Assembly (NCBI RefSeq): GCF_004959935.1
Contig: NZ_SMYN01000010.1
Location: 247-64,246, forward strand
DNA from: Falsirhodobacter xinxiangensis
GTDB lineage: Bacteria; Pseudomonadota; Alphaproteobacteria; Rhodobacterales; Rhodobacteraceae
DNA: 64,000 nucleotides
Direction of reading: 5' to 3'
Positions 1 to 64,000 of this stretch are shown piece by piece. The notes beneath the pieces were generated by a model. It did no database searches and was not told where the DNA came from. It saw only the letters and a list, made by a program, of their open reading frames with translations. The translations under genes and the position numbers were made by a program. The number at the start of each line of letters is the position of its first letter. The first letter of the stretch is position 1.

Positions 1-19
1 CTCGAAAATCATCGCTTAA
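1..19 (+). CDS. tuf: 3' tip of elongation factor Tu gene (partial)
   Basis: Only the last five codons and the stop are in the window. Reading from base 2 gives Ser-Lys-Ile-Ile-Ala-stop (TAA at 17-19), which matches the usual carboxyl end of bacterial EF-Tu. In alphaproteobacteria tuf is commonly the gene directly before rpsJ in the joined str and S10 clusters, so context supports the call. The fragment is too short to say anything about function or copy number. Confidence 0.72.
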
Positions 20-45
20 TCAACCGCAACCCGGAAGAGGGGTTT

Positions 46-63
46 GGGGGCCTACGGGCCCCC
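46..63 (+). promoter_or_regulatory. Leader hairpin ahead of rpsJ with a TACG tetraloop
   Basis: A perfect 7-bp stem (46-52 with 57-63) is closed by the tetraloop TACG on a C-G pair, a form known to be exceptionally stable in RNA. It lies between the tuf stop and the rpsJ start. No T-run follows, so it is not a standard intrinsic terminator. It may be an attenuator-like or mRNA-processing element, or a site for autogenous control of the ribosomal operon. The role is inference. Confidence 0.55.
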
Positions 64-93
64 TGACTTCCCGCCGAGCCCAAGGGGCACTAC

Positions 94-399
94 ATGACTC
101 AGACCATCCGGATCAGGCTCAAGGCCTTCGATTACCGCGTGCTGGATGCCAGCACCCAGGAAATCGTAAACACGGCAAAACGGACCGGCGCGCAAGTTCG
201 CGGCCCCATTCCGCTGCCGAACAAGATCGAGAAATTCACGGTTCTCCGTGGTCCGCACATCGACAAGAAGTCGCGCGACCAGTGGGAAATCCGCACGCAC
301 AAGCGTCTCCTCGACATCGTTGATCCGACTCCGCAGACCGTGGACGCGCTGATGAAGCTCGACCTCGCGGCCGGCGTTGACGTCGAAATCAAAGTGTAA
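94..399 (+). CDS. rpsJ: 30S ribosomal protein S10
   Basis: This 101-residue protein has the full S10 length and its hallmark segments, including [11 protein letters not shown] near the start, [18 protein letters not shown] in the middle and a [13 protein letters not shown] end. S10 sits in the 30S head and, in other bacteria, also joins NusB in antitermination on ribosomal RNA transcripts. It opens the S10 operon here, 74 bases after the tuf stop, with rplC starting 12 bases after its own stop. It is intact. Confidence 0.97.
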
Positions 400-411
400 G
401 GGGGCAAAAAG

Positions 412-1260
412 ATGCGCTCTGGAATTATCGCCAAGAAACTGGGCATGACCCGTCTGTTCCTTGAGGACGGACGTCAGGTCCCCGTCACCGTCCTTCAACT
501 GGACACCCTTCAGGTCGTCGCACAGCGCACGGTCGAGAAAGACGGCTACACCGCCGTTCAGCTCGGCGCGGGCACTGCAAAAGCGAAACGCACCTCGGCA
601 GCGCAGCGCGGCCACTTCGCGAAAGCGAACGTGGAGCCGAAGCGCAAGATCGCCGAGTTCCGCGTGACCGAAGGCAACCTGATCGAAGTGGGCGAGGAAA
701 TCATCGCCGACCACTACTTCGCGGGTCAGTTCGTCGACGTCGCGGGCACCTCGATCGGTAAAGGTTTTGCCGGTGCGATGAAGCGTCACAACTTCGGCGG
801 TCTTCGCGCCTCGCACGGTGTGTCGATCTCGCATCGTTCGCACGGCTCGACCGGCCAGTGCCAGGACCCCGGCAAGGTGTTCAAAGGCAAGAAGATGGCG
901 GGTCACCTCGGTGCCGTCCGCGTCACCACGCAGAACCTGCAGGTCGTCAAGACCGACAGCGAGCGTGGCCTGATCATGATCAAAGGCGCGGTCCCCGGTT
1001 CGAAGGGTGGCTGGGTCACCGTCAAGGATGCGGTCAAGAAACCGTTCCCCGAAAACGCGATCATCCCCGCTGCACTGAAGTCCGCTGCCGCTGCCGCCCA
1101 CAAGGCTGCCGAGGAAGCTGCCGCTGCCGCTGCTGCCGAGGAAGAAGCTGCACGCGCCGCTGCTGCTGCCGAGCAGGCTGCCGCTGAGGAGGCCGCACTG
1201 GCCGCCGCTGCTGCCGAAACTCCGGCCACCGATGCCTCCGACGAAGGAGAAGCGAAATGA
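412..1260 (+). CDS. rplC: 50S ribosomal protein L3 with long Ala/Glu-rich tail
   Basis: Residues 1 to about 220 form a normal L3, an early-assembly 23S rRNA-binding protein close to the peptidyl-transferase centre; the loop [19 protein letters not shown] contains the glutamine that PrmB methylates in other bacteria. From about residue 221 to 282 an Ala/Glu/Lys-rich low-complexity tail follows, making the protein roughly 70 residues longer than E. coli L3. The tail is in frame, ends in an acidic stretch, and the stop overlaps rplD by the tetranucleotide ATGA. A surface extension is more likely than a sequencing error, because the frame leads to a coupled start. Confidence 0.95.
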
Positions 1261-1877
1261 AACTCGACGTCATCAAGCTTGATGCCGGAAAGGCTGGCTC
1301 GGTAGAGCTGTCCGACGACATCTTCGGTCTGGAGCCGCGCGCGGACATCCTGCACCGCGTCGTTCGCTGGCAGCGCGCCAAGGCTCAGGCTGGCACGCAC
1401 TCCACGCTCGGCAAGTCGGACGTGTCTTACTCGACGAAGAAGATCTACAAGCAAAAGGGCACCGGCGGCGCACGTCACGGCTCCCGCAAGGCTCCGACCT
1501 TCCGTCACGGTGGTACCTACAAGGGTCCGACCCCGCGCAGCCACGCCCACGACCTGCCGAAGAAATTCCGGGCTCTGGGTCTGCGTCATGCGCTGTCCTC
1601 GAAGGCTGCGACCGGCAACCTGATCGTTCTCGAAGACGTGAACCTCACGGAAGCCAAGACGGGTGCGCTGGCCAAGACCGTGAAGGAACTGGGCTGGAAA
1701 CGTGTCCTGATCATCGACGGCGCCGACCTGAACGACAACTTCGTGAAGGCCGCCCGCAACATCGAAGGCGTCGACATCCTGCCGACCATCGGTGCAAACG
1801 TCTATGATATCCTGAAGCGTGACACGCTCGTGATCACCAAAGCGGGTATCGAAGCGCTGGAGGCTCGCCTGAAATGA
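1257..1877 (+). CDS. rplD: 50S ribosomal protein L4
   Basis: L4 of 206 residues, usual length for the family. The long conserved loop that lines the peptide exit tunnel is present ([20 protein letters not shown] around residues 63-82). In E. coli L4 also represses its own operon by acting on the S10 leader; whether that holds here is unknown, although a leader hairpin exists ahead of rpsJ. Start and stop are both coupled by ATGA overlaps to rplC and rplW. Confidence 0.97.
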
Positions 1878-2170
1878 GCGTGAAACCGGAACACTACGAC
1901 ATCATCAAGAAACCGATCATCACCGAAAAGGCGACCTTGGCTTCGGAAGCCAACGCAGTCGTCTTCCAGGTGGCGATGGATTCGACCAAGCCGCAGATCA
2001 AGGAAGCCGTCGAGGCTGTCTTTGGCGTGAAGGTGAAAGCCGTCAACACGACGATCACCAAAGGCAAGGTCAAGCGCTTCCGCGGCCGTCCCGGCGTGCG
2101 CAGCGACAAGAAAAAAGCTTACGTGACCCTCGAAGAGGGAAACACTATCGACGTCTCCACCGGACTCTGA
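1874..2170 (+). CDS. rplW: 50S ribosomal protein L23
   Basis: L23, 98 residues, begins with [15 protein letters not shown] after a short leader and carries the beta-hairpin [22 protein letters not shown]. It forms the rim of the exit tunnel and is the docking site for trigger factor and signal recognition particle. Start overlaps rplD by four bases. It is the last gene before a very strong intercistronic hairpin, so it may close a first transcription segment. Confidence 0.96.
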
Positions 2171-2180
2171 TAGAAGCGCC

Positions 2181-2222
2181 AAATTCTCGCGGCCCCGGAT
2201 TCGTCCGGGGCCGCGGAATTTT
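2181..2222 (+). terminator. Terminator-like hairpin between rplW and rplB
   Basis: A perfect 12-bp GC-rich stem (2188-2199 with 2204-2215) has a TTCG loop. It is extended by a further six A/T-rich pairs (2181-2186 with 2216-2221) across a single bulged T at 2187. A short T-run, TTTT, forms the 3' edge. The shape is that of an intrinsic terminator, yet it lies inside the S10 operon in a 126-base gap. It could partly terminate transcription, mark an RNase processing point, or separate rplB onward under its own promoter. Confidence 0.7.
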
Positions 2223-2296
2223 ACGAACCGGGGATCTTCGGAGCCCTTCACCGGACCTGCACCATAAGGTCCCTAGCTGTACGGAAGACAGAAAGC

Positions 2297-3133
2297 ATGG
2301 CACTCAAGTCGTATAAGCCGACGACGCCTGGCCAGCGTGGGCTGGTTCTGATCGACCGTTCGGAGCTGTGGAAAGGACGCCCCGTCAAAGCCCTCACCGA
2401 GGGTCTGACGAAGACGGGCGGCCGGAACAACACCGGACGCGTTACGATGTGGCATCACGGCGGTGGGGCGAAACGCCTCTATCGCATCGTCGATTTCAAG
2501 CGTCGCAAATTCGATATCGCGGCTGTCGTGGAACGGATCGAATATGACCCGAACCGCACCGCGTTCATCGCCCTGATCAAATATGAAGATGGCGAGCTGG
2601 CCTATATCCTGGCCCCGCAGCGTCTTGCAGTCGGTGACACCGTCATCGCTGGCACCAAGACCGACGTGAAGCCCGGCAACGCGATGCCCTTCTCGGGCAT
2701 GCCGATCGGTACCATCGTCCACAACGTCGAGATGAAGCCCGGCAAGGGCGGCCAGATCGCACGCGCCGCAGGCACCTACGCCCAGTTCGTGGGTCGTGAC
2801 GGTGGCTACGCCCAGATCCGCCTGTCCTCGGGCGAGCTGCGCATGGTCCGTCAGGAATGCATGGCGACCGTTGGCGCGGTTTCGAACGCCGACCACTCGA
2901 ACCAGAACTTCGGTAAAGCCGGACGTATGCGTCACAAGGGCGTTCGCCCGACTGTCCGCGGCGTCGCGATGAACCCGATCGACCACCCGCATGGTGGTGG
3001 TGAAGGCCGGACTTCGGGCGGTCGTCACCCGGTTACTCCGTGGGGCAAAGGCACCAAGGGCAACCGCACCCGCAAGAACAAGACCACGGACAAGTATATC
3101 GTCCGCTCGCGTCACTTGAAGAAAGGGCGTTAA
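2297..3133 (+). CDS. rplB: 50S ribosomal protein L2
   Basis: L2 of 278 residues, a core 23S rRNA protein needed for subunit joining and peptidyl transfer. The carboxyl part carries the highly conserved [19 protein letters not shown] segment with the key histidine, followed by the basic [19 protein letters not shown] end. It begins 126 bases after rplW, the widest gap inside this ribosomal run. A separate promoter for rplB is possible but I cannot define one. Confidence 0.97.
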
Positions 3134-3136
3134 TCC

Positions 3137-3415
3137 ATGTCGCGTTCCGTCTGGAAAGGCCCGTTTGTCGACGCCTACGTCCTGAAGAAGGCCGAGAAGT
3201 CGCGCGAGTCGGGCAAAAACGAAGTGATCAAGATCTGGTCGCGTCGCTCCACCATCCTGCCGCAGTTCGTGGGCCTCACGTTCGGCGTCTACAACGGCAA
3301 GAAACACGTCCCGGTGGCCATCACCGAGGAGATGATCGGCCAGAAGTTCGGTGAGTATTCGCCGACGCGGACCTACTACGGTCACGCAGCCGACAAGAAA
3401 GCCAAGAGGAAGTAA
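3137..3415 (+). CDS. rpsS: 30S ribosomal protein S19
   Basis: S19 of 92 residues, full length. It starts [15 protein letters not shown] and contains the conserved [16 protein letters not shown] and [18 protein letters not shown] segments that contact 16S rRNA and S13 in the 30S head. It begins three bases after the rplB stop and is followed three bases later by rplV, so translation of the three is likely coupled. Confidence 0.97.
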
Positions 3416-3418
3416 GCC

Positions 3419-3799
3419 ATGAGCAAGGAAAAGAATCCGCGCCGCGTGGCCGACAACGAGGCAATGGCCAAGCTGAAGATGCTGCGCACCTCGCCGCAGA
3501 AGCTGAACCTGGTTGCTGCCCTGATCCGTGGCAAGAAAGTCGACAAGGCCATCGCCGATCTGACCTTCTCGAAGAAGCGCATCAGCCATGACGTGCTGAA
3601 GTGCCTTCAGTCGGCCATTGCCAACGCCGAGAACAACCATGGCCTGGACGTCGACCAGCTGGTCGTCGCAGAAGCCTATTGCGGCAAGAACCTGACGCTG
3701 AAGCGTGGTCGCCCGCGTGCGCGCGGCCGGTTCGGCAAGATCATGAAGCCCTTCAGCGAACTGACCATCACGGTGCGTCAGAAAGGGGAGACTGCGTAA
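3419..3799 (+). CDS. rplV: 50S ribosomal protein L22
   Basis: L22 of 126 residues, with the extended beta-hairpin ([18 protein letters not shown] region) that reaches into the exit tunnel, where macrolide-resistance changes occur in other bacteria. The N-terminus has about ten residues more than the E. coli protein, as is usual for alphaproteobacterial L22. The stop TAA shares one base with the rpsC ATG. Confidence 0.96.
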
Positions 3800-4506
3800 T
3801 GGGTCAGAAGGTAAACCCCATCGGGATGCGTCTTCAGGTAAACCGGACCTGGGACAGCCGCTGGTATGCCGATTCGAAAGATTACGGCAACCTGCTGCTG
3901 GAAGACCTGAAGATCCGCGAGTTTGTCCATAAAGAGGTCAAGCAAGCCGGCATCTCCAAGGTGATCATCGAGCGTCCGCACAAGAAGTGCCGCGTCACGA
4001 TCCACGCTGCCCGTCCCGGTGTCATCATCGGGAAGAAAGGCGCCGACATCGAGACGCTTCGCAAGAAGCTGACCCAGTTCACGGCGTCGGAACTGCACCT
4101 GAACATCGTCGAAGTCCGCAAGCCCGAGCTTGACGCTCAGCTGGTGGCCGAGTCGATCGCCCAGCAAATGGAGCGCCGGGTGTCCTTCCGTCGCGCCATG
4201 AAGCGTGGCGTGCAGAACGCTATGCGCATCGGTGCTCTGGGCATTCGTGTGAACGTCGCGGGACGTCTTGGCGGCGCCGAGATCGCACGGACCGAGTGGT
4301 ATCGCGAAGGCCGGGTTCCGCTGCACACGCTGCGCGCGGATATCGACTACGCGACCGAAGAAGCGACGACCCCCTATGGGATCATCGGCGTGAAAGTGTG
4401 GATCTTCAAAGGTGAAATCCTGGAGCACGATCCGCAGGCCCACGACCGTCGTCACGCAGAAGCCCAGGAGGGTGCCGCACCGCGTCCCCGCCGCGAGCGC
4501 GCGTAA
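3799..4506 (+). CDS. rpsC: 30S ribosomal protein S3
   Basis: S3, 235 residues from the ATG at 3799. A longer in-frame reading upstream exists, but it lies over rplV and lacks S3 similarity; [12 protein letters not shown] is the family's standard start. The KH-domain signature [14 protein letters not shown] is visible at about residues 73-86, together with the conserved carboxyl domain ending [16 protein letters not shown]. The tail after that is charged and rich in Arg/Glu. S3 helps form the mRNA entry helicase site. Confidence 0.97.
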
Positions 4507-4518
4507 GGAGCACGAGAG

Positions 4519-4932
4519 ATGCTGCAACCGAAACGGACCAAGTTCCGCAAACAGCACAAGGGCCGCATTCACGGCGAAGCCAAAGGCGGCTTCCTGCTGA
4601 ACTTCGGCACCTTCGCTCTGAAGGCCACCGAGCCGGAGCGTGTGACGGCACGTCAGATCGAAGCGGCCCGCCGCGCGATCACCCGTCACATGAAACGTCA
4701 GGGTCGTGTCTGGATCCGCATCTTCCCGGATGTCCCGGTTTCGTCGAAACCGACCGAAGTCCGGATGGGTAAGGGTAAAGGCTCCGTCGATTACTGGGCG
4801 GCCAAGGTAAAACCGGGCCGGATCATGTTCGAGATTGACGGCGTGGCCGAATCTGTGGCAAGAGAAGCGCTGCGTCTTGGCGCGATGAAGCTGCCGGTTA
4901 CCACCCGCGTCGTCGCTCGCGAAGACTGGTAA
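4519..4932 (+). CDS. rplP: 50S ribosomal protein L16
   Basis: L16, 137 residues, full length, starting [16 protein letters not shown] and containing the [16 protein letters not shown] and [16 protein letters not shown] segments that sit near the A-site tRNA. It follows rpsC after 12 bases with a GGAG-type ribosome site. A terminator-like hairpin starts seven bases after its stop, so rplP looks like the last gene of an internal segment. Confidence 0.97.
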
Positions 4933-4938
4933 GAATTC

Positions 4939-4979
4939 CCGGACCCCCGGCGCTTTACGCCGGGGGTTCGGATTTTATT
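4939..4979 (+). terminator. Terminator-like hairpin after rplP
   Basis: A 14-bp stem (4939-4952 with 4958-4971, one G-T wobble) has a CTTTA loop and is followed by ATTTTATT. This is the general form of an intrinsic terminator, but it stands between rplP and rpmC, genes that are normally co-transcribed. Partial termination or processing inside the operon is the likely meaning. Confidence 0.65.
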
Positions 4980-5042
4980 AACCCACCAGGCATGGGGTCA
5001 CCCGACAAGGGGCCTTCTGGTGAGATGGAAAGGATAGGACGC

Positions 5043-5246
5043 ATGTCCGCCAAGGAATTCACGGCGAAAACGCCGGATCAGCTGCGCGACCAGCTCGTGG
5101 CGCTGAAGAAGGAAGCCTTCAACCTGCGCTTCCAGCAGGCCACCGGCCAGCTCGAGAACACCGCCCGCATGCGCGCCGTCCGTCGTGACGTTGCCCGCAT
5201 CAAGACGGTTCTGAACCAGAAAGCCGCTGAAGCGGCGGCGAACTGA
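5043..5246 (+). CDS. rpmC: 50S ribosomal protein L29
   Basis: L29 of 67 residues when started at the ATG at 5043, preceded by AAAGGATAGGA; an upstream in-frame start would add 17 residues not seen in the family. The protein is an all-helical hairpin with the conserved [23 protein letters not shown] core. It binds near the tunnel exit beside L23. The next gene, rpsQ, starts 11 bases after its stop. Confidence 0.95.
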
Positions 5247-5257
5247 GGATCTGACGA

Positions 5258-5497
5258 ATGCCCAAACGTATCCTGCAAGGCACCGTGACCTCGGACAAGA
5301 ACGAACAGACCATCACGGTTCTGGTCGAGCGTCGCTTCAAGCACCCGCTTCTGAAGAAGACCGTGCGTCTTTCGAAGAAATACCGCGCCCATGACGCGGA
5401 GAACAAATTCAAGGTCGGCGACTCGGTTCGTATCGAGGAATGTGCGCCGATCTCGAAGACGAAACGCTGGACCGTCGTGATCGAAGCTTCGGCTTGA
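5258..5497 (+). CDS. rpsQ: 30S ribosomal protein S17
   Basis: S17, 79 residues, an OB-fold protein that binds 16S rRNA early in assembly. The family's usual segments are present: [18 protein letters not shown] at the start, [21 protein letters not shown], and [15 protein letters not shown] near the end. The ribosome site is weak (GAGGATCTGACGA). It is followed by a 64-base gap with a hairpin before rplN. Confidence 0.96.
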
Positions 5498-5521
5498 TCG
5501 GTCCAGACTTTACGAAACCCT

Positions 5522-5541
5522 GGGGGTGGTACGCCGCTCCC
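5522..5541 (+). promoter_or_regulatory. Hairpin in the rplN leader with TACG loop
   Basis: An 8-bp stem (5522-5529 with 5534-5541, two wobble pairs) encloses a TACG loop, the same loop as in the rpsJ leader hairpin. It lies in the gap between rpsQ and rplN, where the spc part of the cluster begins. No T-run follows. A regulatory or processing role is inference. Confidence 0.4.
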
Positions 5542-5561
5542 CAAAGGTCGGGAGAACCTAA

Positions 5562-5930
5562 ATGATCCAGATGCAGACCAATCTGGATGTAGCTGACAAC
5601 TCCGGCGCTCGCCGGGTTCAGTGCATCAAGGTCCTGGGTGGTTCGCACCGCCGGTATGCCTCCGTTGGCGACATCATCGTGGTGTCGGTCAAGGAAGCCA
5701 TTCCGCGCGGCCGCGTGAAGAAAGGTGACGTCCGCAAGGCCGTCGTCGTTCGCACCGCCAAGGAAGTCCGCCGTGAAGACGGCACGTCGATCCGTTTTGA
5801 CCGCAATGCTGCCGTCATCCTGAACAACCAGGGTGAACCGGTCGGCACGCGTATCTTCGGGCCGGTCGTGCGCGAGCTGCGTGCAAAGAACTTCATGAAA
5901 ATCATTTCGCTGGCGCCGGAGGTGCTCTGA
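5562..5930 (+). CDS. rplN: 50S ribosomal protein L14
   Basis: L14 of 122 residues, intact, starting [19 protein letters not shown] and carrying the [20 protein letters not shown] loop. It sits at the subunit interface, binds 23S rRNA with L19, and is the docking point of silencing factor RsfS in other bacteria. It opens the spc gene block here. The stop TGA shares one base with the rplX ATG. Confidence 0.97.
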
Positions 5931-6235
5931 TGGCTGCGAAACTCAAAAAAGGCGATGAAGTCGTCGTTCTGACCGGCAAGGACAAGGGCAAGAAAGGGAC
6001 GATCTCGTCCGTTGCACCCTCGGCCAACAAAGCCGTCGTCGAAGGCATCAACATCGCGATCCGTCACACCAAGCAGTCCCAGGGCTCGCAAGGCGGTCGC
6101 ATCCCGAAAGCGATGCCGATCGACCTGTCGAACCTCGCGCTGCTGGACAAGAACGGCAAGGCAACCCGCGTCGGCTTCCGTATCGAAGGCGACAAGAAGG
6201 TCCGCTTCGCCAAGACGACCGGGGAGGCGATCTGA
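5930..6235 (+). CDS. rplX: 50S ribosomal protein L24
   Basis: L24, 101 residues, an assembly-initiator protein with an N-terminal KOW motif ([18 protein letters not shown], residues about 6-23) and a conserved middle containing [17 protein letters not shown]. It is coupled on both sides by TGATG overlaps, to rplN before and rplE after. Length is normal for the family. Confidence 0.97.
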
Positions 6236-6810
6236 TGCTGGATCAAGCCAACTACGCACCGCGCTACAAGACGCTGTACAAGGACACGATCCGTCCCGCT
6301 CTGAAGTCGGAATTCGGCTACAAGAACGACATGCAGCTTCCGCGTCTGGACAAGATCGTCCTGAACATGGGCGTCGGCGAAGCCGTCAAGGACACCAAGA
6401 AGGTGAAAGCCGCAGCTGAAGAGCTGTCGCTGATCGCCGGCCAGAAGGCTGTCATCACGCATGCCAAGAAGTCGATCGCCGGCTTCCGCGTTCGTGAAGA
6501 AATGCCGCTTGGCTGCAAGGTGACCCTGCGCGGCGACCGGATGTATGAATTCCTCGACCGTCTGATCACCATCGCGCTGCCCCGCGTCCGCGACTTCCGC
6601 GGCGTGAAAGGCAATTCGTTCGACGGCCGTGGCAACTATGCCATGGGCCTGAAAGAGCAGATCGTGTTCCCCGAGATCAACTTCGACAAGGTCGACGAGA
6701 TCCTCGGCATGGACATCATCATCTGCACGACGGCGAAGACGGATGCCGAAGCGAAGGCCCTGTTGAAGCATTTCAACATGCCCTTCATCGGCGAAACGCG
6801 CGAGGGATAA
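6235..6810 (+). CDS. rplE: 50S ribosomal protein L5
   Basis: L5, 191 residues; about ten more than E. coli, mostly in the N-terminal [17 protein letters not shown] region, as in other alphaproteobacteria. It binds 5S rRNA and contacts the P-site tRNA. Conserved landmarks are [20 protein letters not shown] and [11 protein letters not shown]. In E. coli the S8 control site of the spc operon lies at the start of this gene; I cannot confirm an equivalent structure here. Confidence 0.97.
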
Positions 6811-6813
6811 GAT

Positions 6814-7119
6814 ATGGCCAAGAAATCCATGGTTGAACGTGAGGTCAAGCGCGCCAAGCTGGTGAAACAGCACGCTGCGAAACGCGCCGCCCTCAAGGAA
6901 ATCACCAAGAACGCAGATCTGCCGATGGAAGAGCGCTTCAAGGCGCAGCTGAAACTGGCCGGACTGCCCCGCAACTCGTCCGCGACCCGGCTGCACAACC
7001 GCTGCCAGCTCACGGGCCGTCCGCACGCTTACTACCGTAAGCTCAAACTCTCGCGGATCATGCTGCGTGAACTGGCCTCGTTCGGCCAGATCCCGGGCAT
7101 GGTCAAGTCCAGCTGGTAA
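6814..7119 (+). CDS. rpsN: 30S ribosomal protein S14 (zinc-free type)
   Basis: S14 of 101 residues, the long form without the zinc-binding CxxC pairs, as expected for most proteobacteria. The [20 protein letters not shown] segment and the MVKSSW end are standard. It begins three bases after rplE and ends 12 bases before rpsH, which has a good GGAGG site. Confidence 0.97.
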
Positions 7120-7131
7120 GGAGGACCGCAT

Positions 7132-7530
7132 ATGTCTGTGAACGATCCTCTTGGCGATATGCTGACCCGCATCCGCAACGCACAGCTGCGTGGCAAGTCG
7201 ACGGTTTCGACCCCGGCTTCCAAGCTGCGCGCTTGGGTGCTGGACGTGCTGCTGGATGAAGGTTACATCCGCGGCTATGAAAAGAACGAGACCGAAAACG
7301 GTCAGGGCGAGCTGGTCATCAGCCTGAAGTACTTCGAGGGCACCCCGGTGATCCGCGAAGTGAAACGCGTGTCCAAACCGGGCCGCCGCGTTTACATGGC
7401 GACGAAAGATCTGCCCTCGGTCCGCAACGGCCTTGGCGTTTCCATCATCTCCACGCCGAAAGGCGTCATGTCCGATGCAGCTGCACGGTCCGCCAACGTT
7501 GGCGGCGAAGTGCTCTGCACCGTGTTCTAA
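7132..7530 (+). CDS. rpsH: 30S ribosomal protein S8
   Basis: S8, 132 residues, starting [18 protein letters not shown] and ending with the [16 protein letters not shown] motif and the GGEVLCTVF tail. It organises the central domain of 16S rRNA and in E. coli represses the spc operon. It has a strong ribosome site (AAGGAGG) and an intact frame. Confidence 0.97.
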
Positions 7531-7541
7531 GGAGGGGTTAG

Positions 7542-8075
7542 ATGTCTCGTATCGGCAAAAAACCCGTTGAACTGCCCAAGGGCGTTTCGGCTGCCCTCAG
7601 CGGTCAGACCGTCGAAGTGAAGGGCCCGAAAGGGACCCGTAGCTTCACGGCGACCGATGATGTCACGCTGAAACTGGAAGACAACGTGGTCACCGTCACG
7701 CCGCGCGGCACGTCCAAACGGGCGCGCCAGCAGTGGGGCATGGTCCGCAGCCAGGTCGAGAACCTGGTGACGGGCGTGACCACGGGCTTCAAGAAAGAGC
7801 TGGAAATCCAAGGCGTGGGTTACCGCGCCGCGATGGCCGGCAACGTTCTGAAGCTGTCCCTCGGCTACTCGCACGAAGTCAACTTCGCCGTTCCGGCGGG
7901 CGTCACCGTGACGGCCCCGAAACAGACTGAAATCGTTGTGGAAGGCATCGACCAACAGCTCGTTGGTCAGGTTGCAGCGAACATCCGCGACTGGAAACGC
8001 CCCGAGCCCTATAAAGGCAAAGGCATCCGGTACAAGGACGAGTTCATCTTCCGCAAGGAAGGCAAGAAGAAGTAA
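7542..8075 (+). CDS. rplF: 50S ribosomal protein L6
   Basis: L6, 177 residues, two tandem L6 folds. It starts [15 protein letters not shown], and the second fold carries the conserved [18 protein letters not shown] and the basic [15 protein letters not shown] end that contacts 23S rRNA near the sarcin-ricin loop. It has an AAGGAGG site and normal length. Confidence 0.97.
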
Positions 8076-8086
8076 GGGGCGCGAAA

Positions 8087-8446
8087 ATGGCTTTGAACAA
8101 ACGAGAGCTGTTCCAGAAGCGCCGCCTGCGCGTGCGGAACAAAATCAAGGCGATGGCCAACGGACGTGCGCGTCTGTCGGTCCACCGCTCCAGCAAGAAC
8201 ATCAGCGTCCAGCTGATCGACGACGTCAACGGCGTGACGCTTGCCGCTGCCTCGACCCTGGAAAAGGATCTGGGCTTCTTCGGCAAGAACAACATCGAAG
8301 CGTCGACCGCGGTGGGCAAGGCGATCGCCGAGCGTGCCAAGGCAGCTGGCATCGAAGAATGCTACTTCGATCGTGGTGGTTTCCTCTTTCACGGCAAGAT
8401 CAAGGCTTTGGCCGAGGCTGCCCGTGAAGGCGGTCTGAAGTTCTAA
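8087..8446 (+). CDS. rplR: 50S ribosomal protein L18
   Basis: L18, 119 residues, a 5S rRNA-binding protein of the central protuberance. The basic N-terminus ([21 protein letters not shown]) and the [12 protein letters not shown] and [24 protein letters not shown] segments are diagnostic. It stands between rplF and rpsE with short gaps of about 11 bases on each side. Confidence 0.97.
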
Positions 8447-8456
8447 GGAGACGATT

Positions 8457-9017
8457 ATGGCAGAACGTGAGAACCGCCGGGAACGTCGCGACGACCGTCG
8501 CGAGGAGACCCCGGAATTCGCCGATCGTCTCGTGGCGATCAACCGTGTTTCGAAAACCGTGAAAGGTGGTAAGCGCTTCGGCTTTGCCGCACTCGTGGTT
8601 GTCGGCGACCAGCGTGGCCGCGTGGGCTTCGGCAAGGGCAAGGCGAAAGAAGTGCCCGAGGCGATCCGCAAGGCGACCGAGCAGGCGAAACGCCAGATGA
8701 TCCGCGTCGCCCTGCGCGACGGCCGGACGCTGCACCATGACACCAACGGCCGCCACGGTGCGGGCAAGGTCATCATGCGTGCTGCGGTTCCGGGTACCGG
8801 GATCATCGCCGGTGGTCCGATGCGTGCCGTCTTCGAAATGCTGGGCGTCCAGGACGTCGTTGCAAAATCGATGGGCTCGCAGAACCCCTACAACATGATC
8901 CGCGCGACGATCGACGGTCTGAAGCAGGAATCCTCCCCCCGTATGGTCGCGAACCGTCGCGGCAAGAAGGTGGCGGACATCCTGAAGAAGCCTGAAGCCG
9001 AAGTCGCGGAAGCGTAA
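8457..9017 (+). CDS. rpsE: 30S ribosomal protein S5
   Basis: S5, 186 residues. After a charged N-terminal tail of about 20 residues (many Arg/Glu) comes the double-stranded-RNA-binding-like domain with [21 protein letters not shown], then the [21 protein letters not shown] helix region. S5 helps form the mRNA entry path and controls decoding fidelity. The N-terminal tail is longer than in E. coli. Confidence 0.97.
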
Positions 9018-9028
9018 GGAGCAGGACC

Positions 9029-9220
9029 ATGGCAAAGAAAACCATCGTCGTGAAGCAGGTGGCCTCGGCCGCCCGCCGCCCCGCGATCCAGACCGCGACC
9101 CTGAAAGGTCTTGGCCTGAACAAGATGAACCGCACGCGCGAGTTGGAAGATACGCCTTCCGTTCGCGGCATGGTCAACAAGATCTCGCATCTTGTTCAGA
9201 TCATCGAAGAGCGCGGCTGA
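9029..9220 (+). CDS. rpmD: 50S ribosomal protein L30
   Basis: L30, 63 residues, small alpha/beta protein with the standard segment [19 protein letters not shown] and the end [16 protein letters not shown]. It is the final gene of the ribosomal run here and is followed 22 bases later by an intrinsic terminator. In most bacteria rplO follows directly; it does not here. Confidence 0.96.
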
Positions 9221-9242
9221 TCCAAGCTGACATCGAAAAGAG

Positions 9243-9268
9243 CGCCCCGGTTTTTCCGGGGCGTTTTT
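9243..9268 (+). terminator. Intrinsic terminator ending the ribosomal run
   Basis: An 8-bp perfect stem (9243-9250 with 9256-9263) with a TTTTT loop is followed by TTTTTCTTT. This is a textbook rho-independent terminator for the plus-strand ribosomal genes. The next gene, nicO-like, converges on it and stops 16 bases beyond; the stem's A-run on the other strand is short, so it serves mainly the plus strand. Confidence 0.9.
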
Positions 9269-9284
9269 CTTTGCCAACCACCAA

Positions 9285-10127
9285 TCAGATGAATTGCAGT
9301 GCCATCCGTCCGGCCAGAAGGGCGATGACGCCGCCCGCCGCGATCTGCGCCGTGACCGCGGCCCGTCCGCCATTGCCTGCCAGTCGTCGCATCGTGCTGC
9401 CGCCGCCGATGGCCAATGTGTTGAAAGCCGCCGTGCCAAGCCCCATTGCGATGACAGCAAGCACGCCCTGCCAGACGATCCCGAAACGCCAGGCGATGAC
9501 CAGAAGGAACAACGCCCCCGAACAGGGCCGGATCGCGATGCTTCCGATCAACGCCAGCGCGGCAGCGGGCGAGCGTGCGCGTGCGACCTCCTCCGGGGTG
9601 GGGCCGTGATGGTGGCCGCAGCCGCAGCCGTGGGGATGCGCCTCGACCCGCGCGGCGCGCAGGCCCCGCAGCATCATGACCAGCCCGATCGCCGCAATCG
9701 CGGCATAGCTCGCCGCCGCCAATACACCTTCGGCCAGTGAAATGGCGTGCTGGGACGTAAGCGACAGCAGTTTCACCCCGACCGCGACCAACAGGATCGC
9801 CATCGCGGACTGCGCGAGGCTTGCCGCCAGCCCGATCGCGACCATCCGGCGCATCGGCACCAGACCGGTGGCCGCAGCCCCGCCCAGCAGCAGCTTCCCA
9901 TGACCCGGACCAAGCGCGTGGACAAAGCCGTATCCCGCGCTCATCGCGCAAAGGGTGATCAGCGCCAGCCCATCACCCCCGCGGATCGACTGAAGCGCAC
10001 CGGCCATCGCGTTCTGGAACTCGCGCTGCCGCTCGGTCGCCCAAACAAACGCGGCGGTGCCATGATCGCCGCGCGACAGCAGGAACGCGCCAAGGATCAG
10101 CGCGGCTGCGGCAAGAATCACTCGCAT
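9285..10127 (-). CDS. NicO/RcnA-type nickel/cobalt membrane transporter
   Basis: Predicted 280-residue inner-membrane protein from the ATG at 10127; a longer upstream reading is arginine-rich and lies over the neighbour. It has an N-terminal hydrophobic segment, the family motif GFVHALGPGHGK in an early helix, about six membrane segments and a His/Cys-rich loop (HPHGCGCGHHHG) typical of metal-binding loops in NicO transporters. Family members move Ni2+ or Co2+ across the inner membrane, often outward. It overlaps the end of the DUF1007 gene by ten bases, so the two are translated together. Direction and metal are not provable from sequence. Confidence 0.85.
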   Translation of the reverse strand: MRVILAAAALILGAFLLSRGDHGTAAFVWATERQREFQNAMAGALQSIRGGDGLALITLCAMSAGYGFVHALGPGHGKLLLGGAAATGLVPMRRMVAIGLAASLAQSAMAILLVAVGVKLLSLTSQHAISLAEGVLAAASYAAIAAIGLVMMLRGLRAARVEAHPHGCGCGHHHGPTPEEVARARSPAAALALIGSIAIRPCSGALFLLVIAWRFGIVWQGVLAVIAMGLGTAAFNTLAIGGGSTMRRLAGNGGRAAVTAQIAAGGVIALLAGRMALQFI

Positions 10128-10753
10128 CGCAGCACGACCTCGTCGGCGAAGCGGGCACCGACATTCGGATCGTCGGGGATATCCTCTTGCGACAGTTGCA
10201 GAAGCTGGTCCTGCAACTCGCGGGTCTGGGCATCGGCGACGAAGGGGATCAGCTTGGCCTCGCACCCATCGGGCGCATCCAGCATCAAAGGCGCGCCCGG
10301 AATGTCATAGGCGTAATAGTAGAACGGGTCATACAGCTTCAGGCTCGCCCCCAGCCCCTTGGCGGGGATAGGCGCGGGCAGGTCCAGATCGAAGCTGACT
10401 TCGACCGCGTCGCCGACCATTCGCGCAGCGCCGTTTTTGGGCTGCGACAGCGCCTTCTTCGCGCCGTTCACCCAAAGGTAGGTGTCGCCCTCATATCCCG
10501 GCTCCCACACGGTTTCGCCCCGGACGATCTCGGCCATGTCGGCATCATCCAGCGCCCCGTCGCCGTCCTGGTCGAGGTTGAGCTGGTCGTAAAGCAGCAG
10601 CGTGGTGAAGGCGTCGTATTGCCAGACGATGCGGATGCCGGTCAGCGCGCCATCGGCGAATCGAAAGCCGCCGGTGGCATCGACGAAGACATGCGGGTGC
10701 GCCTCGGCCCGAAGGGGGATCGCCAGCAGCAGGAGGAATAGGATCTTACGCAT
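10118..10753 (-). CDS. DUF1007 family periplasmic protein, partner of NicO transporter
   Basis: A 211-residue protein with a clear signal peptide (MRKILFLLLLAIPLRAEA) followed directly by HPHVFVD, a conserved His-rich start of mature DUF1007 proteins that suggests metal binding at the new N-terminus. Residues 61-72 (DQDGDGALDDAD) match an EF-hand-like loop. DUF1007 genes commonly stand beside NicO-type transporters, as here, and are thought to be periplasmic metal-binding partners; the exact role is not established. I chose the start at 10753 because the upstream codons add a non-signal sequence. Confidence 0.82.
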   Translation of the reverse strand: MRKILFLLLLAIPLRAEAHPHVFVDATGGFRFADGALTGIRIVWQYDAFTTLLLYDQLNLDQDGDGALDDADMAEIVRGETVWEPGYEGDTYLWVNGAKKALSQPKNGAARMVGDAVEVSFDLDLPAPIPAKGLGASLKLYDPFYYYAYDIPGAPLMLDAPDGCEAKLIPFVADAQTRELQDQLLQLSQEDIPDDPNVGARFADEVVLRCE

Positions 10754-10795
10754 GGCCTCGGCGTAACCGAGCCGGACCGTCCCGTGCAAGTCAGA

Positions 10796-12055
10796 TCACC
10801 GCGAGCGTGCGCGCGGCAGGGTCAGCGTCGCGGCCAGCCCCGGCCCGGCCGACAGGTCCAGCTGCCCCTCATAGACTTGCACCAGATCGGCCACGATGGC
10901 GAGGCCGAGGCCGCTGCCCGGCACGGCCTCGTCCAGCCGCGCCCCACGCGACAGCGCCGCGGCAAGATCGTCCTGCGCGATCCCCGGTCCATCGTCACGC
11001 ACCGTCAGGTGCAGAAGCGCGCCGTCCATGCGCCCCGTGACCTCGATCCGCGAAGCTGCCCATTTCACCGCGTTCTCCAGCAGGTTGCCCAGCATCTCCT
11101 CCAGATCCTCGCGTTCTCCGGCGAAGACCAGCGGCGGCAGATCGCGCGTCAGCGTCAGGTGCTCCATGTCGCGGTCCAGCACCTGAAGCAGATCGTCCAG
11201 AACCGCATCCACCGGGGTCGTCTGGCCAAGGCTGCGCCCTTGCCCGGCAGTCCGCGCCCGTTTCAGGTGCCAGCGAAGGGTCCTGTCCATCCGCGCGATC
11301 AGGTCCGGGTCGGCCCCGCCATTCGCCAGCGCGGCCAGCGGGGTTTTCAGCGCATGGGCAAGGTTGCCGACATGGGCGCGGGCGCGGGCGATGACGGATC
11401 GGTTCTCCTCGATCAGGCGGTTCATCTCGTGGGCCAGCGGGCGCAGTTCGGCCGTTTCCGGAATGGGCAGGCTGTCGATCCGGCCCGCGCGCACAGCCTC
11501 GATCGACCCGCGCAGGCGGTTCAACGTTCGCAGGCCCAGCGTGACGCCGATGACAGAGGCGGCGACCAGACCGAACCCCAGCACTGCAAGCGCCAAGGCA
11601 AGCGGGCGGGTGATGCGCGCAATCTCGCGCGCGAGGACCGATTCCGGCATCGCCACGGTCAGGGTCAGCGGCGCACCATCGCCGGGGGCGGTGAAGCCCA
11701 CCGCCTTGCGCGACAGCTCCGCTCCATCCGGGCCCATGGCCGCACCCAGCGGCCCAAGGTCGGAGGTCCAGAGCGAATCCGACTTCGCAACCACTTCCGA
11801 GCCGTCAGCGATCTGCCAATACCAACCCGACAGCGGCGTATCGAACCGCGGATCGCCCGCGCCCGCCACCGCCAGCACATCGCCGCGCCATTCCGCGCCG
11901 CCCATGACGGATTCGGCCACCGCGTCCAGTTCCGCGCCGAAGCGTCCGGTCACGAAATCGCGCAGAAGGGCGGCGATGAACATCCATGCCAGAACCAGCG
12001 CAACCGCCGTCCACAGCGCGGAAAACGCCAGCAGCCGCCCCCGCAGCGAATTCAT
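10796..12055 (-). CDS. Sensor histidine kinase, PhoQ-like H-box
   Basis: A 419-residue membrane sensor kinase. One membrane helix lies at about residues 10-32 and a second at about 151-175, enclosing a periplasmic domain of some 115 residues. A HAMP-like linker follows, then the phosphoacceptor motif NLAHALKTPLAAL with His234, and an ATP-binding domain with NLLENAVKWA, RDDGPGI and GSGLGLAIV. The H-box wording is that of the PhoQ group. Its start overlaps the response-regulator stop by ATGA. The sensed signal is unknown; the DUF1007/NicO genes 42 bases downstream suggest a divalent metal. Confidence 0.92.
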   Translation of the reverse strand: MNSLRGRLLAFSALWTAVALVLAWMFIAALLRDFVTGRFGAELDAVAESVMGGAEWRGDVLAVAGAGDPRFDTPLSGWYWQIADGSEVVAKSDSLWTSDLGPLGAAMGPDGAELSRKAVGFTAPGDGAPLTLTVAMPESVLAREIARITRPLALALAVLGFGLVAASVIGVTLGLRTLNRLRGSIEAVRAGRIDSLPIPETAELRPLAHEMNRLIEENRSVIARARAHVGNLAHALKTPLAALANGGADPDLIARMDRTLRWHLKRARTAGQGRSLGQTTPVDAVLDDLLQVLDRDMEHLTLTRDLPPLVFAGEREDLEEMLGNLLENAVKWAASRIEVTGRMDGALLHLTVRDDGPGIAQDDLAAALSRGARLDEAVPGSGLGLAIVADLVQVYEGQLDLSAGPGLAATLTLPRARSR

Positions 12056-12720
12056 GCAGGTTCCACCGACAAAAGCCGGTATCCCTCGCCGCGCAGGGTT
12101 TCGACCCGCCATGCCCCGATCTTGCGGCGCAGGCGCCCGATCACCACCTCCAACGATTTGAAATCGCGGTCGGCTGCGGCGTCATACATGTGCTCGGACA
12201 GTTCCGTGCGGCTGACCACGCGGCCCCGGTGCAGCACCATATAACGCAGCAGCCGCGTCTCGAACGGGGTCAGGCGCAGAGGCATCTCGTTCAGCGTCAA
12301 CAGCCCGGTCTGCGTATCCAGCTTCAGCGCGCCCGCAGCGACGACGTTCTGTGCATGCCCGGCGGCGCGGCGCACCAGCGTCTGGGCGCGCATCACCACT
12401 TCCTCCATGCGGAAGGGTTTCAACACGTAATCGTCGGCTCCGGCGCGAAAGCCGCGCACCTTGTCGGCCCATTCGCCCCGTGCCGTCAGGATCAGCACCG
12501 GCAGCACCAGCCCCGCGCTGCGCCAGCGGGTCAGAACCTCGATCCCGTCAAGGCGCGGCAGGCCAAGATCCAGCACCGCCACGTCATAGCTTTCGGTCGC
12601 GCCCAGATATTCGCCCTGTTCCCCATCGGCGGCGGTGTCGGTGACGAACCCCGCATCGGCGAATGCGGCGGCGATCTGACCGCGAAGGGTCGCGTCATCC
12701 TCGACGATCAGCGCCTTCAT
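12052..12720 (-). CDS. OmpR/PhoP-family response regulator
   Basis: 222 residues: receiver domain (acidic pocket EDD at 7-9, phosphoacceptor Asp51 in VLDLGLPRLDG, Lys101 in YVLKPF) and a winged-helix DNA-binding domain ending in VETLRGEGYRL, typical of the PhoP/QseB branch. It pairs with the histidine kinase through a four-base overlap and is itself overlapped by four bases with the upstream PepSY gene, so the three form one translation-coupled unit. Its targets probably include the divergent PepSY-repeat gene and the metal transport genes, but that is inference. Confidence 0.94.
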   Translation of the reverse strand: MKALIVEDDATLRGQIAAAFADAGFVTDTAADGEQGEYLGATESYDVAVLDLGLPRLDGIEVLTRWRSAGLVLPVLILTARGEWADKVRGFRAGADDYVLKPFRMEEVVMRAQTLVRRAAGHAQNVVAAGALKLDTQTGLLTLNEMPLRLTPFETRLLRYMVLHRGRVVSRTELSEHMYDAAADRDFKSLEVVIGRLRRKIGAWRVETLRGEGYRLLSVEPA

Positions 12721-13013
12721 GGCAGGATGCGCGCTTCGGTCTGACCGACGCCGTCCACCAGCAGGAACCGTCCCGTCGCGGCATCAAGCCGGATGCGCAG
12801 CACATTGCCCTGCGGCGTCAGCCAGCGGAAGTCATAGACGGGGCGATCGTCATCCTCGGTCAGTTCGGCGGCGATCATGCGGCCCTCGTATCGGCCCGCG
12901 ACCACCGACAGCGCCCGGTCGATGGGCAAGGCATGTTCGGCCAACCGCGCCGGATCGTCATGGGCGTGGGCGGGCAATGCAAGGAACAGGGCAAGAAGTG
13001 TCGCGCGGATCAT
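12717..13013 (-). CDS. Small exported PepSY-domain protein
   Basis: 98 residues from the ATG at 13013, with a signal peptide (MIRATLLALFLALPAHAHD) and one PepSY-like unit: a helix ALSVVAGRYEGRMIAAELTE followed by YDFRWLTPQGNVLRIRLDAATGRFL. PepSY proteins next to PhoPQ-like two-component genes are common and are believed to modulate periplasmic activities or the sensor. It is the first gene of the minus-strand unit and overlaps the regulator by ATGA. Confidence 0.85.
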   Translation of the reverse strand: MIRATLLALFLALPAHAHDDPARLAEHALPIDRALSVVAGRYEGRMIAAELTEDDDRPVYDFRWLTPQGNVLRIRLDAATGRFLLVDGVGQTEARILP

Positions 13014-13122
13014 GGGGCTGTTATAGCCTGTATTTGCCAAACGGAAACCAAACGGGCCGTTGGCGCGGGGTTTGGCCGTGCCATGTCAAAGATGCTGCAT
13101 GACCGATCACAGGAGATTCGCC
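13014..13122. promoter_or_regulatory. Divergent control region between the two PepSY genes
   Basis: This 109-base gap separates the minus-strand PepSY/two-component unit from the plus-strand PepSY-repeat gene and must hold both promoters. A ribosome site AGGAGA lies at 13111-13116 for the plus gene. I do not see a confident -35/-10 pair or a clear tandem operator, so this entry marks location only. Confidence 0.4.
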
Positions 13123-13944
13123 ATGAACAAGCTTTCGACCCTTCTTCTTTCCGCCGCCCTGCTGTCGCCGCTTGCGCTCCATGCCCAGACGGCGGAACTG
13201 ACGGGCCGCGTCGCAGACGTCTTCGCCGATCAGTTCGTGCTGGAATCGAATGGCCAGCGCATCCTTGTCGAAGCGCCGGGGCAACTGCCCGCGCGGGGCG
13301 ACATCGTGTCGGTGACCGGCACGCGGGATGGCGCGAACTTTGCCGCGACGGGCGTTCAGCAGGCCGCGAACGGCGTGTCCGCCGAGGAAACCACGCTGCC
13401 CGAGGATCTGCGCGACCTTGGCCTGACGAACATCCGTGACCGCATGGACGATGGCGAACGCCGCGTCGGCGGCCGCCTTGCCGATGGAAGCGAGATCCGC
13501 ATCGAATACCACCGCGACGGACGTCTGGACGAGGTGGAGACGAGCCGCGACGGCGCCCTGCCGCCGCAATTCCTGACCCGCATCCTGCCTGCCGCGCTGA
13601 TGGACAGCGCCGAATACAAGGGCATCGCCCGCGTGACCGAAGTGGACATCGACCGGGACGAAGTGAAGGTCGAAGGGTTTGCCGAAGACGGCGCAAAGAT
13701 CGAGATCGAAGCCTCGCCCAATGGTGCGATCCACGGATACGAACGCAAGCTGGACCGCGACCGCCGGGCGATGAACGACGGCGCGGCGCGCGAACGTCTG
13801 GCGGCTCTGGGCTATGCCGATGCGGGGCGCATCCGCAGCGACGACGGCAAGCTGAACGTCGAGGCGACCAACCCGTTCGGCGAACGTGTCGAGCTGCGCC
13901 TTGACGAACAGGGCCGCGTCACGCGCGAACGCGCCGCCAATTAA
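13123..13944 (+). CDS. Exported protein with three PepSY-like repeats
   Basis: 273 residues with a signal peptide ([22 protein letters not shown]). Residues about 25-85 look like a small beta-barrel (OB-like: [19 protein letters not shown]). Three later units share a beta-hairpin pattern ending in a Gly turn: [37 protein letters not shown] and [19 protein letters not shown]. This resembles PepSY units. The gene is divergent from the two-component operon, which suggests it is a target of it. Start chosen for its AGGAGA site and the signal peptide. Function unknown. Confidence 0.75.
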
Positions 13945-14567
13945 CAGCTGACGCCGGTGCCGCGCAGCGCGCAATAACCGTCGGGGTTCTTCGCCAGATA
14001 TTGCTGGTGGTAATCCTCGGCGAAGAAGAAGGTGGGGGCGGGCAGGATTTCGGTCGTGACCGCCCCGTATCCCGCAGCCGCCAGCTTGCCTTCGAAGGCG
14101 GTGCGGCTGGCCTCGGCGGCTTCGGCCTGTTCGGGGCCATAGGTGTAGATGCCGGACCGATAGGTGGAGCCGACATCGTTCCCCTGCCGCATCCCCTGAG
14201 TCGGGTCGTGGTTTTCCCAGAACACGCGCAGCAGATCGTCGTAACTCACGACCTTCGGATCGTAAATCACCCGCACGACCTCGTTATGGCCGGTCATCTG
14301 CGTGCAGGTTTCCTTGTAGGTCGGGTTCGGCGTGTAACCGGCGGCAAAGCCCGCCATGGTCAGCCAGACGCCGGGGATCTGCCAGAACTTGCGCTCCACC
14401 CCCCAGAAACAGCCCATGCCGAACATCGCCTCCTCGAACCCTTCGGGCACGGGGGATTTCAGCGGGATGCCGGAGAGGAAATGCGTCTCGGCGGTGGGGA
14501 TCGCGTTCGGGCGGCCGGGAAGGGCGTCTTCGGGGCGAACCATGTCGGTGGGGCGGGAAAAGAACAT
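13941..14567 (-). CDS. msrA: Peptide methionine-S-sulfoxide reductase
   Basis: MsrA of 208 residues repairs the S form of oxidised methionine in proteins using thioredoxin. The catalytic motif GCFWG has Cys53, and the expected [33 protein letters not shown] and EDYHQQYL segments are present. A Cys near the end ([12 protein letters not shown]) can serve as recycling cysteine. It converges on the PepSY-repeat gene; the two stop codons share the palindrome TTAA at 13941-13944. Confidence 0.95.
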
Positions 14568-14609
14568 CTGGGTCCTCCTTGTTGCCGCAGATATAGGGAC
14601 GGCGCGCGG

Positions 14610-16814
14610 TCAGAGGAAGGACTGCGGGTCGATGTCGATGGCAAGGCGCAGGTTGGTCGGCGGTTTGAGCTGCGCGACCCAATTGGCCACGGCCTGTTGG
14701 AAGGGCGTGCCCTTGTCCGCTTTGACCAGCAGGCGCACGCGGTGCCGCCCTCGGACGCGGGCGATGGGGGCGGGGGCGGGGCCGAAGACCTGCGCGCCGA
14801 TGGCCCGGAGCGGCCCGTCTCGGCGGGCGAGTTCCGCGGCAAAGTCGAAGACCTGCGCGACATCGGGGTGCGACAGCACGATCCCGGCCATGCGGCCATA
14901 GGGGGGAACGCCCGCCATCCGCCGCTCGGTCGCCTCGGCGCGCCAGAAATCCTCCTCGTCGCCGGACAGGATGGCGCGGATGACCGGATGTTCCGGCTGG
15001 TGGGTCTGCAGCAGCGCGATGCCGGGCTTCTCCGCCCGCCCCGCGCGGCCCGCAACCTGCCGCATCAACTGGAACGTCCGTTCGGCGGCGCGCAGGTCGG
15101 ACCCTTGCAGGCCAAGATCGGCGTCGATCACCCCGACCAGCGTCAGCAGCGGGAAGTTGTGACCCTTGGCCACGATCTGGGTGCCGATGATGATGTCCGC
15201 GCCCCCTTCGGCAATGGTGGCAATCGCCTCCTTCAGCGCGCGGGCCGATCCGAACAGATCCGAGGACAGGACTGACACGCGGGCATCGGGGAAACGCGCC
15301 GCAACCTCCTCGGCCAGCCGTTCGACGCCGGGGCCGACGGGGGCGAGCCGCCCTTCGACCTGACAGGAGGGGCAGGCGGTTGGCACCGGCTTCGTCGCGC
15401 CGCATTGATGGCAGACGAGCCGTTTCAGAAACCGGTGTTCGACCATCCGCGCATCGCAATCGTCGCAGCCGATCTGATGCCCGCAGGCGCGGCAGACCGT
15501 GACGGGGGCATAGCCACGACGGTTCAGAAACAAAAGCGACTGCTCGCCCGCAGCGATCCGTGCCTCTACCGCGCGGGCAAGGGTTTCCGAAATCCAGCGG
15601 TCCCCCGGCAGGCGCTCGGCCCGCATGTCGATGGCCCGCATCTCGGGCAGTTCCGCCGTGCCGAAGCGCGCGCCAAGGTCGATGCGGGCATATCGGCCCA
15701 GATCGGCATTCACCCACGTCTCCAGCGACGGCGTGGCCGAGGCGAGCACCACCCGCGCGCCGCAGATCGACGCCCGCAGCACCGCCATGTCGCGGGCGTT
15801 ATACAGAACGCCTTCCTCCTGCTTGTAGGAGGTGTCGTGTTCCTCATCCACGACGATCAGGCCAAGCTCGCGGAAGGGCAGGAACAGGGCCGACCTCGCG
15901 CCGACGACAAGCTGCGCCTCGCCCTGGCTGACCATGCGCCACAGGCGGCGGCGTTCGGTCGATGTGACGCCGGAATGCCATTCGGCGGGGCGCGCGCCGA
16001 ACCGCGCCTCGACCCGTTCGAGGAAGCCTGCGGTCAGCGCGATCTCGGGCAGCAGGACCAGCGCCTGACGACCCTGCCGCAAACATTCGGCGACGGCTTC
16101 AAGGTAAACTTCGGTCTTGCCCGATCCAGTGACACCTTTCAGCAGCGTCGTGCCGTAGCCGTCCATGTTCGCGCGGAGGGTATTGGCGGCGGCAAGCTGG
16201 GTGTCCGAAAGATCCTTGGACGGAAGGTCGGGGTTCAGGCGCGGATAGGGCAGATCGCGGGGGGCGTCTTCCTCGGCCAGAACGCCCGCCTTGACCAGCC
16301 CCTTGACCACGGCGGAACTGACGCCGGATTCGGCGCAAAGCTCGGCCAGTGTGACGGCGGCACCGTCGAAGACGTCCAGCGCATCCATGACGCGGGCGCG
16401 GGCGTCGGTCTGGCGATCCGGCTCGCGCCCGGTGGCGCGCAGGACGCGTCGGGTGGCGGGGCCGGCGCCAAGATCGGGCGCGCGGGTGGCAAGGCGCAGC
16501 ATCGCGGGCAGGGGGGTCAGCGTGTAGTCGGCGGCACGCTGCAAAAACGCGCGCATCTCGTCCCGCAGCGGTTCGGCATCGAGGACGCGCGAGACGGAGC
16601 GGACGCGCGCGGGATCAAAGCCCCCCTCACCCGGTCCCCAGACACAGCCCAGCACGCGGCGGGGGCCCAGCGGGACCTCCACCAGATCGCCCGCGAAACA
16701 GCCGCCTTCGGGCGCCTTGTAATCCAGCGGGCGGCCCAGCGGTTCGGTCGTCAGCACGCCGACCAGATCGCCTTCATGGAACCGCACGCCGCATCCTTTC
16801 CTTGAGCCCATCAT
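14610..16814 (-). CDS. priA: Primosomal protein N' (replication restart helicase)
   Basis: PriA, 734 residues, restarts stalled forks by binding branched DNA and loading DnaB. The N-terminal 3'-DNA-binding domain precedes a helicase core with Walker [14 protein letters not shown] and DEEH box [15 protein letters not shown], and a zinc module with four CxxC-type pairs ([14 protein letters not shown], then [18 protein letters not shown]). Motifs V-VI ([23 protein letters not shown] and [13 protein letters not shown]) are intact. Two adjacent ATGs begin it; either could be used. Confidence 0.97.
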
Positions 16815-16875
16815 TGGGCTATTACACGCCCGAACGCCGGGGAAACACCCCCCTGAAGCCCCAGAGGATGGTCAC

Positions 16876-17529
16876 ATGAAATTCTTCGTCGATACCGCAG
16901 ACGTCGCCGCGATTGCCGAACTCAACGATCTTGGCATGGTCGATGGCGTGACCACGAACCCGTCGCTGATCCTGAAATCGGGTCGCGACATTCTGGAAGT
17001 GACGAAAGAGATCTGCGGCATCGTCTCTGGCCCGGTCTCGGCCGAGGTCGTGGCGCTGAAAGCCGACGAGATGATCGCCGAGGGCCGCAAGCTGGCCGAG
17101 ATCGCGCCGAACATCGCCGTGAAAGTGCCGCTGACCTGGGATGGCCTCAAGACCTGCAAGACGCTGTCGGATGACGGGTTCATGGTGAACGTGACGCTGT
17201 GCTTCAGCGCAAACCAGGCGCTGCTGGCGGCCAAGGCAGGCGCGACGTTCATCAGCCCGTTCATCGGGCGTCTGGACGATATCAACCTGGACGGGCTGGA
17301 GCTGATTCAGGACATCCGCACCGTCTATGACAATTACAGCTTCAAGACGCAGATCCTTGCGGCGTCGATCCGCACAGCCAACCACGTGTCGCAATGCGCG
17401 CTGATCGGGGCGGACGTGATGACCGCGCCGCCCGCCGTCATCAAGGGTCTTGCCAGCCACGTTCTGACCGACAAGGGGCTGGAGCAGTTCATGGCCGACT
17501 GGGCCAAGACCGGCCAGAAGATCATCTGA
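16876..17529 (+). CDS. Transaldolase of the fructose-6-phosphate aldolase (TalC/FSA) type
   Basis: 217 residues, the short transaldolase form. It starts [13 protein letters not shown], has the GVTTNPSLI loop, the Schiff-base lysine Lys83 in [13 protein letters not shown], and the [10 protein letters not shown] and [12 protein letters not shown] segments. Members of this subfamily act either as true transaldolases of the pentose phosphate pathway or as fructose-6-phosphate aldolases; sequence alone does not settle which. It stands alone between priA (divergent) and prmA, with a long palindrome after its stop. Confidence 0.92.
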
Positions 17530-17536
17530 CGCGAAA

Positions 17537-17581
17537 CCGCGCGCCGAAGGCCCCCCATCCGGGGAGCACTTCGGCGCGCGG
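17537..17581 (+). terminator. Long palindrome between fsa-like gene and prmA
   Basis: A perfect 13-bp stem (17537-17549 with 17569-17581) encloses an inner CCCC/GGGG hairpin around ATC. No T-run follows. The inner core and right arm recur, slightly changed, at 33792-33815 after folD. It may act as a transcript-end stabiliser, a rho-assisted stop, or a repeated intergenic palindrome. A second small hairpin, CCATC-TTGC-GATGG, follows immediately. Confidence 0.5.
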
Positions 17582-17625
17582 GCCATCTTGCGATGGCGGC
17601 ACCACCCCTTACCCGGAGCTTGACG

Positions 17626-18498
17626 ATGCCCACCTATACCGCCCTGACGACCCTGATGGGTCAGGACGAGGCCGAAGCCATCGCCGAGGCGCTGGAGCGG
17701 ATGGAGCCGGAACCCACCGGCGTCGGCGTGTTCGAGATCGAGGACGACAGCGGGCTGTGGGAAGTGGGCGCCTATTTCCTCGAACAGCCCGACACAGTGA
17801 CGCTGGAATTGCTGGCAACGGCGTTCGAGGCGAAGCCCTTCGCGATTTCCGAACTGCCCGAGGTGGACTGGGTCGCCCATGTGCGGCGCGAGTTGTCGCC
17901 CGTGGATGCGGGGCGGTTCTTCGTCTTCGGCAGCCATGACGCGGACAAGGTGCCCGAGGGCCGCGTGGCCTTGCAGATCGAGGCGACGGTGGCGTTCGGC
18001 ACCGGGCATCACGGCACGACGCTGGGCTGCCTGAAGGCTCTGGACCGGCTGCTGGAGGCGGGGCATTCGTTCGAGAATGTCGCCGATATCGGCTGCGGCA
18101 CGGCGGTTCTGGCGATGGCGGCGGCCAAGGAACTTCCGTCGGCACGCGTGCTGGCATCCGACATCGACGAGGTGGCGGTGGACGTGGCGCTGGCCAATAC
18201 CGACATCAACGGTCTGTCGGGCCGCATCGCCTGTTACGAGGCGGCGGGCTTCGCCCATCCCGACATCCACGCGGCGGCCCCGTTCGATCTGATCTTTGCC
18301 AATATCCTGAAGGGCCCGCTGCTGGAACTTGCGCCCGACATGGCGGCGAATGCGAAGCCGGACGGAATCGTGATCCTGTCGGGGCTGCTGGTGGTGCAGG
18401 CCGAGGCGATCCTTTCGGCCTATCAGGCGCAGGGATTCGCGCTGATGCACCGCGAAGATCTGGGCGAATGGTCCGCGCTGACCCTTAGAAAGACTTAA
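17626..18498 (+). CDS. prmA: Ribosomal protein L11 methyltransferase
   Basis: 290 residues from the ATG at 17626 (MPTYTALTTLMGQDEAEAI). The N-terminal substrate-recognition domain, the linker motif VAFGTGHHGTTLGCL and the SAM-binding motif VADIGCGTAVLAMAAAK are clear, followed by LIFANILKGPLLELAPDM, a PrmA signature. It trimethylates ribosomal protein L11. An upstream in-frame start lies inside the palindrome region and is less likely. The stop overlaps the first bases of a terminator stem. Confidence 0.93.
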   Translation: MPTYTALTTLMGQDEAEAIAEALERMEPEPTGVGVFEIEDDSGLWEVGAYFLEQPDTVTLELLATAFEAKPFAISELPEVDWVAHVRRELSPVDAGRFFVFGSHDADKVPEGRVALQIEATVAFGTGHHGTTLGCLKALDRLLEAGHSFENVADIGCGTAVLAMAAAKELPSARVLASDIDEVAVDVALANTDINGLSGRIACYEAAGFAHPDIHAAAPFDLIFANILKGPLLELAPDMAANAKPDGIVILSGLLVVQAEAILSAYQAQGFALMHREDLGEWSALTLRKT

Positions 18499-18530
18499 GG
18501 GCCGGGGCGGTTTCCCGCTCGGCCCTTTCA
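18497..18530. terminator. Hairpin terminator between prmA and the DUF1127 gene
   Basis: An 8-bp stem AAGGGCCG (18497-18504) pairs with CGGCCCTT (18520-18527), followed by TCA. An additional GGG/CCC pairing lies inside the loop. The symmetrical A/T-flanked stem stands between two convergent genes and could serve both directions. Confidence 0.6.
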
Positions 18531-18560
18531 TCACGAGACGCTGCTTTAGGCCAGCGACCT

Positions 18561-18743
18561 TCAGATATTCACGATGTCGGCGCGGCAGAGGCCGATATCG
18601 TCCAGTTCGCGGTCCGACAGCTTGTTCAGGGCGCGGCGGGTGATGCGTGCATCGTTCCAGTCGCGGAGGCTGAGGACAAACGAGGTCAGGAAGGTCGGGA
18701 TGGCGCCAGCGGGCGCCCGGCGGGTCGTGTCAACGAGGGCCAT
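18561..18743 (-). CDS. DUF1127 family small protein
   Basis: A 60-residue protein (start MALVDTTRRAPAGAIPTFL). The carboxyl half carries the DUF1127 pattern: W..AR.TRRAL.KLSDRELDDIGL.R.DI. Small DUF1127 proteins are abundant in alphaproteobacteria; characterised members take part in RNA binding, phosphate and carbon metabolism or stress adaptation. The gene is easily hidden inside a much longer spurious reading frame. A promoter-like pair and a 5' hairpin precede it. Confidence 0.88.
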   Translation of the reverse strand: MALVDTTRRAPAGAIPTFLTSFVLSLRDWNDARITRRALNKLSDRELDDIGLCRADIVNI

Positions 18744-18773
18744 GGCTGTTACCTTTTTCAAACGGATCATTTT

Positions 18774-18827
18774 TGCAGCACCCTTGCTGCATGACAGCCA
18801 GATAAGCGGGCGCCATGCGAATGACAA
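18774..18827 (-). promoter_or_regulatory. Candidate promoter and 5' hairpin of the DUF1127 gene
   Basis: On the minus strand TTGTCA (18822-18827) and TATCTG (18799-18804) are separated by 17 bases, a fair sigma-70-like pair. The expected transcript would start close to the hairpin TGCAGCA-AGGG-TGCTGCA (18774-18791), putting a perfect 7-bp stem at the very 5' end of the leader, 30 bases before the start codon. Such a stem could protect the mRNA. Assignment is by eye only. Confidence 0.45.
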
Positions 18828-19004
18828 TCTGGCGGTTCGGTATGCCCGGAATGCAGGAATCGCATGGCTCTTCGTCATGAAATCGTCTTGTTTTACTGGG
18901 GTGTCGCGGTCGGTCCGCGAAGGGTCGCAAATCGCCCTCGCGCATTCGACGGGTGACAGATGTTCGCGCTTCGTGCTAACCCCCGGAAAAGACAAGGAGG
19001 CGGG

Positions 19005-19511
19005 ATGCGCGTTTTGGGGATTGATCCGGGCCTGCGGAACATGGGCTGGGGAATCATCGACGTGTCCGGCGCGCGGCTGACGCATGTCGCGAACGGTATC
19101 TGCCATTCCGAATCGGGGTCCTTGGCGCAGCGTCTGATGTCGCTTCATGCGCAACTGACCGAGGTGCTGCTGCGATTTCAGCCGCAGGCGGCCGCGGTGG
19201 AGCATACATTCGTGAACAAGGACGCGGCAGGCACGCTGAAGCTGGGGCAGGCGCGGGGGATCGCGCTGCTGGTTCCGGCGCAGGCGGGGCTGGAGGTGGG
19301 CGAATACGCCCCGAATGCGGTGAAGAAGACGGTTGTGGGCGTGGGCCATGCGGCCAAGGTGCAGGTCGATCACATGGTGCGCCTGCATCTGCCGGGCGTG
19401 GTGATCGCGGGGCCGGATGCGGCGGATGCGCTGGCCGTCGCCATCTGCCATTCGCACCATGTGCAAAGCGCGGGGCGGCTTCAGGCGGCGGTGGAAAGGG
19501 CGAGCAGATGA
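19005..19511 (+). CDS. ruvC: Holliday junction resolvase RuvC
   Basis: 168 residues from ATG 19005, preceded by AAGGAGG. The four acidic catalytic residues sit exactly where E. coli RuvC has them: Asp7 ([12 protein letters not shown]), Glu66 (VEHTF), Asp138 and Asp141 ([14 protein letters not shown]). It cuts Holliday junctions together with RuvAB. The stop overlaps ruvA by ATGA. An in-frame upstream start would add 15 residues without family similarity. Confidence 0.97.
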
Positions 19512-20146
19512 TCGGCAAGATTTCGGGGATTGTGGATTATCGCGCGGGGGATCACGTCCTGATCGATGTGCGCGGCGTGGGATACATGGTCTATGTTTCG
19601 GACCGGACGCTGGCTTCGCTGCCGGGGCCGGGCGAGGCGGTGGCGCTTTATACCGACATGCTGGTGCGCGAGGATCTGATGCAGCTGTTCGGGTTCCGCA
19701 CGCTGTTGGAAAAGGAATGGCACAAGCTGCTGATGACGGTGCAGGGCGTGGGGGCCAAGGCGTCGATGGCGATCCTTGGGGCGCTTGGGGCCGAAGGGGT
19801 GGCGCGGGCCATCGCGCTTGGGGACGCGCGGTCGATCCAGGCGGCACAGGGGATCGGACCGAAGATCGCGCAGCGCGTGGTGCTGGAGCTGAAGGCCAAG
19901 GCGCCGTCGCTGATGGCGATGGGCGGTACGGCAGCGGTGATCGAGGACGACGCTCCCAAGCGCATCAAGGCCGGGCCGCCGTCCACCGCCGCGCATACGG
20001 CGGATGCCTTGTCGGCGCTGGCGAACCTTGGCTACGGCCCCGGCGATGCGGCATCGGCGGTGGCGCAGGCGCAGGCCGATCAGCCGCAGGCGGATGCGGC
20101 GATGCTGATCCGCCTTTCGCTCCGGCTTCTTGCGCCGAAACAATAG
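19508..20146 (+). CDS. ruvA: Holliday junction branch migration protein RuvA
   Basis: 212 residues: N-terminal OB fold ([26 protein letters not shown]), two helix-hairpin-helix motifs ([18 protein letters not shown] and [20 protein letters not shown]), an acidic pin region and a C-terminal helical domain that contacts RuvB. It is coupled to ruvC by a four-base overlap. The expected partner ruvB lies about 950 bases downstream, after htpX. Confidence 0.97.
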
Positions 20147-20176
20147 CGTCCCATATCCGGGAAAACGGAGGGTTTG

Positions 20177-21058
20177 ATGGGTTACGTTCGCACAGCGATG
20201 CTTATGGCCGCCATGACGGCGCTGTTCCTTGGGGTCGGCGCGCTGATCGGCGGGGCGAACGGGGCGCTGATCGCGCTGGTAATCGCGGTCGGGATGAACC
20301 TGTTCAGCTATTGGAACTCGGACAAGGTAGTGCTGCGCATGCACAACGCGCGGCAGGTCGATGCCCGCTCGGCGCCGGACCTCGTGAACCTCGTGGCGGG
20401 GCTGGCGCAGAACGCCGATATGCCGATGCCGAAGGTTTTCGTGATCGAAACAGATCAGCCCAACGCCTTCGCCACCGGGCGGAACCCCGAAAACGCCGCC
20501 GTCGCCGCGACGACCGGCCTGCTGCAACGTCTGAGCCGCGAGGAGATCGCGGCGGTCATGGCGCATGAACTGGCGCATATCAAGAACCGCGACACGCTCA
20601 TTATGACGATCACCGCCAGCTTTGCCGGGGCGATTTCGTTCCTGGCCAATTTCGCGATGTTCTTCGGCAACCGCGAACGGACGGGCGGGATCGTCGGGCA
20701 GCTTGCGCTGATGATCCTTGCACCGATGGCCGCGGCCTTGGTGCAGATGGCGATCTCGCGTTCGCGCGAATACGAGGCGGACCGGATCGGCGCCGAAATC
20801 TGCCGCAACCCGATGTGGCTCGCCTCGGCCCTGCGCAAGATCGAGGCATTCGCCAAGGGCATCGACAATCACGCCGCCGAACGCAATCCGGCCACGGCGC
20901 ATATGTTCATCATCAACCCGCTGCACGCCTTTGCGCATGACAAGCTGTTCTCGACCCACCCGAACACTGCCAACCGTATTGCGGCGCTGGAGAAGATGGC
21001 CGGGGCGCCGGTGCAGCGCCCTGCACCCTCCGTGGGACGTTCGGGGCCCTGGGGCTGA
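20177..21058 (+). CDS. htpX: HtpX-type membrane zinc metalloprotease
   Basis: 293 residues from ATG 20177. Two membrane helices near the N-terminus, then the zinc motif HELAH with His130, Glu131 and His134, two further hydrophobic segments (about 145-195) and the third zinc-ligand region [14 protein letters not shown]. HtpX degrades damaged membrane proteins and overlaps in function with FtsH, encoded 9 kb downstream. It stands between ruvA and ruvB, an unusual place. A TTG one codon upstream could also start it. Confidence 0.95.
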
Positions 21059-21103
21059 ATCGGCGGGGTTGTATTCGCCCGTGCGTTCGGGGAATGTTCG
21101 CGC

Positions 21104-22120
21104 ATGATGGAACCCGATCCCACCCTGCGTGCCGACCGCTTGCCCGAGGATGCCGACCGCGCCCTGCGCCCGCAGGCGCTGGAGGAGTTCGTGGGCCAGG
21201 CCGAGGCGCGCGCCAACCTGCGCGTCTTCATCGAATCGGCGCGGATGCGGGGCGAGGCGATGGACCACACCCTGTTCCACGGCCCGCCCGGTCTGGGCAA
21301 GACCACGCTGGCGCAGATCATGGCGCGCGAATTGGGCGTGGGGTTCCGCATGACCTCCGGCCCGGTGCTGGCCAAGGCCGGGGATCTTGCGGCGATCCTG
21401 ACCAATCTTGAACCGCGCGACGTTCTGTTCATCGACGAGATCCACCGCCTGTCCCCCGTGGTTGAGGAGGTGCTGTATCCGGCGATGGAGGATTTTGCGC
21501 TGGACCTCGTGATCGGCGAGGGGCCGGCGGCGCGGACGGTGCGGATCGACCTGCAACCCTTCACGCTGGTAGGCGCGACGACCCGTCTGGGCCTGCTGAC
21601 AACGCCCCTGCGCGACCGTTTTGGCATCCCGACGCGGCTGCAATTCTATACCGTGCCGGAGCTTGACCTGATCGTCGCCCGCGGGGCGCGGCTGCTCGGC
21701 ATCTCCTCGGACCCCGAGGGCACGCTGGAGATTGCCCGCCGCGCGCGCGGAACGCCCCGGATCGCGGGCCGCCTTCTGCGCCGCGTCGTCGATTTCGCGC
21801 TGGTCGAGGGTGATGGCCGCCTGACGCAGCAGATTGCCGACACGGCCTTGCGCCGCCTTGGCGTGGATGATCTGGGGCTGGACGGCGCGGACCGGCGATA
21901 CCTGATGCTGCTGGCAGAGAATTACGGCGGCGGGCCGGTGGGGGTGGAAACCATCGCCGCCGCCCTGTCCGAATCCCGTGATGCGGTCGAGGAAGTGATC
22001 GAGCCCTATCTGCTGCAGCAAGGCCTGCTGCAACGCACCCCGCGCGGGCGGATGCTGGCGCCGAAGGCGTGGCGGCACCTGGGGCTGGAGCCGCCGCGGC
22101 AAAGCGATCTTTTTGGCTGA
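21104..22120 (+). CDS. ruvB: Holliday junction helicase RuvB
   Basis: 338 residues, AAA+ ATPase that drives branch migration with RuvA. Walker [15 protein letters not shown], Walker [12 protein letters not shown], sensor region [20 protein letters not shown] and the carboxyl winged-helix domain ([21 protein letters not shown]) are complete. The short N-terminal extension ([16 protein letters not shown]) is typical of the clade. Confidence 0.97.
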
Positions 22121-22130
22121 GAGGACAATC

Positions 22131-22715
22131 ATGACACCCGCCGAAGTCGAATCCCTATTCCGCCACCCAGAAGGTTATCGCTTCGCCCGCTGGGGCAGAC
22201 CCGTGGTTCCCGTCGCCTTCGGCGTCTCGGACGAGACGTTGCGGGTGGTCAAGGGCGCGGTGGAGGCGGTCGTCGCCACGGCAGGGCACAAGATGGCCGA
22301 TCACGACCCGGAACTGGGCGCGAACCTGATGATGTTCTTCTTTCGCGACTGGTCCGAACTGACCGAGGTGCCGAACCTTGAACGGCTGATCCCCGACATC
22401 GTGTCCTTTGCCAAGGGGCAGGCGAAGATCGGGGCAGGGGTGGCGCGCATCTTCCGCTTCGACGACGATGGCGCAATCAAGCTGTCGATCCTGTTCCTGC
22501 GCGTGGACGAGGCGGTGGCCGAAAGCTCGGCCCATCTGGTGATGCTGGATCAGGCGGCGCGGTCGATCCTGACATGGCAGCCCGAGGCGGTGCTGGTCGA
22601 AGGCGGGGCGCTGCGCCCCGATGTCGCATCGGTGCTGAAGGCCGCCTACGACCCGGTGCTTCCCGCCGCCGCCAATGACAATAGCCATGCGCTGAGGCTG
22701 GCGGCACGGCTGTGA
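22131..22715 (+). CDS. Conserved hypothetical protein between ruvB and ybgC
   Basis: 194 residues from ATG 22131 (GAGGA site eight bases upstream); no signal peptide or membrane helix. I do not recognise a domain. Features are a WGRPVVPVAFG segment near residue 27, a conserved-looking HKMADHDPELGANLMMFFFRDW block at about 60-80 and PDIVSFAKGQAK. The end (ANDNSHALRLAARL) looks flexible. It overlaps ybgC by GTGA, so it is translated with the Tol-system genes. Presumably cytoplasmic; function unknown. Confidence 0.8.
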   Translation: MTPAEVESLFRHPEGYRFARWGRPVVPVAFGVSDETLRVVKGAVEAVVATAGHKMADHDPELGANLMMFFFRDWSELTEVPNLERLIPDIVSFAKGQAKIGAGVARIFRFDDDGAIKLSILFLRVDEAVAESSAHLVMLDQAARSILTWQPEAVLVEGGALRPDVASVLKAAYDPVLPAAANDNSHALRLAARL

Positions 22716-23089
22716 CGCACCGCTTCGCCTGCCGCGTCTATTACGAGGATACCGATCTTGGCGGCATCGTCTATTACGCCAACTACCTGAAGTTCATCGA
22801 GCGCGCGCGCAGCGAATGGGTGCGCGATCTTGGCATCGACCAGCTTGCGATGAAGGCGGCCGGCACCGTCTTTGCGGTTCGGCGCATCGAGGCGGATTAC
22901 CTTTCCCCCGCGCGGTTCGACGATCTGCTGACGGTCGAGACGGCGGTGGTGGAACGCAGCCCGGCGCGGATCGTGCTGGATCAGACCGTGCTGCGAGACG
23001 GGCCGCTGTTCCGCGCCCGCGTCACGCTGGTCTGCATGGGCACCGGCGGGCGCCCGACCCGTCTTCCGCCCGTATTGCGTGATATGTGA
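22712..23089 (+). CDS. ybgC: Acyl-CoA thioesterase YbgC, Tol-Pal associated
   Basis: 125 residues, hotdog-fold thioesterase. The catalytic region YYEDTDLGGIVYYANYLKFIERARSEW is a YbgC signature with the acting aspartate in DTD. The start codon is GTG, overlapping the upstream stop as GTGA. In other proteobacteria YbgC hydrolyses short or medium acyl-CoA or acyl carrier protein substrates and is encoded first in the tol-pal cluster, as here. Confidence 0.95.
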   Translation: MTHRFACRVYYEDTDLGGIVYYANYLKFIERARSEWVRDLGIDQLAMKAAGTVFAVRRIEADYLSPARFDDLLTVETAVVERSPARIVLDQTVLRDGPLFRARVTLVCMGTGGRPTRLPPVLRDM

Positions 23090-23119
23090 GGCACTGTTTC
23101 GCCACATTACAGAGTTGTG

Positions 23120-23149
23120 TTGGCAAACCCCCTGCAAAACGGATAGATT
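23120..23149 (+). promoter_or_regulatory. Candidate promoter ahead of tolQ
   Basis: TTGGCA at 23120-23125 and TAGATT at 23144-23149 are separated by 18 bases, in the 107-base gap between ybgC and tolQ. Both hexamers match the sigma-70 consensus at four or more positions. The spacing to the tolQ start leaves a leader of about 40 bases. Prediction by eye only. Confidence 0.4.
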
Positions 23150-23196
23150 CGCCGCTAAGAGGCCACGCAAACGGCCCCACTCAGACGAGCAGGCAT

Positions 23197-23892
<696 letters not shown>

Positions 23893-23895
23893 TCC

Positions 23896-24363
23896 ATGGG
23901 CGCTGGCGTTGCGAAAAAAGGCGGCGGGACCAGCCGCCGGGGACGTCGCCGCGCAGGCGGCGGCGCGATGGCCGACATCAACATCACCCCCTTCGTGGAC
24001 GTGATGCTGGTGCTGCTGATCATCTTCATGGTGGCGGCCCCGATGCTGACGGTCGGCGTTCCGGTGGAGCTGCCCAACACCGCAGCCTCCGCCATGCCGA
24101 CCGAGCAGGAGGAGCCGCTGGCGATCACCGTGACCGCCGATGGCCGCCTGATGCTTCAGAACTCCGAACTGGCCGAGGGCGAGCTGATCCCGAGGTTGAC
24201 CGCCGTCGCGGCCGAGCGGACGTCGAAGAAGATCTTCCTGCGGGCCGATGGTGCCGTCCCCTATGAACGTGTGGCCCAGATCATGGGCGCGCTGAATGCG
24301 GGCGGGTTCAACAGCATTGGCCTCGTGACCGATACCGACGGGCCGACCTTCGGCGGGAACTGA
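23896..24363 (+). CDS. tolR: Tol-Pal system protein TolR
   Basis: 155 residues: a basic N-terminal stretch (SRRGRRRAGGGA), the single membrane helix with its key aspartate (INITPFVDVMLVLLIIFMV), and a periplasmic domain ending in YERVAQIMGALNAGGFNSIGLVTD. It is the ExbD/TolR stator partner of TolQ. It starts three bases after the tolQ stop. Confidence 0.96.
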   Translation: MGAGVAKKGGGTSRRGRRRAGGGAMADINITPFVDVMLVLLIIFMVAAPMLTVGVPVELPNTAASAMPTEQEEPLAITVTADGRLMLQNSELAEGELIPRLTAVAAERTSKKIFLRADGAVPYERVAQIMGALNAGGFNSIGLVTDTDGPTFGGN

Positions 24364-24366
24364 GAA

Positions 24367-25533
24367 TTGAGAACCGGCGTCATCATTTCCGGGATCGGCC
24401 ACCTGCTGCTGATTCTCTGGGCCTTGCTCGGCGGGTTGTTCGCGCCGCGTCCGACGCCGCCGATTTCGGTGGCGGAGGTGTCGATCATGTCGAATGCCGA
24501 ATTCGACGAGATGGTCGCCGCCGTGCCCGAAGCGCCCGCACAGCCCGAACCCGCCCCGCAGCCTCGCCCGCAGCCCGCGCCCGAACGGCCCGAGCCTGCA
24601 CCGGAACCCGCGCCCACGCCCGAGCCGGAGCCGCTGCCGGAACCTGAACCTGCCCCGGTCGAAGCGCCCACCGTTGCGCCCGATCCGGTGCCCGAGGTGA
24701 CCGAGGCGCCGCAACCCGTGCTGCCCCCCGCGCCGCAGGAGCAGCCCGTGCTGTCGCCGCAGAACAGCCCGCGCCCGCGCCCCGCGCCGCGCGTGGCTCC
24801 GACGCCTGCGCCGACGCCCGCCCCGAATGCTGAAATCGCGGAAACGCCGACCCCCGCCGTGACGCCCGAGCCGTCGGAAACCGTCACCGAGGAGGAGGAG
24901 CGCCCTGAGGCCGCCCCCGAGGAAGCGACGACCGAAGTCGTGACCGAGGCGACCGAGACGGAGGAAGCGCCGTCCCTTGCTCCCGCTGGCAGCCCGCGTC
25001 CGCGCGACCGCCCCGCACGTCCCGCCGCCGCGCCGGTGCAGGCCGAACGCCCGACTCAGCAGGCCGCCGCCGAAACACCGCGCCAACCTGCCCGCGAAAC
25101 CCCGCGGACCGAGCAGCCCGCCAACAGCACCTCGGTCAACGATGCGCTGGCCGAAGCGATGGAAGAAGCGGCCGCCCCGACGCCCGCCGCGCCGTCCGGT
25201 CCTTCGGGTCCGCCGATGACCTCGGGCGAGAAGGACGCGTTGCGTGTTGCGGTCCAGCAATGCTGGAACGTCGGCTCGCTTTCGACCGAGGCGCTGCAAA
25301 GCACCGTGACCGTCGGCTTCAACGTGGCGCAGAACGGCGTGCCGGACAGCGGTTCGGTCAGGATGATCGGATACGAGGGCGGCAGCGATGCTGGTGCGCG
25401 TCAGGCCTATGAGGCCGCGCGCCGTGCCATCATCCGCTGCGGTGCCCAAGGGTTCCCGCTTCCGGCCGACAAATACGACCAGTGGAGCCAGATCGAGATC
25501 GTGTTCAACCCGGCCAACATGCGCGTGAAGTGA
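24367..25533 (+). CDS. tolA: TolA-like energy transducer with Pro/Glu-rich linker, TTG start
   Basis: 388 residues. The start must be the TTG at 24367: the tolR stop is in frame two codons before, and no ATG precedes the N-terminal membrane helix (residues 3-23). Residues about 53-275 are a Pro/Glu/Ala-rich linker with repeated PEP and PAP units, unlike the Ala/Lys helical rod of E. coli TolA and more like TonB. The carboxyl domain (about 280-388) keeps a two-cysteine TolA fold: QQCWNVGS and [19 protein letters not shown]. It links the TolQR motor to TolB and Pal. Confidence 0.92.
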
Positions 25534-25588
25534 CGCGCGCGGGCCGGGGCCTATAATTCACCGCAATGGAATGCCAGAGGACAGACCA

Positions 25589-26911
25589 ATGTTCAGACCC
25601 CTCGCCACCGCGCTGACCATCGCGCTTACGCTGACAGGCGGCGTGGCCCTTGCCCAACAAGGGCCGCTGCGGATCGAGATCACCGAAGGCGTGATCGAAC
25701 CGCTGCCCTTCGCCGCCCCCGGCTTCATCGCGGAAAACGGCGCGGCACAGCAATACGCCGCCGACATCACCCGCGTGATCGCCGCCGACCTTGCCGGAAC
25801 GGGCCTGTTCCGCGAGATCCCGGCCAGCGCCCATATCAGCCGGGTGTCCAGCTTCGACGCGCCCATCGCCTATAACGACTGGAAGGCGATCAACGCGCAG
25901 GCGCTGATCACCGGGGCCGTCAGCGCCTCGGGCAACCAGATCGTCGTGAAGTTCCGCCTGTTCGACATCTTCTCGGGGCAACCCTTGGGCGAGGGGCTGC
26001 AATTCGCAGGCACCCCCGACACGTGGCGCCGCATGGCCCACAAGGTGGCCGATGCCGCATACAGCCGCATCACCGGCGAGACGGGCTATTTCGACAGCCG
26101 TGTCGTCTATGTGCAGGAAAGCGGACCGAAGGACGCACGCCAGAAGCGCGTCGCGGTCATGGATTACGACGGCGCGAACACCCAGTATCTGACGGATTCG
26201 TCGTCGCTGGTGCTGGCCCCGCGTTTTTCGCCGAACGGCAGCCAGATCCTGTTCACCTCCTATGCGTCGGGCTTCCCGCGCATTTACCTGATGAACATGC
26301 AGAACATGCAGGTCCGCGCGCTGGATGAACAGCCCGGCACGATGACCTTCGCGCCTCGTTTCGCGCCGGACGGGCGGACGGTGGTGTTCTCGCTCGAACA
26401 GGGCGGCAACTCCGACATCTATACGCTGGACACGCAATCGGGGCAGCGGCGGCAGTTGACCAACTCGCCGTCGATCGAAACCGCGCCCAGCTTCTCGCCC
26501 GATGGCAGCCAGATCGTGTTCGAAAGCGACCGTTCGGGCACTTCGCAGATCTATGTCATGTCGGCAGGTGGCGGCGAAGCGCGTCGGATTTCCTCGGGCG
26601 AGGGGCGTTACAACACCCCCGTCTGGTCGCCGCGCGGCGACATGATCGCCTTCACCAAGCAGAATGCGGGCCGGTTCCACATCGGCGTCATGCGCACAAA
26701 CGGGTCCGAGGAACGTCTGCTGACCGCGTCCTTCCTTGACGAGGGTCCGACCTGGGCACCGAACGGGCGCGTGCTGATGTTCACCCGCGAAGGCGCGGGT
26801 GCAAGCGGTCAGGCTTCGCTATATTCCGTCGATATTTCGGGGCGCAACCTGAAGCAGGTGCCGACCAACGGTCCCGCATCCGACCCGGCGTGGTCGCCGC
26901 TGTTGCCCTGA
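25589..26911 (+). CDS. tolB: Tol-Pal system periplasmic protein TolB
   Basis: 440 residues from ATG 25589 (AGAGGA site) with a signal peptide ([23 protein letters not shown]). An N-terminal alpha/beta domain (about 25-150) precedes a six-bladed beta-propeller of WD40-like PD40 repeats with the recurrent [10 protein letters not shown] type motif. TolB binds Pal and is remodelled by TolA. The first ATG, six codons upstream, would place charged residues before the signal peptide. Confidence 0.96.
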
Positions 26912-26918
26912 CAATATT

Positions 26919-26940
26919 GTGCCCCGCATTGCCGGGGCAC
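26919..26940 (+). promoter_or_regulatory. Hairpin between tolB and pal
   Basis: A perfect 8-bp stem (26919-26926 with 26933-26940) with a CATTGC loop lies just after the tolB stop. It is followed by TGAAAA rather than a T-run, so it is not a classic terminator. It may stabilise the tolB transcript end or allow higher Pal expression from a separate start, since pal is commonly expressed in excess. Confidence 0.45.
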
Positions 26941-26986
26941 TGAAAACTGCTATCGTGCGGCAAACGCACATCGAGAGGACAGTTCG

Positions 26987-27535
26987 ATGACAATGATTTC
27001 CAAGGGGCTGCTGCTCGTTGCGGTGCTGGGACTTGCGGCTTGTAACAATCCGGGCCGGTTCGGTGCGGGCGGCGCTGGTGGCGCGGGTGCGGGCGGCCAA
27101 TACGGGCAGGGCGGCTATGGCGCGGGCGGCATCGGCCAGTCGGGCCTTGGCGGGCCGAACGATCCGACCTCGACGGCCTATTTCCAGCAGACGCTGGGCG
27201 ACCGGGTCTTCTTCTCCTATGACCAGTCGACCGTTGACGACGCCGCGCGCCAGACGCTGACGCAGCAGGCGCAGTGGCTGAACCAGAACCCGAACTATGC
27301 CATCATCATCGAAGGCCATGCCGACGAAAAGGGCACGCGCGAATACAACCTTGCGCTGGGCGCCCGTCGCGCGTCTTCGGCGCAGGACTTCCTGATCTCG
27401 CAAGGGGTCGCGCCCAGCCGGATGCGCACCGTGTCCTACGGCAAGGAACGCCCGGTTCAGGTCTGCTCGTCCGAGGATTGCTATGCCAAGAACCGCCGCG
27501 CCGTGACGGTTCTGTCGCAAGGCGCGGGGATGTAA
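26987..27535 (+). CDS. pal: Peptidoglycan-associated lipoprotein Pal
   Basis: 182 residues; lipobox LGLAAC places the lipid-bearing Cys at residue 19. Residues about 24-58 are a glycine-rich linker with several GGAGG and GQGG units. The OmpA-like domain binds peptidoglycan (VFFSYDQSTVD, IIEGHADEKGTREYNLALGARRA, KNRRAVTV). Pal anchors the outer membrane to the cell wall and binds TolB and TolA. The ribosome site is GAGAGGA. Confidence 0.96.
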   Translation: MTMISKGLLLVAVLGLAACNNPGRFGAGGAGGAGAGGQYGQGGYGAGGIGQSGLGGPNDPTSTAYFQQTLGDRVFFSYDQSTVDDAARQTLTQQAQWLNQNPNYAIIIEGHADEKGTREYNLALGARRASSAQDFLISQGVAPSRMRTVSYGKERPVQVCSSEDCYAKNRRAVTVLSQGAGM

Positions 27536-27536
27536 G

Positions 27537-28358
27537 ATGCGCCGGGTTCTGATCCTTGTGCTGGCGCTGTTGCCCGCGACTGCCTTCGCGCAGGATCGGG
27601 CCCAGTCGCTGGCCGACATCCGGGCAGAGCTGACGCAGCTGAATGCGCAGTTCAACAGCCTGAAATCCGAACTGGTGTCCTCGGGGGGGATTTCCTCGGG
27701 GGCGGCTGGCGGCTCGGCCCTGCAACGGCTGGACACGCTGGAACAGTCGCTGATGCGCCTGACCTCCAAGACCGAGGAGGTGGAGCTTCGCCTGAACCGC
27801 GTGGTTCAAGACGGCACCAACCGCATCGGCGATCTGGAATTCCGCGTGACCGAGCTGGAGGGCGGCGACATCGGCGCCATCCCGGAAACCGCCCCGCTGG
27901 GCGGCACGGCGGCACCGGCCGCCGCGCCTGCGCCTGCGCCAACCCCTGCGCCGTCTTCGGGCGGCAGCGACCTTGCCATGAACGAACAAGCGGACTTCGA
28001 CCGGGCCAAGGGGGTGCTCGGTCAGGGTGACTTTCGCGCCGCCGCTGACCAGTTTGCGACCTTTGCCCAGACCTATACGGGTGGGCCCCTGACCTATGAG
28101 GCGCTGTATCTGCGGGGCGATGCGCTGACCCAACTGGGCGAGACGGCGAATGCCGCCCGCGCCTATCTGGACAGCTTCTCGCTTTCGCCGGACGGGGATC
28201 GCGCGCCGGACGCGCTTTACAAGCTGGGCGATGCGCTGGGCAAGCTGGGCCAGACGCAAGAGGCTTGCGTGACGCTGGCCGAGGTCGGCAACCGTTTTCC
28301 CGGCAAACCGGCAGCAGGGCAGGCGGCATCCGCGATGCAGGGCCTTGGCTGCAACTGA
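27537..28358 (+). CDS. cpoB: Tol-Pal coordinator CpoB (YbgF)
   Basis: 273 residues with a signal peptide (MRRVLILVLALLPATAFAQ), an N-terminal coiled coil (about 20-105), a Pro/Ala-rich linker of roughly 25 residues and C-terminal TPR repeats (DFDRAKGVLGQGDFRAA onward) ending AMQGLGCN. In E. coli CpoB links PBP1B peptidoglycan synthesis with Tol-driven constriction. It starts one base after the pal stop. Confidence 0.94.
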   Translation: MRRVLILVLALLPATAFAQDRAQSLADIRAELTQLNAQFNSLKSELVSSGGISSGAAGGSALQRLDTLEQSLMRLTSKTEEVELRLNRVVQDGTNRIGDLEFRVTELEGGDIGAIPETAPLGGTAAPAAAPAPAPTPAPSSGGSDLAMNEQADFDRAKGVLGQGDFRAAADQFATFAQTYTGGPLTYEALYLRGDALTQLGETANAARAYLDSFSLSPDGDRAPDALYKLGDALGKLGQTQEACVTLAEVGNRFPGKPAAGQAASAMQGLGCN

Positions 28359-29511
28359 GGCGGAGTTTCTGAAAGGCCTGGGTCCGGTTCCGCCGGTCCT
28401 GGGCCTTGCCGTTTCCGGGGGCGGGGATTCGATGGCACTGCTGTCGCTGGCCTCGGGGCTTCGTTGCCATGCTGTGACGGTGGATCACGGGCTGCGCCCC
28501 GAAAGCCGGGCCGAGGCCGAGGCTGTCGCCCGCCATTGCGCCACCATCGGTATCCCGCACGACATTCTGCGCTGGCATTGGGACGGTGCGGGCAACCTTC
28601 AGGATGCCGCCCGACGGGGGCGTTATGCCCTGATCGCGGAATGGGCGATGGCGCGGGGTATCGGCACCGTCGCGCTGGGCCACACGCAGGACGACGTGGC
28701 CGAAACGTTCCTGATGCGCCTTGCGCGCGGTGCGGGGCTGGACGGGCTGTCGGCGATGCGGGGCGCGTGGTTCGACCGGATCGAGTGGCGCCGACCTTTG
28801 CTGGGGATGTCGCGCGCCGCCTTGCGGGATCACCTGAACGCCAAGGGCATCGCGTGGTTCGATGACCCCTCCAACGACAATCCGCGTTTCGACCGCGTTC
28901 GCGCCCGGCAGGCGATGGCGCATCTGCCGCTGGGCCTGACCGCAGGACGGCTGGCCGAGGTGGCGGGCCATCTGGCCGATGCGCGGGCGGCGCTGGATGC
29001 GGCGGTGCTGGCGACTGCACGGTCCCATGCGCGAATCGACGGTGGCGATGTGGACATCGACCCGGACCTGCCGCCCGAAATCCTGCGGCGGCTGGTGCTG
29101 CATGCGATGGCCTGGGTGGCGCCTGCGCCCTATGGCCCGCGCGGCGAGGCGCTGATGCGTGCCTTGGCCGCAAAGACCGCAACGCTGCATGGCTGCGTGC
29201 TGAAGCGGGGCAAGACCCTGCGCATCGCGCGCGAGGCGGCGGCGACGCCCGGCCCCTCGGGCAGCGTCTGGGACTGCTGGCGGATCGAAGGGCTGGCCCC
29301 CGGCCAGCAGGTTTCCGCGCTGGGCCAGGACATTGCCCTCTGCCCCCGCTGGCGCGAGTCGGGGCTGCCGCGCCGCAGCCTTCTTGCCTCGCCCGCCGTG
29401 CGCGAGGGGGGGCGGCTGGTTGCCGCACCCCTTGCCGGATTCGGCCCCGCCCTTGTGGTGCAGCATATTCCCCCGCCCGAGGCGTTCCATTCTTCGCCGT
29501 TATCGCATTGA
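28345..29511 (+). CDS. tilS: tRNA(Ile)-lysidine synthetase, TTG start
   Basis: 388 residues. The PP-loop LAVSGGGDSMALL (residues 21-33) binds ATP, and DHGLRPESRAEAE and LGHTQDDVAETFLMRLARG are TilS landmarks; a C-terminal accessory domain follows. It places lysine on C34 of tRNA-Ile2, allowing AUA decoding, and is essential in most bacteria. The likely start is TTG at 28345, inside the end of cpoB; the next usable Met lies in the PP-loop and would destroy it. Confidence 0.92.
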   Translation: MAATEAEFLKGLGPVPPVLGLAVSGGGDSMALLSLASGLRCHAVTVDHGLRPESRAEAEAVARHCATIGIPHDILRWHWDGAGNLQDAARRGRYALIAEWAMARGIGTVALGHTQDDVAETFLMRLARGAGLDGLSAMRGAWFDRIEWRRPLLGMSRAALRDHLNAKGIAWFDDPSNDNPRFDRVRARQAMAHLPLGLTAGRLAEVAGHLADARAALDAAVLATARSHARIDGGDVDIDPDLPPEILRRLVLHAMAWVAPAPYGPRGEALMRALAAKTATLHGCVLKRGKTLRIAREAAATPGPSGSVWDCWRIEGLAPGQQVSALGQDIALCPRWRESGLPRRSLLASPAVREGGRLVAAPLAGFGPALVVQHIPPPEAFHSSPLSH

Positions 29512-29568
29512 ACCCCCCGCGCGAATGACTATCTTGTGCGCGATATACCGCGTTATGGGAGACGACCT

Positions 29569-31466
<1,898 letters not shown>

Positions 31467-31470
<4 letters not shown>

Positions 31471-32231
31471 CGGCAGCACCGACATGGAGCCCCGGAGCCT
31501 ATTCAAGGTTCCGGGGCCTTCGCTTGCGCCCCGCGCTGGATTTGCTGGCGCAGGTGGGCGAATTGCCGGATGGCGGTATGATCGACCTTGGCTGCGGCGA
31601 TGGCGCGGTGGCCGGTGCGCTGTCCACGCTGGGCCGTCCGCTGATCGGGGTGGACACTTCCGCGGAAATGCTGGCCGAGGCGCAGGGCTATGACCGTCTG
31701 GTCAAGGCAGATATCGCCGAATGGCAGCCGGATGCACCGCCTGCGCTGATCTTTTCCAACGCTGCGCTGCAATGGCTGGACGGGCACGAGACGCTTCTGC
31801 CGCGGCTTGCCGGGATGCTGGCACCGGGCGGCGTGTTGGCCGTGCAGATGCCCCGGCAGGAGGCGGCGCCTTCGCACCGGTTCATGCGGGATATTGCGTT
31901 GGCGATGTTCGCGGGCCGCTTCCTTAACGTGCCGGAGTTCCGCGTGCTGGCCGCGCAGGACTATGCCGCGATGCTGGCCCCCTTGGGCGAGGTGACGGCG
32001 TGGGAGACGGAATATGTTCAGCGCCTGGCGCCCGCTGAAGGGCACCCGGTGCGTCATTTCACGCAATCGACCGGGCTGATGCGCTTCACCTCGCGGATGG
32101 ATGCGGGCGAGGTCGCGGATTACGTCGCCGCTTACGATAGCGCGCTGGCGGCAGCCTATCCTTTGCAAGAGGACGGATCGGTCCTGTTCCCGTTTCGCCG
32201 CTGTTTCTTCACCCTGCGATGCCCGCGCTGA
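31467..32231 (+). CDS. SAM-dependent methyltransferase, trans-aconitate methyltransferase-like
   Basis: 254 residues with SAM motif [16 protein letters not shown] (about 38-52), [10 protein letters not shown] and a post-motif [19 protein letters not shown], followed by a variable helical part. The layout and the [10 protein letters not shown] segment resemble Tam, which methylates trans-aconitate, a TCA-cycle inhibitor. The start is GTG overlapping the ftsH stop as GTGA. A different small-acid substrate is possible. Confidence 0.8.
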
Positions 32232-32809
32232 TCGCGACGACGTTCGCGGGCAGGATCGCGTGGCTGGGACTGGTGCGCGACCGCAAGGCGCTGGTGTCCG
32301 AGCCGGTGAAATCCTTGATCGCCAGTTTCGCTGGACCTGAAGGCGACGTGCATGCGGGAATGACCCGGTCTTCGTGCGTGCGCGTCGCGCAGCAATACAA
32401 ACGCGGCACCCGGATCAGGAACACGCGGCAATTTTCGATCCTGTCGGCGTCCGAACTGCGGCGCATCGCGGCGGAGATGGGGCTGGAGCGGCTGGACCCT
32501 GCGCTTCTGGGCGCGACCGTGGTGATCGAAGGAATACCGGACCTGTCGCTGCTGCCGCCTTCGTCGCGGCTTCAGGCGGAAGGCGGCGCGACGCTGGTGG
32601 TCGACATGCAGAACCATCCCTGCACGTTGCCCGCCCGCGTGATCGAGGCGGCGCATCCGGGGCATGGCGAAGCGTTCAAACCCGCAGCGGCGGGTCTGCG
32701 CGGCATCACCGCATGGACAGAGGCCGAGGGGATGCTGCGGCTGGGCGCGCAGGTTCGCCTGCATCTTCCGGCGCAGCCTGCCTGGCCGCATCTGGACGCA
32801 AAACGCTGA
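32219..32809 (+). CDS. MOSC-domain protein
   Basis: 196 residues, one MOSC domain: GDVHAGMTR, then the RNTRQFSILSASELRRIAAEMGL block and the conserved cysteine in VDMQNHPCTLPA. MOSC proteins carry sulfur or a molybdenum cofactor on that cysteine; the class includes MoCo sulfurase C-terminal domains. No molybdenum genes are adjacent, though a ModE-type regulator lies at 53753. It overlaps the preceding methyltransferase by 13 bases. Confidence 0.87.
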   Translation: MPALIATTFAGRIAWLGLVRDRKALVSEPVKSLIASFAGPEGDVHAGMTRSSCVRVAQQYKRGTRIRNTRQFSILSASELRRIAAEMGLERLDPALLGATVVIEGIPDLSLLPPSSRLQAEGGATLVVDMQNHPCTLPARVIEAAHPGHGEAFKPAAAGLRGITAWTEAEGMLRLGAQVRLHLPAQPAWPHLDAKR

Positions 32810-32819
32810 ACTGCCGTCG

Positions 32820-32847
32820 CCTTTCCCTCTCCACCTTCCGGGAAAGG
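32820..32847. repeat. Inverted repeat between the MOSC gene and folD
   Basis: CCTTTCCC (32820-32827) and GGGAAAGG (32840-32847) form an 8-bp stem with a 12-base loop, followed by a long G-run and GGTAAAG. It lies in the 76 bases before folD. It is REP-like in character but I see no second copy in the window. Confidence 0.45.
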
Positions 32848-32885
32848 GGGGGTAAAGAGGCGGCATCCAAGATGGGGGCGTCCTT

Positions 32886-33770
32886 ATGGCTCAGGTGATC
32901 GACGGCAAGGCATTCGCGGCACGGGTGCGCGGACAGGTGGCGGAACATGTCGCGGGGCTGAAGGCGCGCGGGATCGTGCCCGGGCTGGCCGTGGTTCTGG
33001 TGGGCGAGGACCCGGCGTCGAACGTCTATGTCACCGCCAAGGGCAAGCAGACGGTCGAGGTCGGGATGGCCAGCTTCGAGCATCGCCTGCCTGCCGATAC
33101 GCCCGAGGCGGAGCTTCTGGCGCTGATCGACCGGCTGAACGCGGATGCGGCGGTGCATGGCATTCTGGTGCAGTTGCCGCTTCCGGGCCACATGGATGCG
33201 GCCAAGGTCATCAACGCGCTGGACCCGGCCAAGGACGTGGACGGGTTTCATATCCTGAATGTCGGGCTTCTGGGCACTGGGCAGAAGGCGATGGTGCCCT
33301 GCACGCCGCTGGGATGCCTGATGATGTTGCGCGACCATCATGGCAGCCTTTCGGGGCTGAACGCGGTGGTGCTGGGGCGGTCGAACATCGTGGGTAAGCC
33401 GATGGCGCAGCTTCTGCTGGCCGAAAGCTGCACGGTGACGGTTGCGCATTCCCGCACGAAGGATCTGGAGGAGGTCTGCCGCCGTGCGGATATTCTCGTG
33501 GCGGCGGTCGGACGGCCCGAGATGGTCAAGGGCGACTGGATCAAGCCCGGCGCGACGGTGATCGACGTGGGCATCAACCGGATCGAGCGGGACGGGAAGA
33601 TGCGGCTGGTGGGCGATGTGGACTTCGCCTTGGCATCAAGCGTGGCGGGGGCGATCACGCCTGTGCCGGGCGGGGTGGGGCCGATGACCATCGCCTGCCT
33701 GCTGGCCAATACGCTGACGGCCTGCTGCCGCGCGAACGGTCTGGCGGAGCCGGAGGGGCTGACCCCGTAA
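32886..33770 (+). CDS. folD: Methylenetetrahydrofolate dehydrogenase / cyclohydrolase FolD
   Basis: 294 residues, bifunctional enzyme interconverting 5,10-methylene-, methenyl- and 10-formyl-tetrahydrofolate. Catalytic region [14 protein letters not shown] with its lysine, [22 protein letters not shown] and the NADP-binding [18 protein letters not shown] are complete; the end [19 protein letters not shown] is standard. It stands alone and is convergent with pdeM. Confidence 0.97.
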
Positions 33771-33777
33771 GGGGGGG

Positions 33778-33821
33778 CGCCTGCCCCTCACGCCCCCATC
33801 CGGGGACATTCGGCGCAGGCG
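33778..33821. repeat. Palindrome between folD and pdeM
   Basis: An outer stem CGCCTGC (33778-33784) / GCAGGCG (33815-33821) encloses an inner CCCC-ATCC-GGGG hairpin. The inner core and the sequence to its right closely match the palindrome at 17551-17577 after the fsa-like gene. It stands between convergent genes and may act as a two-way transcript end or belong to a dispersed repeat family. Confidence 0.45.
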
Positions 33822-33832
33822 GCTGCCGCGCG

Positions 33833-34462
33833 TCAGACCGGGATGGCGAAAGTGCGTTTGCCGGTCAGGATCGCAAGCGCACCGGGGGCCATGAGACGAG
33901 CGAGGGCCGGATCGTGGCACCACAGACCGCCGGTGTAGGTGCCGTAGGCCGGCAGGATCAGGTGCCGCGCATCCAGCAGGAAACAGGGCCGCGCCGTGCC
34001 GCCAAGACGCGCCTTTGGGTGGTAGTGGCCGCTGACCTCGTGCCCACCTGCCGCAATGTGGCGGAAGGTCAGCGGGCCGATCACGAGCTCGGCCAGATGC
34101 GCGCCGCCAAGGCCCATCGGCGCGGGGTCGTGGTTGCCCAGTATCCATATCCAGTCGCGCCCCGCCATCAGCCGCAGAAGCCAGAGGCGTTCGGATTCGC
34201 CAAGGACCGCCTCGGCATCGTCGAAACTATCGCCAAGGCAGATGACGCGGGTGGCGCCGGTGGTCTCCAGATCGGCGTCGAGACGGGTGAGCGTGTCCTG
34301 AGCCTCGTAGGGTGGCAACAGCGCGCCGCCGCGGCGGGCGAGGCGTTCGGATTTGCCGAGGTGCAGGTCCGACACGCATAAAATCCCCCTGTCCGGCCAC
34401 CAGAGCGCACCCGAGGGCAGGGCGACCAGTGCCGCTCCGGCAAGGGTGAAGGGGTGGTTCAT
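33833..34462 (-). CDS. pdeM: Ligase-associated DNA damage response endonuclease PdeM
   Basis: 209 residues, calcineurin-like metallophosphoesterase with the metal-ligand motifs SDLHLGKSERLARRG, CLGDSFDD, LGNHDPAP and GHYHPKA. PdeM is part of a four-gene ligase-associated repair set (helicase, PdeM, ligase, exonuclease). Here the Lhr-type helicase directly precedes it with an ATGA overlap, but ligase and exonuclease are not in the window. The substrate is presumed to be DNA or RNA ends. Confidence 0.9.
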   Translation of the reverse strand: MNHPFTLAGAALVALPSGALWWPDRGILCVSDLHLGKSERLARRGGALLPPYEAQDTLTRLDADLETTGATRVICLGDSFDDAEAVLGESERLWLLRLMAGRDWIWILGNHDPAPMGLGGAHLAELVIGPLTFRHIAAGGHEVSGHYHPKARLGGTARPCFLLDARHLILPAYGTYTGGLWCHDPALARLMAPGALAILTGKRTFAIPV

Positions 34463-36822
34463 GCCAGCCCCGCCGCGATCATCAGCCGCTCGGCCTCGGC
34501 CTCCATCAGCCGTTCGCGCGCGGCGCCCATGACGGGGACGCGGCCCATTTCCAGCATCAGCGGCGCGGCCAGCGGGGTGACACGTTCGCGGCGGACAAGG
34601 TCGATGCCGTGGTTGCGCTCCAGCATCTCCTCGATCCGGCTGAAATCGACGAGGCCGCGTTCCGCCTCCTCGCGCGTGACCTGCATCATCAGGTGGTCCG
34701 GGTCATAGCGCAGCAGCGTGTCATAAAGGATGTCGGAGGAGAACGTCGCCTGCCGCCCGGTCTTGCGCCGCCCCTGATGCGCGCGCTCGATCAGGCCCGC
34801 GATCACGGCGGAATTGCGAAAGGTGCGTTTCATCACCGCATTGCCGCGCAGCCATGTGTCCAGCCCGTCGCGCAGCCCTTCGGGGTCGAGCAGGGGGGCG
34901 GCGTCGTGCACCCGCTCCAGCCCCCAGATCAGGGTGGCGTAATCGGTGGCGACGAAGCCCAAGGGGGCAAGGCCCGCTTCCTCCATCCGTTTGGTGACCA
35001 GAAGTCCCAGCGTCTGCTGTGCGTTGCGGCCCGCGAAGCCATAGATGCACAGGTATTCGCGCCCTTGATCGGGGAAGCTTTCGCACAGCAGCCGGTGCGG
35101 TTCGGGAAGGCGCGAGACCTCGCGTTGCAGGGCCAGCCATTCGGCGGTGTGGCGGGGCAATTCGGGCCAGCGATCCTGTTGGAACATCTCGAGGATGCGG
35201 TGGGTCAGCAGGGTCGATGTCGCGAATTTGGTGCCGTCGAAGGTCGCGACCTTTGGATCGCGTCCGGGGTTGCGGGTGACTTCGACCGTCAGCTCGCGCA
35301 TCGCCTCGTATCGGACGACCTGACCCGCCATCAGAAAGGTGTCGCCGGGGGTCAGGGTGGCGGCGAAGCCTTCCTCGATCTCTCCCAGCGGGCCGCCGCG
35401 GCGGAAGCGGACCTTCAGCTTTTCGGTGTCGATGATGGTGCCGAGGTTCTGCCGGATCACCAGCGCCGCACGGGGGTCGCGAAGCTGCCACAGGCCGTTC
35501 CGCAGCAGCAGGCGTTTCCAGCGGTCATAGGCGGCGAGGGCATAGCCGCCGGTGGCACAGAAATCCACGCAGGCGTCGAAATCGGCGCGGGTCAGCGTGG
35601 CGTAGGGGCCGGCGGTCACGACCTCGGCATACAGCGCGCCCGCGTCGAACGGCCCGGCGCAGGCGGTGGCGAGGATGTGTTGGCACAGAACGTCGCGCGG
35701 GCCGGGGCCGCGCGGTTCGCCATCCAGATCGCGGGCGCGGACGGCCTGAAGCGCGGCGACGCATTCGACCACTTCGAAACGGTTGGCGGGAACCAGCAGC
35801 GCTTTGGACGGCGCATTGTAGCGGTGGTTGGCGCGGCCGATCCGCTGCACCAGACGTTTGACGTTCTTGGGCGCGCCGACCTGAATCACCAGATCGACGT
35901 CGCCCCAGTCGATGCCAAGATCGAGGCTGCCGGTGCAGACGATGGCGCGAAGCTCTCCCGCTGCCATCGCGCCTTCGACCCGCGCCCGCTGTTCGCGCGA
36001 CAGGCTGCCGTGGTGGATGCCGATGGGCAGATCGTCGGTATTCGCCAGCCAGAGGTCGTGGAAGAACAGTTCCGCTTGCGCGCGGGTGTTGTGGAAGATC
36101 AACGTGGTGTTGTGGCGCCTCACCTGCGCCAGCACGTCGGGGATGGCATAGCGCCCGCCGCCGCCCGCCCATGGGGGCGGCGCTTGCGTCTCCAGCATCG
36201 CAATGTCCGGCTCTGGGCCGGGATCGGCGACCAGAACATCCGCACCGCCCATGAAGCGGGCGAGGGCGGGCGGGTCCTCGACCGTGGCGGACAGACCGAC
36301 GCGGCGCAGGCCCGGGGCCAGTGTTTGCAGCCGCGAAAGGTTCAGCATCAGCTGATCGCCTCGTTTGGATTCCGCCAGCGCGTGAATTTCGTCCACGATC
36401 ACGCGCTGCAACCCGGCGAAGGTCCGCGCGGCGTCGGGATAGGACAGAAGCAAGGCCAGCGATTCCGGCGTGGTCAGCAGGATATGCGGCGGATCGGCGC
36501 GCTGGCGCTTGCGGGCGGTTGCGGTGGTGTCGCCGGTGCGATCCTCGACCCGGATGGCCAGACCCGCGCCTTCGATGGGGGCGCGCAGGTTGCGTCGGAT
36601 ATCGGCGGTCAGCGCCTTCAGGGGAGAGATGTACAGCGTGTGCATCCCCGCGGGCGGCTTCGTCCCAAGCTCGTCCAGCGAGGCGAGGAACCCCGCCAGT
36701 GTCTTGCCGCCGCCCGTGGGCGCGATCAGCAGCGTCGCCGGATCGCGCGATCGGTCCAGCATCGCCTGCTGATGCGGGTGCAGGTGCCAGCCTTTTTCGG
36801 CGAACCAGTCATCAAGGATCAT
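34459..36822 (-). CDS. Ligase-associated Lhr-type DEXH helicase
   Basis: 787 residues from ATG 36822 (MILDDWFAEKGWHLHPHQQAML). RecA domains carry Walker A LLIAPTGGGKTLAGF, box II VIVDEIHALAESKRGD, LLTTPESLALLLS and the carboxyl helicase motif VQRIGRANHR; a winged-helix and Lhr core follow. A much longer in-frame reading upstream is shadow sequence over the divergent gene. In other bacteria such helicases unwind 3' tailed duplexes, often RNA:DNA, in mutation repair. A GTG one codon earlier is also possible. Confidence 0.93.
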   Translation of the reverse strand: MILDDWFAEKGWHLHPHQQAMLDRSRDPATLLIAPTGGGKTLAGFLASLDELGTKPPAGMHTLYISPLKALTADIRRNLRAPIEGAGLAIRVEDRTGDTTATARKRQRADPPHILLTTPESLALLLSYPDAARTFAGLQRVIVDEIHALAESKRGDQLMLNLSRLQTLAPGLRRVGLSATVEDPPALARFMGGADVLVADPGPEPDIAMLETQAPPPWAGGGGRYAIPDVLAQVRRHNTTLIFHNTRAQAELFFHDLWLANTDDLPIGIHHGSLSREQRARVEGAMAAGELRAIVCTGSLDLGIDWGDVDLVIQVGAPKNVKRLVQRIGRANHRYNAPSKALLVPANRFEVVECVAALQAVRARDLDGEPRGPGPRDVLCQHILATACAGPFDAGALYAEVVTAGPYATLTRADFDACVDFCATGGYALAAYDRWKRLLLRNGLWQLRDPRAALVIRQNLGTIIDTEKLKVRFRRGGPLGEIEEGFAATLTPGDTFLMAGQVVRYEAMRELTVEVTRNPGRDPKVATFDGTKFATSTLLTHRILEMFQQDRWPELPRHTAEWLALQREVSRLPEPHRLLCESFPDQGREYLCIYGFAGRNAQQTLGLLVTKRMEEAGLAPLGFVATDYATLIWGLERVHDAAPLLDPEGLRDGLDTWLRGNAVMKRTFRNSAVIAGLIERAHQGRRKTGRQATFSSDILYDTLLRYDPDHLMMQVTREEAERGLVDFSRIEEMLERNHGIDLVRRERVTPLAAPLMLEMGRVPVMGAARERLMEAEAERLMIAAGLA

Positions 36823-36879
36823 CACGCGCAGATAGGCGCGGGGCTTGCGTCTGCCAAGTGCGGGCCGTATCGCTGGTGC

Positions 36880-37698
36880 ATGAGAATTTTGTTTCTTGGC
36901 GATGTCATGGGGCGCGCGGGCCGCGCCGCGATCACGGAACGCCTGCCGGGGCTGCGCGCCGAATGGGGACTCGATTTCGTCGTGGTCAATGGCGAGAATG
37001 CGTCTGGCGGGATGGGGCTGACGGGGGATCACGCGAAGGCGATCTTCGAAGCCGGGGCCGATTGTGTGACGCTTGGGGATCATGCCTTCGACCAGAAGGA
37101 CATGCTTTCCGCCATCGAGAGCGAAAACCGCATCATCCGCCCGCTGAACTTCGCCAAGGGCGCGCCGGGGCGCGGGGCGCGGCTGTTCAACGCCACGGGC
37201 GGGCGCAAGGTGCTGGTGGCCCAAGTGCTGGGGCAGGTGTTCATGAAACGCGCCTTTGACGATCCGTTTTCCGCCATCGACGGTGTGCTCAAGCAATATT
37301 CGCTGGGCGGCGCCTGTCAGGCGGCGGTGATCGACATGCATTGCGAGGCGACGTCCGAGAAGATGGCGATGGGCCATTGGTGCGACGGGCGCGTCAGCCT
37401 CGTCGTCGGCACGCATACGCATATTCCGACGGGGGACGCGCATATTCTTGGTGGCGGCACGGCCTATCTGACCGATGCCGGGATGTGCGGCGATTACGAC
37501 AGCGTCATCGGGATGGAGAAGCTGGAGCCTATGCGCCGGTTCGTTACCGGGATGCCGAAGAACAGGTTCGAACCTGCGAACGGCCCCGCAACCTTGTCGG
37601 GCGTGTTCGTGGAAACTGACGACCGCACGGGGCTGGCAAAATCCGTCTCGCCGGTGCGCCTTGGCGGTCGCTTGCAAGAGGCACGGCCCCTGCGGTAA
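36880..37698 (+). CDS. YmdB-like metallophosphoesterase (TIGR00282 type)
   Basis: 272 residues from ATG 36880 ([18 protein letters not shown]). The dimetal site motifs are [30 protein letters not shown] and [16 protein letters not shown], with [14 protein letters not shown] near the end. B. subtilis YmdB is a phosphodiesterase that cleaves 2',3'-cyclic nucleotides and affects late adaptive behaviour. Only 57 bases separate it from the divergent helicase gene. Earlier in-frame codons lie over that gene. Confidence 0.92.
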
Positions 37699-37730
37699 GA
37701 ACCCCCAACTTTTATTGGACGGAGGCGGCC

Positions 37731-38471
37731 ATGGCAGGCCATTCTAAGTGGGCGAACATCCAGCACCGCAAGGGCAAGCAGGACAAGCTGCGCTCCAAGA
37801 TGTTCTCGAAGCTGGCGAAGGAGATCACCGTCGCCGCCAAGATGGGCGATCCCGATCCCGACAAGAACCCGCGTCTGCGTCTGGCGGTCAAGGCGGCGAA
37901 ATCCGTGTCGATGCCGAAGGACGTGATCGACCGCGCGATCAAGAAATCGCAAGGGGGTGATGCCGAGGATTACACGGAACTGCGCTATGAAGGCTATGGC
38001 CCGAACGGCATCGCGGTGATCGTGGAGACGATGACCGACAACGTGAACCGCACCGCGTCGAACGTGCGCAGCTATTTCACCAAGAACGGCGGCAACATGG
38101 GCACCACGGGGTCCGTGTCGTTCATGTTCGACCGGGTGGGCGAGATCACCTATCCCGCATCGGCTGGCGATGCCGACACGGTGATGATGGCCGCGCTGGA
38201 AGCCGGGGCCGAGGATGTGGAATCGGACGAGGAAGGCCACTGGATCTATTGCCCGATGGACCAGCTTTCCGAAGTGTCCGACGCGCTGGAAAAATCGCTT
38301 GGGGAATCCACCGAGGCGAAGCTGATCTGGAAGCCGCAGAACCGCACCAATGTCGACCTGGAAACCGCGCAGAAGCTGATGCGCCTGATCGACACGCTGG
38401 AGGAAGATGACGACGTGCAGAACGTCACCGCCAATTTCGACATCCCTGAGGATGTGGCGGCACAGCTGTGA
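37731..38471 (+). CDS. yebC: YebC/PmpR family regulator (translation or transcription)
   Basis: 246 residues, starting [18 protein letters not shown] and with the [19 protein letters not shown] segment of the family. YebC-type proteins have been described as DNA-binding regulators and, more recently, as ribosome factors that ease translation of difficult motifs. An acidic loop and the end [12 protein letters not shown] are typical. Its stop abuts the stop of the next, convergent gene inside TGATCA. Confidence 0.95.
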
Positions 38472-39101
38472 TCAAGGCCCCTTCGGGGGCCTTTTTGCTT
38501 CGCGGCTGATGGCGATGGCCTTGGCAATCGCCGCGCCTAGTTCGTTATCTGCTACATCGGCACCGACGTCGATCGCTCCGTTGCCCGCGAACCCTTCCCA
38601 AGCGCCGCGTGTGCGGTAGCACAGGGGCGTGATCGCGATCCGCCCGTCCATCAGCCGCAGCGAAACCATTCCGGCCCCGTCGAAAAGCGCCTTGAGCGAT
38701 CGGACCTTGGCGTGGCTTTTCAGCCGTTGGTCTGCCGCGGCCGCCTCTTCTTTCGTCGGAAACCGCATGATGCTGTCCCGTTCGGGATGCTGCGGCGTGA
38801 TGAAGCGGCTTGCCGCAAGCGCCTCGCGCGCCGCGCGGCCAAGGGGTTCGGGTGCAAGGTCGGCAGCCAGCAATTCGTCATAGCCAGTGGGATCGGGGAC
38901 GCACATACGATAGACCGCGTGCGAATAGATATGGGTGAAGGTGCGGAAGGCCACCACGCCCGCCTCCTTCCGCTCGGGCGGGGGTGGTGGTTTCGGGCGC
39001 GCGGCGGCCTCGGCGCGCATCATGGCGCCGAACTCTGCCGGTGAGAGAACCTTCGGCGCGGGCAGCTTTTTCCGAAACAGGGCGTCGAACAAGCGTTTCA
39101 T
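38472..39101 (-). CDS. Conserved hypothetical cytoplasmic protein
   Basis: 209 residues, no signal peptide. A basic N-terminus (MKRLFDALFRKK) precedes a proline-rich stretch (PKPPPPPERKE, about 36-46) and a globular part containing YSHAVYRMCVPDPTGYDELL and ITPLCYRTRGAWEGFAG. I do not recognise a domain. It is downstream of, and overlapped by ATGA with, the ArgP-like regulator, so the two share a transcript. The last codons double as a terminator stem for yebC. Confidence 0.75.
   Translation of the reverse strand: MKRLFDALFRKKLPAPKVLSPAEFGAMMRAEAAARPKPPPPPERKEAGVVAFRTFTHIYSHAVYRMCVPDPTGYDELLAADLAPEPLGRAAREALAASRFITPQHPERDSIMRFPTKEEAAAADQRLKSHAKVRSLKALFDGAGMVSLRLMDGRIAITPLCYRTRGAWEGFAGNGAIDVGADVADNELGAAIAKAIAISREAKRPPKGP
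38474..38496 (+). terminator. Intrinsic terminator after yebC
   Basis: An 8-bp stem AAGGCCCC (38474-38481) / GGGGCCTT (38486-38493) with a TTCG loop is followed by TTTGCTT. It begins three bases after the yebC stop and therefore lies inside the last codons of the convergent hypothetical gene. Confidence 0.88.
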
Positions 39102-39982
39102 GACCGCGATCCTGCCGCAGAATGGTTAACGACACCCTGACGCAAGGCCGCCGTCACCCCCGCCAGCGCTGGGGCGGTCAGGCGTGCGACCTGCCAATAT
39201 AGCGGCGTGTCCAGCGGCGTGTCCGGCACCAGTTCCACCAGCGCGCCGGAGGCGAGATGGGCTGCGACCAGCGGCTCGGGGTTCATGCCCCAGCCAAGCC
39301 CGTGAAGGCAGGCATCGACGAAGGCGTGCGTCGCGGCCATCCGGTGCGTGGGATAGGCGACGCGCCGCCCGATGCGGGCGTGGATCCAGTCCGATTGCAG
39401 GCGGTCCTTGTCGTCATAGGTCAGGGCGGGGGCCTTGGCCAAGCCAAGCGCGGTCACGCCATCCGCGAACCAGCGCGCGACATAGGCTGGGCTGGCGGTG
39501 GCGCGGTATCGCAGCGCGCCCAGCGCAAACGTGTCGCAGCCCTGAAGCGGGCCGGGATGCGAGGTAATGGCGGCGGCGACCTCGCCCCGGCGGAGCCAGT
39601 CCTGCGAGTGGTTCTGGTCGTCGATGACCAGATCGAACAGCACATCCGGCACTTGGGCCAGCGCCGGGATCACCCATGTCGCCAAGGTATCGGCGGTGAC
39701 GGCGATGCGCAGAGTGGCCGGGGCGGCGGGCTGGTGCAGGTCGGCAGCAAGGGTGCGCTCCAGCAGCGCGACCTCGTCATGGTGGCGGATCAGGCGCATC
39801 CCGGCCTCGGTCGCGGTGCAGGGCTGGCCACGGCGGATCAGGGTCGTGCCCAGGCGTTCCTCCAGCGATTTGACGCGCTGCGACACCGCCGAGGGCGTCA
39901 GGCCCAAGGACGCGGCGGCAAGGTCGAAGCTGCCGCGCCGATGGACTTGCGCCAAGGCGGAAAGGAGGGGGTAATCCAGCAT
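39098..39982 (-). CDS. argP: LysR-family regulator ArgP (IciA-like)
   Basis: 294 residues. The LysR winged HTH is at about 1-60 (SALAQVHRRGSFDLAAASL, AVSQRVKSLEERLG), followed by a substrate-binding domain with LVIDDQNHSQDWLRRGEV, the ArgP-type segment. ArgP senses arginine and lysine and activates the exporter gene argO, which is divergently encoded 78 bases away here, an arrangement that strongly supports both names. Confidence 0.93.
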   Translation of the reverse strand: MLDYPLLSALAQVHRRGSFDLAAASLGLTPSAVSQRVKSLEERLGTTLIRRGQPCTATEAGMRLIRHHDEVALLERTLAADLHQPAAPATLRIAVTADTLATWVIPALAQVPDVLFDLVIDDQNHSQDWLRRGEVAAAITSHPGPLQGCDTFALGALRYRATASPAYVARWFADGVTALGLAKAPALTYDDKDRLQSDWIHARIGRRVAYPTHRMAATHAFVDACLHGLGWGMNPEPLVAAHLASGALVELVPDTPLDTPLYWQVARLTAPALAGVTAALRQGVVNHSAAGSRS

Positions 39983-40060
39983 GGCGCAACATTAGCATAG
40001 CTTAATCAGCGACAGAAAAGTTAATTCGATTGATTCGAGCATGGCCGTTACAAGCGCGCC
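39983..40060. promoter_or_regulatory. Divergent argP/argO control region
   Basis: These 78 bases are clearly richer in A and T than the rest of the window, with TTAATC, GTTAATT and GATTGATTC elements and AT-rich spacing, as expected for a LysR operator with two promoters. I cannot delimit the exact T-N11-A operator or the -10 boxes. Confidence 0.5.
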
Positions 40061-40648
40061 ATGACCCATTTCATCTCCGGTTTCTTCGTCTCTCTCAGCC
40101 TTATCGTCGCCATCGGGGCGCAGAACGCCTTCGTGCTGCGGCAGGGGCTTCGACGCGAGCATGTGGGCATCGTGGTGGCGATCTGCGCCGCCTCGGATGC
40201 GGTTCTGATCACGGCGGGGGTTCTGGGATTCGGCGCGGTGTCGGCGGCGGTGCCGGGGCTGGGGATGGCCATGCGGATCGTGGGGGCGGCGTTCCTGATC
40301 GTCTATGGCGCGCTGCGGTTTCGCGCGGCGTGGCGCGGCGGCGAGATGCTGGAGACGGCATCGGCCCCGCGCGGCAAGGTGGTGGCAACTGCGCTGCTGC
40401 TGACATGGGCGAATCCGCATGTGTATCTGGACACGCTTATGCTGATCGGCTCGATCTCGGCCCAGCATGATGCGCTGCCCTTCGGGGTGGGGGCGGTGCT
40501 GGCCTCGCTTTCGTTCTTCACCGCGCTGGGTTTCGGGGCGCGTTGGCTGGCGCCGGTTTTTGCCCGGCCTCGGGCATGGGTGGTGCTGGAATGTGCCGTG
40601 GGCGTTCTGATGTGGGTGATCGCGGCCAGCCTGCTGATCGGGGCTTGA
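40061..40648 (+). CDS. argO: LysE/ArgO-type basic amino acid exporter
   Basis: 195 residues with six predicted membrane helices; the family start GFFVSLSLIVAIGAQNAFVLRQGL and the WANPHVYLDTLMLIGSIS segment are diagnostic. It exports arginine, its toxic analogue canavanine, and possibly lysine. Divergent ArgP is its expected activator. A tiny reading frame overlaps its leader (40041-40064) but has no support. Confidence 0.94.
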   Translation: MTHFISGFFVSLSLIVAIGAQNAFVLRQGLRREHVGIVVAICAASDAVLITAGVLGFGAVSAAVPGLGMAMRIVGAAFLIVYGALRFRAAWRGGEMLETASAPRGKVVATALLLTWANPHVYLDTLMLIGSISAQHDALPFGVGAVLASLSFFTALGFGARWLAPVFARPRAWVVLECAVGVLMWVIAASLLIGA

Positions 40649-40680
40649 AGCGGCACCGGGCTTCGTATCTGGTCGCGCGC

Positions 40681-41553
40681 ATGGAAAACAACCGTCCCGC
40701 CCTTGGCATTGCGTGGATGCTGGCCGCCGGGTTCAGCTTCGTCGCGCTGAACGCGATCGTTCGATACATGGGGAATGATTTGCCCGCCGCGCAGAATGCG
40801 TTTCTGCGCTTTGCCTTCGGCTGCGTGTTCCTGCTGCCTTTGCTGCCACGTCTGCGGGCCGAGGGGTTCGCGCCGGGGGCGCTGCGGCTGTTCGGGTTGC
40901 GGGGTGTGGTCCATGCGGCGGGAGTGGTGTGCTGGTTCTATGCCATGGCGCATATCCCGATGGCCGAGGTGACGGCGATCGGCTACCTCAATCCCATCCT
41001 TGTGACGCTGGGCGCGGCGCTGATCTTCGGCGAGGCGCTGTCGTTGCGGCGGATCATCGCGATCCTTGTCGCGCTGGTGGGGGCGGTGGTGATCCTGCGG
41101 CCCGGCGCGCGGGTGGTGGAGCCGGGGCATCTGGCGCAGCTTGGCAACGCCTTTTTGTTCGCCAGCGGATACCTGATCGCCAGCCGCCTGACCCGCATCG
41201 CCAGTCCGGAAATGGTGGTGTCGATGCTGTCGGTGGTGGTGACCGTGATCCTGCTGCCGCTGGCCGTTTCGGTCTGGCAGGCGCCGACGCCGCTGCAATA
41301 CGGGTTGCTGGCGGGAACGGCGATCTTTGCCACGGCGGGGCATTACTTCATGACGCGCGCCTTTGCGTCCGCACCACTGACGGTGACGCAGCCGGTCACC
41401 TTCCTGAACCTGATCTGGGCCTCGATGTCCGGCTATTTCCTGTTCGGGGAAAGCGTGGACCCGTTCGTGCTGCTGGGGGGCGGCATCATCATCGGGTCCA
41501 TCGCCTATCTGACATGGCGCGACGCGGTCAGGCGTCGGGCTGCTGCCGGGTAA
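40681..41553 (+). CDS. EamA-family drug/metabolite transporter
   Basis: 290 residues, ten predicted membrane helices in two EamA repeats (about 10-140 and 150-285). Landmarks are NAIVRYMGNDLPAAQNAFLRFAF in the first repeat and a second QPVTFLNLIWASMSGYFLFGE near residue 240. Substrate unknown; family members export metabolites. It starts 32 bases after argO, so they may be co-transcribed. Its 3' end overlaps the convergent glgX by 26 bases. Confidence 0.9.
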   Translation: MENNRPALGIAWMLAAGFSFVALNAIVRYMGNDLPAAQNAFLRFAFGCVFLLPLLPRLRAEGFAPGALRLFGLRGVVHAAGVVCWFYAMAHIPMAEVTAIGYLNPILVTLGAALIFGEALSLRRIIAILVALVGAVVILRPGARVVEPGHLAQLGNAFLFASGYLIASRLTRIASPEMVVSMLSVVVTVILLPLAVSVWQAPTPLQYGLLAGTAIFATAGHYFMTRAFASAPLTVTQPVTFLNLIWASMSGYFLFGESVDPFVLLGGGIIIGSIAYLTWRDAVRRRAAAG

Positions 41554-43573
41554 AGGCCGCGACGCTTTGCCATGGCAGGGCGACCTCGCCGCTGGCAGGG
41601 CGGTCGCAGGCGACGGGGTCGGCGGCGGTGTCGATCCGCTGGACCCAGTCGCCTTCGGGCAGGGCAAAGGGGCCGTCATCGCCCGCATTCAGCACCAGCA
41701 GCACGTCGTGCGAGCCGGTCATCAGCCGCATCCCGATGCAGGCGAGGCCGCTGTTCCAATCCTCGTCGGTCATGGTGCGGCCCTGCGGGTGGTGCCATGT
41801 CACCTCCGGCCCCTTGCCGTCGCCATCAGGGGCGGTCGCCCATTGGATCTGGCCCAGCGCGACTTCCTTGCGGAAGGCCATCATGTCGGCCACCGCCTGC
41901 GTGATCGCCTCCTGCCGGTTGTCCCAATCCAGCCACGCGATCTCGTTATCCTGGCAATAGGCGTTGTTGTTGCCCTGCTGGGTCTGGCCGATCTCGTCCC
42001 CGGCAAGGATCATCGGCACGCCTTGAGAAAACAGCAACGAGCCGAGCATCGCCTTCACCCGGCGGCGGCGCGAGGCGGTGACGCTGTCATCGCCCGGTCC
42101 TTCGACGCCCATATTGTCCGACAGGTTGTGCGAATGGCCGTCGCGGCCGTCTTCGCCATTCGCGTCGTTGTGCTTGTCGTTGTAGGACACCGTGTCCCAC
42201 AGGGTGAAGCCGTCATGCGCGGCAAGGAAGTTGATCGAACTGGTGGCCGGGCGGTGGGAATGGTTGAACTGGATGGGCGATCCGGTCAGCCGCTGGCTGA
42301 CGCGCGGCACCAGACCCGGATCGCGCCGCCAGAACGCGCGCAGATCGTCGCGCGCCTTGTCGTTCCATTCGCGGAAGGGCCACGGAAAACCGCCGACCTG
42401 ATAGCCGCCCTCGCCAATGTCCCAGGGTTCTGCGATCAGTTTGACCTTGGACAGCACCGGGTCCTGACGGATGGCGGCAAAGAAGGCGCCCTCACGCTCG
42501 AACCCTTGGCTTTCGCGCCCCAGGGTGGATGCTAGATCGAAGCGGAACCCATCCACATGCATCACCTGCACCCAGTAGCGCAGCGAATCCAGCACCATCC
42601 GCAGCACCATCGGATGCGCCACGTTCAGCGTATTGCCCGTGCCGGTGGTGTCGAAACTGTGGCGCTTGTCGTCCGACAGCAGGTAGTAGGAGGCGTTGTC
42701 GATGCCCTTGAAGCACAGGGTCGGGCCACGCTCGTTCCCTTCGGCGGTGTGGTTATAGACGACGTCGAGGATCACCTCGATCCCGGCGCGGTGGAATTTC
42801 TGGATCGCCAGCTTCACTTCGCGCGGGTTGCCGGTCTTCAGGTATCCACGGTGGGGGGCGAAGAACAGAAGCGAGTTGTAGCCCCAGTAGTTTGACAGAC
42901 CCTTTTCGACCAGATGCCGGTCATGCAGGAAACCGTGTATGGGCAGCAGTTCGATCGCCGTCGCGCCGATGCGGTGCAGATGCTCGATCACCGCGTCCGA
43001 GGCGAGGCCCGCAAAGGTGCCGCGGTCTTCCTCGGGCACGCCGGGGTGGCGCTGCGTCAGGCCTTTGACGTGGGATTCATAGATCAGGCTGTCGCACCAG
43101 CGGTATTGCAGCGTCCAGTCGGCATCCCAGTCGAAATCGGGGTCCGACACGACCGCCTTGGGCATGAAGGGCGCGGAATCCCGTTCGTCGAAGGTCAGAT
43201 CGTCGCCGGGCAGGGCATAGCCGAACAGCGCGTCATCCCATTTCGTATGCCCCACCACCTGCCGCGCGTAAGGGTCGAGCAGCAGCTTGTTCGGGTTGAA
43301 ACGGTGGCCGTTCTCCGGTTCATACGGACCGTGGACGCGGTAGCCATAGGCCTGGCCCGGACGAATGCCGGGGATGAAGCCGTGCCAGATGCCGCCTTCC
43401 ATGAGCGGCATGTCCAGCCGCTGGATCTCTGTCTCGCCGGTTTCGTCGAACAGGCACAGCTCCACGCGGGTGGCGTTGTCGGAAAACAGGGCGAAATTGG
43501 TGCCGTCGGCGCTGACATCCGCGCCCAGCACGTCGGAACGCGAGGCGGCGAGGTCGAAACTGTAGTCGTTCAT
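41528..43573 (-). CDS. glgX: Glycogen debranching enzyme GlgX (TreX-like)
   Basis: 681 residues: N-terminal CBM48-type domain (about 15-110), then the GH13 barrel with YNHTAEGN, the nucleophile Asp346 in DGFRFDLAS, general acid Glu382 in LIAEPWDIG, and AAHDGFTLWDTVSYNDKHN. It cleaves alpha-1,6 branch points in glycogen-derived chains. In treY/treZ pathways a related protein (TreX) supplies linear chains. The start shares one base with the glgC stop. Confidence 0.94.
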   Translation of the reverse strand: MNDYSFDLAASRSDVLGADVSADGTNFALFSDNATRVELCLFDETGETEIQRLDMPLMEGGIWHGFIPGIRPGQAYGYRVHGPYEPENGHRFNPNKLLLDPYARQVVGHTKWDDALFGYALPGDDLTFDERDSAPFMPKAVVSDPDFDWDADWTLQYRWCDSLIYESHVKGLTQRHPGVPEEDRGTFAGLASDAVIEHLHRIGATAIELLPIHGFLHDRHLVEKGLSNYWGYNSLLFFAPHRGYLKTGNPREVKLAIQKFHRAGIEVILDVVYNHTAEGNERGPTLCFKGIDNASYYLLSDDKRHSFDTTGTGNTLNVAHPMVLRMVLDSLRYWVQVMHVDGFRFDLASTLGRESQGFEREGAFFAAIRQDPVLSKVKLIAEPWDIGEGGYQVGGFPWPFREWNDKARDDLRAFWRRDPGLVPRVSQRLTGSPIQFNHSHRPATSSINFLAAHDGFTLWDTVSYNDKHNDANGEDGRDGHSHNLSDNMGVEGPGDDSVTASRRRRVKAMLGSLLFSQGVPMILAGDEIGQTQQGNNNAYCQDNEIAWLDWDNRQEAITQAVADMMAFRKEVALGQIQWATAPDGDGKGPEVTWHHPQGRTMTDEDWNSGLACIGMRLMTGSHDVLLVLNAGDDGPFALPEGDWVQRIDTAADPVACDRPASGEVALPWQSVAAFTRQQPDA

Positions 43574-44757
43574 CAGCGGGTCACCACCATTGCGGCTGCG
43601 GGACGGACAAGGGCGCGGGCGTCGCGGCGGGCAAGCATGTCCTGCGTGATCAACGTCGTGCCGCCCGGAGTCCTGCGGAACCAGCGTGCGTCTTCGGTCG
43701 GGTCTTCGCCCACAGTCAGATCGGACGGGATCACGGTGCCGGGCGCGACGATGGCGCGGGTCAGGCGCGCGCCGGTTTCCACCCGTGCGCCGGGCAGGAT
43801 CACGGTTTCGTCCAGCAGCGTCCAGCGGCCCGCGCTGCGCGGTGCCATCAGCGAAATGCCCGAGATCGTCACCGAATGCCCCACCCAGCCATCATGTCCG
43901 GGGTCGAGGTCGGCGCGTGCGATGCGGTCGGGCAGGCGACAAGGCGAATGCGCATCGCGCAGGTCCAGCGCGGTGCGGCGAAAGGCGTCCAGCGTGCCCA
44001 CGTCGCGCCAATAGGCGCCCATCGGGCGACGATGGGCAAAGGCGATGCCCATGTCCACGGCGGCCGGCAGGATGTCATGGCCGAAATCATGGCTGCTTTC
44101 CAGCTCCATCGCGTCCATCATCAGCGCGGCGCGCAGCCAGTTCCACGAGAAGACATAGATGCCCATGCTGGCAAGCGCGCGAGACGGATCGCCCGGCATA
44201 TGCGGCGGCAGCGCGGGCTTTTCAAGGAAGGACAGAACGCGGCCTTCGGCATCGGTATGCAGCACACCGAAGGCGCTGGCGTCGCGCAGCGGCACCGCGT
44301 CCACCGCCACCGTCACCGCAGCCCCGGTTTCGCGGTGCTGGGCGATCATCGCGGCATAATCCATGTCATAGACGTGATCGCCGGCAAGGATCAGCACCTC
44401 CTCGGCACCGCTGGCGTCGATCTCGGCCATGTTGGCGGCGACGGCGGCGGCCGTGCCGACATATCCGGCGGCCGAGCCGGTCACGGTCGGGCCATGGCGC
44501 AGCGACAGGTTGCGGAAGGCATGGCCCCAACGGCGCGGCAGATGATCCTCGAGGCTGGCCGGGCGGTATTGGGTGGCCACCAGCATCCGGTCGATCCCCG
44601 AGGACACCGCATTCGCCATGGTGAAATCCACGATCCGGCGCCCTTCGCCCATGTGGAGCGCGGGCTTGCAATCGGACGCGGTCAGTTCGTGAAGGCGAGA
44701 ACCCTGCCCACCTGCAAGCAGGATGGCCAAGGTGCGGTCATCGGATCGTGCTGTCAT
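43573..44757 (-). CDS. glgC: GlgC-like ADP-glucose pyrophosphorylase with altered catalytic site
   Basis: 394 residues from ATG 44757, shorter than usual GlgC (about 420-430). Nucleotidyltransferase landmarks ILLAGGQGSRL, the KPALHMG segment, ILAGDHVYDMDY, FLEKPALPP, SSHDFGHDILP and YWRDVGTLDAF are kept, and a left-handed beta-helix follows (about 280-365). However the motif that reads WYRGTADAV in E. coli is GYVGTAAAV here, so the catalytic Asp142 equivalent is Ala104, and the preceding Arg is Val. Either activity is lost or changed, or the role is taken by another residue. Confidence 0.82.
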   Translation of the reverse strand: MTARSDDRTLAILLAGGQGSRLHELTASDCKPALHMGEGRRIVDFTMANAVSSGIDRMLVATQYRPASLEDHLPRRWGHAFRNLSLRHGPTVTGSAAGYVGTAAAVAANMAEIDASGAEEVLILAGDHVYDMDYAAMIAQHRETGAAVTVAVDAVPLRDASAFGVLHTDAEGRVLSFLEKPALPPHMPGDPSRALASMGIYVFSWNWLRAALMMDAMELESSHDFGHDILPAAVDMGIAFAHRRPMGAYWRDVGTLDAFRRTALDLRDAHSPCRLPDRIARADLDPGHDGWVGHSVTISGISLMAPRSAGRWTLLDETVILPGARVETGARLTRAIVAPGTVIPSDLTVGEDPTEDARWFRRTPGGTTLITQDMLARRDARALVRPAAAMVVTR

Positions 44758-44849
44758 CTGGGTCCCCCGGGGCGCGATTTCGCATCGCTCAACCTGTGCG
44801 ATGGCAGAACCGCGCTCCGGCCCGTTTGTTCCGCACTGCGGCAAGAATT

Positions 44850-47087
44850 TCAGCGCGGTTCCCACAGCACGGAAACCGGGCCGTTTTCGCGGTCGGGCCA
44901 GAGGTTCCCCGGCGCTGGGGTCGAGGCATCCAGCGCCGCCGTCACCGTCAGCCGCCCAGATGCGCCCTGACGGATCAGGCGAAGCTGGCCGGGGGCGGGT
45001 TGATCCACCCGGACCCCGGCATCGCGGAAGAAATCGGGCATCTTGCGCCGCAGGTCCACCAGCACGCGGGTCAGCCGCGATTTCGCGCAGGTCGCGCCCC
45101 GGACGGCTGCATGATCAACCGGAAGGCGGTTGTCGGGATCGGTCAGGTTATGGGCGGAAACCTCGGTCCCCTGATAGACGTAGGGGATGCCCGGCATGGT
45201 CAGCTTCAGCGCCGTTTGCACCAATGTCAGCCGGTCGGCGCGGTCCAGCAGTGGATGCGCGTCTTCGGGCAGGCCCAAGGTCCAGCTTCGGCACAGCGCG
45301 TGGGCGAAGGCCAGGGGCGCGGCTTCTGCCGCCGCGTCGGGATGGGTCCACGAGGTGATCCGCTTGGCCTCGCGCATCGCCTTTTCGATATGGGCACGCA
45401 GCCGATCCTCGATGTCGCCGCGATCGGGCTCCCACATGGCCAGCAGGCTTTGGAGAATATACCAGCGCAGGTTGGCATCGACCGCATCCGCCTGCGGCAT
45501 GTCCGAGGCCCGTCGCCACAGCGCAAGGAAGCTGTCTGGCATGTGGCTGATGGCGACAAGGCGCATCCGCGCATCCTCGGCCCGTTTCGTATCGTGGGTC
45601 GAGGTGAGGTTCATATGCGCCGGCTGCACCTTTTGCATCCAGTCGTCGAACGCCTGCACGGTCATGCTCGCCTCGTCCGGCAGCGATCCGACCTCGTTCG
45701 CGGCAAGGTAGCGGTTCCAGCGGAAGGCGGCGGTATCCTCGTGCGATTTTGCCAGCAATGCGCCGGTGACCTGTTGGAACCGGGTGCGGAAGGCGCGGGC
45801 GGGGTCGCTTGCCGCATCGGTGACGAAACCCGCGACCAACCGCACGGTCGCATCGGTTCGCAGCCCTTGCGAGGCCTGTTCGACCAGAGCGTCCATCAGC
45901 GCAAGATCCTCGCCCCGGCGGGTGCGGTCCGTGAAATAGGTGCGATAGCGGGGAAAGTGGATCAGCAGGCGCAGGATCGCCTCGCGCAGGGATTCGTCGC
46001 CCGGTTCGGCCTCGGGGTCCTGTTCGGCGGCGGCGCGGGCAAGGGCGACCAGTTGCAGCAGTTCCGCCGCAAGGTCCTGACGGATCACCTCTCCCTTCGC
46101 CTCCTCCAGCGCGGCTTCGAAATCGCCGGTCGCTCCGGTGGCCTCGCGCCACTGGCGGTCGATCTCCTCCAGCCCCGACGGGTTGGTCAGCACGCGGGCC
46201 AAGGCGCGGGCGGATTCGTAGCCGGTGGTGCCAAGCGTGCGCCAGTCGGGCAGCGCCTCGTCGCCGGTCAGGATCTTTTCGACCCAGACGGGAGTGCCCG
46301 GCAGATCCTCGGCCAACCAGTCCAGATAGGTTTCGGGGTCGGCCAGCCCGTCGATGTGGTCGATCCGCAGCCCCTGGACCCAGCCGCGCCGCACCAGATC
46401 GAAGGTGGCGGCGTGCATGTCCTCGAACACCTGCCGGTCCTCGACCCGCATTCCGATAAGTCCGGTCACGTTGAAGAAGCGGCGATGGGTGATGCCGTCG
46501 CGTTCCAGCTCCCAATGGGCGAGGCGCCAGTGCTGCGCCTCGTGGACGGCGGCGATGATATCCGGGTCGTCATGGCCATCCGAGGGCAGGGTGCCCGGTG
46601 CCAGCGGCAGTTCCAGAAGGCCGTCGGTCAGGATGCCGCCGTTCTTGTCCTCCAGCCGGAAGGTTTCGATCACCGTGGCGAACGGGGCGGGCAGGAAAGG
46701 CAGCACCAGCCGCCCGCGCGCCCAGTCGATGTCGAAATGGCGGGCATATCTGCTTGCCTCGCCATGGCGCAGCACGTCCAGCAGCCAGGGATTCGACAGG
46801 TTGCACGCAGTATGGTTCGGCACCACGTCAAGGATGATCCCGATCCCTTGCACCCGCGCCGCGTCGGCAAGACGGGCAAAGCCGTCGATCCCGCCAAGGC
46901 TTTCGTCGATGCGGGTCGGGTCGCTGACGTCATATCCATGAGTGGACCCCGGCGTCGCCTGCAGGATGGGCGAGAGATAGAGGTGCGAATACCCCGTCTC
47001 GGCCAGGTGCGGCAGAAGGTCGCTTGCGGTGTCGAAGCTGCGGCCTTCGCGCAGCAGCAGATGATAGATGGCTGTCGGAAGGGTCAT
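44850..47087 (-). CDS. treY: Maltooligosyl trehalose synthase
   Basis: 745 residues from ATG 47087 (MTLPTAIYHLLLREGRSFDT). GH13 motifs: LYLSPILQATPGSTHGYDV, ILDVVPNHTA, the nucleophile region GLRIDHIDGLADPETYL and general acid VWVEKILTGDE. TreY turns the reducing end of a maltooligosaccharide into a trehalose unit; TreZ then releases trehalose. No treZ is in the window. It heads the minus-strand treY-glgC-glgX set and ends 92 bases before glgC. Earlier in-frame codons fall in the divergent promoter region. Confidence 0.93.
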   Translation of the reverse strand: MTLPTAIYHLLLREGRSFDTASDLLPHLAETGYSHLYLSPILQATPGSTHGYDVSDPTRIDESLGGIDGFARLADAARVQGIGIILDVVPNHTACNLSNPWLLDVLRHGEASRYARHFDIDWARGRLVLPFLPAPFATVIETFRLEDKNGGILTDGLLELPLAPGTLPSDGHDDPDIIAAVHEAQHWRLAHWELERDGITHRRFFNVTGLIGMRVEDRQVFEDMHAATFDLVRRGWVQGLRIDHIDGLADPETYLDWLAEDLPGTPVWVEKILTGDEALPDWRTLGTTGYESARALARVLTNPSGLEEIDRQWREATGATGDFEAALEEAKGEVIRQDLAAELLQLVALARAAAEQDPEAEPGDESLREAILRLLIHFPRYRTYFTDRTRRGEDLALMDALVEQASQGLRTDATVRLVAGFVTDAASDPARAFRTRFQQVTGALLAKSHEDTAAFRWNRYLAANEVGSLPDEASMTVQAFDDWMQKVQPAHMNLTSTHDTKRAEDARMRLVAISHMPDSFLALWRRASDMPQADAVDANLRWYILQSLLAMWEPDRGDIEDRLRAHIEKAMREAKRITSWTHPDAAAEAAPLAFAHALCRSWTLGLPEDAHPLLDRADRLTLVQTALKLTMPGIPYVYQGTEVSAHNLTDPDNRLPVDHAAVRGATCAKSRLTRVLVDLRRKMPDFFRDAGVRVDQPAPGQLRLIRQGASGRLTVTAALDASTPAPGNLWPDRENGPVSVLWEPR

Positions 47088-47154
47088 GATTTTCTTCGCT
47101 GGCTTGGACTTGGGCCAACCGACAACCGCGCCGCAGGTTCCGGAAAGAAGGTTT

Positions 47155-47179
47155 GGAACAGAATTTCCATACCGAGGTT
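47155..47179 (+). promoter_or_regulatory. GGAAC-N17-GTT promoter element ahead of the PRC-barrel gene
   Basis: GGAAC at 47155-47159 and GTT at 47177-47179 are separated by 17 bases. This closely matches the GGAAC-N16-CGTT pattern used by EcfG-type general stress sigma factors of alphaproteobacteria, except for the base before GTT (G not C). It stands 48 bases before the start codon. Many Rhodobacterales lack EcfG, so another ECF or heat-shock sigma factor may be the user. Confidence 0.45.
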
Positions 47180-47227
47180 GGGAATGGGAGCGCCGAACGA
47201 GCGCGCTGATTTCGAGGAGACCATCAG

Positions 47228-47767
47228 ATGAAAAAGCTTTTCCTGTCGACCATCCTTGCCACTGCGACCGCCGGTTTTGCCTTTGCGCAGGACACGACGA
47301 CCCCGCCCGCGACCGATGGTGACACGCAGGCCCCGCTGACGGGCGAGAACATGACCCCGACCAACGATCCCGCCGATACCGGCACCGGAACGATGGCCGA
47401 TCCCGCCGTGCCGACCGCGCCCGCAACTCCGGAAACCACCAACCCGGACATGGCCACCACCTCGTCCCGCGAAGGCTACAGCCCCGTGATGACCGAAGCG
47501 GTGACGTCCGAGAACCTGACCGGCGCCAACGTCTATACCGCCGAGGATGCCGATGTGGGCACCGTGTCCGAACTGGTGCTGGACGATCAGGGCAAGGTCA
47601 CGCAGGTGATCGTCGATGTGGGCGGATTCCTCGGGATCGGCGCGAAGCCGGTGGCGCTGACCATGACCGAGCTTGAGATTCTGCAACAGGACGATGGCGA
47701 CGACATCCGCGCCTATACCACCATGACCCGCGAAGAGCTGGAGGCACTGCCCGAATACGAGGGCTGA
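47228..47767 (+). CDS. Exported PRC-barrel domain protein
   Basis: 179 residues: signal peptide (MKKLFLSTILATATAGFAFAQ), a Thr/Pro/Ala-rich low-complexity linker to about residue 80 and one PRC-barrel (VTSENLTGANVYTAEDADVGTV to VDVGGFLGIGAKPVAL). PRC-barrel proteins in alphaproteobacteria are often stress-induced; functions are unclear. It is divergent from treY, has a GAGGA site and a possible stress promoter, and ends at a strong terminator. A link with trehalose synthesis through stress response is plausible. Confidence 0.88.
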   Translation: MKKLFLSTILATATAGFAFAQDTTTPPATDGDTQAPLTGENMTPTNDPADTGTGTMADPAVPTAPATPETTNPDMATTSSREGYSPVMTEAVTSENLTGANVYTAEDADVGTVSELVLDDQGKVTQVIVDVGGFLGIGAKPVALTMTELEILQQDDGDDIRAYTTMTREELEALPEYEG

Positions 47768-47777
47768 CGCCGATGCG

Positions 47778-47808
47778 AGGGGGGCGCTTCGGCGTCCCCC
47801 TTTCATTT
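47778..47808 (+). terminator. Intrinsic terminator after the PRC-barrel gene
   Basis: A 9-bp stem (47779-47787 with 47792-47800, one G-T wobble; an A-T pair extends it at 47778/47801) with a TTCG loop is followed by TTTCATTTT. A clear rho-independent terminator that isolates this gene from the radical SAM operon. Confidence 0.88.
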
Positions 47809-47835
47809 TGACGTCCGTGAACATATAGTGAACGC

Positions 47836-49053
47836 ATGAAGTCCCTGACCGAAAAGCTCGCGATCCTTTCCGATGCCGCGAAATACGACGCCTCCTGCGC
47901 ATCCAGCGGCGGGGCGAAGCGGGATTCGCGCGATGGGAAGGGGGTGGGATCGTCGGGCGGTTCGGGCATCTGCCACGCCTATGCCCCGGATGGGCGCTGC
48001 ATCAGCCTGCTGAAGATCCTGATGACCAATTTCTGCATCTATGACTGCGCCTATTGCGTGAACCGTGTGTCGTCCAAGGTGGAGCGCGCGCGGTTCTCGG
48101 TCGAGGAAGTGGTTCGGCTGACCATCGAATTCTATCGCCGGAACTATATCGAAGGGTTGTTCCTGTCGTCGGGGATCATCCGGTCGTCGGACGATACGAT
48201 GGCCGACATGGTGCGGATCGCGAAAACCCTGCGCGAGCGGGAGGGGTTTCGCGGTTACATCCACCTGAAGACCATCCCAGACGCCTCGCCCGAGTTGATC
48301 GAGGAGGCGGGAAAATATGCGGACCGGCTGTCGATCAACATCGAAATGCCGACCGAGGCCGGGCTGTCGCAGCTTGCGCCGGAGAAATCGGCCAAGGGTA
48401 TCCGCCGCGCGATGGGCGAGGTGCGCCTGCGCCGCGAAGCCTCGCGCGAGGTGACGCATACGGGCAAGCGCCGCGCGGCCTTTGCGCCCGCCGGGCAATC
48501 GACGCAGGTGATCGTAGGGGCGGATGCCGCCGACGATCGCGACGTGCTGACGCAGAGCGCGAACCTCTATGCCAATTATGGGCTGAGCCGGGTGTATTAC
48601 TCGGCCTTCTCGCCCATTCCCGACGCGTCGCGGATGCTGCCGCTGAAAAAGCCGCCCCTGATGCGGGAACATCGGCTGTATCAGGCGGATTGGCTGTTGC
48701 GCTTCTATGGGTTCGACGTGTCCGAGATCGCCTCGCAGGGGATGCTGGATCTGGAGGTGGACCCCAAGACCGCATGGGCGCTGGCGCATCGCGAACAGTT
48801 TCCCGTGGATGTGAACCGCGCGGCGCGCGAGATGCTGCTGCGCGTGCCGGGGTTCGGCGTGAAGACGGTGGACCGGATCGTGGCGGCGCGGCGGCGCGGG
48901 GCGGTGCGGTTCGAACATCTGGTGGCGATGGGGGCGGTGACGAAACATGCCAAGCCCTTCATCACGCTTCCGGGTTGGACGGCGCGCGGGCTGGATGACG
49001 ATGCGCTTCGGGCGCGATATGCCCCCGCGCCGGAACAGTTGAGCCTGTTCTGA
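47836..49053 (+). CDS. UdgX-linked radical SAM protein with HhH tail, putative DNA modification/repair
   Basis: 405 residues. The SAM [4Fe-4S] motif CIYDCAYC has Cys67, Cys71 and Cys74, followed by a barrel with GLFLSSGIIRSSDDT, YIHLKTIPDASPELI and SINIEMPTEAGL. At about 325-360 a helix-hairpin-helix (LLRVPGFGVKTVDRIVAARR) implies nucleic-acid binding. It matches the family described as radical SAM linked to uracil-DNA glycosylase; no reaction is established. It overlaps the udgX-type gene by one base (TGATG), so both are made together. Cys21 and Cys46/Cys55 in the N-terminal part could serve another cluster. Confidence 0.9.
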   Translation: MKSLTEKLAILSDAAKYDASCASSGGAKRDSRDGKGVGSSGGSGICHAYAPDGRCISLLKILMTNFCIYDCAYCVNRVSSKVERARFSVEEVVRLTIEFYRRNYIEGLFLSSGIIRSSDDTMADMVRIAKTLREREGFRGYIHLKTIPDASPELIEEAGKYADRLSINIEMPTEAGLSQLAPEKSAKGIRRAMGEVRLRREASREVTHTGKRRAAFAPAGQSTQVIVGADAADDRDVLTQSANLYANYGLSRVYYSAFSPIPDASRMLPLKKPPLMREHRLYQADWLLRFYGFDVSEIASQGMLDLEVDPKTAWALAHREQFPVDVNRAAREMLLRVPGFGVKTVDRIVAARRRGAVRFEHLVAMGAVTKHAKPFITLPGWTARGLDDDALRARYAPAPEQLSLF

Positions 49054-50471
49054 TGCGGCAGGTCGTGCTGCCCATCATCGGCACGGTGGCGGCATGGCGG
49101 ACCGAGGCGCGGGCGCTGGCCGCCGAAGGCATCGCGCCCGAACATGTCATCTGGCATCGCGGGACCGCCCCGCCGGACCTGTTCGCCGGGGATGCGCCAA
49201 AGGGGCAGGGACGCAGCCTGACGATCCCCCGTGCCGCGCTGGCCGAGATCGAGGCGGCCCTGTGTCATTCCGACCCCGAACGCTTTGCTCGCGCCTATCG
49301 TCTGGTGCTGCGGCTGAACGACGGGCTGGTCTGGGGCGATCGAAGCGATGCCGATATCCGCCGCGTGATGGAGCAGGCCAAGTCCGTGCGCCGCGACATC
49401 CACAAGATGCACGCCTTCGTTCGCTTCCGCGAGGTGCCCTCGGAGGGCCGCCGCGCCTTTGCCGCATGGTTCGAGCCGGAGCATCACACGGTCGAAGCCG
49501 GGACGCCCTTTTTCGCCAAACGCTTCGGCGACATGGATTGGGTGATCGCAACGCCCGAGATCACCGCCCGTTTCGACGGCACGCTGACCTTCCACGAGAC
49601 GACCGCCGCTGCCCGCCCGCCCGAAGATGCGACCGAGGAGCTTTGGCGCACCTATTACGCCAATATCTTCAACCCGGCCCGCGTGATGGTGCGCGCGATG
49701 CAGTCGGAGATGCCGAAGAAATACTGGAAGAACCTGCCCGAAGCGGATCTGATCCCCGGACTTATCCGCGATGCCGACCGCCGCGTCGCCGAGATGGCCG
49801 CGCGCGAAGCCGAGGAGGCGCCCGCCCGCCGCCTTGCCGTCGCCCGCCGGATGGCCGTGCCCGAACGTCCGGTGCCGACCGCCGGAACGCTGGACGCGCT
49901 GCGGGCCGAGGCGGCGGCCTGCACCCGCTGCCCGCTTCACGCCCCCGCCACGCAGACGGTGTTCGGGATCGGCCCCGCCGATGCCGAAGTGATGTTCGTG
50001 GGCGAGCAGCCGGGCGATCAGGAGGATCTGGCGGGCCGCCCCTTCGTCGGCCCCGCAGGCCAGATCTTCGATCAGGAGGCGGAGGCGGCTGGGCTGGACC
50101 GCGGCCGCCTTTACATCACCAATGCGGTCAAGCATTTCAAATTCGCCCCGCGCGGCAAACGCCGTCTGCACCAGAAGCCGAATGGCAGCGAAATCCATGC
50201 TTGCCACACATGGCTCGATCAGGAACTGGCGCTGGTGAAGCCGAAGCTGATCGTCGCGATGGGCGCGACCGCGCTTCAGGCGCTGACCGGGTCGGGCGAG
50301 GGCATTCTGAAGCGCCGCGGGCAGGTGGAGCGGATGGAGGATGGAACGCCGGTGCTGGTCACGGTCCACCCCTCCTACCTTCTGCGCCTGCCTGATCCCG
50401 AACTGGCGAAGGCGGAGCGCCGCCGGTTCCGCGAGGATCTGGAACAGGCGGCGCGGCTGTCGCGGCCCTAG
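49053..50471 (+). CDS. udgX: UdgX-type uracil-DNA glycosylase fused to radical-SAM-linked N-terminal domain
   Basis: 472 residues in two parts. Residues 1-260 match the uncharacterised domain linked to the radical SAM partner (IFNPARVMVRAMQSEMPKKYWKNLPE). Residues about 280-470 are a family-4-like uracil-DNA glycosylase of UdgX type: CTRC (Cys290, Cys293), GEQPGDQED, TNAVKHFKF, the KRRLH loop with His373, ACHTWLDQEL (Cys384) and HPSYLLRLP. In M. smegmatis UdgX the KRRIH histidine forms a covalent bond to the abasic DNA site; the histidine is kept here with Leu for Ile. His361 stands where family 4 has a cluster cysteine. Confidence 0.9.
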   Translation: MRQVVLPIIGTVAAWRTEARALAAEGIAPEHVIWHRGTAPPDLFAGDAPKGQGRSLTIPRAALAEIEAALCHSDPERFARAYRLVLRLNDGLVWGDRSDADIRRVMEQAKSVRRDIHKMHAFVRFREVPSEGRRAFAAWFEPEHHTVEAGTPFFAKRFGDMDWVIATPEITARFDGTLTFHETTAAARPPEDATEELWRTYYANIFNPARVMVRAMQSEMPKKYWKNLPEADLIPGLIRDADRRVAEMAAREAEEAPARRLAVARRMAVPERPVPTAGTLDALRAEAAACTRCPLHAPATQTVFGIGPADAEVMFVGEQPGDQEDLAGRPFVGPAGQIFDQEAEAAGLDRGRLYITNAVKHFKFAPRGKRRLHQKPNGSEIHACHTWLDQELALVKPKLIVAMGATALQALTGSGEGILKRRGQVERMEDGTPVLVTVHPSYLLRLPDPELAKAERRRFREDLEQAARLSRP

Positions 50472-52606
50472 GCCTCGCGTTTCATCCGCAGATCGGGCGG
50501 GAAGATCAGCTCGCTTTGCGGCGGCGGGACGGAAATGCCCTTCTCCTCGAACACGTCGCGCACAAGCTCGGTGTATTTGTTGCCGATGCCCCAGTGTTTT
50601 CCCGGCAGCGTCTTGATGTTGGCGCGCAGGCTCATGGTGTTGTCCAGCGCCGCGATCACCCCGTCATGGGCCAGACCGCCGATGATGACGTGATCGTTGT
50701 CCAGCGCCTTCAGACGCTCGAACGCCTCGTCCAGCGCGGCCTTCACCTTGGCGACGTTCTCGTAATAGGCGACCTTGACGACCTGCTGGTGCTGGCCGAA
50801 ATCGCGGGTGCGGTTGGTCACGGTATCGACGGAACTGAACGGCACGATGTTGATCGCGCCATCGCCCGCCCGGACGCGCACCGATCGAATCGACACTTTC
50901 TCCACGCTGCCGGCGATGCCCGCCACCTCGATCACGTCGCCTTCGTTGATGGCGTTTTCAAGCTGGATGAAGATGCCGGTGATCACGTCCTGCACCAGTT
51001 TCTGCGAGCCGAAACCGATGGCCAGACCGATCACCCCGGCACCGGCGATCAGCGGCGCGATGTCGATGCCAAGCTGCGACATGGTGATCATGGTGGCAAA
51101 GATGGCGATGGCGATGGTGAAGGCGTTGCGGAACAGCGACAGCAGCGTTCTCGTCCGGCTGGTGGCCGCGCCGCCCCCCGCTGCGTGGCGCAGGCGATAG
51201 GCGATCCAGCCGTCGATCACCGCCCAGATGACCGCGGCGATGGCGGCGATCAGCAGCGCCGACAGCAGCCGCCACAGGAAGTTCTGCATCCCCTCGGTCA
51301 TCAGCACGGAACTGTCGATCCAGCCCCAGCCCGTGACGCCCACCGTCACGGCAACGATCAGCAGCACCAGGGCGACGATGGCGGCCATCGTGGTCATCAG
51401 CCGGTTGAGGCGCGATTCGATGTTCGGCAGCGTGCCCAGCACGGCCTTGGGCAGCCGCACACGGATTGCCGATGCCGATTTCAGCAGACGCAGCGCACAG
51501 ACGAGGATCAGCAGCGCGATCACGGTATAGATCGTGCCGCGCAGGACGATCTCCTCGATCAGGTTGGGGCGGGTGACGGCGATGAACCAGCAGTAGACGA
51601 CATAGACGAAGCCCAGCACCGGCCAGATGCGGCGCCATGTGGAATGCGCCCCTTCGGCCACCGCCGATCCGGGCTGGCCGTCGGCGGTCGCGCGGTCGCC
51701 CCGCGCCTTGTCCAATGCGCGCGCCATGCGGCGGATGGCGATCAGCGCAAGGATGGCGGCGATGGTCGCGATCAGGGTGCGCAGCGGGCGCACGGTGGCG
51801 AACCCCAGCCACAGGCGCGTCAGCGGCAGGATGAACAGGAAGCCCTGAATCACCAGCCCCGCCACCATGACGATATTGCCATAGACGATGCTCTGCGCCG
51901 CCGGGGCAAGGATCGACAGCGCCGGTTCCTTGTCGGCATCCGGGCTGGTGATCGCGCGCAGCAGCACGCGGACCAGTCCGAAGACGAAGAAGGCGTTCAG
52001 ATACAGCGTCTGCGACTGGCTCGGCACCCCGGTCGACGAAAACACCGCCGTTGCCAGCACGAAGCCGAGCGCCCATGCCAGATGCAGCGCGATCAGCCGG
52101 AACAGGACCGAAATCCCCGTCGCCTTGGCGCGCTGGGCGAAGCCGGCGGTTGGCGGCGGCGTGTGCCTGCGCGCAAAAGCCCCCGCGATCTGGCCAAGGA
52201 TGGCCGAGGCGGCAATGGTGGTCACGACGGTCAGGATCAGCGCGATCGCCTCGGGCGACAGGCTTCCGGCGGTGCGCACGTCCTGCACCAGCACCCAGAT
52301 GCGCGTCAGTTCCGTCCAGAGGCGCCCCAGTTCCGCGGTCAGTTCGCGTCCGAAGGTCGCGGTCTGTTCGGCGATCTGCTGGGCGAAGGCGGGCGGCTCC
52401 TCGGGGGCGGCGGTGGCGGCAGGGGTGGCGGCGACCTGCGCCTGAAGCTGCTGGACTAGCGCATTGCGCGAGGTTTCGTTCTGCAGGATGTCCAGAAGCT
52501 GTTGCACCGCCTGATCCGAAGGCGGTGCCGCGGCGGGTTCCTGCGCCATCGCCATCATCGGCAGCAGCATCACGAGAAAGGCGGCGAGGATCGCGCGGAG
52601 AGGCAT
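50468..52606 (-). CDS. MscS-family mechanosensitive ion channel
   Basis: 712 residues from ATG 52606, chosen for its AGGAAG site seven bases upstream and a proper signal peptide (MPLRAILAAFLVMLLPMMAMAQ). A periplasmic helical region precedes about nine to eleven membrane helices and the MscS core: PLIAGAGVIGLAIGFGSQKL pore helix, then the beta domain with INEGDVIEVAGIAGSVEKVS and TNRTRDF. It relieves osmotic downshock by gating under tension. It is convergent with udgX; the two stops share CTAG at 50468-50471. Confidence 0.93.
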   Translation of the reverse strand: MPLRAILAAFLVMLLPMMAMAQEPAAAPPSDQAVQQLLDILQNETSRNALVQQLQAQVAATPAATAAPEEPPAFAQQIAEQTATFGRELTAELGRLWTELTRIWVLVQDVRTAGSLSPEAIALILTVVTTIAASAILGQIAGAFARRHTPPPTAGFAQRAKATGISVLFRLIALHLAWALGFVLATAVFSSTGVPSQSQTLYLNAFFVFGLVRVLLRAITSPDADKEPALSILAPAAQSIVYGNIVMVAGLVIQGFLFILPLTRLWLGFATVRPLRTLIATIAAILALIAIRRMARALDKARGDRATADGQPGSAVAEGAHSTWRRIWPVLGFVYVVYCWFIAVTRPNLIEEIVLRGTIYTVIALLILVCALRLLKSASAIRVRLPKAVLGTLPNIESRLNRLMTTMAAIVALVLLIVAVTVGVTGWGWIDSSVLMTEGMQNFLWRLLSALLIAAIAAVIWAVIDGWIAYRLRHAAGGGAATSRTRTLLSLFRNAFTIAIAIFATMITMSQLGIDIAPLIAGAGVIGLAIGFGSQKLVQDVITGIFIQLENAINEGDVIEVAGIAGSVEKVSIRSVRVRAGDGAINIVPFSSVDTVTNRTRDFGQHQQVVKVAYYENVAKVKAALDEAFERLKALDNDHVIIGGLAHDGVIAALDNTMSLRANIKTLPGKHWGIGNKYTELVRDVFEEKGISVPPPQSELIFPPDLRMKREA

Positions 52607-52688
52607 GGGCAGGCTTCCTGAACTGGTCTCGGGCATGTTCCTGATGGCCCGGTAGGGGGGCGGGGCGCAACCCCCAACCGCAGCGCGA

Positions 52689-53687
52689 TCAGGCCACGGC
52701 CTGGGTTGAAAGGGCCGGCTGACGGATAAGTTGCAGGATGTAGCCGATCTTTGCCGCCACGATGGGCGAGATCACGAAAGGGTAGAAATCCTGATGTCCC
52801 ATCGAACGGTTCATCGCGTTCATCGCGGTGGCCAGCGGAATCCACGCCTGCATCAGCACCTCGGGGTCGGTGATGGCATGGGCATCGTCCACCCCCGTGC
52901 CGGATGGGTCCAACCCGTGATTGCGCGCCGTATCCAGCCCGTCCACGATATGCAGCATATGCGCCCAGGTTTCGGCCCAATCCTCCCACGGGTGGGCGGT
53001 GGCATAAGAGGAGACATGCGCCTCGTCCCAGCCTTGGGGCGGGCCTTCGGCATAGTGGCGTTGCAGCGCTGCGGCGTAATCCTGCGCGGCGTCACCGAAG
53101 ACCTCGGCGCATTCGGCCTCGCGCCCGGCTTCCTTGACCAGCACCTCCCAGTAATAATGCCCGACCTCGTGGCGCAGATGGCCCAGAAGCGTGCGATACG
53201 GCTCGCCCATCGCGACGCGGCGGGCCTCGCGTTCATCATCGTCGGCTTCGGCGATGTTGATGGTGATCGCGCCTTCCTCATGCCCGGTCAGGACCTTATG
53301 GATCACCTGCCCGTCCGGCCCGATCTCGTCCGCCATGAACGAGAACCGCAGCGCCTTGCCCGCGGGCGAAACACGCGGCAGGCCCAGCGCGATCAGCGAA
53401 TAGAACAGCCGCCGCTTCGCCGTCTCCACGCGCGACCAGCGATCGAGGTTGCCCATGATGTTCAGATCCGGGATCGTTTCGGTCGCAGCGCAGCTTTCGC
53501 AGAAGCCGCCGTCGCCTGCGGGCCAGTTGCAGGCGATCTGGTCGCGGTTGAGGCAGGGCGCGCTGCCGTCCAGCGGGGTCATCGTCGCCGCGAACGGGTC
53601 ATAGACAAGGTCGGTCTGGCAATTCAGGCAGATCGTGTTTGCGAAATGGACCTGCTGCTGGCAGACCGGGCAGACGAGGCGCTTCAT
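52689..53687 (-). CDS. Zinc-ribbon metallopeptidase-like protein
   Basis: 332 residues from ATG 53687. The N-terminal 70 residues hold four cysteine pairs (Cys6/9, 20/23, 45/53, 63/66), likely one or two zinc ribbons. The catalytic domain has HEVGHYYW with His173, Glu174 and His177, and downstream EDWAETWAHMLHIVDG may give the third ligand. It belongs to an uncharacterised family of putative zinc-binding peptidases. A longer upstream reading is arginine/proline-rich shadow. Divergent from the ModE-type gene. Confidence 0.85.
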   Translation of the reverse strand: MKRLVCPVCQQQVHFANTICLNCQTDLVYDPFAATMTPLDGSAPCLNRDQIACNWPAGDGGFCESCAATETIPDLNIMGNLDRWSRVETAKRRLFYSLIALGLPRVSPAGKALRFSFMADEIGPDGQVIHKVLTGHEEGAITINIAEADDDEREARRVAMGEPYRTLLGHLRHEVGHYYWEVLVKEAGREAECAEVFGDAAQDYAAALQRHYAEGPPQGWDEAHVSSYATAHPWEDWAETWAHMLHIVDGLDTARNHGLDPSGTGVDDAHAITDPEVLMQAWIPLATAMNAMNRSMGHQDFYPFVISPIVAAKIGYILQLIRQPALSTQAVA

Positions 53688-53752
53688 GGGGCAATCCTTA
53701 ACGGGGGGACGGTGCCGAACGCCCCGCTCCGATAACGGTTCCGCGAGGGGTG

Positions 53753-54103
53753 ATGGAACGTCTGCATCTGCGTATCGAGTTCGACGGGCTGCGCCTTGGC
53801 CCCGGCAAGGCCCGGCTGCTGGAGTTGATCCGCGACGAGGGCTCGATCTCGGCCGCGGGGCGCGCGATGGGCATGAGCTACAAGCGCGCCTGGTCGCTGG
53901 TGGAGGAGATGAACGCGGCGTTTGCCGAGCCCTTGGTGGCGTCCGCGCGGGGTGGGGCCAAGGGTGGCGGGGCAGAGGTGACCGCGGCGGGGCTGGCGGT
54001 TCTGGCGGCATACCGGCGGCTGGAGGCGATCCTGCTGGCCGAGGGCAAGGACGAGATCGCGCTGATCCGGGACGCGCTGCGACAAAACTTCACCGATCCG
54101 TGA
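53753..54103 (+). CDS. ModE-type winged-helix regulator without molybdate domain
   Basis: 116 residues, only the N-terminal DNA-binding part of ModE: ARLLELIRDEGSISAAGRAMGMSYKRAWSLVEEMN is the family's HTH signature. The C-terminal MOP domains that bind molybdate are absent. Short ModE proteins occur and may bind metal differently or act constitutively. No molybdate transport genes are near; a MOSC protein at 32219 is the only possible cofactor link. A GTG one codon upstream is an alternative start. Confidence 0.87.
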   Translation: MERLHLRIEFDGLRLGPGKARLLELIRDEGSISAAGRAMGMSYKRAWSLVEEMNAAFAEPLVASARGGAKGGGAEVTAAGLAVLAAYRRLEAILLAEGKDEIALIRDALRQNFTDP

Positions 54104-54176
54104 GACGACGGGTCTTGGAGGATAGGTCCGCGTCAGGCAAACTGCGCCGGATACAAGGAAAAGGAAGCTGCGCCCC

Positions 54177-55298
54177 GTGCGGAAGGTTGCCACCCAAGGC
54201 CTTGCGGCCCTTGCCATGCTTGCTGCGGCATTTGCCGTCTGGGCGCTGTTCGTGCCGTCGGCGAAACCCGTGCTTCAGGCCTGGGGGCTGATCGCGCCTG
54301 CGCCCGAACGCGCAGCGGCGATGCAAGCGCAGGACAGTGTGCGCGTGGTGGCGGAAGCCGTGGTGATGGCCGCCGTGGACGACCGCGCCACCGCCATCGG
54401 CGACGGGCGCCCATTCCGCACCGTGACCGTCGTGCCCGAAGTGACCGGCGTGCTGGAAACGGTCGAGGTGACCTCCGGCATCATGGTCGAACCCGGTCAG
54501 GTCATCGCCACCCTGCGGAACGAGGCCGAAACGATCGCCCGCGACCGCGCCGCGCTGGTGCTTGCCGATGCCGAACGCACCCTGACGCGGGTTGAGGCAT
54601 TGGCCGGGGCCGCGACCGAGTTGCAGCGGATCGAGGCGCGGCTGTCGCGCGAGACCGCCGCGCTGGCGTTGAGAGAGGCCGAACTGCACCTCGACAAGCG
54701 CCGCATCACCGCCCCGATCTCCGGCTGGCTGGGGATCCTGTCGCTGGAGCCGGGCGATCAGGTGACGCCTTCGACCGCCATCGCGCAGATCGACGACCGA
54801 TCCTCGCTGCTGGTGGATTTCCGGCTGCCCGAACGGTTCGTCGCGCGGGTGTCCGAACGGATGGCGGTCAAGGCGCATCCGCTGTCGCGCCCCGACATGC
54901 GGCTGGAAGGCGCGGTCCGGGCGGTTGATAACCGCGTGGACCCGGCCAGCCGCACGCTTCTGGTGCAGGCGATGCTGCCCAATGGCGACGACGTGCTGCG
55001 GGGCGGCATGGCCTTTGGGATCACGCTGGATTTCCGGGGGCAGGATTTTCCCGCCGTGCCGCCGCTGGCCGTGCAATGGTCGGCGGATGGCAGCTTCGTC
55101 TGGGCAGTCCGGGACGGGCTGGCGCAGGTGGTGCCCGCGACGATCATCCAGCGCAATGCCGACAAGGTGCTGGTCGATGCAGCCTTGTCCCCCGGCGATC
55201 TGGTCGTGACCGAGGGTACCCAGTCGCTGCGCCCCGGCATTCCCGTTGCGCTGCGCGAACTTGCCCAAGGGGCGGGCGCATCCCCGGCGGGCGGTTGA
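54177..55298 (+). CDS. RND efflux periplasmic adaptor (membrane fusion protein)
   Basis: 373 residues from a GTG at 54177 behind AAGGAAG. An N-terminal membrane or signal segment (AALAMLAAAFAVWALFV), then lipoyl halves (VEVTSGIMVEPGQVIATL and ITAPISGWLGILSLEPGDQV) around a short coiled coil, beta-barrel and membrane-proximal domains. It bridges the RND pump to an outer-membrane channel. The stop shares one base with the pump start. No outer-membrane channel gene is present in the window. Confidence 0.92.
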   Translation: MRKVATQGLAALAMLAAAFAVWALFVPSAKPVLQAWGLIAPAPERAAAMQAQDSVRVVAEAVVMAAVDDRATAIGDGRPFRTVTVVPEVTGVLETVEVTSGIMVEPGQVIATLRNEAETIARDRAALVLADAERTLTRVEALAGAATELQRIEARLSRETAALALREAELHLDKRRITAPISGWLGILSLEPGDQVTPSTAIAQIDDRSSLLVDFRLPERFVARVSERMAVKAHPLSRPDMRLEGAVRAVDNRVDPASRTLLVQAMLPNGDDVLRGGMAFGITLDFRGQDFPAVPPLAVQWSADGSFVWAVRDGLAQVVPATIIQRNADKVLVDAALSPGDLVVTEGTQSLRPGIPVALRELAQGAGASPAGG

Positions 55299-58200
55299 TG
55301 GAAGGCGCGCGCGAAAGGGCCGAGGAAGCCGGCCGGTCGATGACGGCGCTGTTTATCCGCCGCCCGGTGCTGGCTTTCGTTCTGAACGCGCTGATCGTGA
55401 TCGCGGGCCTTGCCGGGCTGATGGGGGTCGAGATCCGGGAATTGCCCGAGGTGGACCGCCCCGTCGTCAGCATCAGCACCAATTTCGACGGAGCGTCCCC
55501 GGAAACCGTGGACCGCGAGATAACCGAGCGGATCGAATCCGCTGCCGCGCGGGTGTCGGGGGTGGCCGCCATCTCTTCGATGTCGCGCTTCGGGGAAAGC
55601 CGGGTGACGGTGGAATTCGGCGACGATGCCGATCTCAACATCGCCGCGACGGATGTGGGTGATGCGGTGGCGCGTATCCGCGGCCAGCTTCCCGACGACG
55701 TGGACGAGCCGCGCGTGGTGAAATCGGACGCCAATGCCGATCCGATCCTGCGCCTTGCGCTGACCTCGGCCACGCGCAGCCCGCAGGAGCTGACGCAACT
55801 GTCCGAAGATCTGGTCGAGGAACGCCTGCTGGGCGTGGCCGGGGTCGCCGATATTCAGGTCAGCGGCGGGCGCACCCCGGTCTTTCGGGTGGAAACGGAC
55901 ATGCTGGCGCTGGCCAGCCGGGGCCTGACCGTGGCGACCGTGCGCGAGGCGCTGGAGAATGTCGCTTTCGACAGCCCTGCGGGATCGTTGTCTTCGAACG
56001 CCAGCAGCCTGAGCGTCCGGACCACCGCCACCGTGCAGACGCCCGAACAGTTCGAACGCATCGTCATCGCGCCGGGGGTGGAGCTTGGAGATGTCGCCAG
56101 CGTCTCGCTGGGGCCGGACAAGGGCGAAAGCGTGCTGCGCTCGAACGGGCAGACGGGCGTCGGGCTGGGGATCATCCGGCAGGCGCAGTCGAACACGCTG
56201 GACATCTCGCGCGACGTCAAACGCGTGGTGGCAGAGTTGAAGCCGCTTCTGCCGCGCGATGTCAGCCTGTTCGTGACCAATGACAGCGCCCTGTTCATCG
56301 AAGGCGCGATTCACGAGGTCGAGCTGACGCTGACCCTTGCCGCGATCATCGTGATCGCCGTGATCTGGCTGTTCCTGCGCGACTGGCGCGCGACGCTGAT
56401 CCCGGCGGTGGCGCTGCCTGTCTCGCTGATCGGAACGGTGGCGGCGGTCTATCTGGCGGGGTTCTCGATCAATATCCTGACCCTGCTGGCGCTTTTGCTG
56501 GCGACGGGGCTGGTGGTGGACGATGCCATCGTCGTGCTGGAGAACATCGTGCGGCGGCGGGCGCAGGGGATGGGGATGCGGGCTGCGGCGGTGCTGGGCA
56601 CGCAGCAGGTGTTCTTTGCCGTGGTTGCGACCACGCTGACCTTGATCGCCGTCTTCGTGCCGCTGTCGTTCCTGCCGGGGCAGACGGGCGGATTGTTCCG
56701 CGAATTCGGTTTCACCATGGCGATTGCCGTGGCGCTGTCGGGCGTCGTCGCGCTGACGCTGTGCCCGGTGCTGTGCGCGCGCCTGCTGACCCGGCACGAG
56801 GAGCCGGACGGCCTGCTGGCCCGGATCGGCGGGCGGCTGGGGCGGTTGTATGCGTCGACCCTGCGGGTGGCGCTGGATGCGCCTTGGGTCGTGGTGCTGG
56901 CGACGGTGCTGATTTCCGGCATGGCATGGCTGCTGGCGGGCAATATCCGGCAGGAAGTGACCCCGCCGGAGGATCGCGCCAACATCGCGCTGTCCATCAC
57001 CGCGCCGCAGGGCGTATCGCTGGACTATACCTCCGCCAAGATGGCGCAGATCGAAGCCGTGGTCGAACCGCTGCGCCGCTCGGGCGAGGTGCGTTCGGTC
57101 TTCTCGGTCGCCGGCAGCGGCGGGCGCGACAATCGCGGCTATATCGGCCTTTCGTTGGCGCCGTGGGGCGAACGCGACCGCAGCCAGCAGGAGATCCTCG
57201 CGGATCTGCGCCCGGCGCTGGAGGGGATCGTCGGCATCGACATTTCGGTGATGCAGCCGAATTCGCTGGGCATCCGGGGGGCTGGGCGGGGGCTCAGCTT
57301 TGCAATCACCGGATCGAATTACGACACCATCGCGGACAATGCGGCGCGGATCATGGCGCGGATGGAAGCAGAGCCGGAATTCGGCCGGGTGGAGCTGGGA
57401 TACGAGCAGACGCAGGCGCAGCTTTTCATCGCCGTGGACCGCCGCCGCGCCTCGGACCTTGGCGTGTCGATCGAGGGGCTTGGGGACGCGCTTCAGGCGG
57501 TGCTGGACGGGCGCGCGGTAGGCGAGGTGTTCGTCGACGATAAAAGCTATGACATCAAGATGTTCCCGGCGGGCGAGCCGGTGGACGATCCGGGCGATCT
57601 GGAACGCATCTTTGCCCGCACGACCGATGGGTTGATGGTTCCGATTTCCGCCTTCGTCACGCTGGAAGAACGGGCGGTCGCGCCGCAACTGGGCCGCGAG
57701 GATCAGATGCGCGCGGTGGAGATTTCGGCCGACCTGACGCCGGAGCTTGGCCTTGGCGCGGCGCTGTCCCGCGTGCAGCAGATCGCGGCGGAAGAACTGC
57801 CCGAGGGCAGCGCCCTGATCCCCCTGGGCGAGGCCGCGACGCTGGGCGAGACGGCATCGGGCCTGACCATCACCTTCGGTTTCGCGATGCTGGTCGTGTT
57901 CCTCGTGCTGGCGGCACAGTTCGAAAGCTTCATCGCCGCCGTGATCGTGATGGCGACGGTGCCCTTCGGGCTGGCCTGCGCGATCTATGCCATGCTGTTA
58001 ACCGGGACGTCGATGAATACCTACAGCCAGATCGGGCTGGTGCTGCTGGTCGGGATCATGGCCAAGAACGGTATTCTGATCGTGGAATTCGCGAACCAGT
58101 TGCGGGACGAGGGTGCATCCGTCCGCGATGCGGTCTGGCGGGCATCGACCATCCGGCTGCGGCCCGTGATGATGACGATGGCGGCGGCGATCGTGGGGGG

Positions 58201-58414
58201 CATCCCGCTGATCTTCTCTCACGGGGCGGGGGCCGAGGCGCGCGTGGCGCTGGGCTGGATCATCGTCGGCGGGCTGGGACTGGCGACGGTGGCGACGCTG
58301 TATCTGACGCCGGTCGCCTATCTGCTGCTGGCGGGCTTTTCCAAACCCAAGGCCGAGGAAGAAGCTCGCCTGCAATCGGAGTTGCGCGGGGCCTCGCAAA
58401 GCCCCGCGGAATAG
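55298..58414 (+). CDS. RND multidrug/solute efflux permease
   Basis: 1038 residues from ATG 55298; a start at 55340 (MTALFIRRPVLAFVLNAL) is also reasonable and matches family N-termini better, but the first is coupled to the adaptor stop. Twelve membrane helices with two large periplasmic loops; the family's helix-4 pattern LLLATGLVVDDAIVVLENIVRRR carries the paired aspartates for proton transfer, and YSQIGLVLLVGIMAKNGILIVEFANQLRDEG is the second-half signature. AcrB-type hydrophobe/amphiphile pump class; substrate unknown. It ends one base before the metG stop on the other strand. Confidence 0.94.
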   Translation: MEGARERAEEAGRSMTALFIRRPVLAFVLNALIVIAGLAGLMGVEIRELPEVDRPVVSISTNFDGASPETVDREITERIESAAARVSGVAAISSMSRFGESRVTVEFGDDADLNIAATDVGDAVARIRGQLPDDVDEPRVVKSDANADPILRLALTSATRSPQELTQLSEDLVEERLLGVAGVADIQVSGGRTPVFRVETDMLALASRGLTVATVREALENVAFDSPAGSLSSNASSLSVRTTATVQTPEQFERIVIAPGVELGDVASVSLGPDKGESVLRSNGQTGVGLGIIRQAQSNTLDISRDVKRVVAELKPLLPRDVSLFVTNDSALFIEGAIHEVELTLTLAAIIVIAVIWLFLRDWRATLIPAVALPVSLIGTVAAVYLAGFSINILTLLALLLATGLVVDDAIVVLENIVRRRAQGMGMRAAAVLGTQQVFFAVVATTLTLIAVFVPLSFLPGQTGGLFREFGFTMAIAVALSGVVALTLCPVLCARLLTRHEEPDGLLARIGGRLGRLYASTLRVALDAPWVVVLATVLISGMAWLLAGNIRQEVTPPEDRANIALSITAPQGVSLDYTSAKMAQIEAVVEPLRRSGEVRSVFSVAGSGGRDNRGYIGLSLAPWGERDRSQQEILADLRPALEGIVGIDISVMQPNSLGIRGAGRGLSFAITGSNYDTIADNAARIMARMEAEPEFGRVELGYEQTQAQLFIAVDRRRASDLGVSIEGLGDALQAVLDGRAVGEVFVDDKSYDIKMFPAGEPVDDPGDLERIFARTTDGLMVPISAFVTLEERAVAPQLGREDQMRAVEISADLTPELGLGAALSRVQQIAAEELPEGSALIPLGEAATLGETASGLTITFGFAMLVVFLVLAAQFESFIAAVIVMATVPFGLACAIYAMLLTGTSMNTYSQIGLVLLVGIMAKNGILIVEFANQLRDEGASVRDAVWRASTIRLRPVMMTMAAAIVGGIPLIFSHGAGAEARVALGWIIVGGLGLATVATLYLTPVAYLLLAGFSKPKAEEEARLQSELRGASQSPAE

Positions 58415-58415
58415 G

Positions 58416-60125
58416 TCAGGCGCGAATCCCGGCGAAACTGGTCTGCCATTCCTCGCGCTGTTCGTCCGCGATCTTGGTGAACAGCACCTCTGGGACGGTG
58501 AAGGCGTGGCCGGGTTTCAGCGTGTCCAGCGCCGTTGCCACATCCTCGGGCCAGGTCCAGTCGTCGCAATGCAGCGCGTCCATCATCGTCTGCGCTGCGT
58601 CCGGGATGAACGGGCGCGAGATGACGGCATAGAGCCGGATCAGGTTCAGCGCGAGGCGGACCATCGCCTTGGCGGCATCCTCGTCGGTCTTGATGACGGT
58701 CCACGGCGCGGCGGATTGCAGGTATTCGTTGCCCGCGACCCAGATGGCGCGCAACTCGGTCGCGGCCTTGCGGACCTCCATCGCCTGCATATGGCCCTCG
58801 TAAGCGCGCAGGCGGGTGGTCAGTTCGGCCACCAGCGCCTCGCCCGTTGGGCCGCCTTCGGGGACGACCTCGCCGAATTTGGCGCGGCAGAACTTGGTGA
58901 CGCGCGACACGAGGTTGCCCAGAACGTCGGCCAGATCCTTGTTCACGCTGCCCTGGAAGTTTTCCCACGTGAACTCGGCGTCCGAGGATTCCGGTGCGTG
59001 CGACAGCAGCCACCAGCGCCAGTAATCGCTGGGCAGGATCGACAGCGCCTGATCCATGAAGATCCCGCGCCCCTGCGACGTGGAAAACTGGCCGCCGTCA
59101 TAGTTCAGGTAGTTGAAGGACTTGATGTAATCGACCAACTTCCACGGCTCTCCGCTGCCCATGATGGTGGCGGGGAAGGACAGGGTGTGGAAGGGAACGT
59201 TGTCCTTGCCCATGAATTGCAGATAGGTCACGTCATCCGCGCCCTTGTCGGTGCGCCACCAGCGTTCCCAGTCGGCATCGGTCTTGCCATTGGCATCCGC
59301 CCATTCGGCGGCGCAGGCGATGTATTCGATGGGCGCGTCGAACCAGACATAGAAGACCTTGCCTTCCATCCCCGGCCAATCCTCGGTGCCCTTTTTCACC
59401 GGCACGCCCCAGTGCAGGTCGCGCGTGATGCCCCGGTCCTGAAGCCCGTCGCCGTCGTTCAGCCATTTCTTGGCGATGGATGTCGTCAGGATCGGCCAGT
59501 CGGTCTTGCTATCGATCCAGTCCGACAGTTCGCCCTTCAGCGCGGATTGGCGCAGGTAGAGGTGCTTGGTTTCCCGCACTTCCAGAACCGTCGATCCCGA
59601 AATGGCCGAGCGCGGCTCGATCAGGTCGGTCGGGTCGAGCTGCTTCGTGCAATTCTCGCACTGATCGCCCCGCGCCTTGTCATAGCCGCAGTTGGGGCAG
59701 GTGCCCTCGATATAGCGGTCGGGCAGGAAGCGGTTGTCGGCGACCGAGAAGACCTGCTTTTCCGACACTTCGGTGATGTAGCCATTCTCGGCCAGCTTGC
59801 CGGCGAAATGCTGGGTCAGGTTGCGGTTCTGGGTGCTGGACGAGCGGCCGAAATGATCGAAGGACAGCCGGAAGCCCTTGGCGATCTCGGACTGGACGGC
59901 ATGCATTTCGGCGCAGAACTCCTCGACCGGCTTGCCGGCCTTGGCAGCGGCGAGTTCGGCGGGCGTGCCATGTTCGTCCGTGGCGCAGAGGAACAGAACC
60001 TCGTGCCCCCGGCCGCGCATGTAGCGTGCGATCAGGTCGGCCGGAAGCTGGCTGCCGACCAGATTGCCCAGATGCTTGATCCCGTTGATGTAGGGGATCG
60101 CCGAGGTGATCAGATACCGTGCCAT
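58416..60125 (-). CDS. metG: Methionyl-tRNA synthetase
   Basis: 569 residues, class I synthetase. HIGH-type signature [10 protein letters not shown] near the start, the zinc knuckle [17 protein letters not shown] (about 143-159), [10 protein letters not shown] and a KMSKS-position sequence reading FSTSQGRG. The catalytic core and anticodon-binding helices are complete ([19 protein letters not shown]). The start [16 protein letters not shown] is supported by family wording. The expected lysines of KMSKS are replaced, see the rejected list. Confidence 0.95.
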
Positions 60126-60189
60126 GCCCGCGCCTTCCTTGCCTGTCCGGGCAGGGTTTAACGCGGGCAGGGCAGTTGCGCCAGTGGGC

Positions 60190-61149
60190 TCAATCCATCC
60201 GCACGTCGGCGTCCCGCACCACGGGTTCCCACTTGGCCATCTCGGCCTTCACATGTTCGGCGAGCTCCTCGGGGCCCGATGCGACGATGGTGGCCGAGAA
60301 ATCCGCCATGCGTTCCACCACCGCCGGATCGGCCATCGCGGCCTTTGCCGCCGTTGCCAGACGCTCGACCACCTCGGGCGGGGTGCCGGCGGGGGCGAAC
60401 AGGGCGTTCCAGGTGTAGGTCTCGTATCCCGGAATGGTTTCGGCGATGGTCGGCACATCGGGGAAGGACGGCGCGCGCTCCGCCGTGGTCACGCCCAAGG
60501 CCCGCAGCTTGCCCGAACTGATGTGACCCGAGGCGGAGGGCAGGTTGTCGAAGATGATCGGCACCTGATTGCCCAGAACATCGGTCAGCGCGGGGCCTGA
60601 CCCCTTATACGGGACGTGCTCGATCTCCACCGCCGCCATGGATTTGAACAATTCGCCCGACAGGTGCAGCGGCGTTCCATTGCCCGAGGACGCATAGGCC
60701 AGCGTGGTCGGATCGGATTTCGCCAGATCGATCAGCTCCTGCACCGTGTTCACCGGCAGTTCGGGGTTCACCGCCAGCACGTTCGGCACCACGACCAGAA
60801 GCGAGACGGGGGCGAAATCGGCCACCGGGTCGTAGGGCTTCTGCTGCAGGATCAGCGGATTCAGCGCGTGGGTCGCGACGGTGCCCATCAGGATCGTGTA
60901 TCCGTCCGGCTCGGCGGCGGCGACGTTTCCGGCGCCGAGGCTGCCGCCCGCGCCGCCGACATTCTCGACGATCACCTGCGTTCCCAGATCGGCGCCCATC
61001 CGTTCGGCGACGATCCGGCCCACGACATCGGTCGATCCGCCCGCCGCGAAGGGGATCACGAGCGTGATCTGGCGTTCGGGATATTCGGCGGCGGCGGGCG
61101 ATGCGGCCAGCATCAGCGCGGCAAGGGCCAGCGTCAGTTTCGGGGTCAT
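60190..61149 (-). CDS. Tripartite tricarboxylate transporter receptor (TctC/Bug family)
   Basis: 319 residues from ATG 61149 behind GGAGGAGA, with signal peptide ([24 protein letters not shown]). Bug-family segments: [61 protein letters not shown] and [13 protein letters not shown]. These periplasmic proteins capture carboxylates for TctAB permeases. No tctA/tctB genes are adjacent, so it is an orphan receptor. It is divergent from the aldo-keto reductase. Confidence 0.92.
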
Positions 61150-61280
61150 CCGGTTTCTCCTCCCATATCTCTCCCGTTTCGGAGGATGCGGCATCGAGGG
61201 GCGTCGGCAAAGCCAAATCGCGGCGCGTGCCGCGCCACACCTTTCCTCTCGCCTTCACGCTGCGCGTTCCGGCTCGGGGG

Positions 61281-61308
61281 TTGCCAATGGCGGGCGGAAG
61301 GTTAGGCT
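61281..61308 (+). promoter_or_regulatory. Candidate promoter of the aldo-keto reductase gene
   Basis: TTGCCA (61281-61286) and TAGGCT (61303-61308) are separated by 16 bases, ending 26 bases before the start codon. It lies in the 185-base divergent region shared with the TctC gene. The -35 box is good and the -10 box is weak. Assigned by eye. Confidence 0.35.
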
Positions 61309-61334
61309 CCGGTGCAAGAAGGAGACGCCTGAAC

Positions 61335-62372
61335 ATGAAACAGATTTCCCTCGGGCGCACCGGGCTCTCGGTGTCCGAACTCTGCCTCGGAACGATGACC
61401 TGGGGCACGCAGAACACCGAAAGCCAGGCCCATGACCAGATCGCGATGGCGCTGGAGCATGGCGTGAACTTCATCGACACGGCCGAGATGTATCCGACCA
61501 ACCCCACATCCGTGGAAACGCTGGGCGGGACCGAGGCGATGCTTGGAAGCTGGCTGGCCAAGGGCGGGCGCGACAAGCTGGTCGTCGCCACCAAGATCAC
61601 CGGCGAGGGAAGCGCGCTCATCCCCGGCGGCGAGGCGATCACCCCCGCCCGGATGCGCGCGGCGGTCGAGGCGTCGCTGGTGCGGCTGCGGACCGATTAC
61701 ATCGACATCTATCAACTGCACTGGCCGAACCGCGGATCGTATCACTTCCGCAAGATCTGGGATTTCGCACCCAAAGGCGATCGGGCGGCGGTCGAGGCGG
61801 ACATGCTGGCCGTGCTGGAGGAGGGCGCCAAACTGGTGGCCGAGGGCAAGGTGCGCCATTTCGGCCTGTCGAACGAATCCGTCTGGGGCGCGGCACAATG
61901 GCTGCGTCTGGCCGAGGCGAATGGCCTGCCGCGCATGATGACGGTGCAGAACGAATATTCGCTGCTGTGCCGCCAGTTCGACAGCGACTGGGCCGAGCTT
62001 GCGGTGATGGAGGAGATGCCGCTTCTGGGCTATTCGCCGCTGGCGACGGGGCTTCTGTCGGGCAAATATGCGGGCGATGTGATCCCCGGCGGATCGCGGC
62101 GCGAGCGGACGCCGAACCTTGGCGGGCGCATCTCGCCCTATGTGTTCGAGGCGGTGGCGGGCTATCTGGGCATCGCCGCGCGGCATGGGCTGGACCCGTG
62201 CCAGATGGCGCTGGCCTTCTATCGCTCTCGTCCCTTCCCGACGGTGCCGATCATCGGGGCAACGCGGCTGGATCAGCTTTTGACCAACCTTACATCCGCT
62301 GGCGTGAACCTGTCGCCCGAGGTGCTGGCCGAGATCGACGCGGCGCATCGCTGCTGGCCGGCCCCGTATTGA
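61335..62372 (+). CDS. Aldo/keto reductase, Tas-like
   Basis: 345 residues from ATG 61335 behind AAGGAGA. The tetrad is visible: Asp and Tyr in FIDTAEMYP, Lys in LVVATKI and His in YQLHWPN; NADPH-site wording FGLSNESVWGAAQWL and VPIIGATRLDQL follow. The layout resembles E. coli Tas. Substrate unknown. The stop TGA overlaps the TTG start of the lipoprotein gene, indicating coupled expression. A longer in-frame reading upstream crosses the divergent promoter region. Confidence 0.92.
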   Translation: MKQISLGRTGLSVSELCLGTMTWGTQNTESQAHDQIAMALEHGVNFIDTAEMYPTNPTSVETLGGTEAMLGSWLAKGGRDKLVVATKITGEGSALIPGGEAITPARMRAAVEASLVRLRTDYIDIYQLHWPNRGSYHFRKIWDFAPKGDRAAVEADMLAVLEEGAKLVAEGKVRHFGLSNESVWGAAQWLRLAEANGLPRMMTVQNEYSLLCRQFDSDWAELAVMEEMPLLGYSPLATGLLSGKYAGDVIPGGSRRERTPNLGGRISPYVFEAVAGYLGIAARHGLDPCQMALAFYRSRPFPTVPIIGATRLDQLLTNLTSAGVNLSPEVLAEIDAAHRCWPAPY

Positions 62373-62845
62373 AGCGGCTGGTCCTTCTTCTGGCGCTGGC
62401 CGCCTGCGGTCGTGCCGAGCCGCCGCAGCCGCAGGCGTTCCGCGACACGGCGGTGCCGATCTATTCCAACGCGACGTTCGATCCTGCGCGGCTGTCGGGC
62501 AACTGGCGGCAGGTGGGGCATTTCGGGGCCGGCTGCGCGCCCGGCGGCGTCAGCTTCGACCGGGGCGTCATGGCTGCGCGCCTGTGCCTGAACGGGCAGG
62601 AAAAACGCATCGGCGGCCCGTTCGTGACCATGGGTCCGGGCCGGTTCCTGCCGCCCGGAGAGGTGGAACCTTGGTGGATACTGTGGGTCGACGTGGGCGA
62701 GCGGAGCATGGCCATCGGCACGCCCTCTGGCAGCTTCGGGCTGCTGCTGGATCGCGAAGGGCCGATTCCGCAGGACCGGCTTGTCGCCGCGCGCGAGGTG
62801 CTGGACTGGAATGGCTATGACCTTGGGCGGTTCAGGTCCTACTGA
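62369..62845 (+). CDS. Lipocalin-like lipoprotein, TTG start
   Basis: 158 residues from TTG at 62369, overlapping the previous stop as TTGA. A lipoprotein signal (KRLVLLLALAAC) places the lipidated Cys at residue 13. The body has lipocalin-like wording: LSGNWRQVGHFG near the strand-A position, a segment LWVDVGERSMAIGTPSGSF and the end REVLDWNGYDLGRFRS, similar to bacterial Blc-type proteins. No other start gives the signal peptide. Its 3' end overlaps the convergent DUF983 gene by 14 bases. Confidence 0.78.
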   Translation: MKRLVLLLALAACGRAEPPQPQAFRDTAVPIYSNATFDPARLSGNWRQVGHFGAGCAPGGVSFDRGVMAARLCLNGQEKRIGGPFVTMGPGRFLPPGEVEPWWILWVDVGERSMAIGTPSGSFGLLLDREGPIPQDRLVAAREVLDWNGYDLGRFRSY

Positions 62846-63200
62846 ACCCATGCATCCGGCGCGACCATTGAAGGGCGACGAAGGCACCTTTCAGCCGGGG
62901 CAGCAGGTAAAGCGACAGCGCCACCGTCCCGATCGAGAAGGCCGTGACCAGAACCCAGGGATCGGGCCGGTATTCCACGAAGACCCACAGGATCAGCGGG
63001 CCAAGGATATGCCCGACGATCAGGATGGTCAGATAGGCGGGGCCGTCATCGGCGCGGTGGTGGTGCAACTCCTCGCCACATTCGGGGCAGGCGGGGCGCA
63101 CGGCAAGGTATCCCTGCATCATCCGGCCGGACCCGCAATTCGGGCACCGCATCCGCCAGCCGCGCAGCAGGGCCGGTTTCATGGGACGGTCTTCGATCAT
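62832..63200 (-). CDS. DUF983 family small membrane protein
   Basis: 122 residues from ATG 63200 behind GGAGGAAA. Two CxxC pairs in the N-terminal half (CPNCG and CPECGE) flank a GRMMQGYLAVRPAC segment, followed by two membrane helices (about 53-75 and 80-100). DUF983 is a conserved alphaproteobacterial family often found near cytochrome oxidase assembly or ribonuclease genes; function is not known. The much longer upstream reading is shadow sequence over the EF-hand gene. Confidence 0.88.
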   Translation of the reverse strand: MIEDRPMKPALLRGWRMRCPNCGSGRMMQGYLAVRPACPECGEELHHHRADDGPAYLTILIVGHILGPLILWVFVEYRPDPWVLVTAFSIGTVALSLYLLPRLKGAFVALQWSRRMHGFSRT

Positions 63201-63347
63201 GATTTCCTCCGGGGGAACGGGGGCAATGTAAGGCAGATGACACAAAAAGTTTAGAGGACGGATTGTCCTGCGACGGAAATAGCCGCCATCCCCGTTTGTC
63301 ATGTCGAGGCCGGGAAGAAACGCCCCGCCCGAAGCAGGAGACAAACG

Positions 63348-63809
63348 ATGCAGAAAATGCTGACCGGACTGACCCTTGCCGCCATCGCCGCGGCCTCGCT
63401 TTCGACCGCCGCGCTGGCGCGTCCGGGCGCCGACGGGCCGCGCCATCACCCGATGCGGATCGACTTTGCCGAACTTGATGCCGATGGCGACGGGCGCATC
63501 ACCGAAGAAGAAGCCAATGCCCGCCGCGCCGCGCAGGTCGGCACGCTGGACGCCAATGGCGACGGCCTCATCAGCGCCGAGGAACTGGCCGCAGCCGAGA
63601 TCGCCCGCCTGACCGAACGCGCGAACGAACGTGCCGCGCGTCAGGTGGAGCGGATGGACGTGGATGGCGACGGGCTGCTGTCGGCCGCCGAGCTGGCCGT
63701 TCCCGCAGGGCACGAATCGCGGATGTTCGAGAAGCTGGACCGCGATGGCGACGGCGCGATCACCCAGCCGGAACTGGACGCCGCACATCGTCCGGGCCCC
63801 CGCGACTGA
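63348..63809 (+). CDS. Exported four-EF-hand calcium-binding protein
   Basis: 153 residues with signal peptide (MQKMLTGLTLAAIAAASLSTAALA) and four EF-hand loops at about 44-55, 68-79, 104-115 and 131-142 (DADGDGRITEEE, DANGDGLISAEE, DVDGDGLLSAAE, DRDGDGAITQPE), all with complete acidic positions. The mature protein is acidic and probably periplasmic. It precedes an ECF sigma factor gene by about 40 bases, so it may sense or buffer calcium for that regulator. Confidence 0.92.
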   Translation: MQKMLTGLTLAAIAAASLSTAALARPGADGPRHHPMRIDFAELDADGDGRITEEEANARRAAQVGTLDANGDGLISAEELAAAEIARLTERANERAARQVERMDVDGDGLLSAAELAVPAGHESRMFEKLDRDGDGAITQPELDAAHRPGPRD

Positions 63810-63848
63810 CCGTTTGCCAGCATTCGCGAAGCCCGATAGCAGGGACGC

Positions 63849-64000
63849 ATGACCATGCCGCTCGACACGCTTGCAGATGTGACCGACGAGGCGCTGCTGA
63901 TCCTTTACGCCAATGGCGACGGGGCGGCGGCGCGGTCGCTGACGCTGCGGTTGACGCCGCGGGTGCTGGCCTATGCTGCGCGGATGCTGGGCGACCGGGC
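63849..64000 (+). CDS. ECF-type RNA polymerase sigma factor, 5' end only
   Basis: The reading frame is open from ATG 63849 (or 63855) to the window edge, giving about 50 residues: DEALLILYANGDGAAARSLTLR and LTPRVLAYAARMLGDR. This is the usual region 2.1-2.2 wording of ECF sigma factors. The window ends before region 2.4, so promoter class cannot be predicted. Confidence 0.72.
   Translation, partial: MTMPLDTLADVTDEALLILYANGDGAAARSLTLRLTPRVLAYAARMLGDR

Follow-up and report, generated by a model that had tools for sequence, protein, structure and literature searches.

The two genes at 47836..50471 of the window (the whole stretch of 64,000 nucleotides that was analysed) are the ortholog of a known, widespread and catalogued family pair whose association has already been published. 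In this pair the radical SAM protein is constantly accompanied by DUF4130, whereas UdgX looks like an optional add-on, and the pair appears to be under SOS control. The reading that we prefer, and to which we give about even chances, is that of a two-gene SOS operon whose core, a radical SAM enzyme together with DUF4130, acts jointly on DNA lesions, with UdgX as an accessory. Added here to the published association are a six-cysteine pattern, the optional nature of UdgX and clade-wise boxes.

Family membership and gene organization

Both proteins belong to families which NCBI describes as linked to each other, namely TIGR03916, TIGR03915 and TIGR03914, a set that appears in the SOS literature as COG4277 with COG1573. 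The first gene (47836..49053, + strand; ORF and family profiles) encodes a radical SAM protein of 405 aa which belongs to TIGR03916 (rSAM_link_UDG), with 583 bits against a curated cut-off of 343.5 over positions 1-392 of the 415 in the profile. The second (49053..50471, + strand; ORF and family profiles) encodes a DUF4130-UdgX fusion protein of 472 aa, with Pfam matches of 129 bits to DUF4130 and 120 bits to UDG. It is a member of TIGR03915 (184 bits, cut-off 112.25) whose TIGR03916 neighbour overlaps it by one base, and it also exceeds the cut-off of the UdgX family TIGR03914 (334 bits against 190). The same three domains as in the catalogued set are thus present over all three curated cut-offs, the SOS context matches the one described in the accessible part of PMC8565304, and no feature of the window locus sets it apart.

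The link between radical SAM and UDG proteins is in print in the accessible parts of PMC3765255 and PMC8565304. The former groups the family as 'SplB-like radical SAM photolyases', while the latter reports an SOS context for Bacteroidetes and mentions by citation an SOS-regulated UDG-based system in Verrucomicrobia and Alphaproteobacteria. Our literature searches on the pair found no tested activity and no mutant phenotypes; the accessible part of PMC1839093 holds nothing on it, and terms for the pair do not occur in PMC10776899. The label 'uncharacterised', given to the pair in an earlier note on this DNA, therefore holds for its chemistry but not for its association, which is published.

Regarding the gene layout, the earlier note was borne out. 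The two genes share one base, the final base of the radical SAM stop codon being the opening base of the fusion ATG. Ahead of the pair, 3' of a PRC-barrel gene (47228-47767; ORF and Pfam), a terminator-like hairpin of 11 pairs is present (47777..47802, + strand), although the scan of 5.5 kb returned 3 such sites against 3.2 expected, a count not above that of shuffles, so that the existence of the hairpin alone is not significant. The convergent and unrelated gene behind the pair codes for a mechanosensitive channel (50468-52636, - strand; ORF and Pfam). A scan of 46500-52000 for sigma-70 promoters found none.

A LexA box ahead of the pair

While the earlier note read the locus correctly, it overlooked a LexA/SOS box, GAAC-N7-GAAC (GTTC-N7-GTTC on the - strand), which lies at 47819..47833, two bases before the start codon. 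GTTC-N7-GTTC is the motif named for LexA of Alphaproteobacteria in the accessible part of PMC8565304. All 30 same-class loci of one set, seven of which come from the window's own genus, have the box ahead of the radical SAM gene, and so do 69 of 73 alphaproteobacterial loci of a second set; the loci are related, and the two sets may share species. Each of the four loci without an exact box has a match with one mismatch, as would be expected by chance in about one stretch in ten. In total, 71 of the 80 named loci contain the box, against 0.38 hits expected, and it is retained in loci from which UdgX is gone (L028, L030, L145, L146, L150 and L182). The search was run without the upstream stretch of G172.

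In six of eight loci from other classes of Pseudomonadota a perfect CTGT-N8-ACAG is found instead, a sequence present in none of the 80 named loci, which served as comparison set for this box in place of shuffles. Two of these six (L051 and L053) also have a GAAC/GTTC match with one mismatch. L026, L114 (an Acinetobacter record) and, of the named gammaproteobacteria, L167, L177 and L179 gave no hit for either type of box. In the genome of the window itself, the GTTC-N7-GTTC motif also precedes lexA, uvrA, uvrD and other SOS genes. From 156 sites, 100 of them listed, 15 regions with A+T-rich spacers or tandem boxes were picked by eye; seven of these lie before SOS-type genes, the other eight do not, and recA is absent from the 15.

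The box supports the DNA repair context that had been proposed for the pair. LexA bound at 47819-47833 would keep the operon switched off, and DNA damage would switch it on.

The DUF4130-UdgX fusion protein

The amino-terminal part of the fusion had been described as a 260-residue domain of unknown function. The domain is indeed there, but it has a name, since family profiles and co-occurrence identify residues 10-231 (49080..49745, + strand) as DUF4130/TIGR03915, the invariable companion of the radical SAM protein. For the structure model of the fusion the mean pLDDT was 91. Among the matches listed, both fold searches with the fusion gave UDG-type, DNA-polymerase or unnamed chains, and a DUF4130 profile found nothing below E 0.27 in the PDB.

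Residues 233-465 (49749..50447, + strand) constitute the UdgX domain/TIGR03914, the optional module, as judged from profiles, alignment and fold search. According to the accessible part of PMC10359453, the motifs of UdgX comprise a Gln in motif A (GEQPG), an Arg and a His in the R-loop (KRRIH) and HPS...R in motif B. All of them are found in the alignment of the fusion, with motif A as GEQPGD (residues 317-322, 50001..50018, + strand), the R-loop as KRRLH (residues 369-373, 50157..50171, + strand) and motif B as HPSYLLR (residues 439-445, 50367..50387, + strand). His373, the candidate capture histidine, aligns with that of KRRIH in M. smegmatis UdgX, so that a UdgX-type glycosylase had been recognised rightly, and it is conserved among fusions in 71 of 72 rows, with R371 kept in 72 and Q319 in 70 of them. 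In addition, C290, C293, C384 and H361 are kept in 64-68 of the 72 rows and are the putative ligands of a 4Fe-4S cluster in the UdgX domain.

With M. smegmatis UdgX the domain has the GEQPG, KRRxH and HPS motifs in common at 45-47% identity, and the predicted structure of the fusion superimposes on it with a TM-score of 0.84-0.94 over the target. Unlike that protein, the UdgX of the window forms part of a DUF4130 fusion whose gene follows one for a radical SAM protein; for it, covalent capture is predicted.

Co-occurrence of the three domains

Of the 200 Pseudomonadota genomes surveyed, 31 exceed the cut-offs of both TIGR03916 and TIGR03915, none exceeds only one of them, and the two genes are adjacent in each of the 31. 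The linkage is conserved, whereas the earlier note would have been refuted by genes that are usually separate and unlinked. Among 289 same-class genomes, 22 have both genes, adjacent in each case (nine of the 22 are shared with the first survey), and in one more genome (G357) DUF4130 lies beside a radical SAM fragment. In every one of the 80 named loci DUF4130 follows the radical SAM gene, with an overlap of 1 or 4 bases in 49. Both whole-genome surveys covered Pseudomonadota.

UdgX behaves differently. DUF4130 is fused to it in most alphaproteobacterial loci seen, yet the fused UdgX is absent from 8 of the 31 pairs and from 9 of the 80 named loci, one of which (L178) has a separate UDG downstream. 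In the 289-genome survey, where the state of UdgX was judged by frame length and not by TIGR03914, 8 of 23 DUF4130 open frames have less than 400 aa and are therefore too short for a fused UdgX. Conversely, 6 of the 200 genomes have UdgX over the cut-off and no pair over the cut-off. On the tree, 21 of 121 rows are without the fusion, and the distribution of the fused and unfused states needs 11 changes, five of them forced by starred branches; L038, whose contig stops close to the fusion, was kept out of the tree. G184 was scored as having UdgX, though its UDG-coding part is in a different reading frame from DUF4130. Furthermore, the distances of the radical SAM protein in 71 fused loci correlate better with those of DUF4130 (r 0.70) than with those of UdgX (r 0.44, the lowest of the three correlations). 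Of 14 control genomes, Bacteroides ihuae appears in the lists for TIGR03916 and TIGR03915 and is missing from that for TIGR03914; Caulobacter vibrioides appears in all three.

These findings speak against the suggestion of the earlier note that the task of the radical SAM enzyme is to free DNA from covalently bound UdgX or otherwise process this adduct, or to produce the base recognised by UdgX. Such an adduct would require resolution, the residues needed to form it are kept in the fusions, and one SOS box stands ahead of the genes for all three domains. Pairs that have no fused UdgX, UdgX that has no pair over the cut-off, the low distance correlation and the situation in B. ihuae nevertheless make this suggestion highly improbable. 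As the core function, adduct resolution was rejected on account of the UdgX-less pairs.

The radical SAM protein

The CxxxCxxC motif of the radical SAM cluster, noticed earlier, consists of C67, C71 and C74 (48034..48057, + strand; alignment conservation). Across all 121 radical SAM rows (80 from named loci, 41 obtained by other routes), six cysteines are invariant, and three of them, C21, C46 and C55, lie outside this motif. The 80 named loci are the top-ranking 80 out of 574 retrieved with patterns including C21 or C67/C71/C74, so that in their rows the invariance of these four residues is partly a product of the selection; C46 and C55 were not part of the patterns and are free of it. The three extra cysteines, together with the likewise invariant H47 (codons C21 to C55, 47896..48000, + strand), perhaps point to an auxiliary iron-sulfur cluster at this predicted site. 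In the cofactor-free model, pLDDT falls below 50 over most of residues 22-54, which span the loop of the cysteine triad, as would result from the missing cofactor and equally from disorder.

The carboxyl-terminal helix-hairpin-helix of the earlier note (residues 308-353, 48757..48894, + strand) scores below the Pfam cut-off (HHH_5, 23.1 bits against 27), yet a profile of 37 relatives has helix-hairpin-helix proteins as its best matches in the PDB (ComEA-related, E 0.008; RuvA, E 0.018). Moreover, V337, P338, G339 and G341 are invariant in a 15-row alignment, and P338, G339 and G341 also in the 121-row one. This region indicates nucleic acid as the target, which supports the role on nucleic acid that had been assumed.

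The same region argues against the idea that the enzyme modifies DUF4130, as many maturases do with peptides encoded next to them, the modified DUF4130 being the active repair protein. Many radical SAM maturases have additional cysteines, and the idea would suit both the finding that the enzyme and DUF4130 occur strictly one to one and side by side and the residues of DUF4130 that are invariant in 45 rows (R124, F125, P142, F154, R157, I165 and R210). However, no SPASM domain is reported among the family-profile matches of the radical SAM protein, and we consider such a modification unlikely.

A direct reversal of a thymine lesion, in the manner of spore photoproduct lyase (SplB), is implied by the label in the accessible part of PMC3765255, and this published grouping speaks in its favour. 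Both systems combine radical SAM with a DNA repair context, and the SOS box and the DNA-binding motif would fit as well. On the other hand, no spore photoproduct lyase occurs among the 50 listed of 84 Foldseek matches (E <=0.001) or among 29 PDB profile matches of the radical SAM family. The window protein also differs in its extra N-terminal cysteines; to our knowledge, three extra invariant cysteines are not a feature of spore photoproduct lyases, and we regard this kind of reversal as quite improbable here. The Foldseek matches listed include HydE, biotin synthase, RimO, MiaB and ThiH. HydE, biotin synthase and MiaB-RimO, the best partial fold matches listed (E 4e-7 to 3e-6, TM about 0.3-0.5), have only the radical SAM barrel in common with it, at 13-19% identity, and the UPF0004 and TRAM domains of MiaB-RimO are not reported in the window protein (Pfam, E 0.01), which places it outside that family.

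Proposed function

In the operon that we favour, the carboxyl-terminal helix-hairpin-helix would hold the radical SAM protein on DNA, and this protein and DUF4130 would form one enzyme for the repair of DNA lesions or the modification of bases. The radical chemistry would be performed by the former, perhaps with an auxiliary Fe-S cluster on its three further invariant cysteines, and the recognition of the lesion or strand by the latter. UdgX, by homology and judging from its conserved residues, would excise uracil and bond covalently to the abasic sugar, and might tether or shield uracil or abasic sites met in SOS mutagenesis, being an accessory rather than a substrate of the radical SAM enzyme. 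The radical SAM enzyme could instead act on protein or RNA.

As a tentative extension, in which we have low confidence, the locus might encode an SOS-induced repair enzyme of a new kind with a mechanism unlike that of spore photoproduct lyase. The second Fe-S cluster on three cysteines (and His47) would supply sulfur or serve as redox partner while a damaged base is repaired or modified by radical chemistry, DUF4130 would bind the lesion, and UdgX would be a covalent uracil/abasic anchor that lineages have gained or lost.

The pair, present in 31 of the 200 Pseudomonadota genomes sampled, may represent a DNA repair reaction that has so far gone unassayed. Treating DUF4130, and not UdgX, as the partner of the radical SAM protein, with UdgX as an option, guides the choice of the proteins to purify, the cysteines to mutate and the deletion to make.

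Two other contexts were considered and rejected. Anti-phage defence was dismissed as PADLOC gave no match for the fusion and only a 12-bit hit (E 0.04) for the radical SAM protein. A phage origin was dismissed after inspection of ten 'phage' hits, which comprise two Acinetobacter records (240 kb) and eight 'Bacteriophage sp.' records (4-44 kb, human faeces). The one 240 kb Acinetobacter record inspected carries glyS and glyQ beside the pair and looks chromosomal, and the three of the eight 'Bacteriophage sp.' records inspected are all marked UNVERIFIED. The search of viral contigs yielded two loci.

The gene pair and its family

The radical SAM/UdgX pair described in the earlier note is real and its coordinates are right, as is the reading of the pair as one of DNA repair. 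In the ORF listing, a radical SAM gene of 405 amino acids (47836-49053, + strand) and a fusion gene of 472 amino acids (49053-50471, + strand) share one base. The first ORF belongs to TIGR03916 ("rSAM_link_UDG, putative DNA modification/repair radical SAM protein"; 583 bits against a cut-off of 343.5) and the second to TIGR03915 ("SAM_7_link_chp", 184 bits) followed by TIGR03914 ("UdgX family", 334 bits), the Pfam domains of the two being Radical_SAM, a weak helix-hairpin-helix, DUF4130 and UDG. Pfam assigns the gene upstream to a PRC-barrel protein and the convergent gene beyond the fusion to a mechanosensitive channel. The window corresponds to G000:C2:247-64246 of a source genome of 3.97 Mb in 80 contigs. 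Among the 80 named loci (the best 80 of 574), the closest radical SAM protein is that of a Roseivivax with 79% identity, which points to an alphaproteobacterial host of the Rhodobacter group.

Both genes belong to a pair that is already catalogued and in part published, and the locus is an ordinary example of it. We take COG4277 to be the radical SAM family of this locus. In PMC8565304, COG1573-COG4277 figures as an operon of two genes, with a uracil-DNA glycosylase, belonging to the SOS network of Bacteroidetes; the paper cites earlier work in which SOS control of a UDG-based system was reported for Verrucomicrobia and Alphaproteobacteria. The radical SAM/UdgX association is therefore already known; the literature searched yielded no paper on UdgX together with radical SAM and no tested function for the radical SAM/DUF4130/UdgX set. 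This study adds the SOS box found at this locus, the strict pairing with DUF4130 with UdgX as an option, and a six-cysteine pattern, which is the best handle on the chemistry of the pair.

Constant and optional partners

TIGR03916 and TIGR03915 scored above their cut-offs in the same 31 of 200 Pseudomonadota genomes, with neighbouring coordinates in all 31. Among 289 genomes of the same class, TIGR03916 was found in 22 (nine of these pair-bearing genomes also being in the 200-genome survey) and TIGR03915 in 23, and in the odd genome, G357, a radical SAM fragment of 65.6 bits adjoins DUF4130.

UDG-coding sequence lies directly behind DUF4130 in 22 of the 31 genomes (counting G184, whose UDG part sits in another reading frame), is absent in eight and meets a contig end in one, and 71 of the 80 named loci (best 80 of 574) have DUF4130 fused to UdgX. 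The fused or unfused state requires 11 changes, five of them forced by starred branches, on a quick tree of 121 radical SAM proteins in which 42 of 117 branches are weak, a count that is blind to gain versus loss. UdgX was also found above cut-off without the pair in six of the 200 genomes (G080, G084, G100, G168, G183 and G200). Thus UdgX and the pair can be separated, radical SAM and DUF4130 hardly so. Evolutionary distances across 71 loci agree with DUF4130, not UdgX, as the close companion of radical SAM (r 0.70 for radical SAM-DUF4130, 0.54 for DUF4130-UdgX and 0.44 for radical SAM-UdgX), shared ancestry by itself lifting all three values.

G100 has no radical SAM gene above the TIGR03916 cut-off and carries a DUF4130 stub fused to UdgX (L094:1483-2346, - strand) with an exact SOS box ending 6 bases ahead, probably a scar left by a deletion that took the radical SAM gene together with the greater part of DUF4130.

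SOS box and other candidate operators

The SOS box GAACATATAGTGAAC (47819-47833) is separated by two bases from the radical SAM start codon. As the window holds 6 GTTC-N7-GTTC matches against 1.67 expected, a single match says little, and the weight rests on conservation. The box is present in all ten loci of the own genome and relatives (one per locus), in all 30 same-class loci of the first set, which include those ten and of which seven come from the window's genus, and in 69 of 73 alphaproteobacterial loci of the second set (the best 80 of 574). Altogether 71 of these 80 are box-positive, against a total of 0.38 matches predicted from how often the motif occurs elsewhere in these loci. The pattern matches 156 times in the own genome and its reversed form 89 times; of 15 box regions examined there, eight do not precede SOS-type genes and seven do, namely lexA, uvrA, uvrD, an imuB-like gene for a Y-family polymerase, two umuD-like genes for S24 peptidases, and an SRAP gene. 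In another locus (L018:1501-1526) two tandem boxes stand directly past the end of an ORF that by eye resembles recG, and no gene is evident further downstream.

A perfect CTGT-N8-ACAG, presumably the LexA box of beta- and gammaproteobacteria, occurs within 150 bases upstream in six of the eight first-set loci from other Pseudomonadota classes (L041, L042, L048, L051, L052 and L053; not in L026 and L039) and in none of the 80 named loci (best 80 of 574). At an Acidovorax locus it occurs with a single mismatch, while TGTCC-N4-GAACA stands at the Verrucomicrobia locus and CAAACAAATGTTCG on a faecal contig (L117); we take these to resemble local LexA motifs. The named gammaproteobacterial loci L167, L177 and L179 (Xanthomonas, Pseudoxanthomonas and Stenotrophomonas) and L039 lack both box types. 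Some 40 bases upstream of the start, these four have in common a palindrome, GTCTCA-N5-TGAGAC, which may be a lineage-specific operator.

Conserved residues and structure comparisons

The radical SAM protein of the window has exactly six cysteines (C21, C46, C55, C67, C71 and C74), all invariant in 121 of 121 rows, and no further reference column of these rows exceeds 30% Cys; His47, Tyr17, Asp18, Asp52 and Arg54 are likewise invariant. Judged from this pattern, C21, C46 and C55 could be the ligands of a further cluster. Most of the barrel is modelled with confidence by AlphaFold2, but pLDDT is below 50 at 22-27, 29-32 and 37-54. The model resembles HydE, MgmA, biotin synthase, RimO, MiaB and ThiH with a TM of about 0.3-0.5, and in the profile search of the PDB the top matches fall in the helix-hairpin-helix portions of a ComEA-related protein and of RuvA. 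The published label "SplB-like" (PMC3765255) is unsupported as a statement of close kinship, because spore photoproduct lyase is absent from the best 50 of 84 fold matches (E up to 0.001) and from the 29 PDB profile matches.

UdgX is defined in PMC10359453 by motif A, the R-loop and motif B. In 72 aligned fusions (71 loci and the window) motif A keeps E318 in 71 and Q319 in 70, the R-loop R371 in 72 and H373 in 71, and motif B H439 in 71. The domain matches the fold of M. smegmatis UdgX, with a TM over the target of 0.84-0.94. It is also matched, by fold and by sequence, by the solved structure of a family-A DNA polymerase from a phage (9qhs), and several viral polymerases match it by fold in a second fold search of the fusion protein.

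For DUF4130, no solved relative was detectable with a sequence profile against the PDB. Across 45 rows R124, F125, P142, F154, R157, I165 and R210 are invariant and H117, E141, W163, W198, Y201, W225 and E230 are kept in at least 90%; the basic and aromatic character of these residues would fit a role in binding DNA.

Variant loci and plasmid carriage

In four loci, from two Sphingomonas, one Sphingobium and one unclassified Pseudomonadota MAG, a hemerythrin (HHE) gene lies between the radical SAM and fusion genes (L184:4153-4638, L187:7256-7747, L195:7586-8203 and L196:7482-7958); its product might protect an enzyme that oxygen would damage. The two genes are 1269 bases apart in a Fulvimarina MAG (L164:7234-8502), and the ORFs in this gap, read by eye, resemble a higB/higA-type toxin-antitoxin pair and a deaminase-like protein. 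Radical SAM relatives were found on 158 of 72,556 plasmid records (58 Phaeobacter, 15 Paracoccus, 11 Azospirillum and others), and 142 of these records are typed as non-mobilizable.
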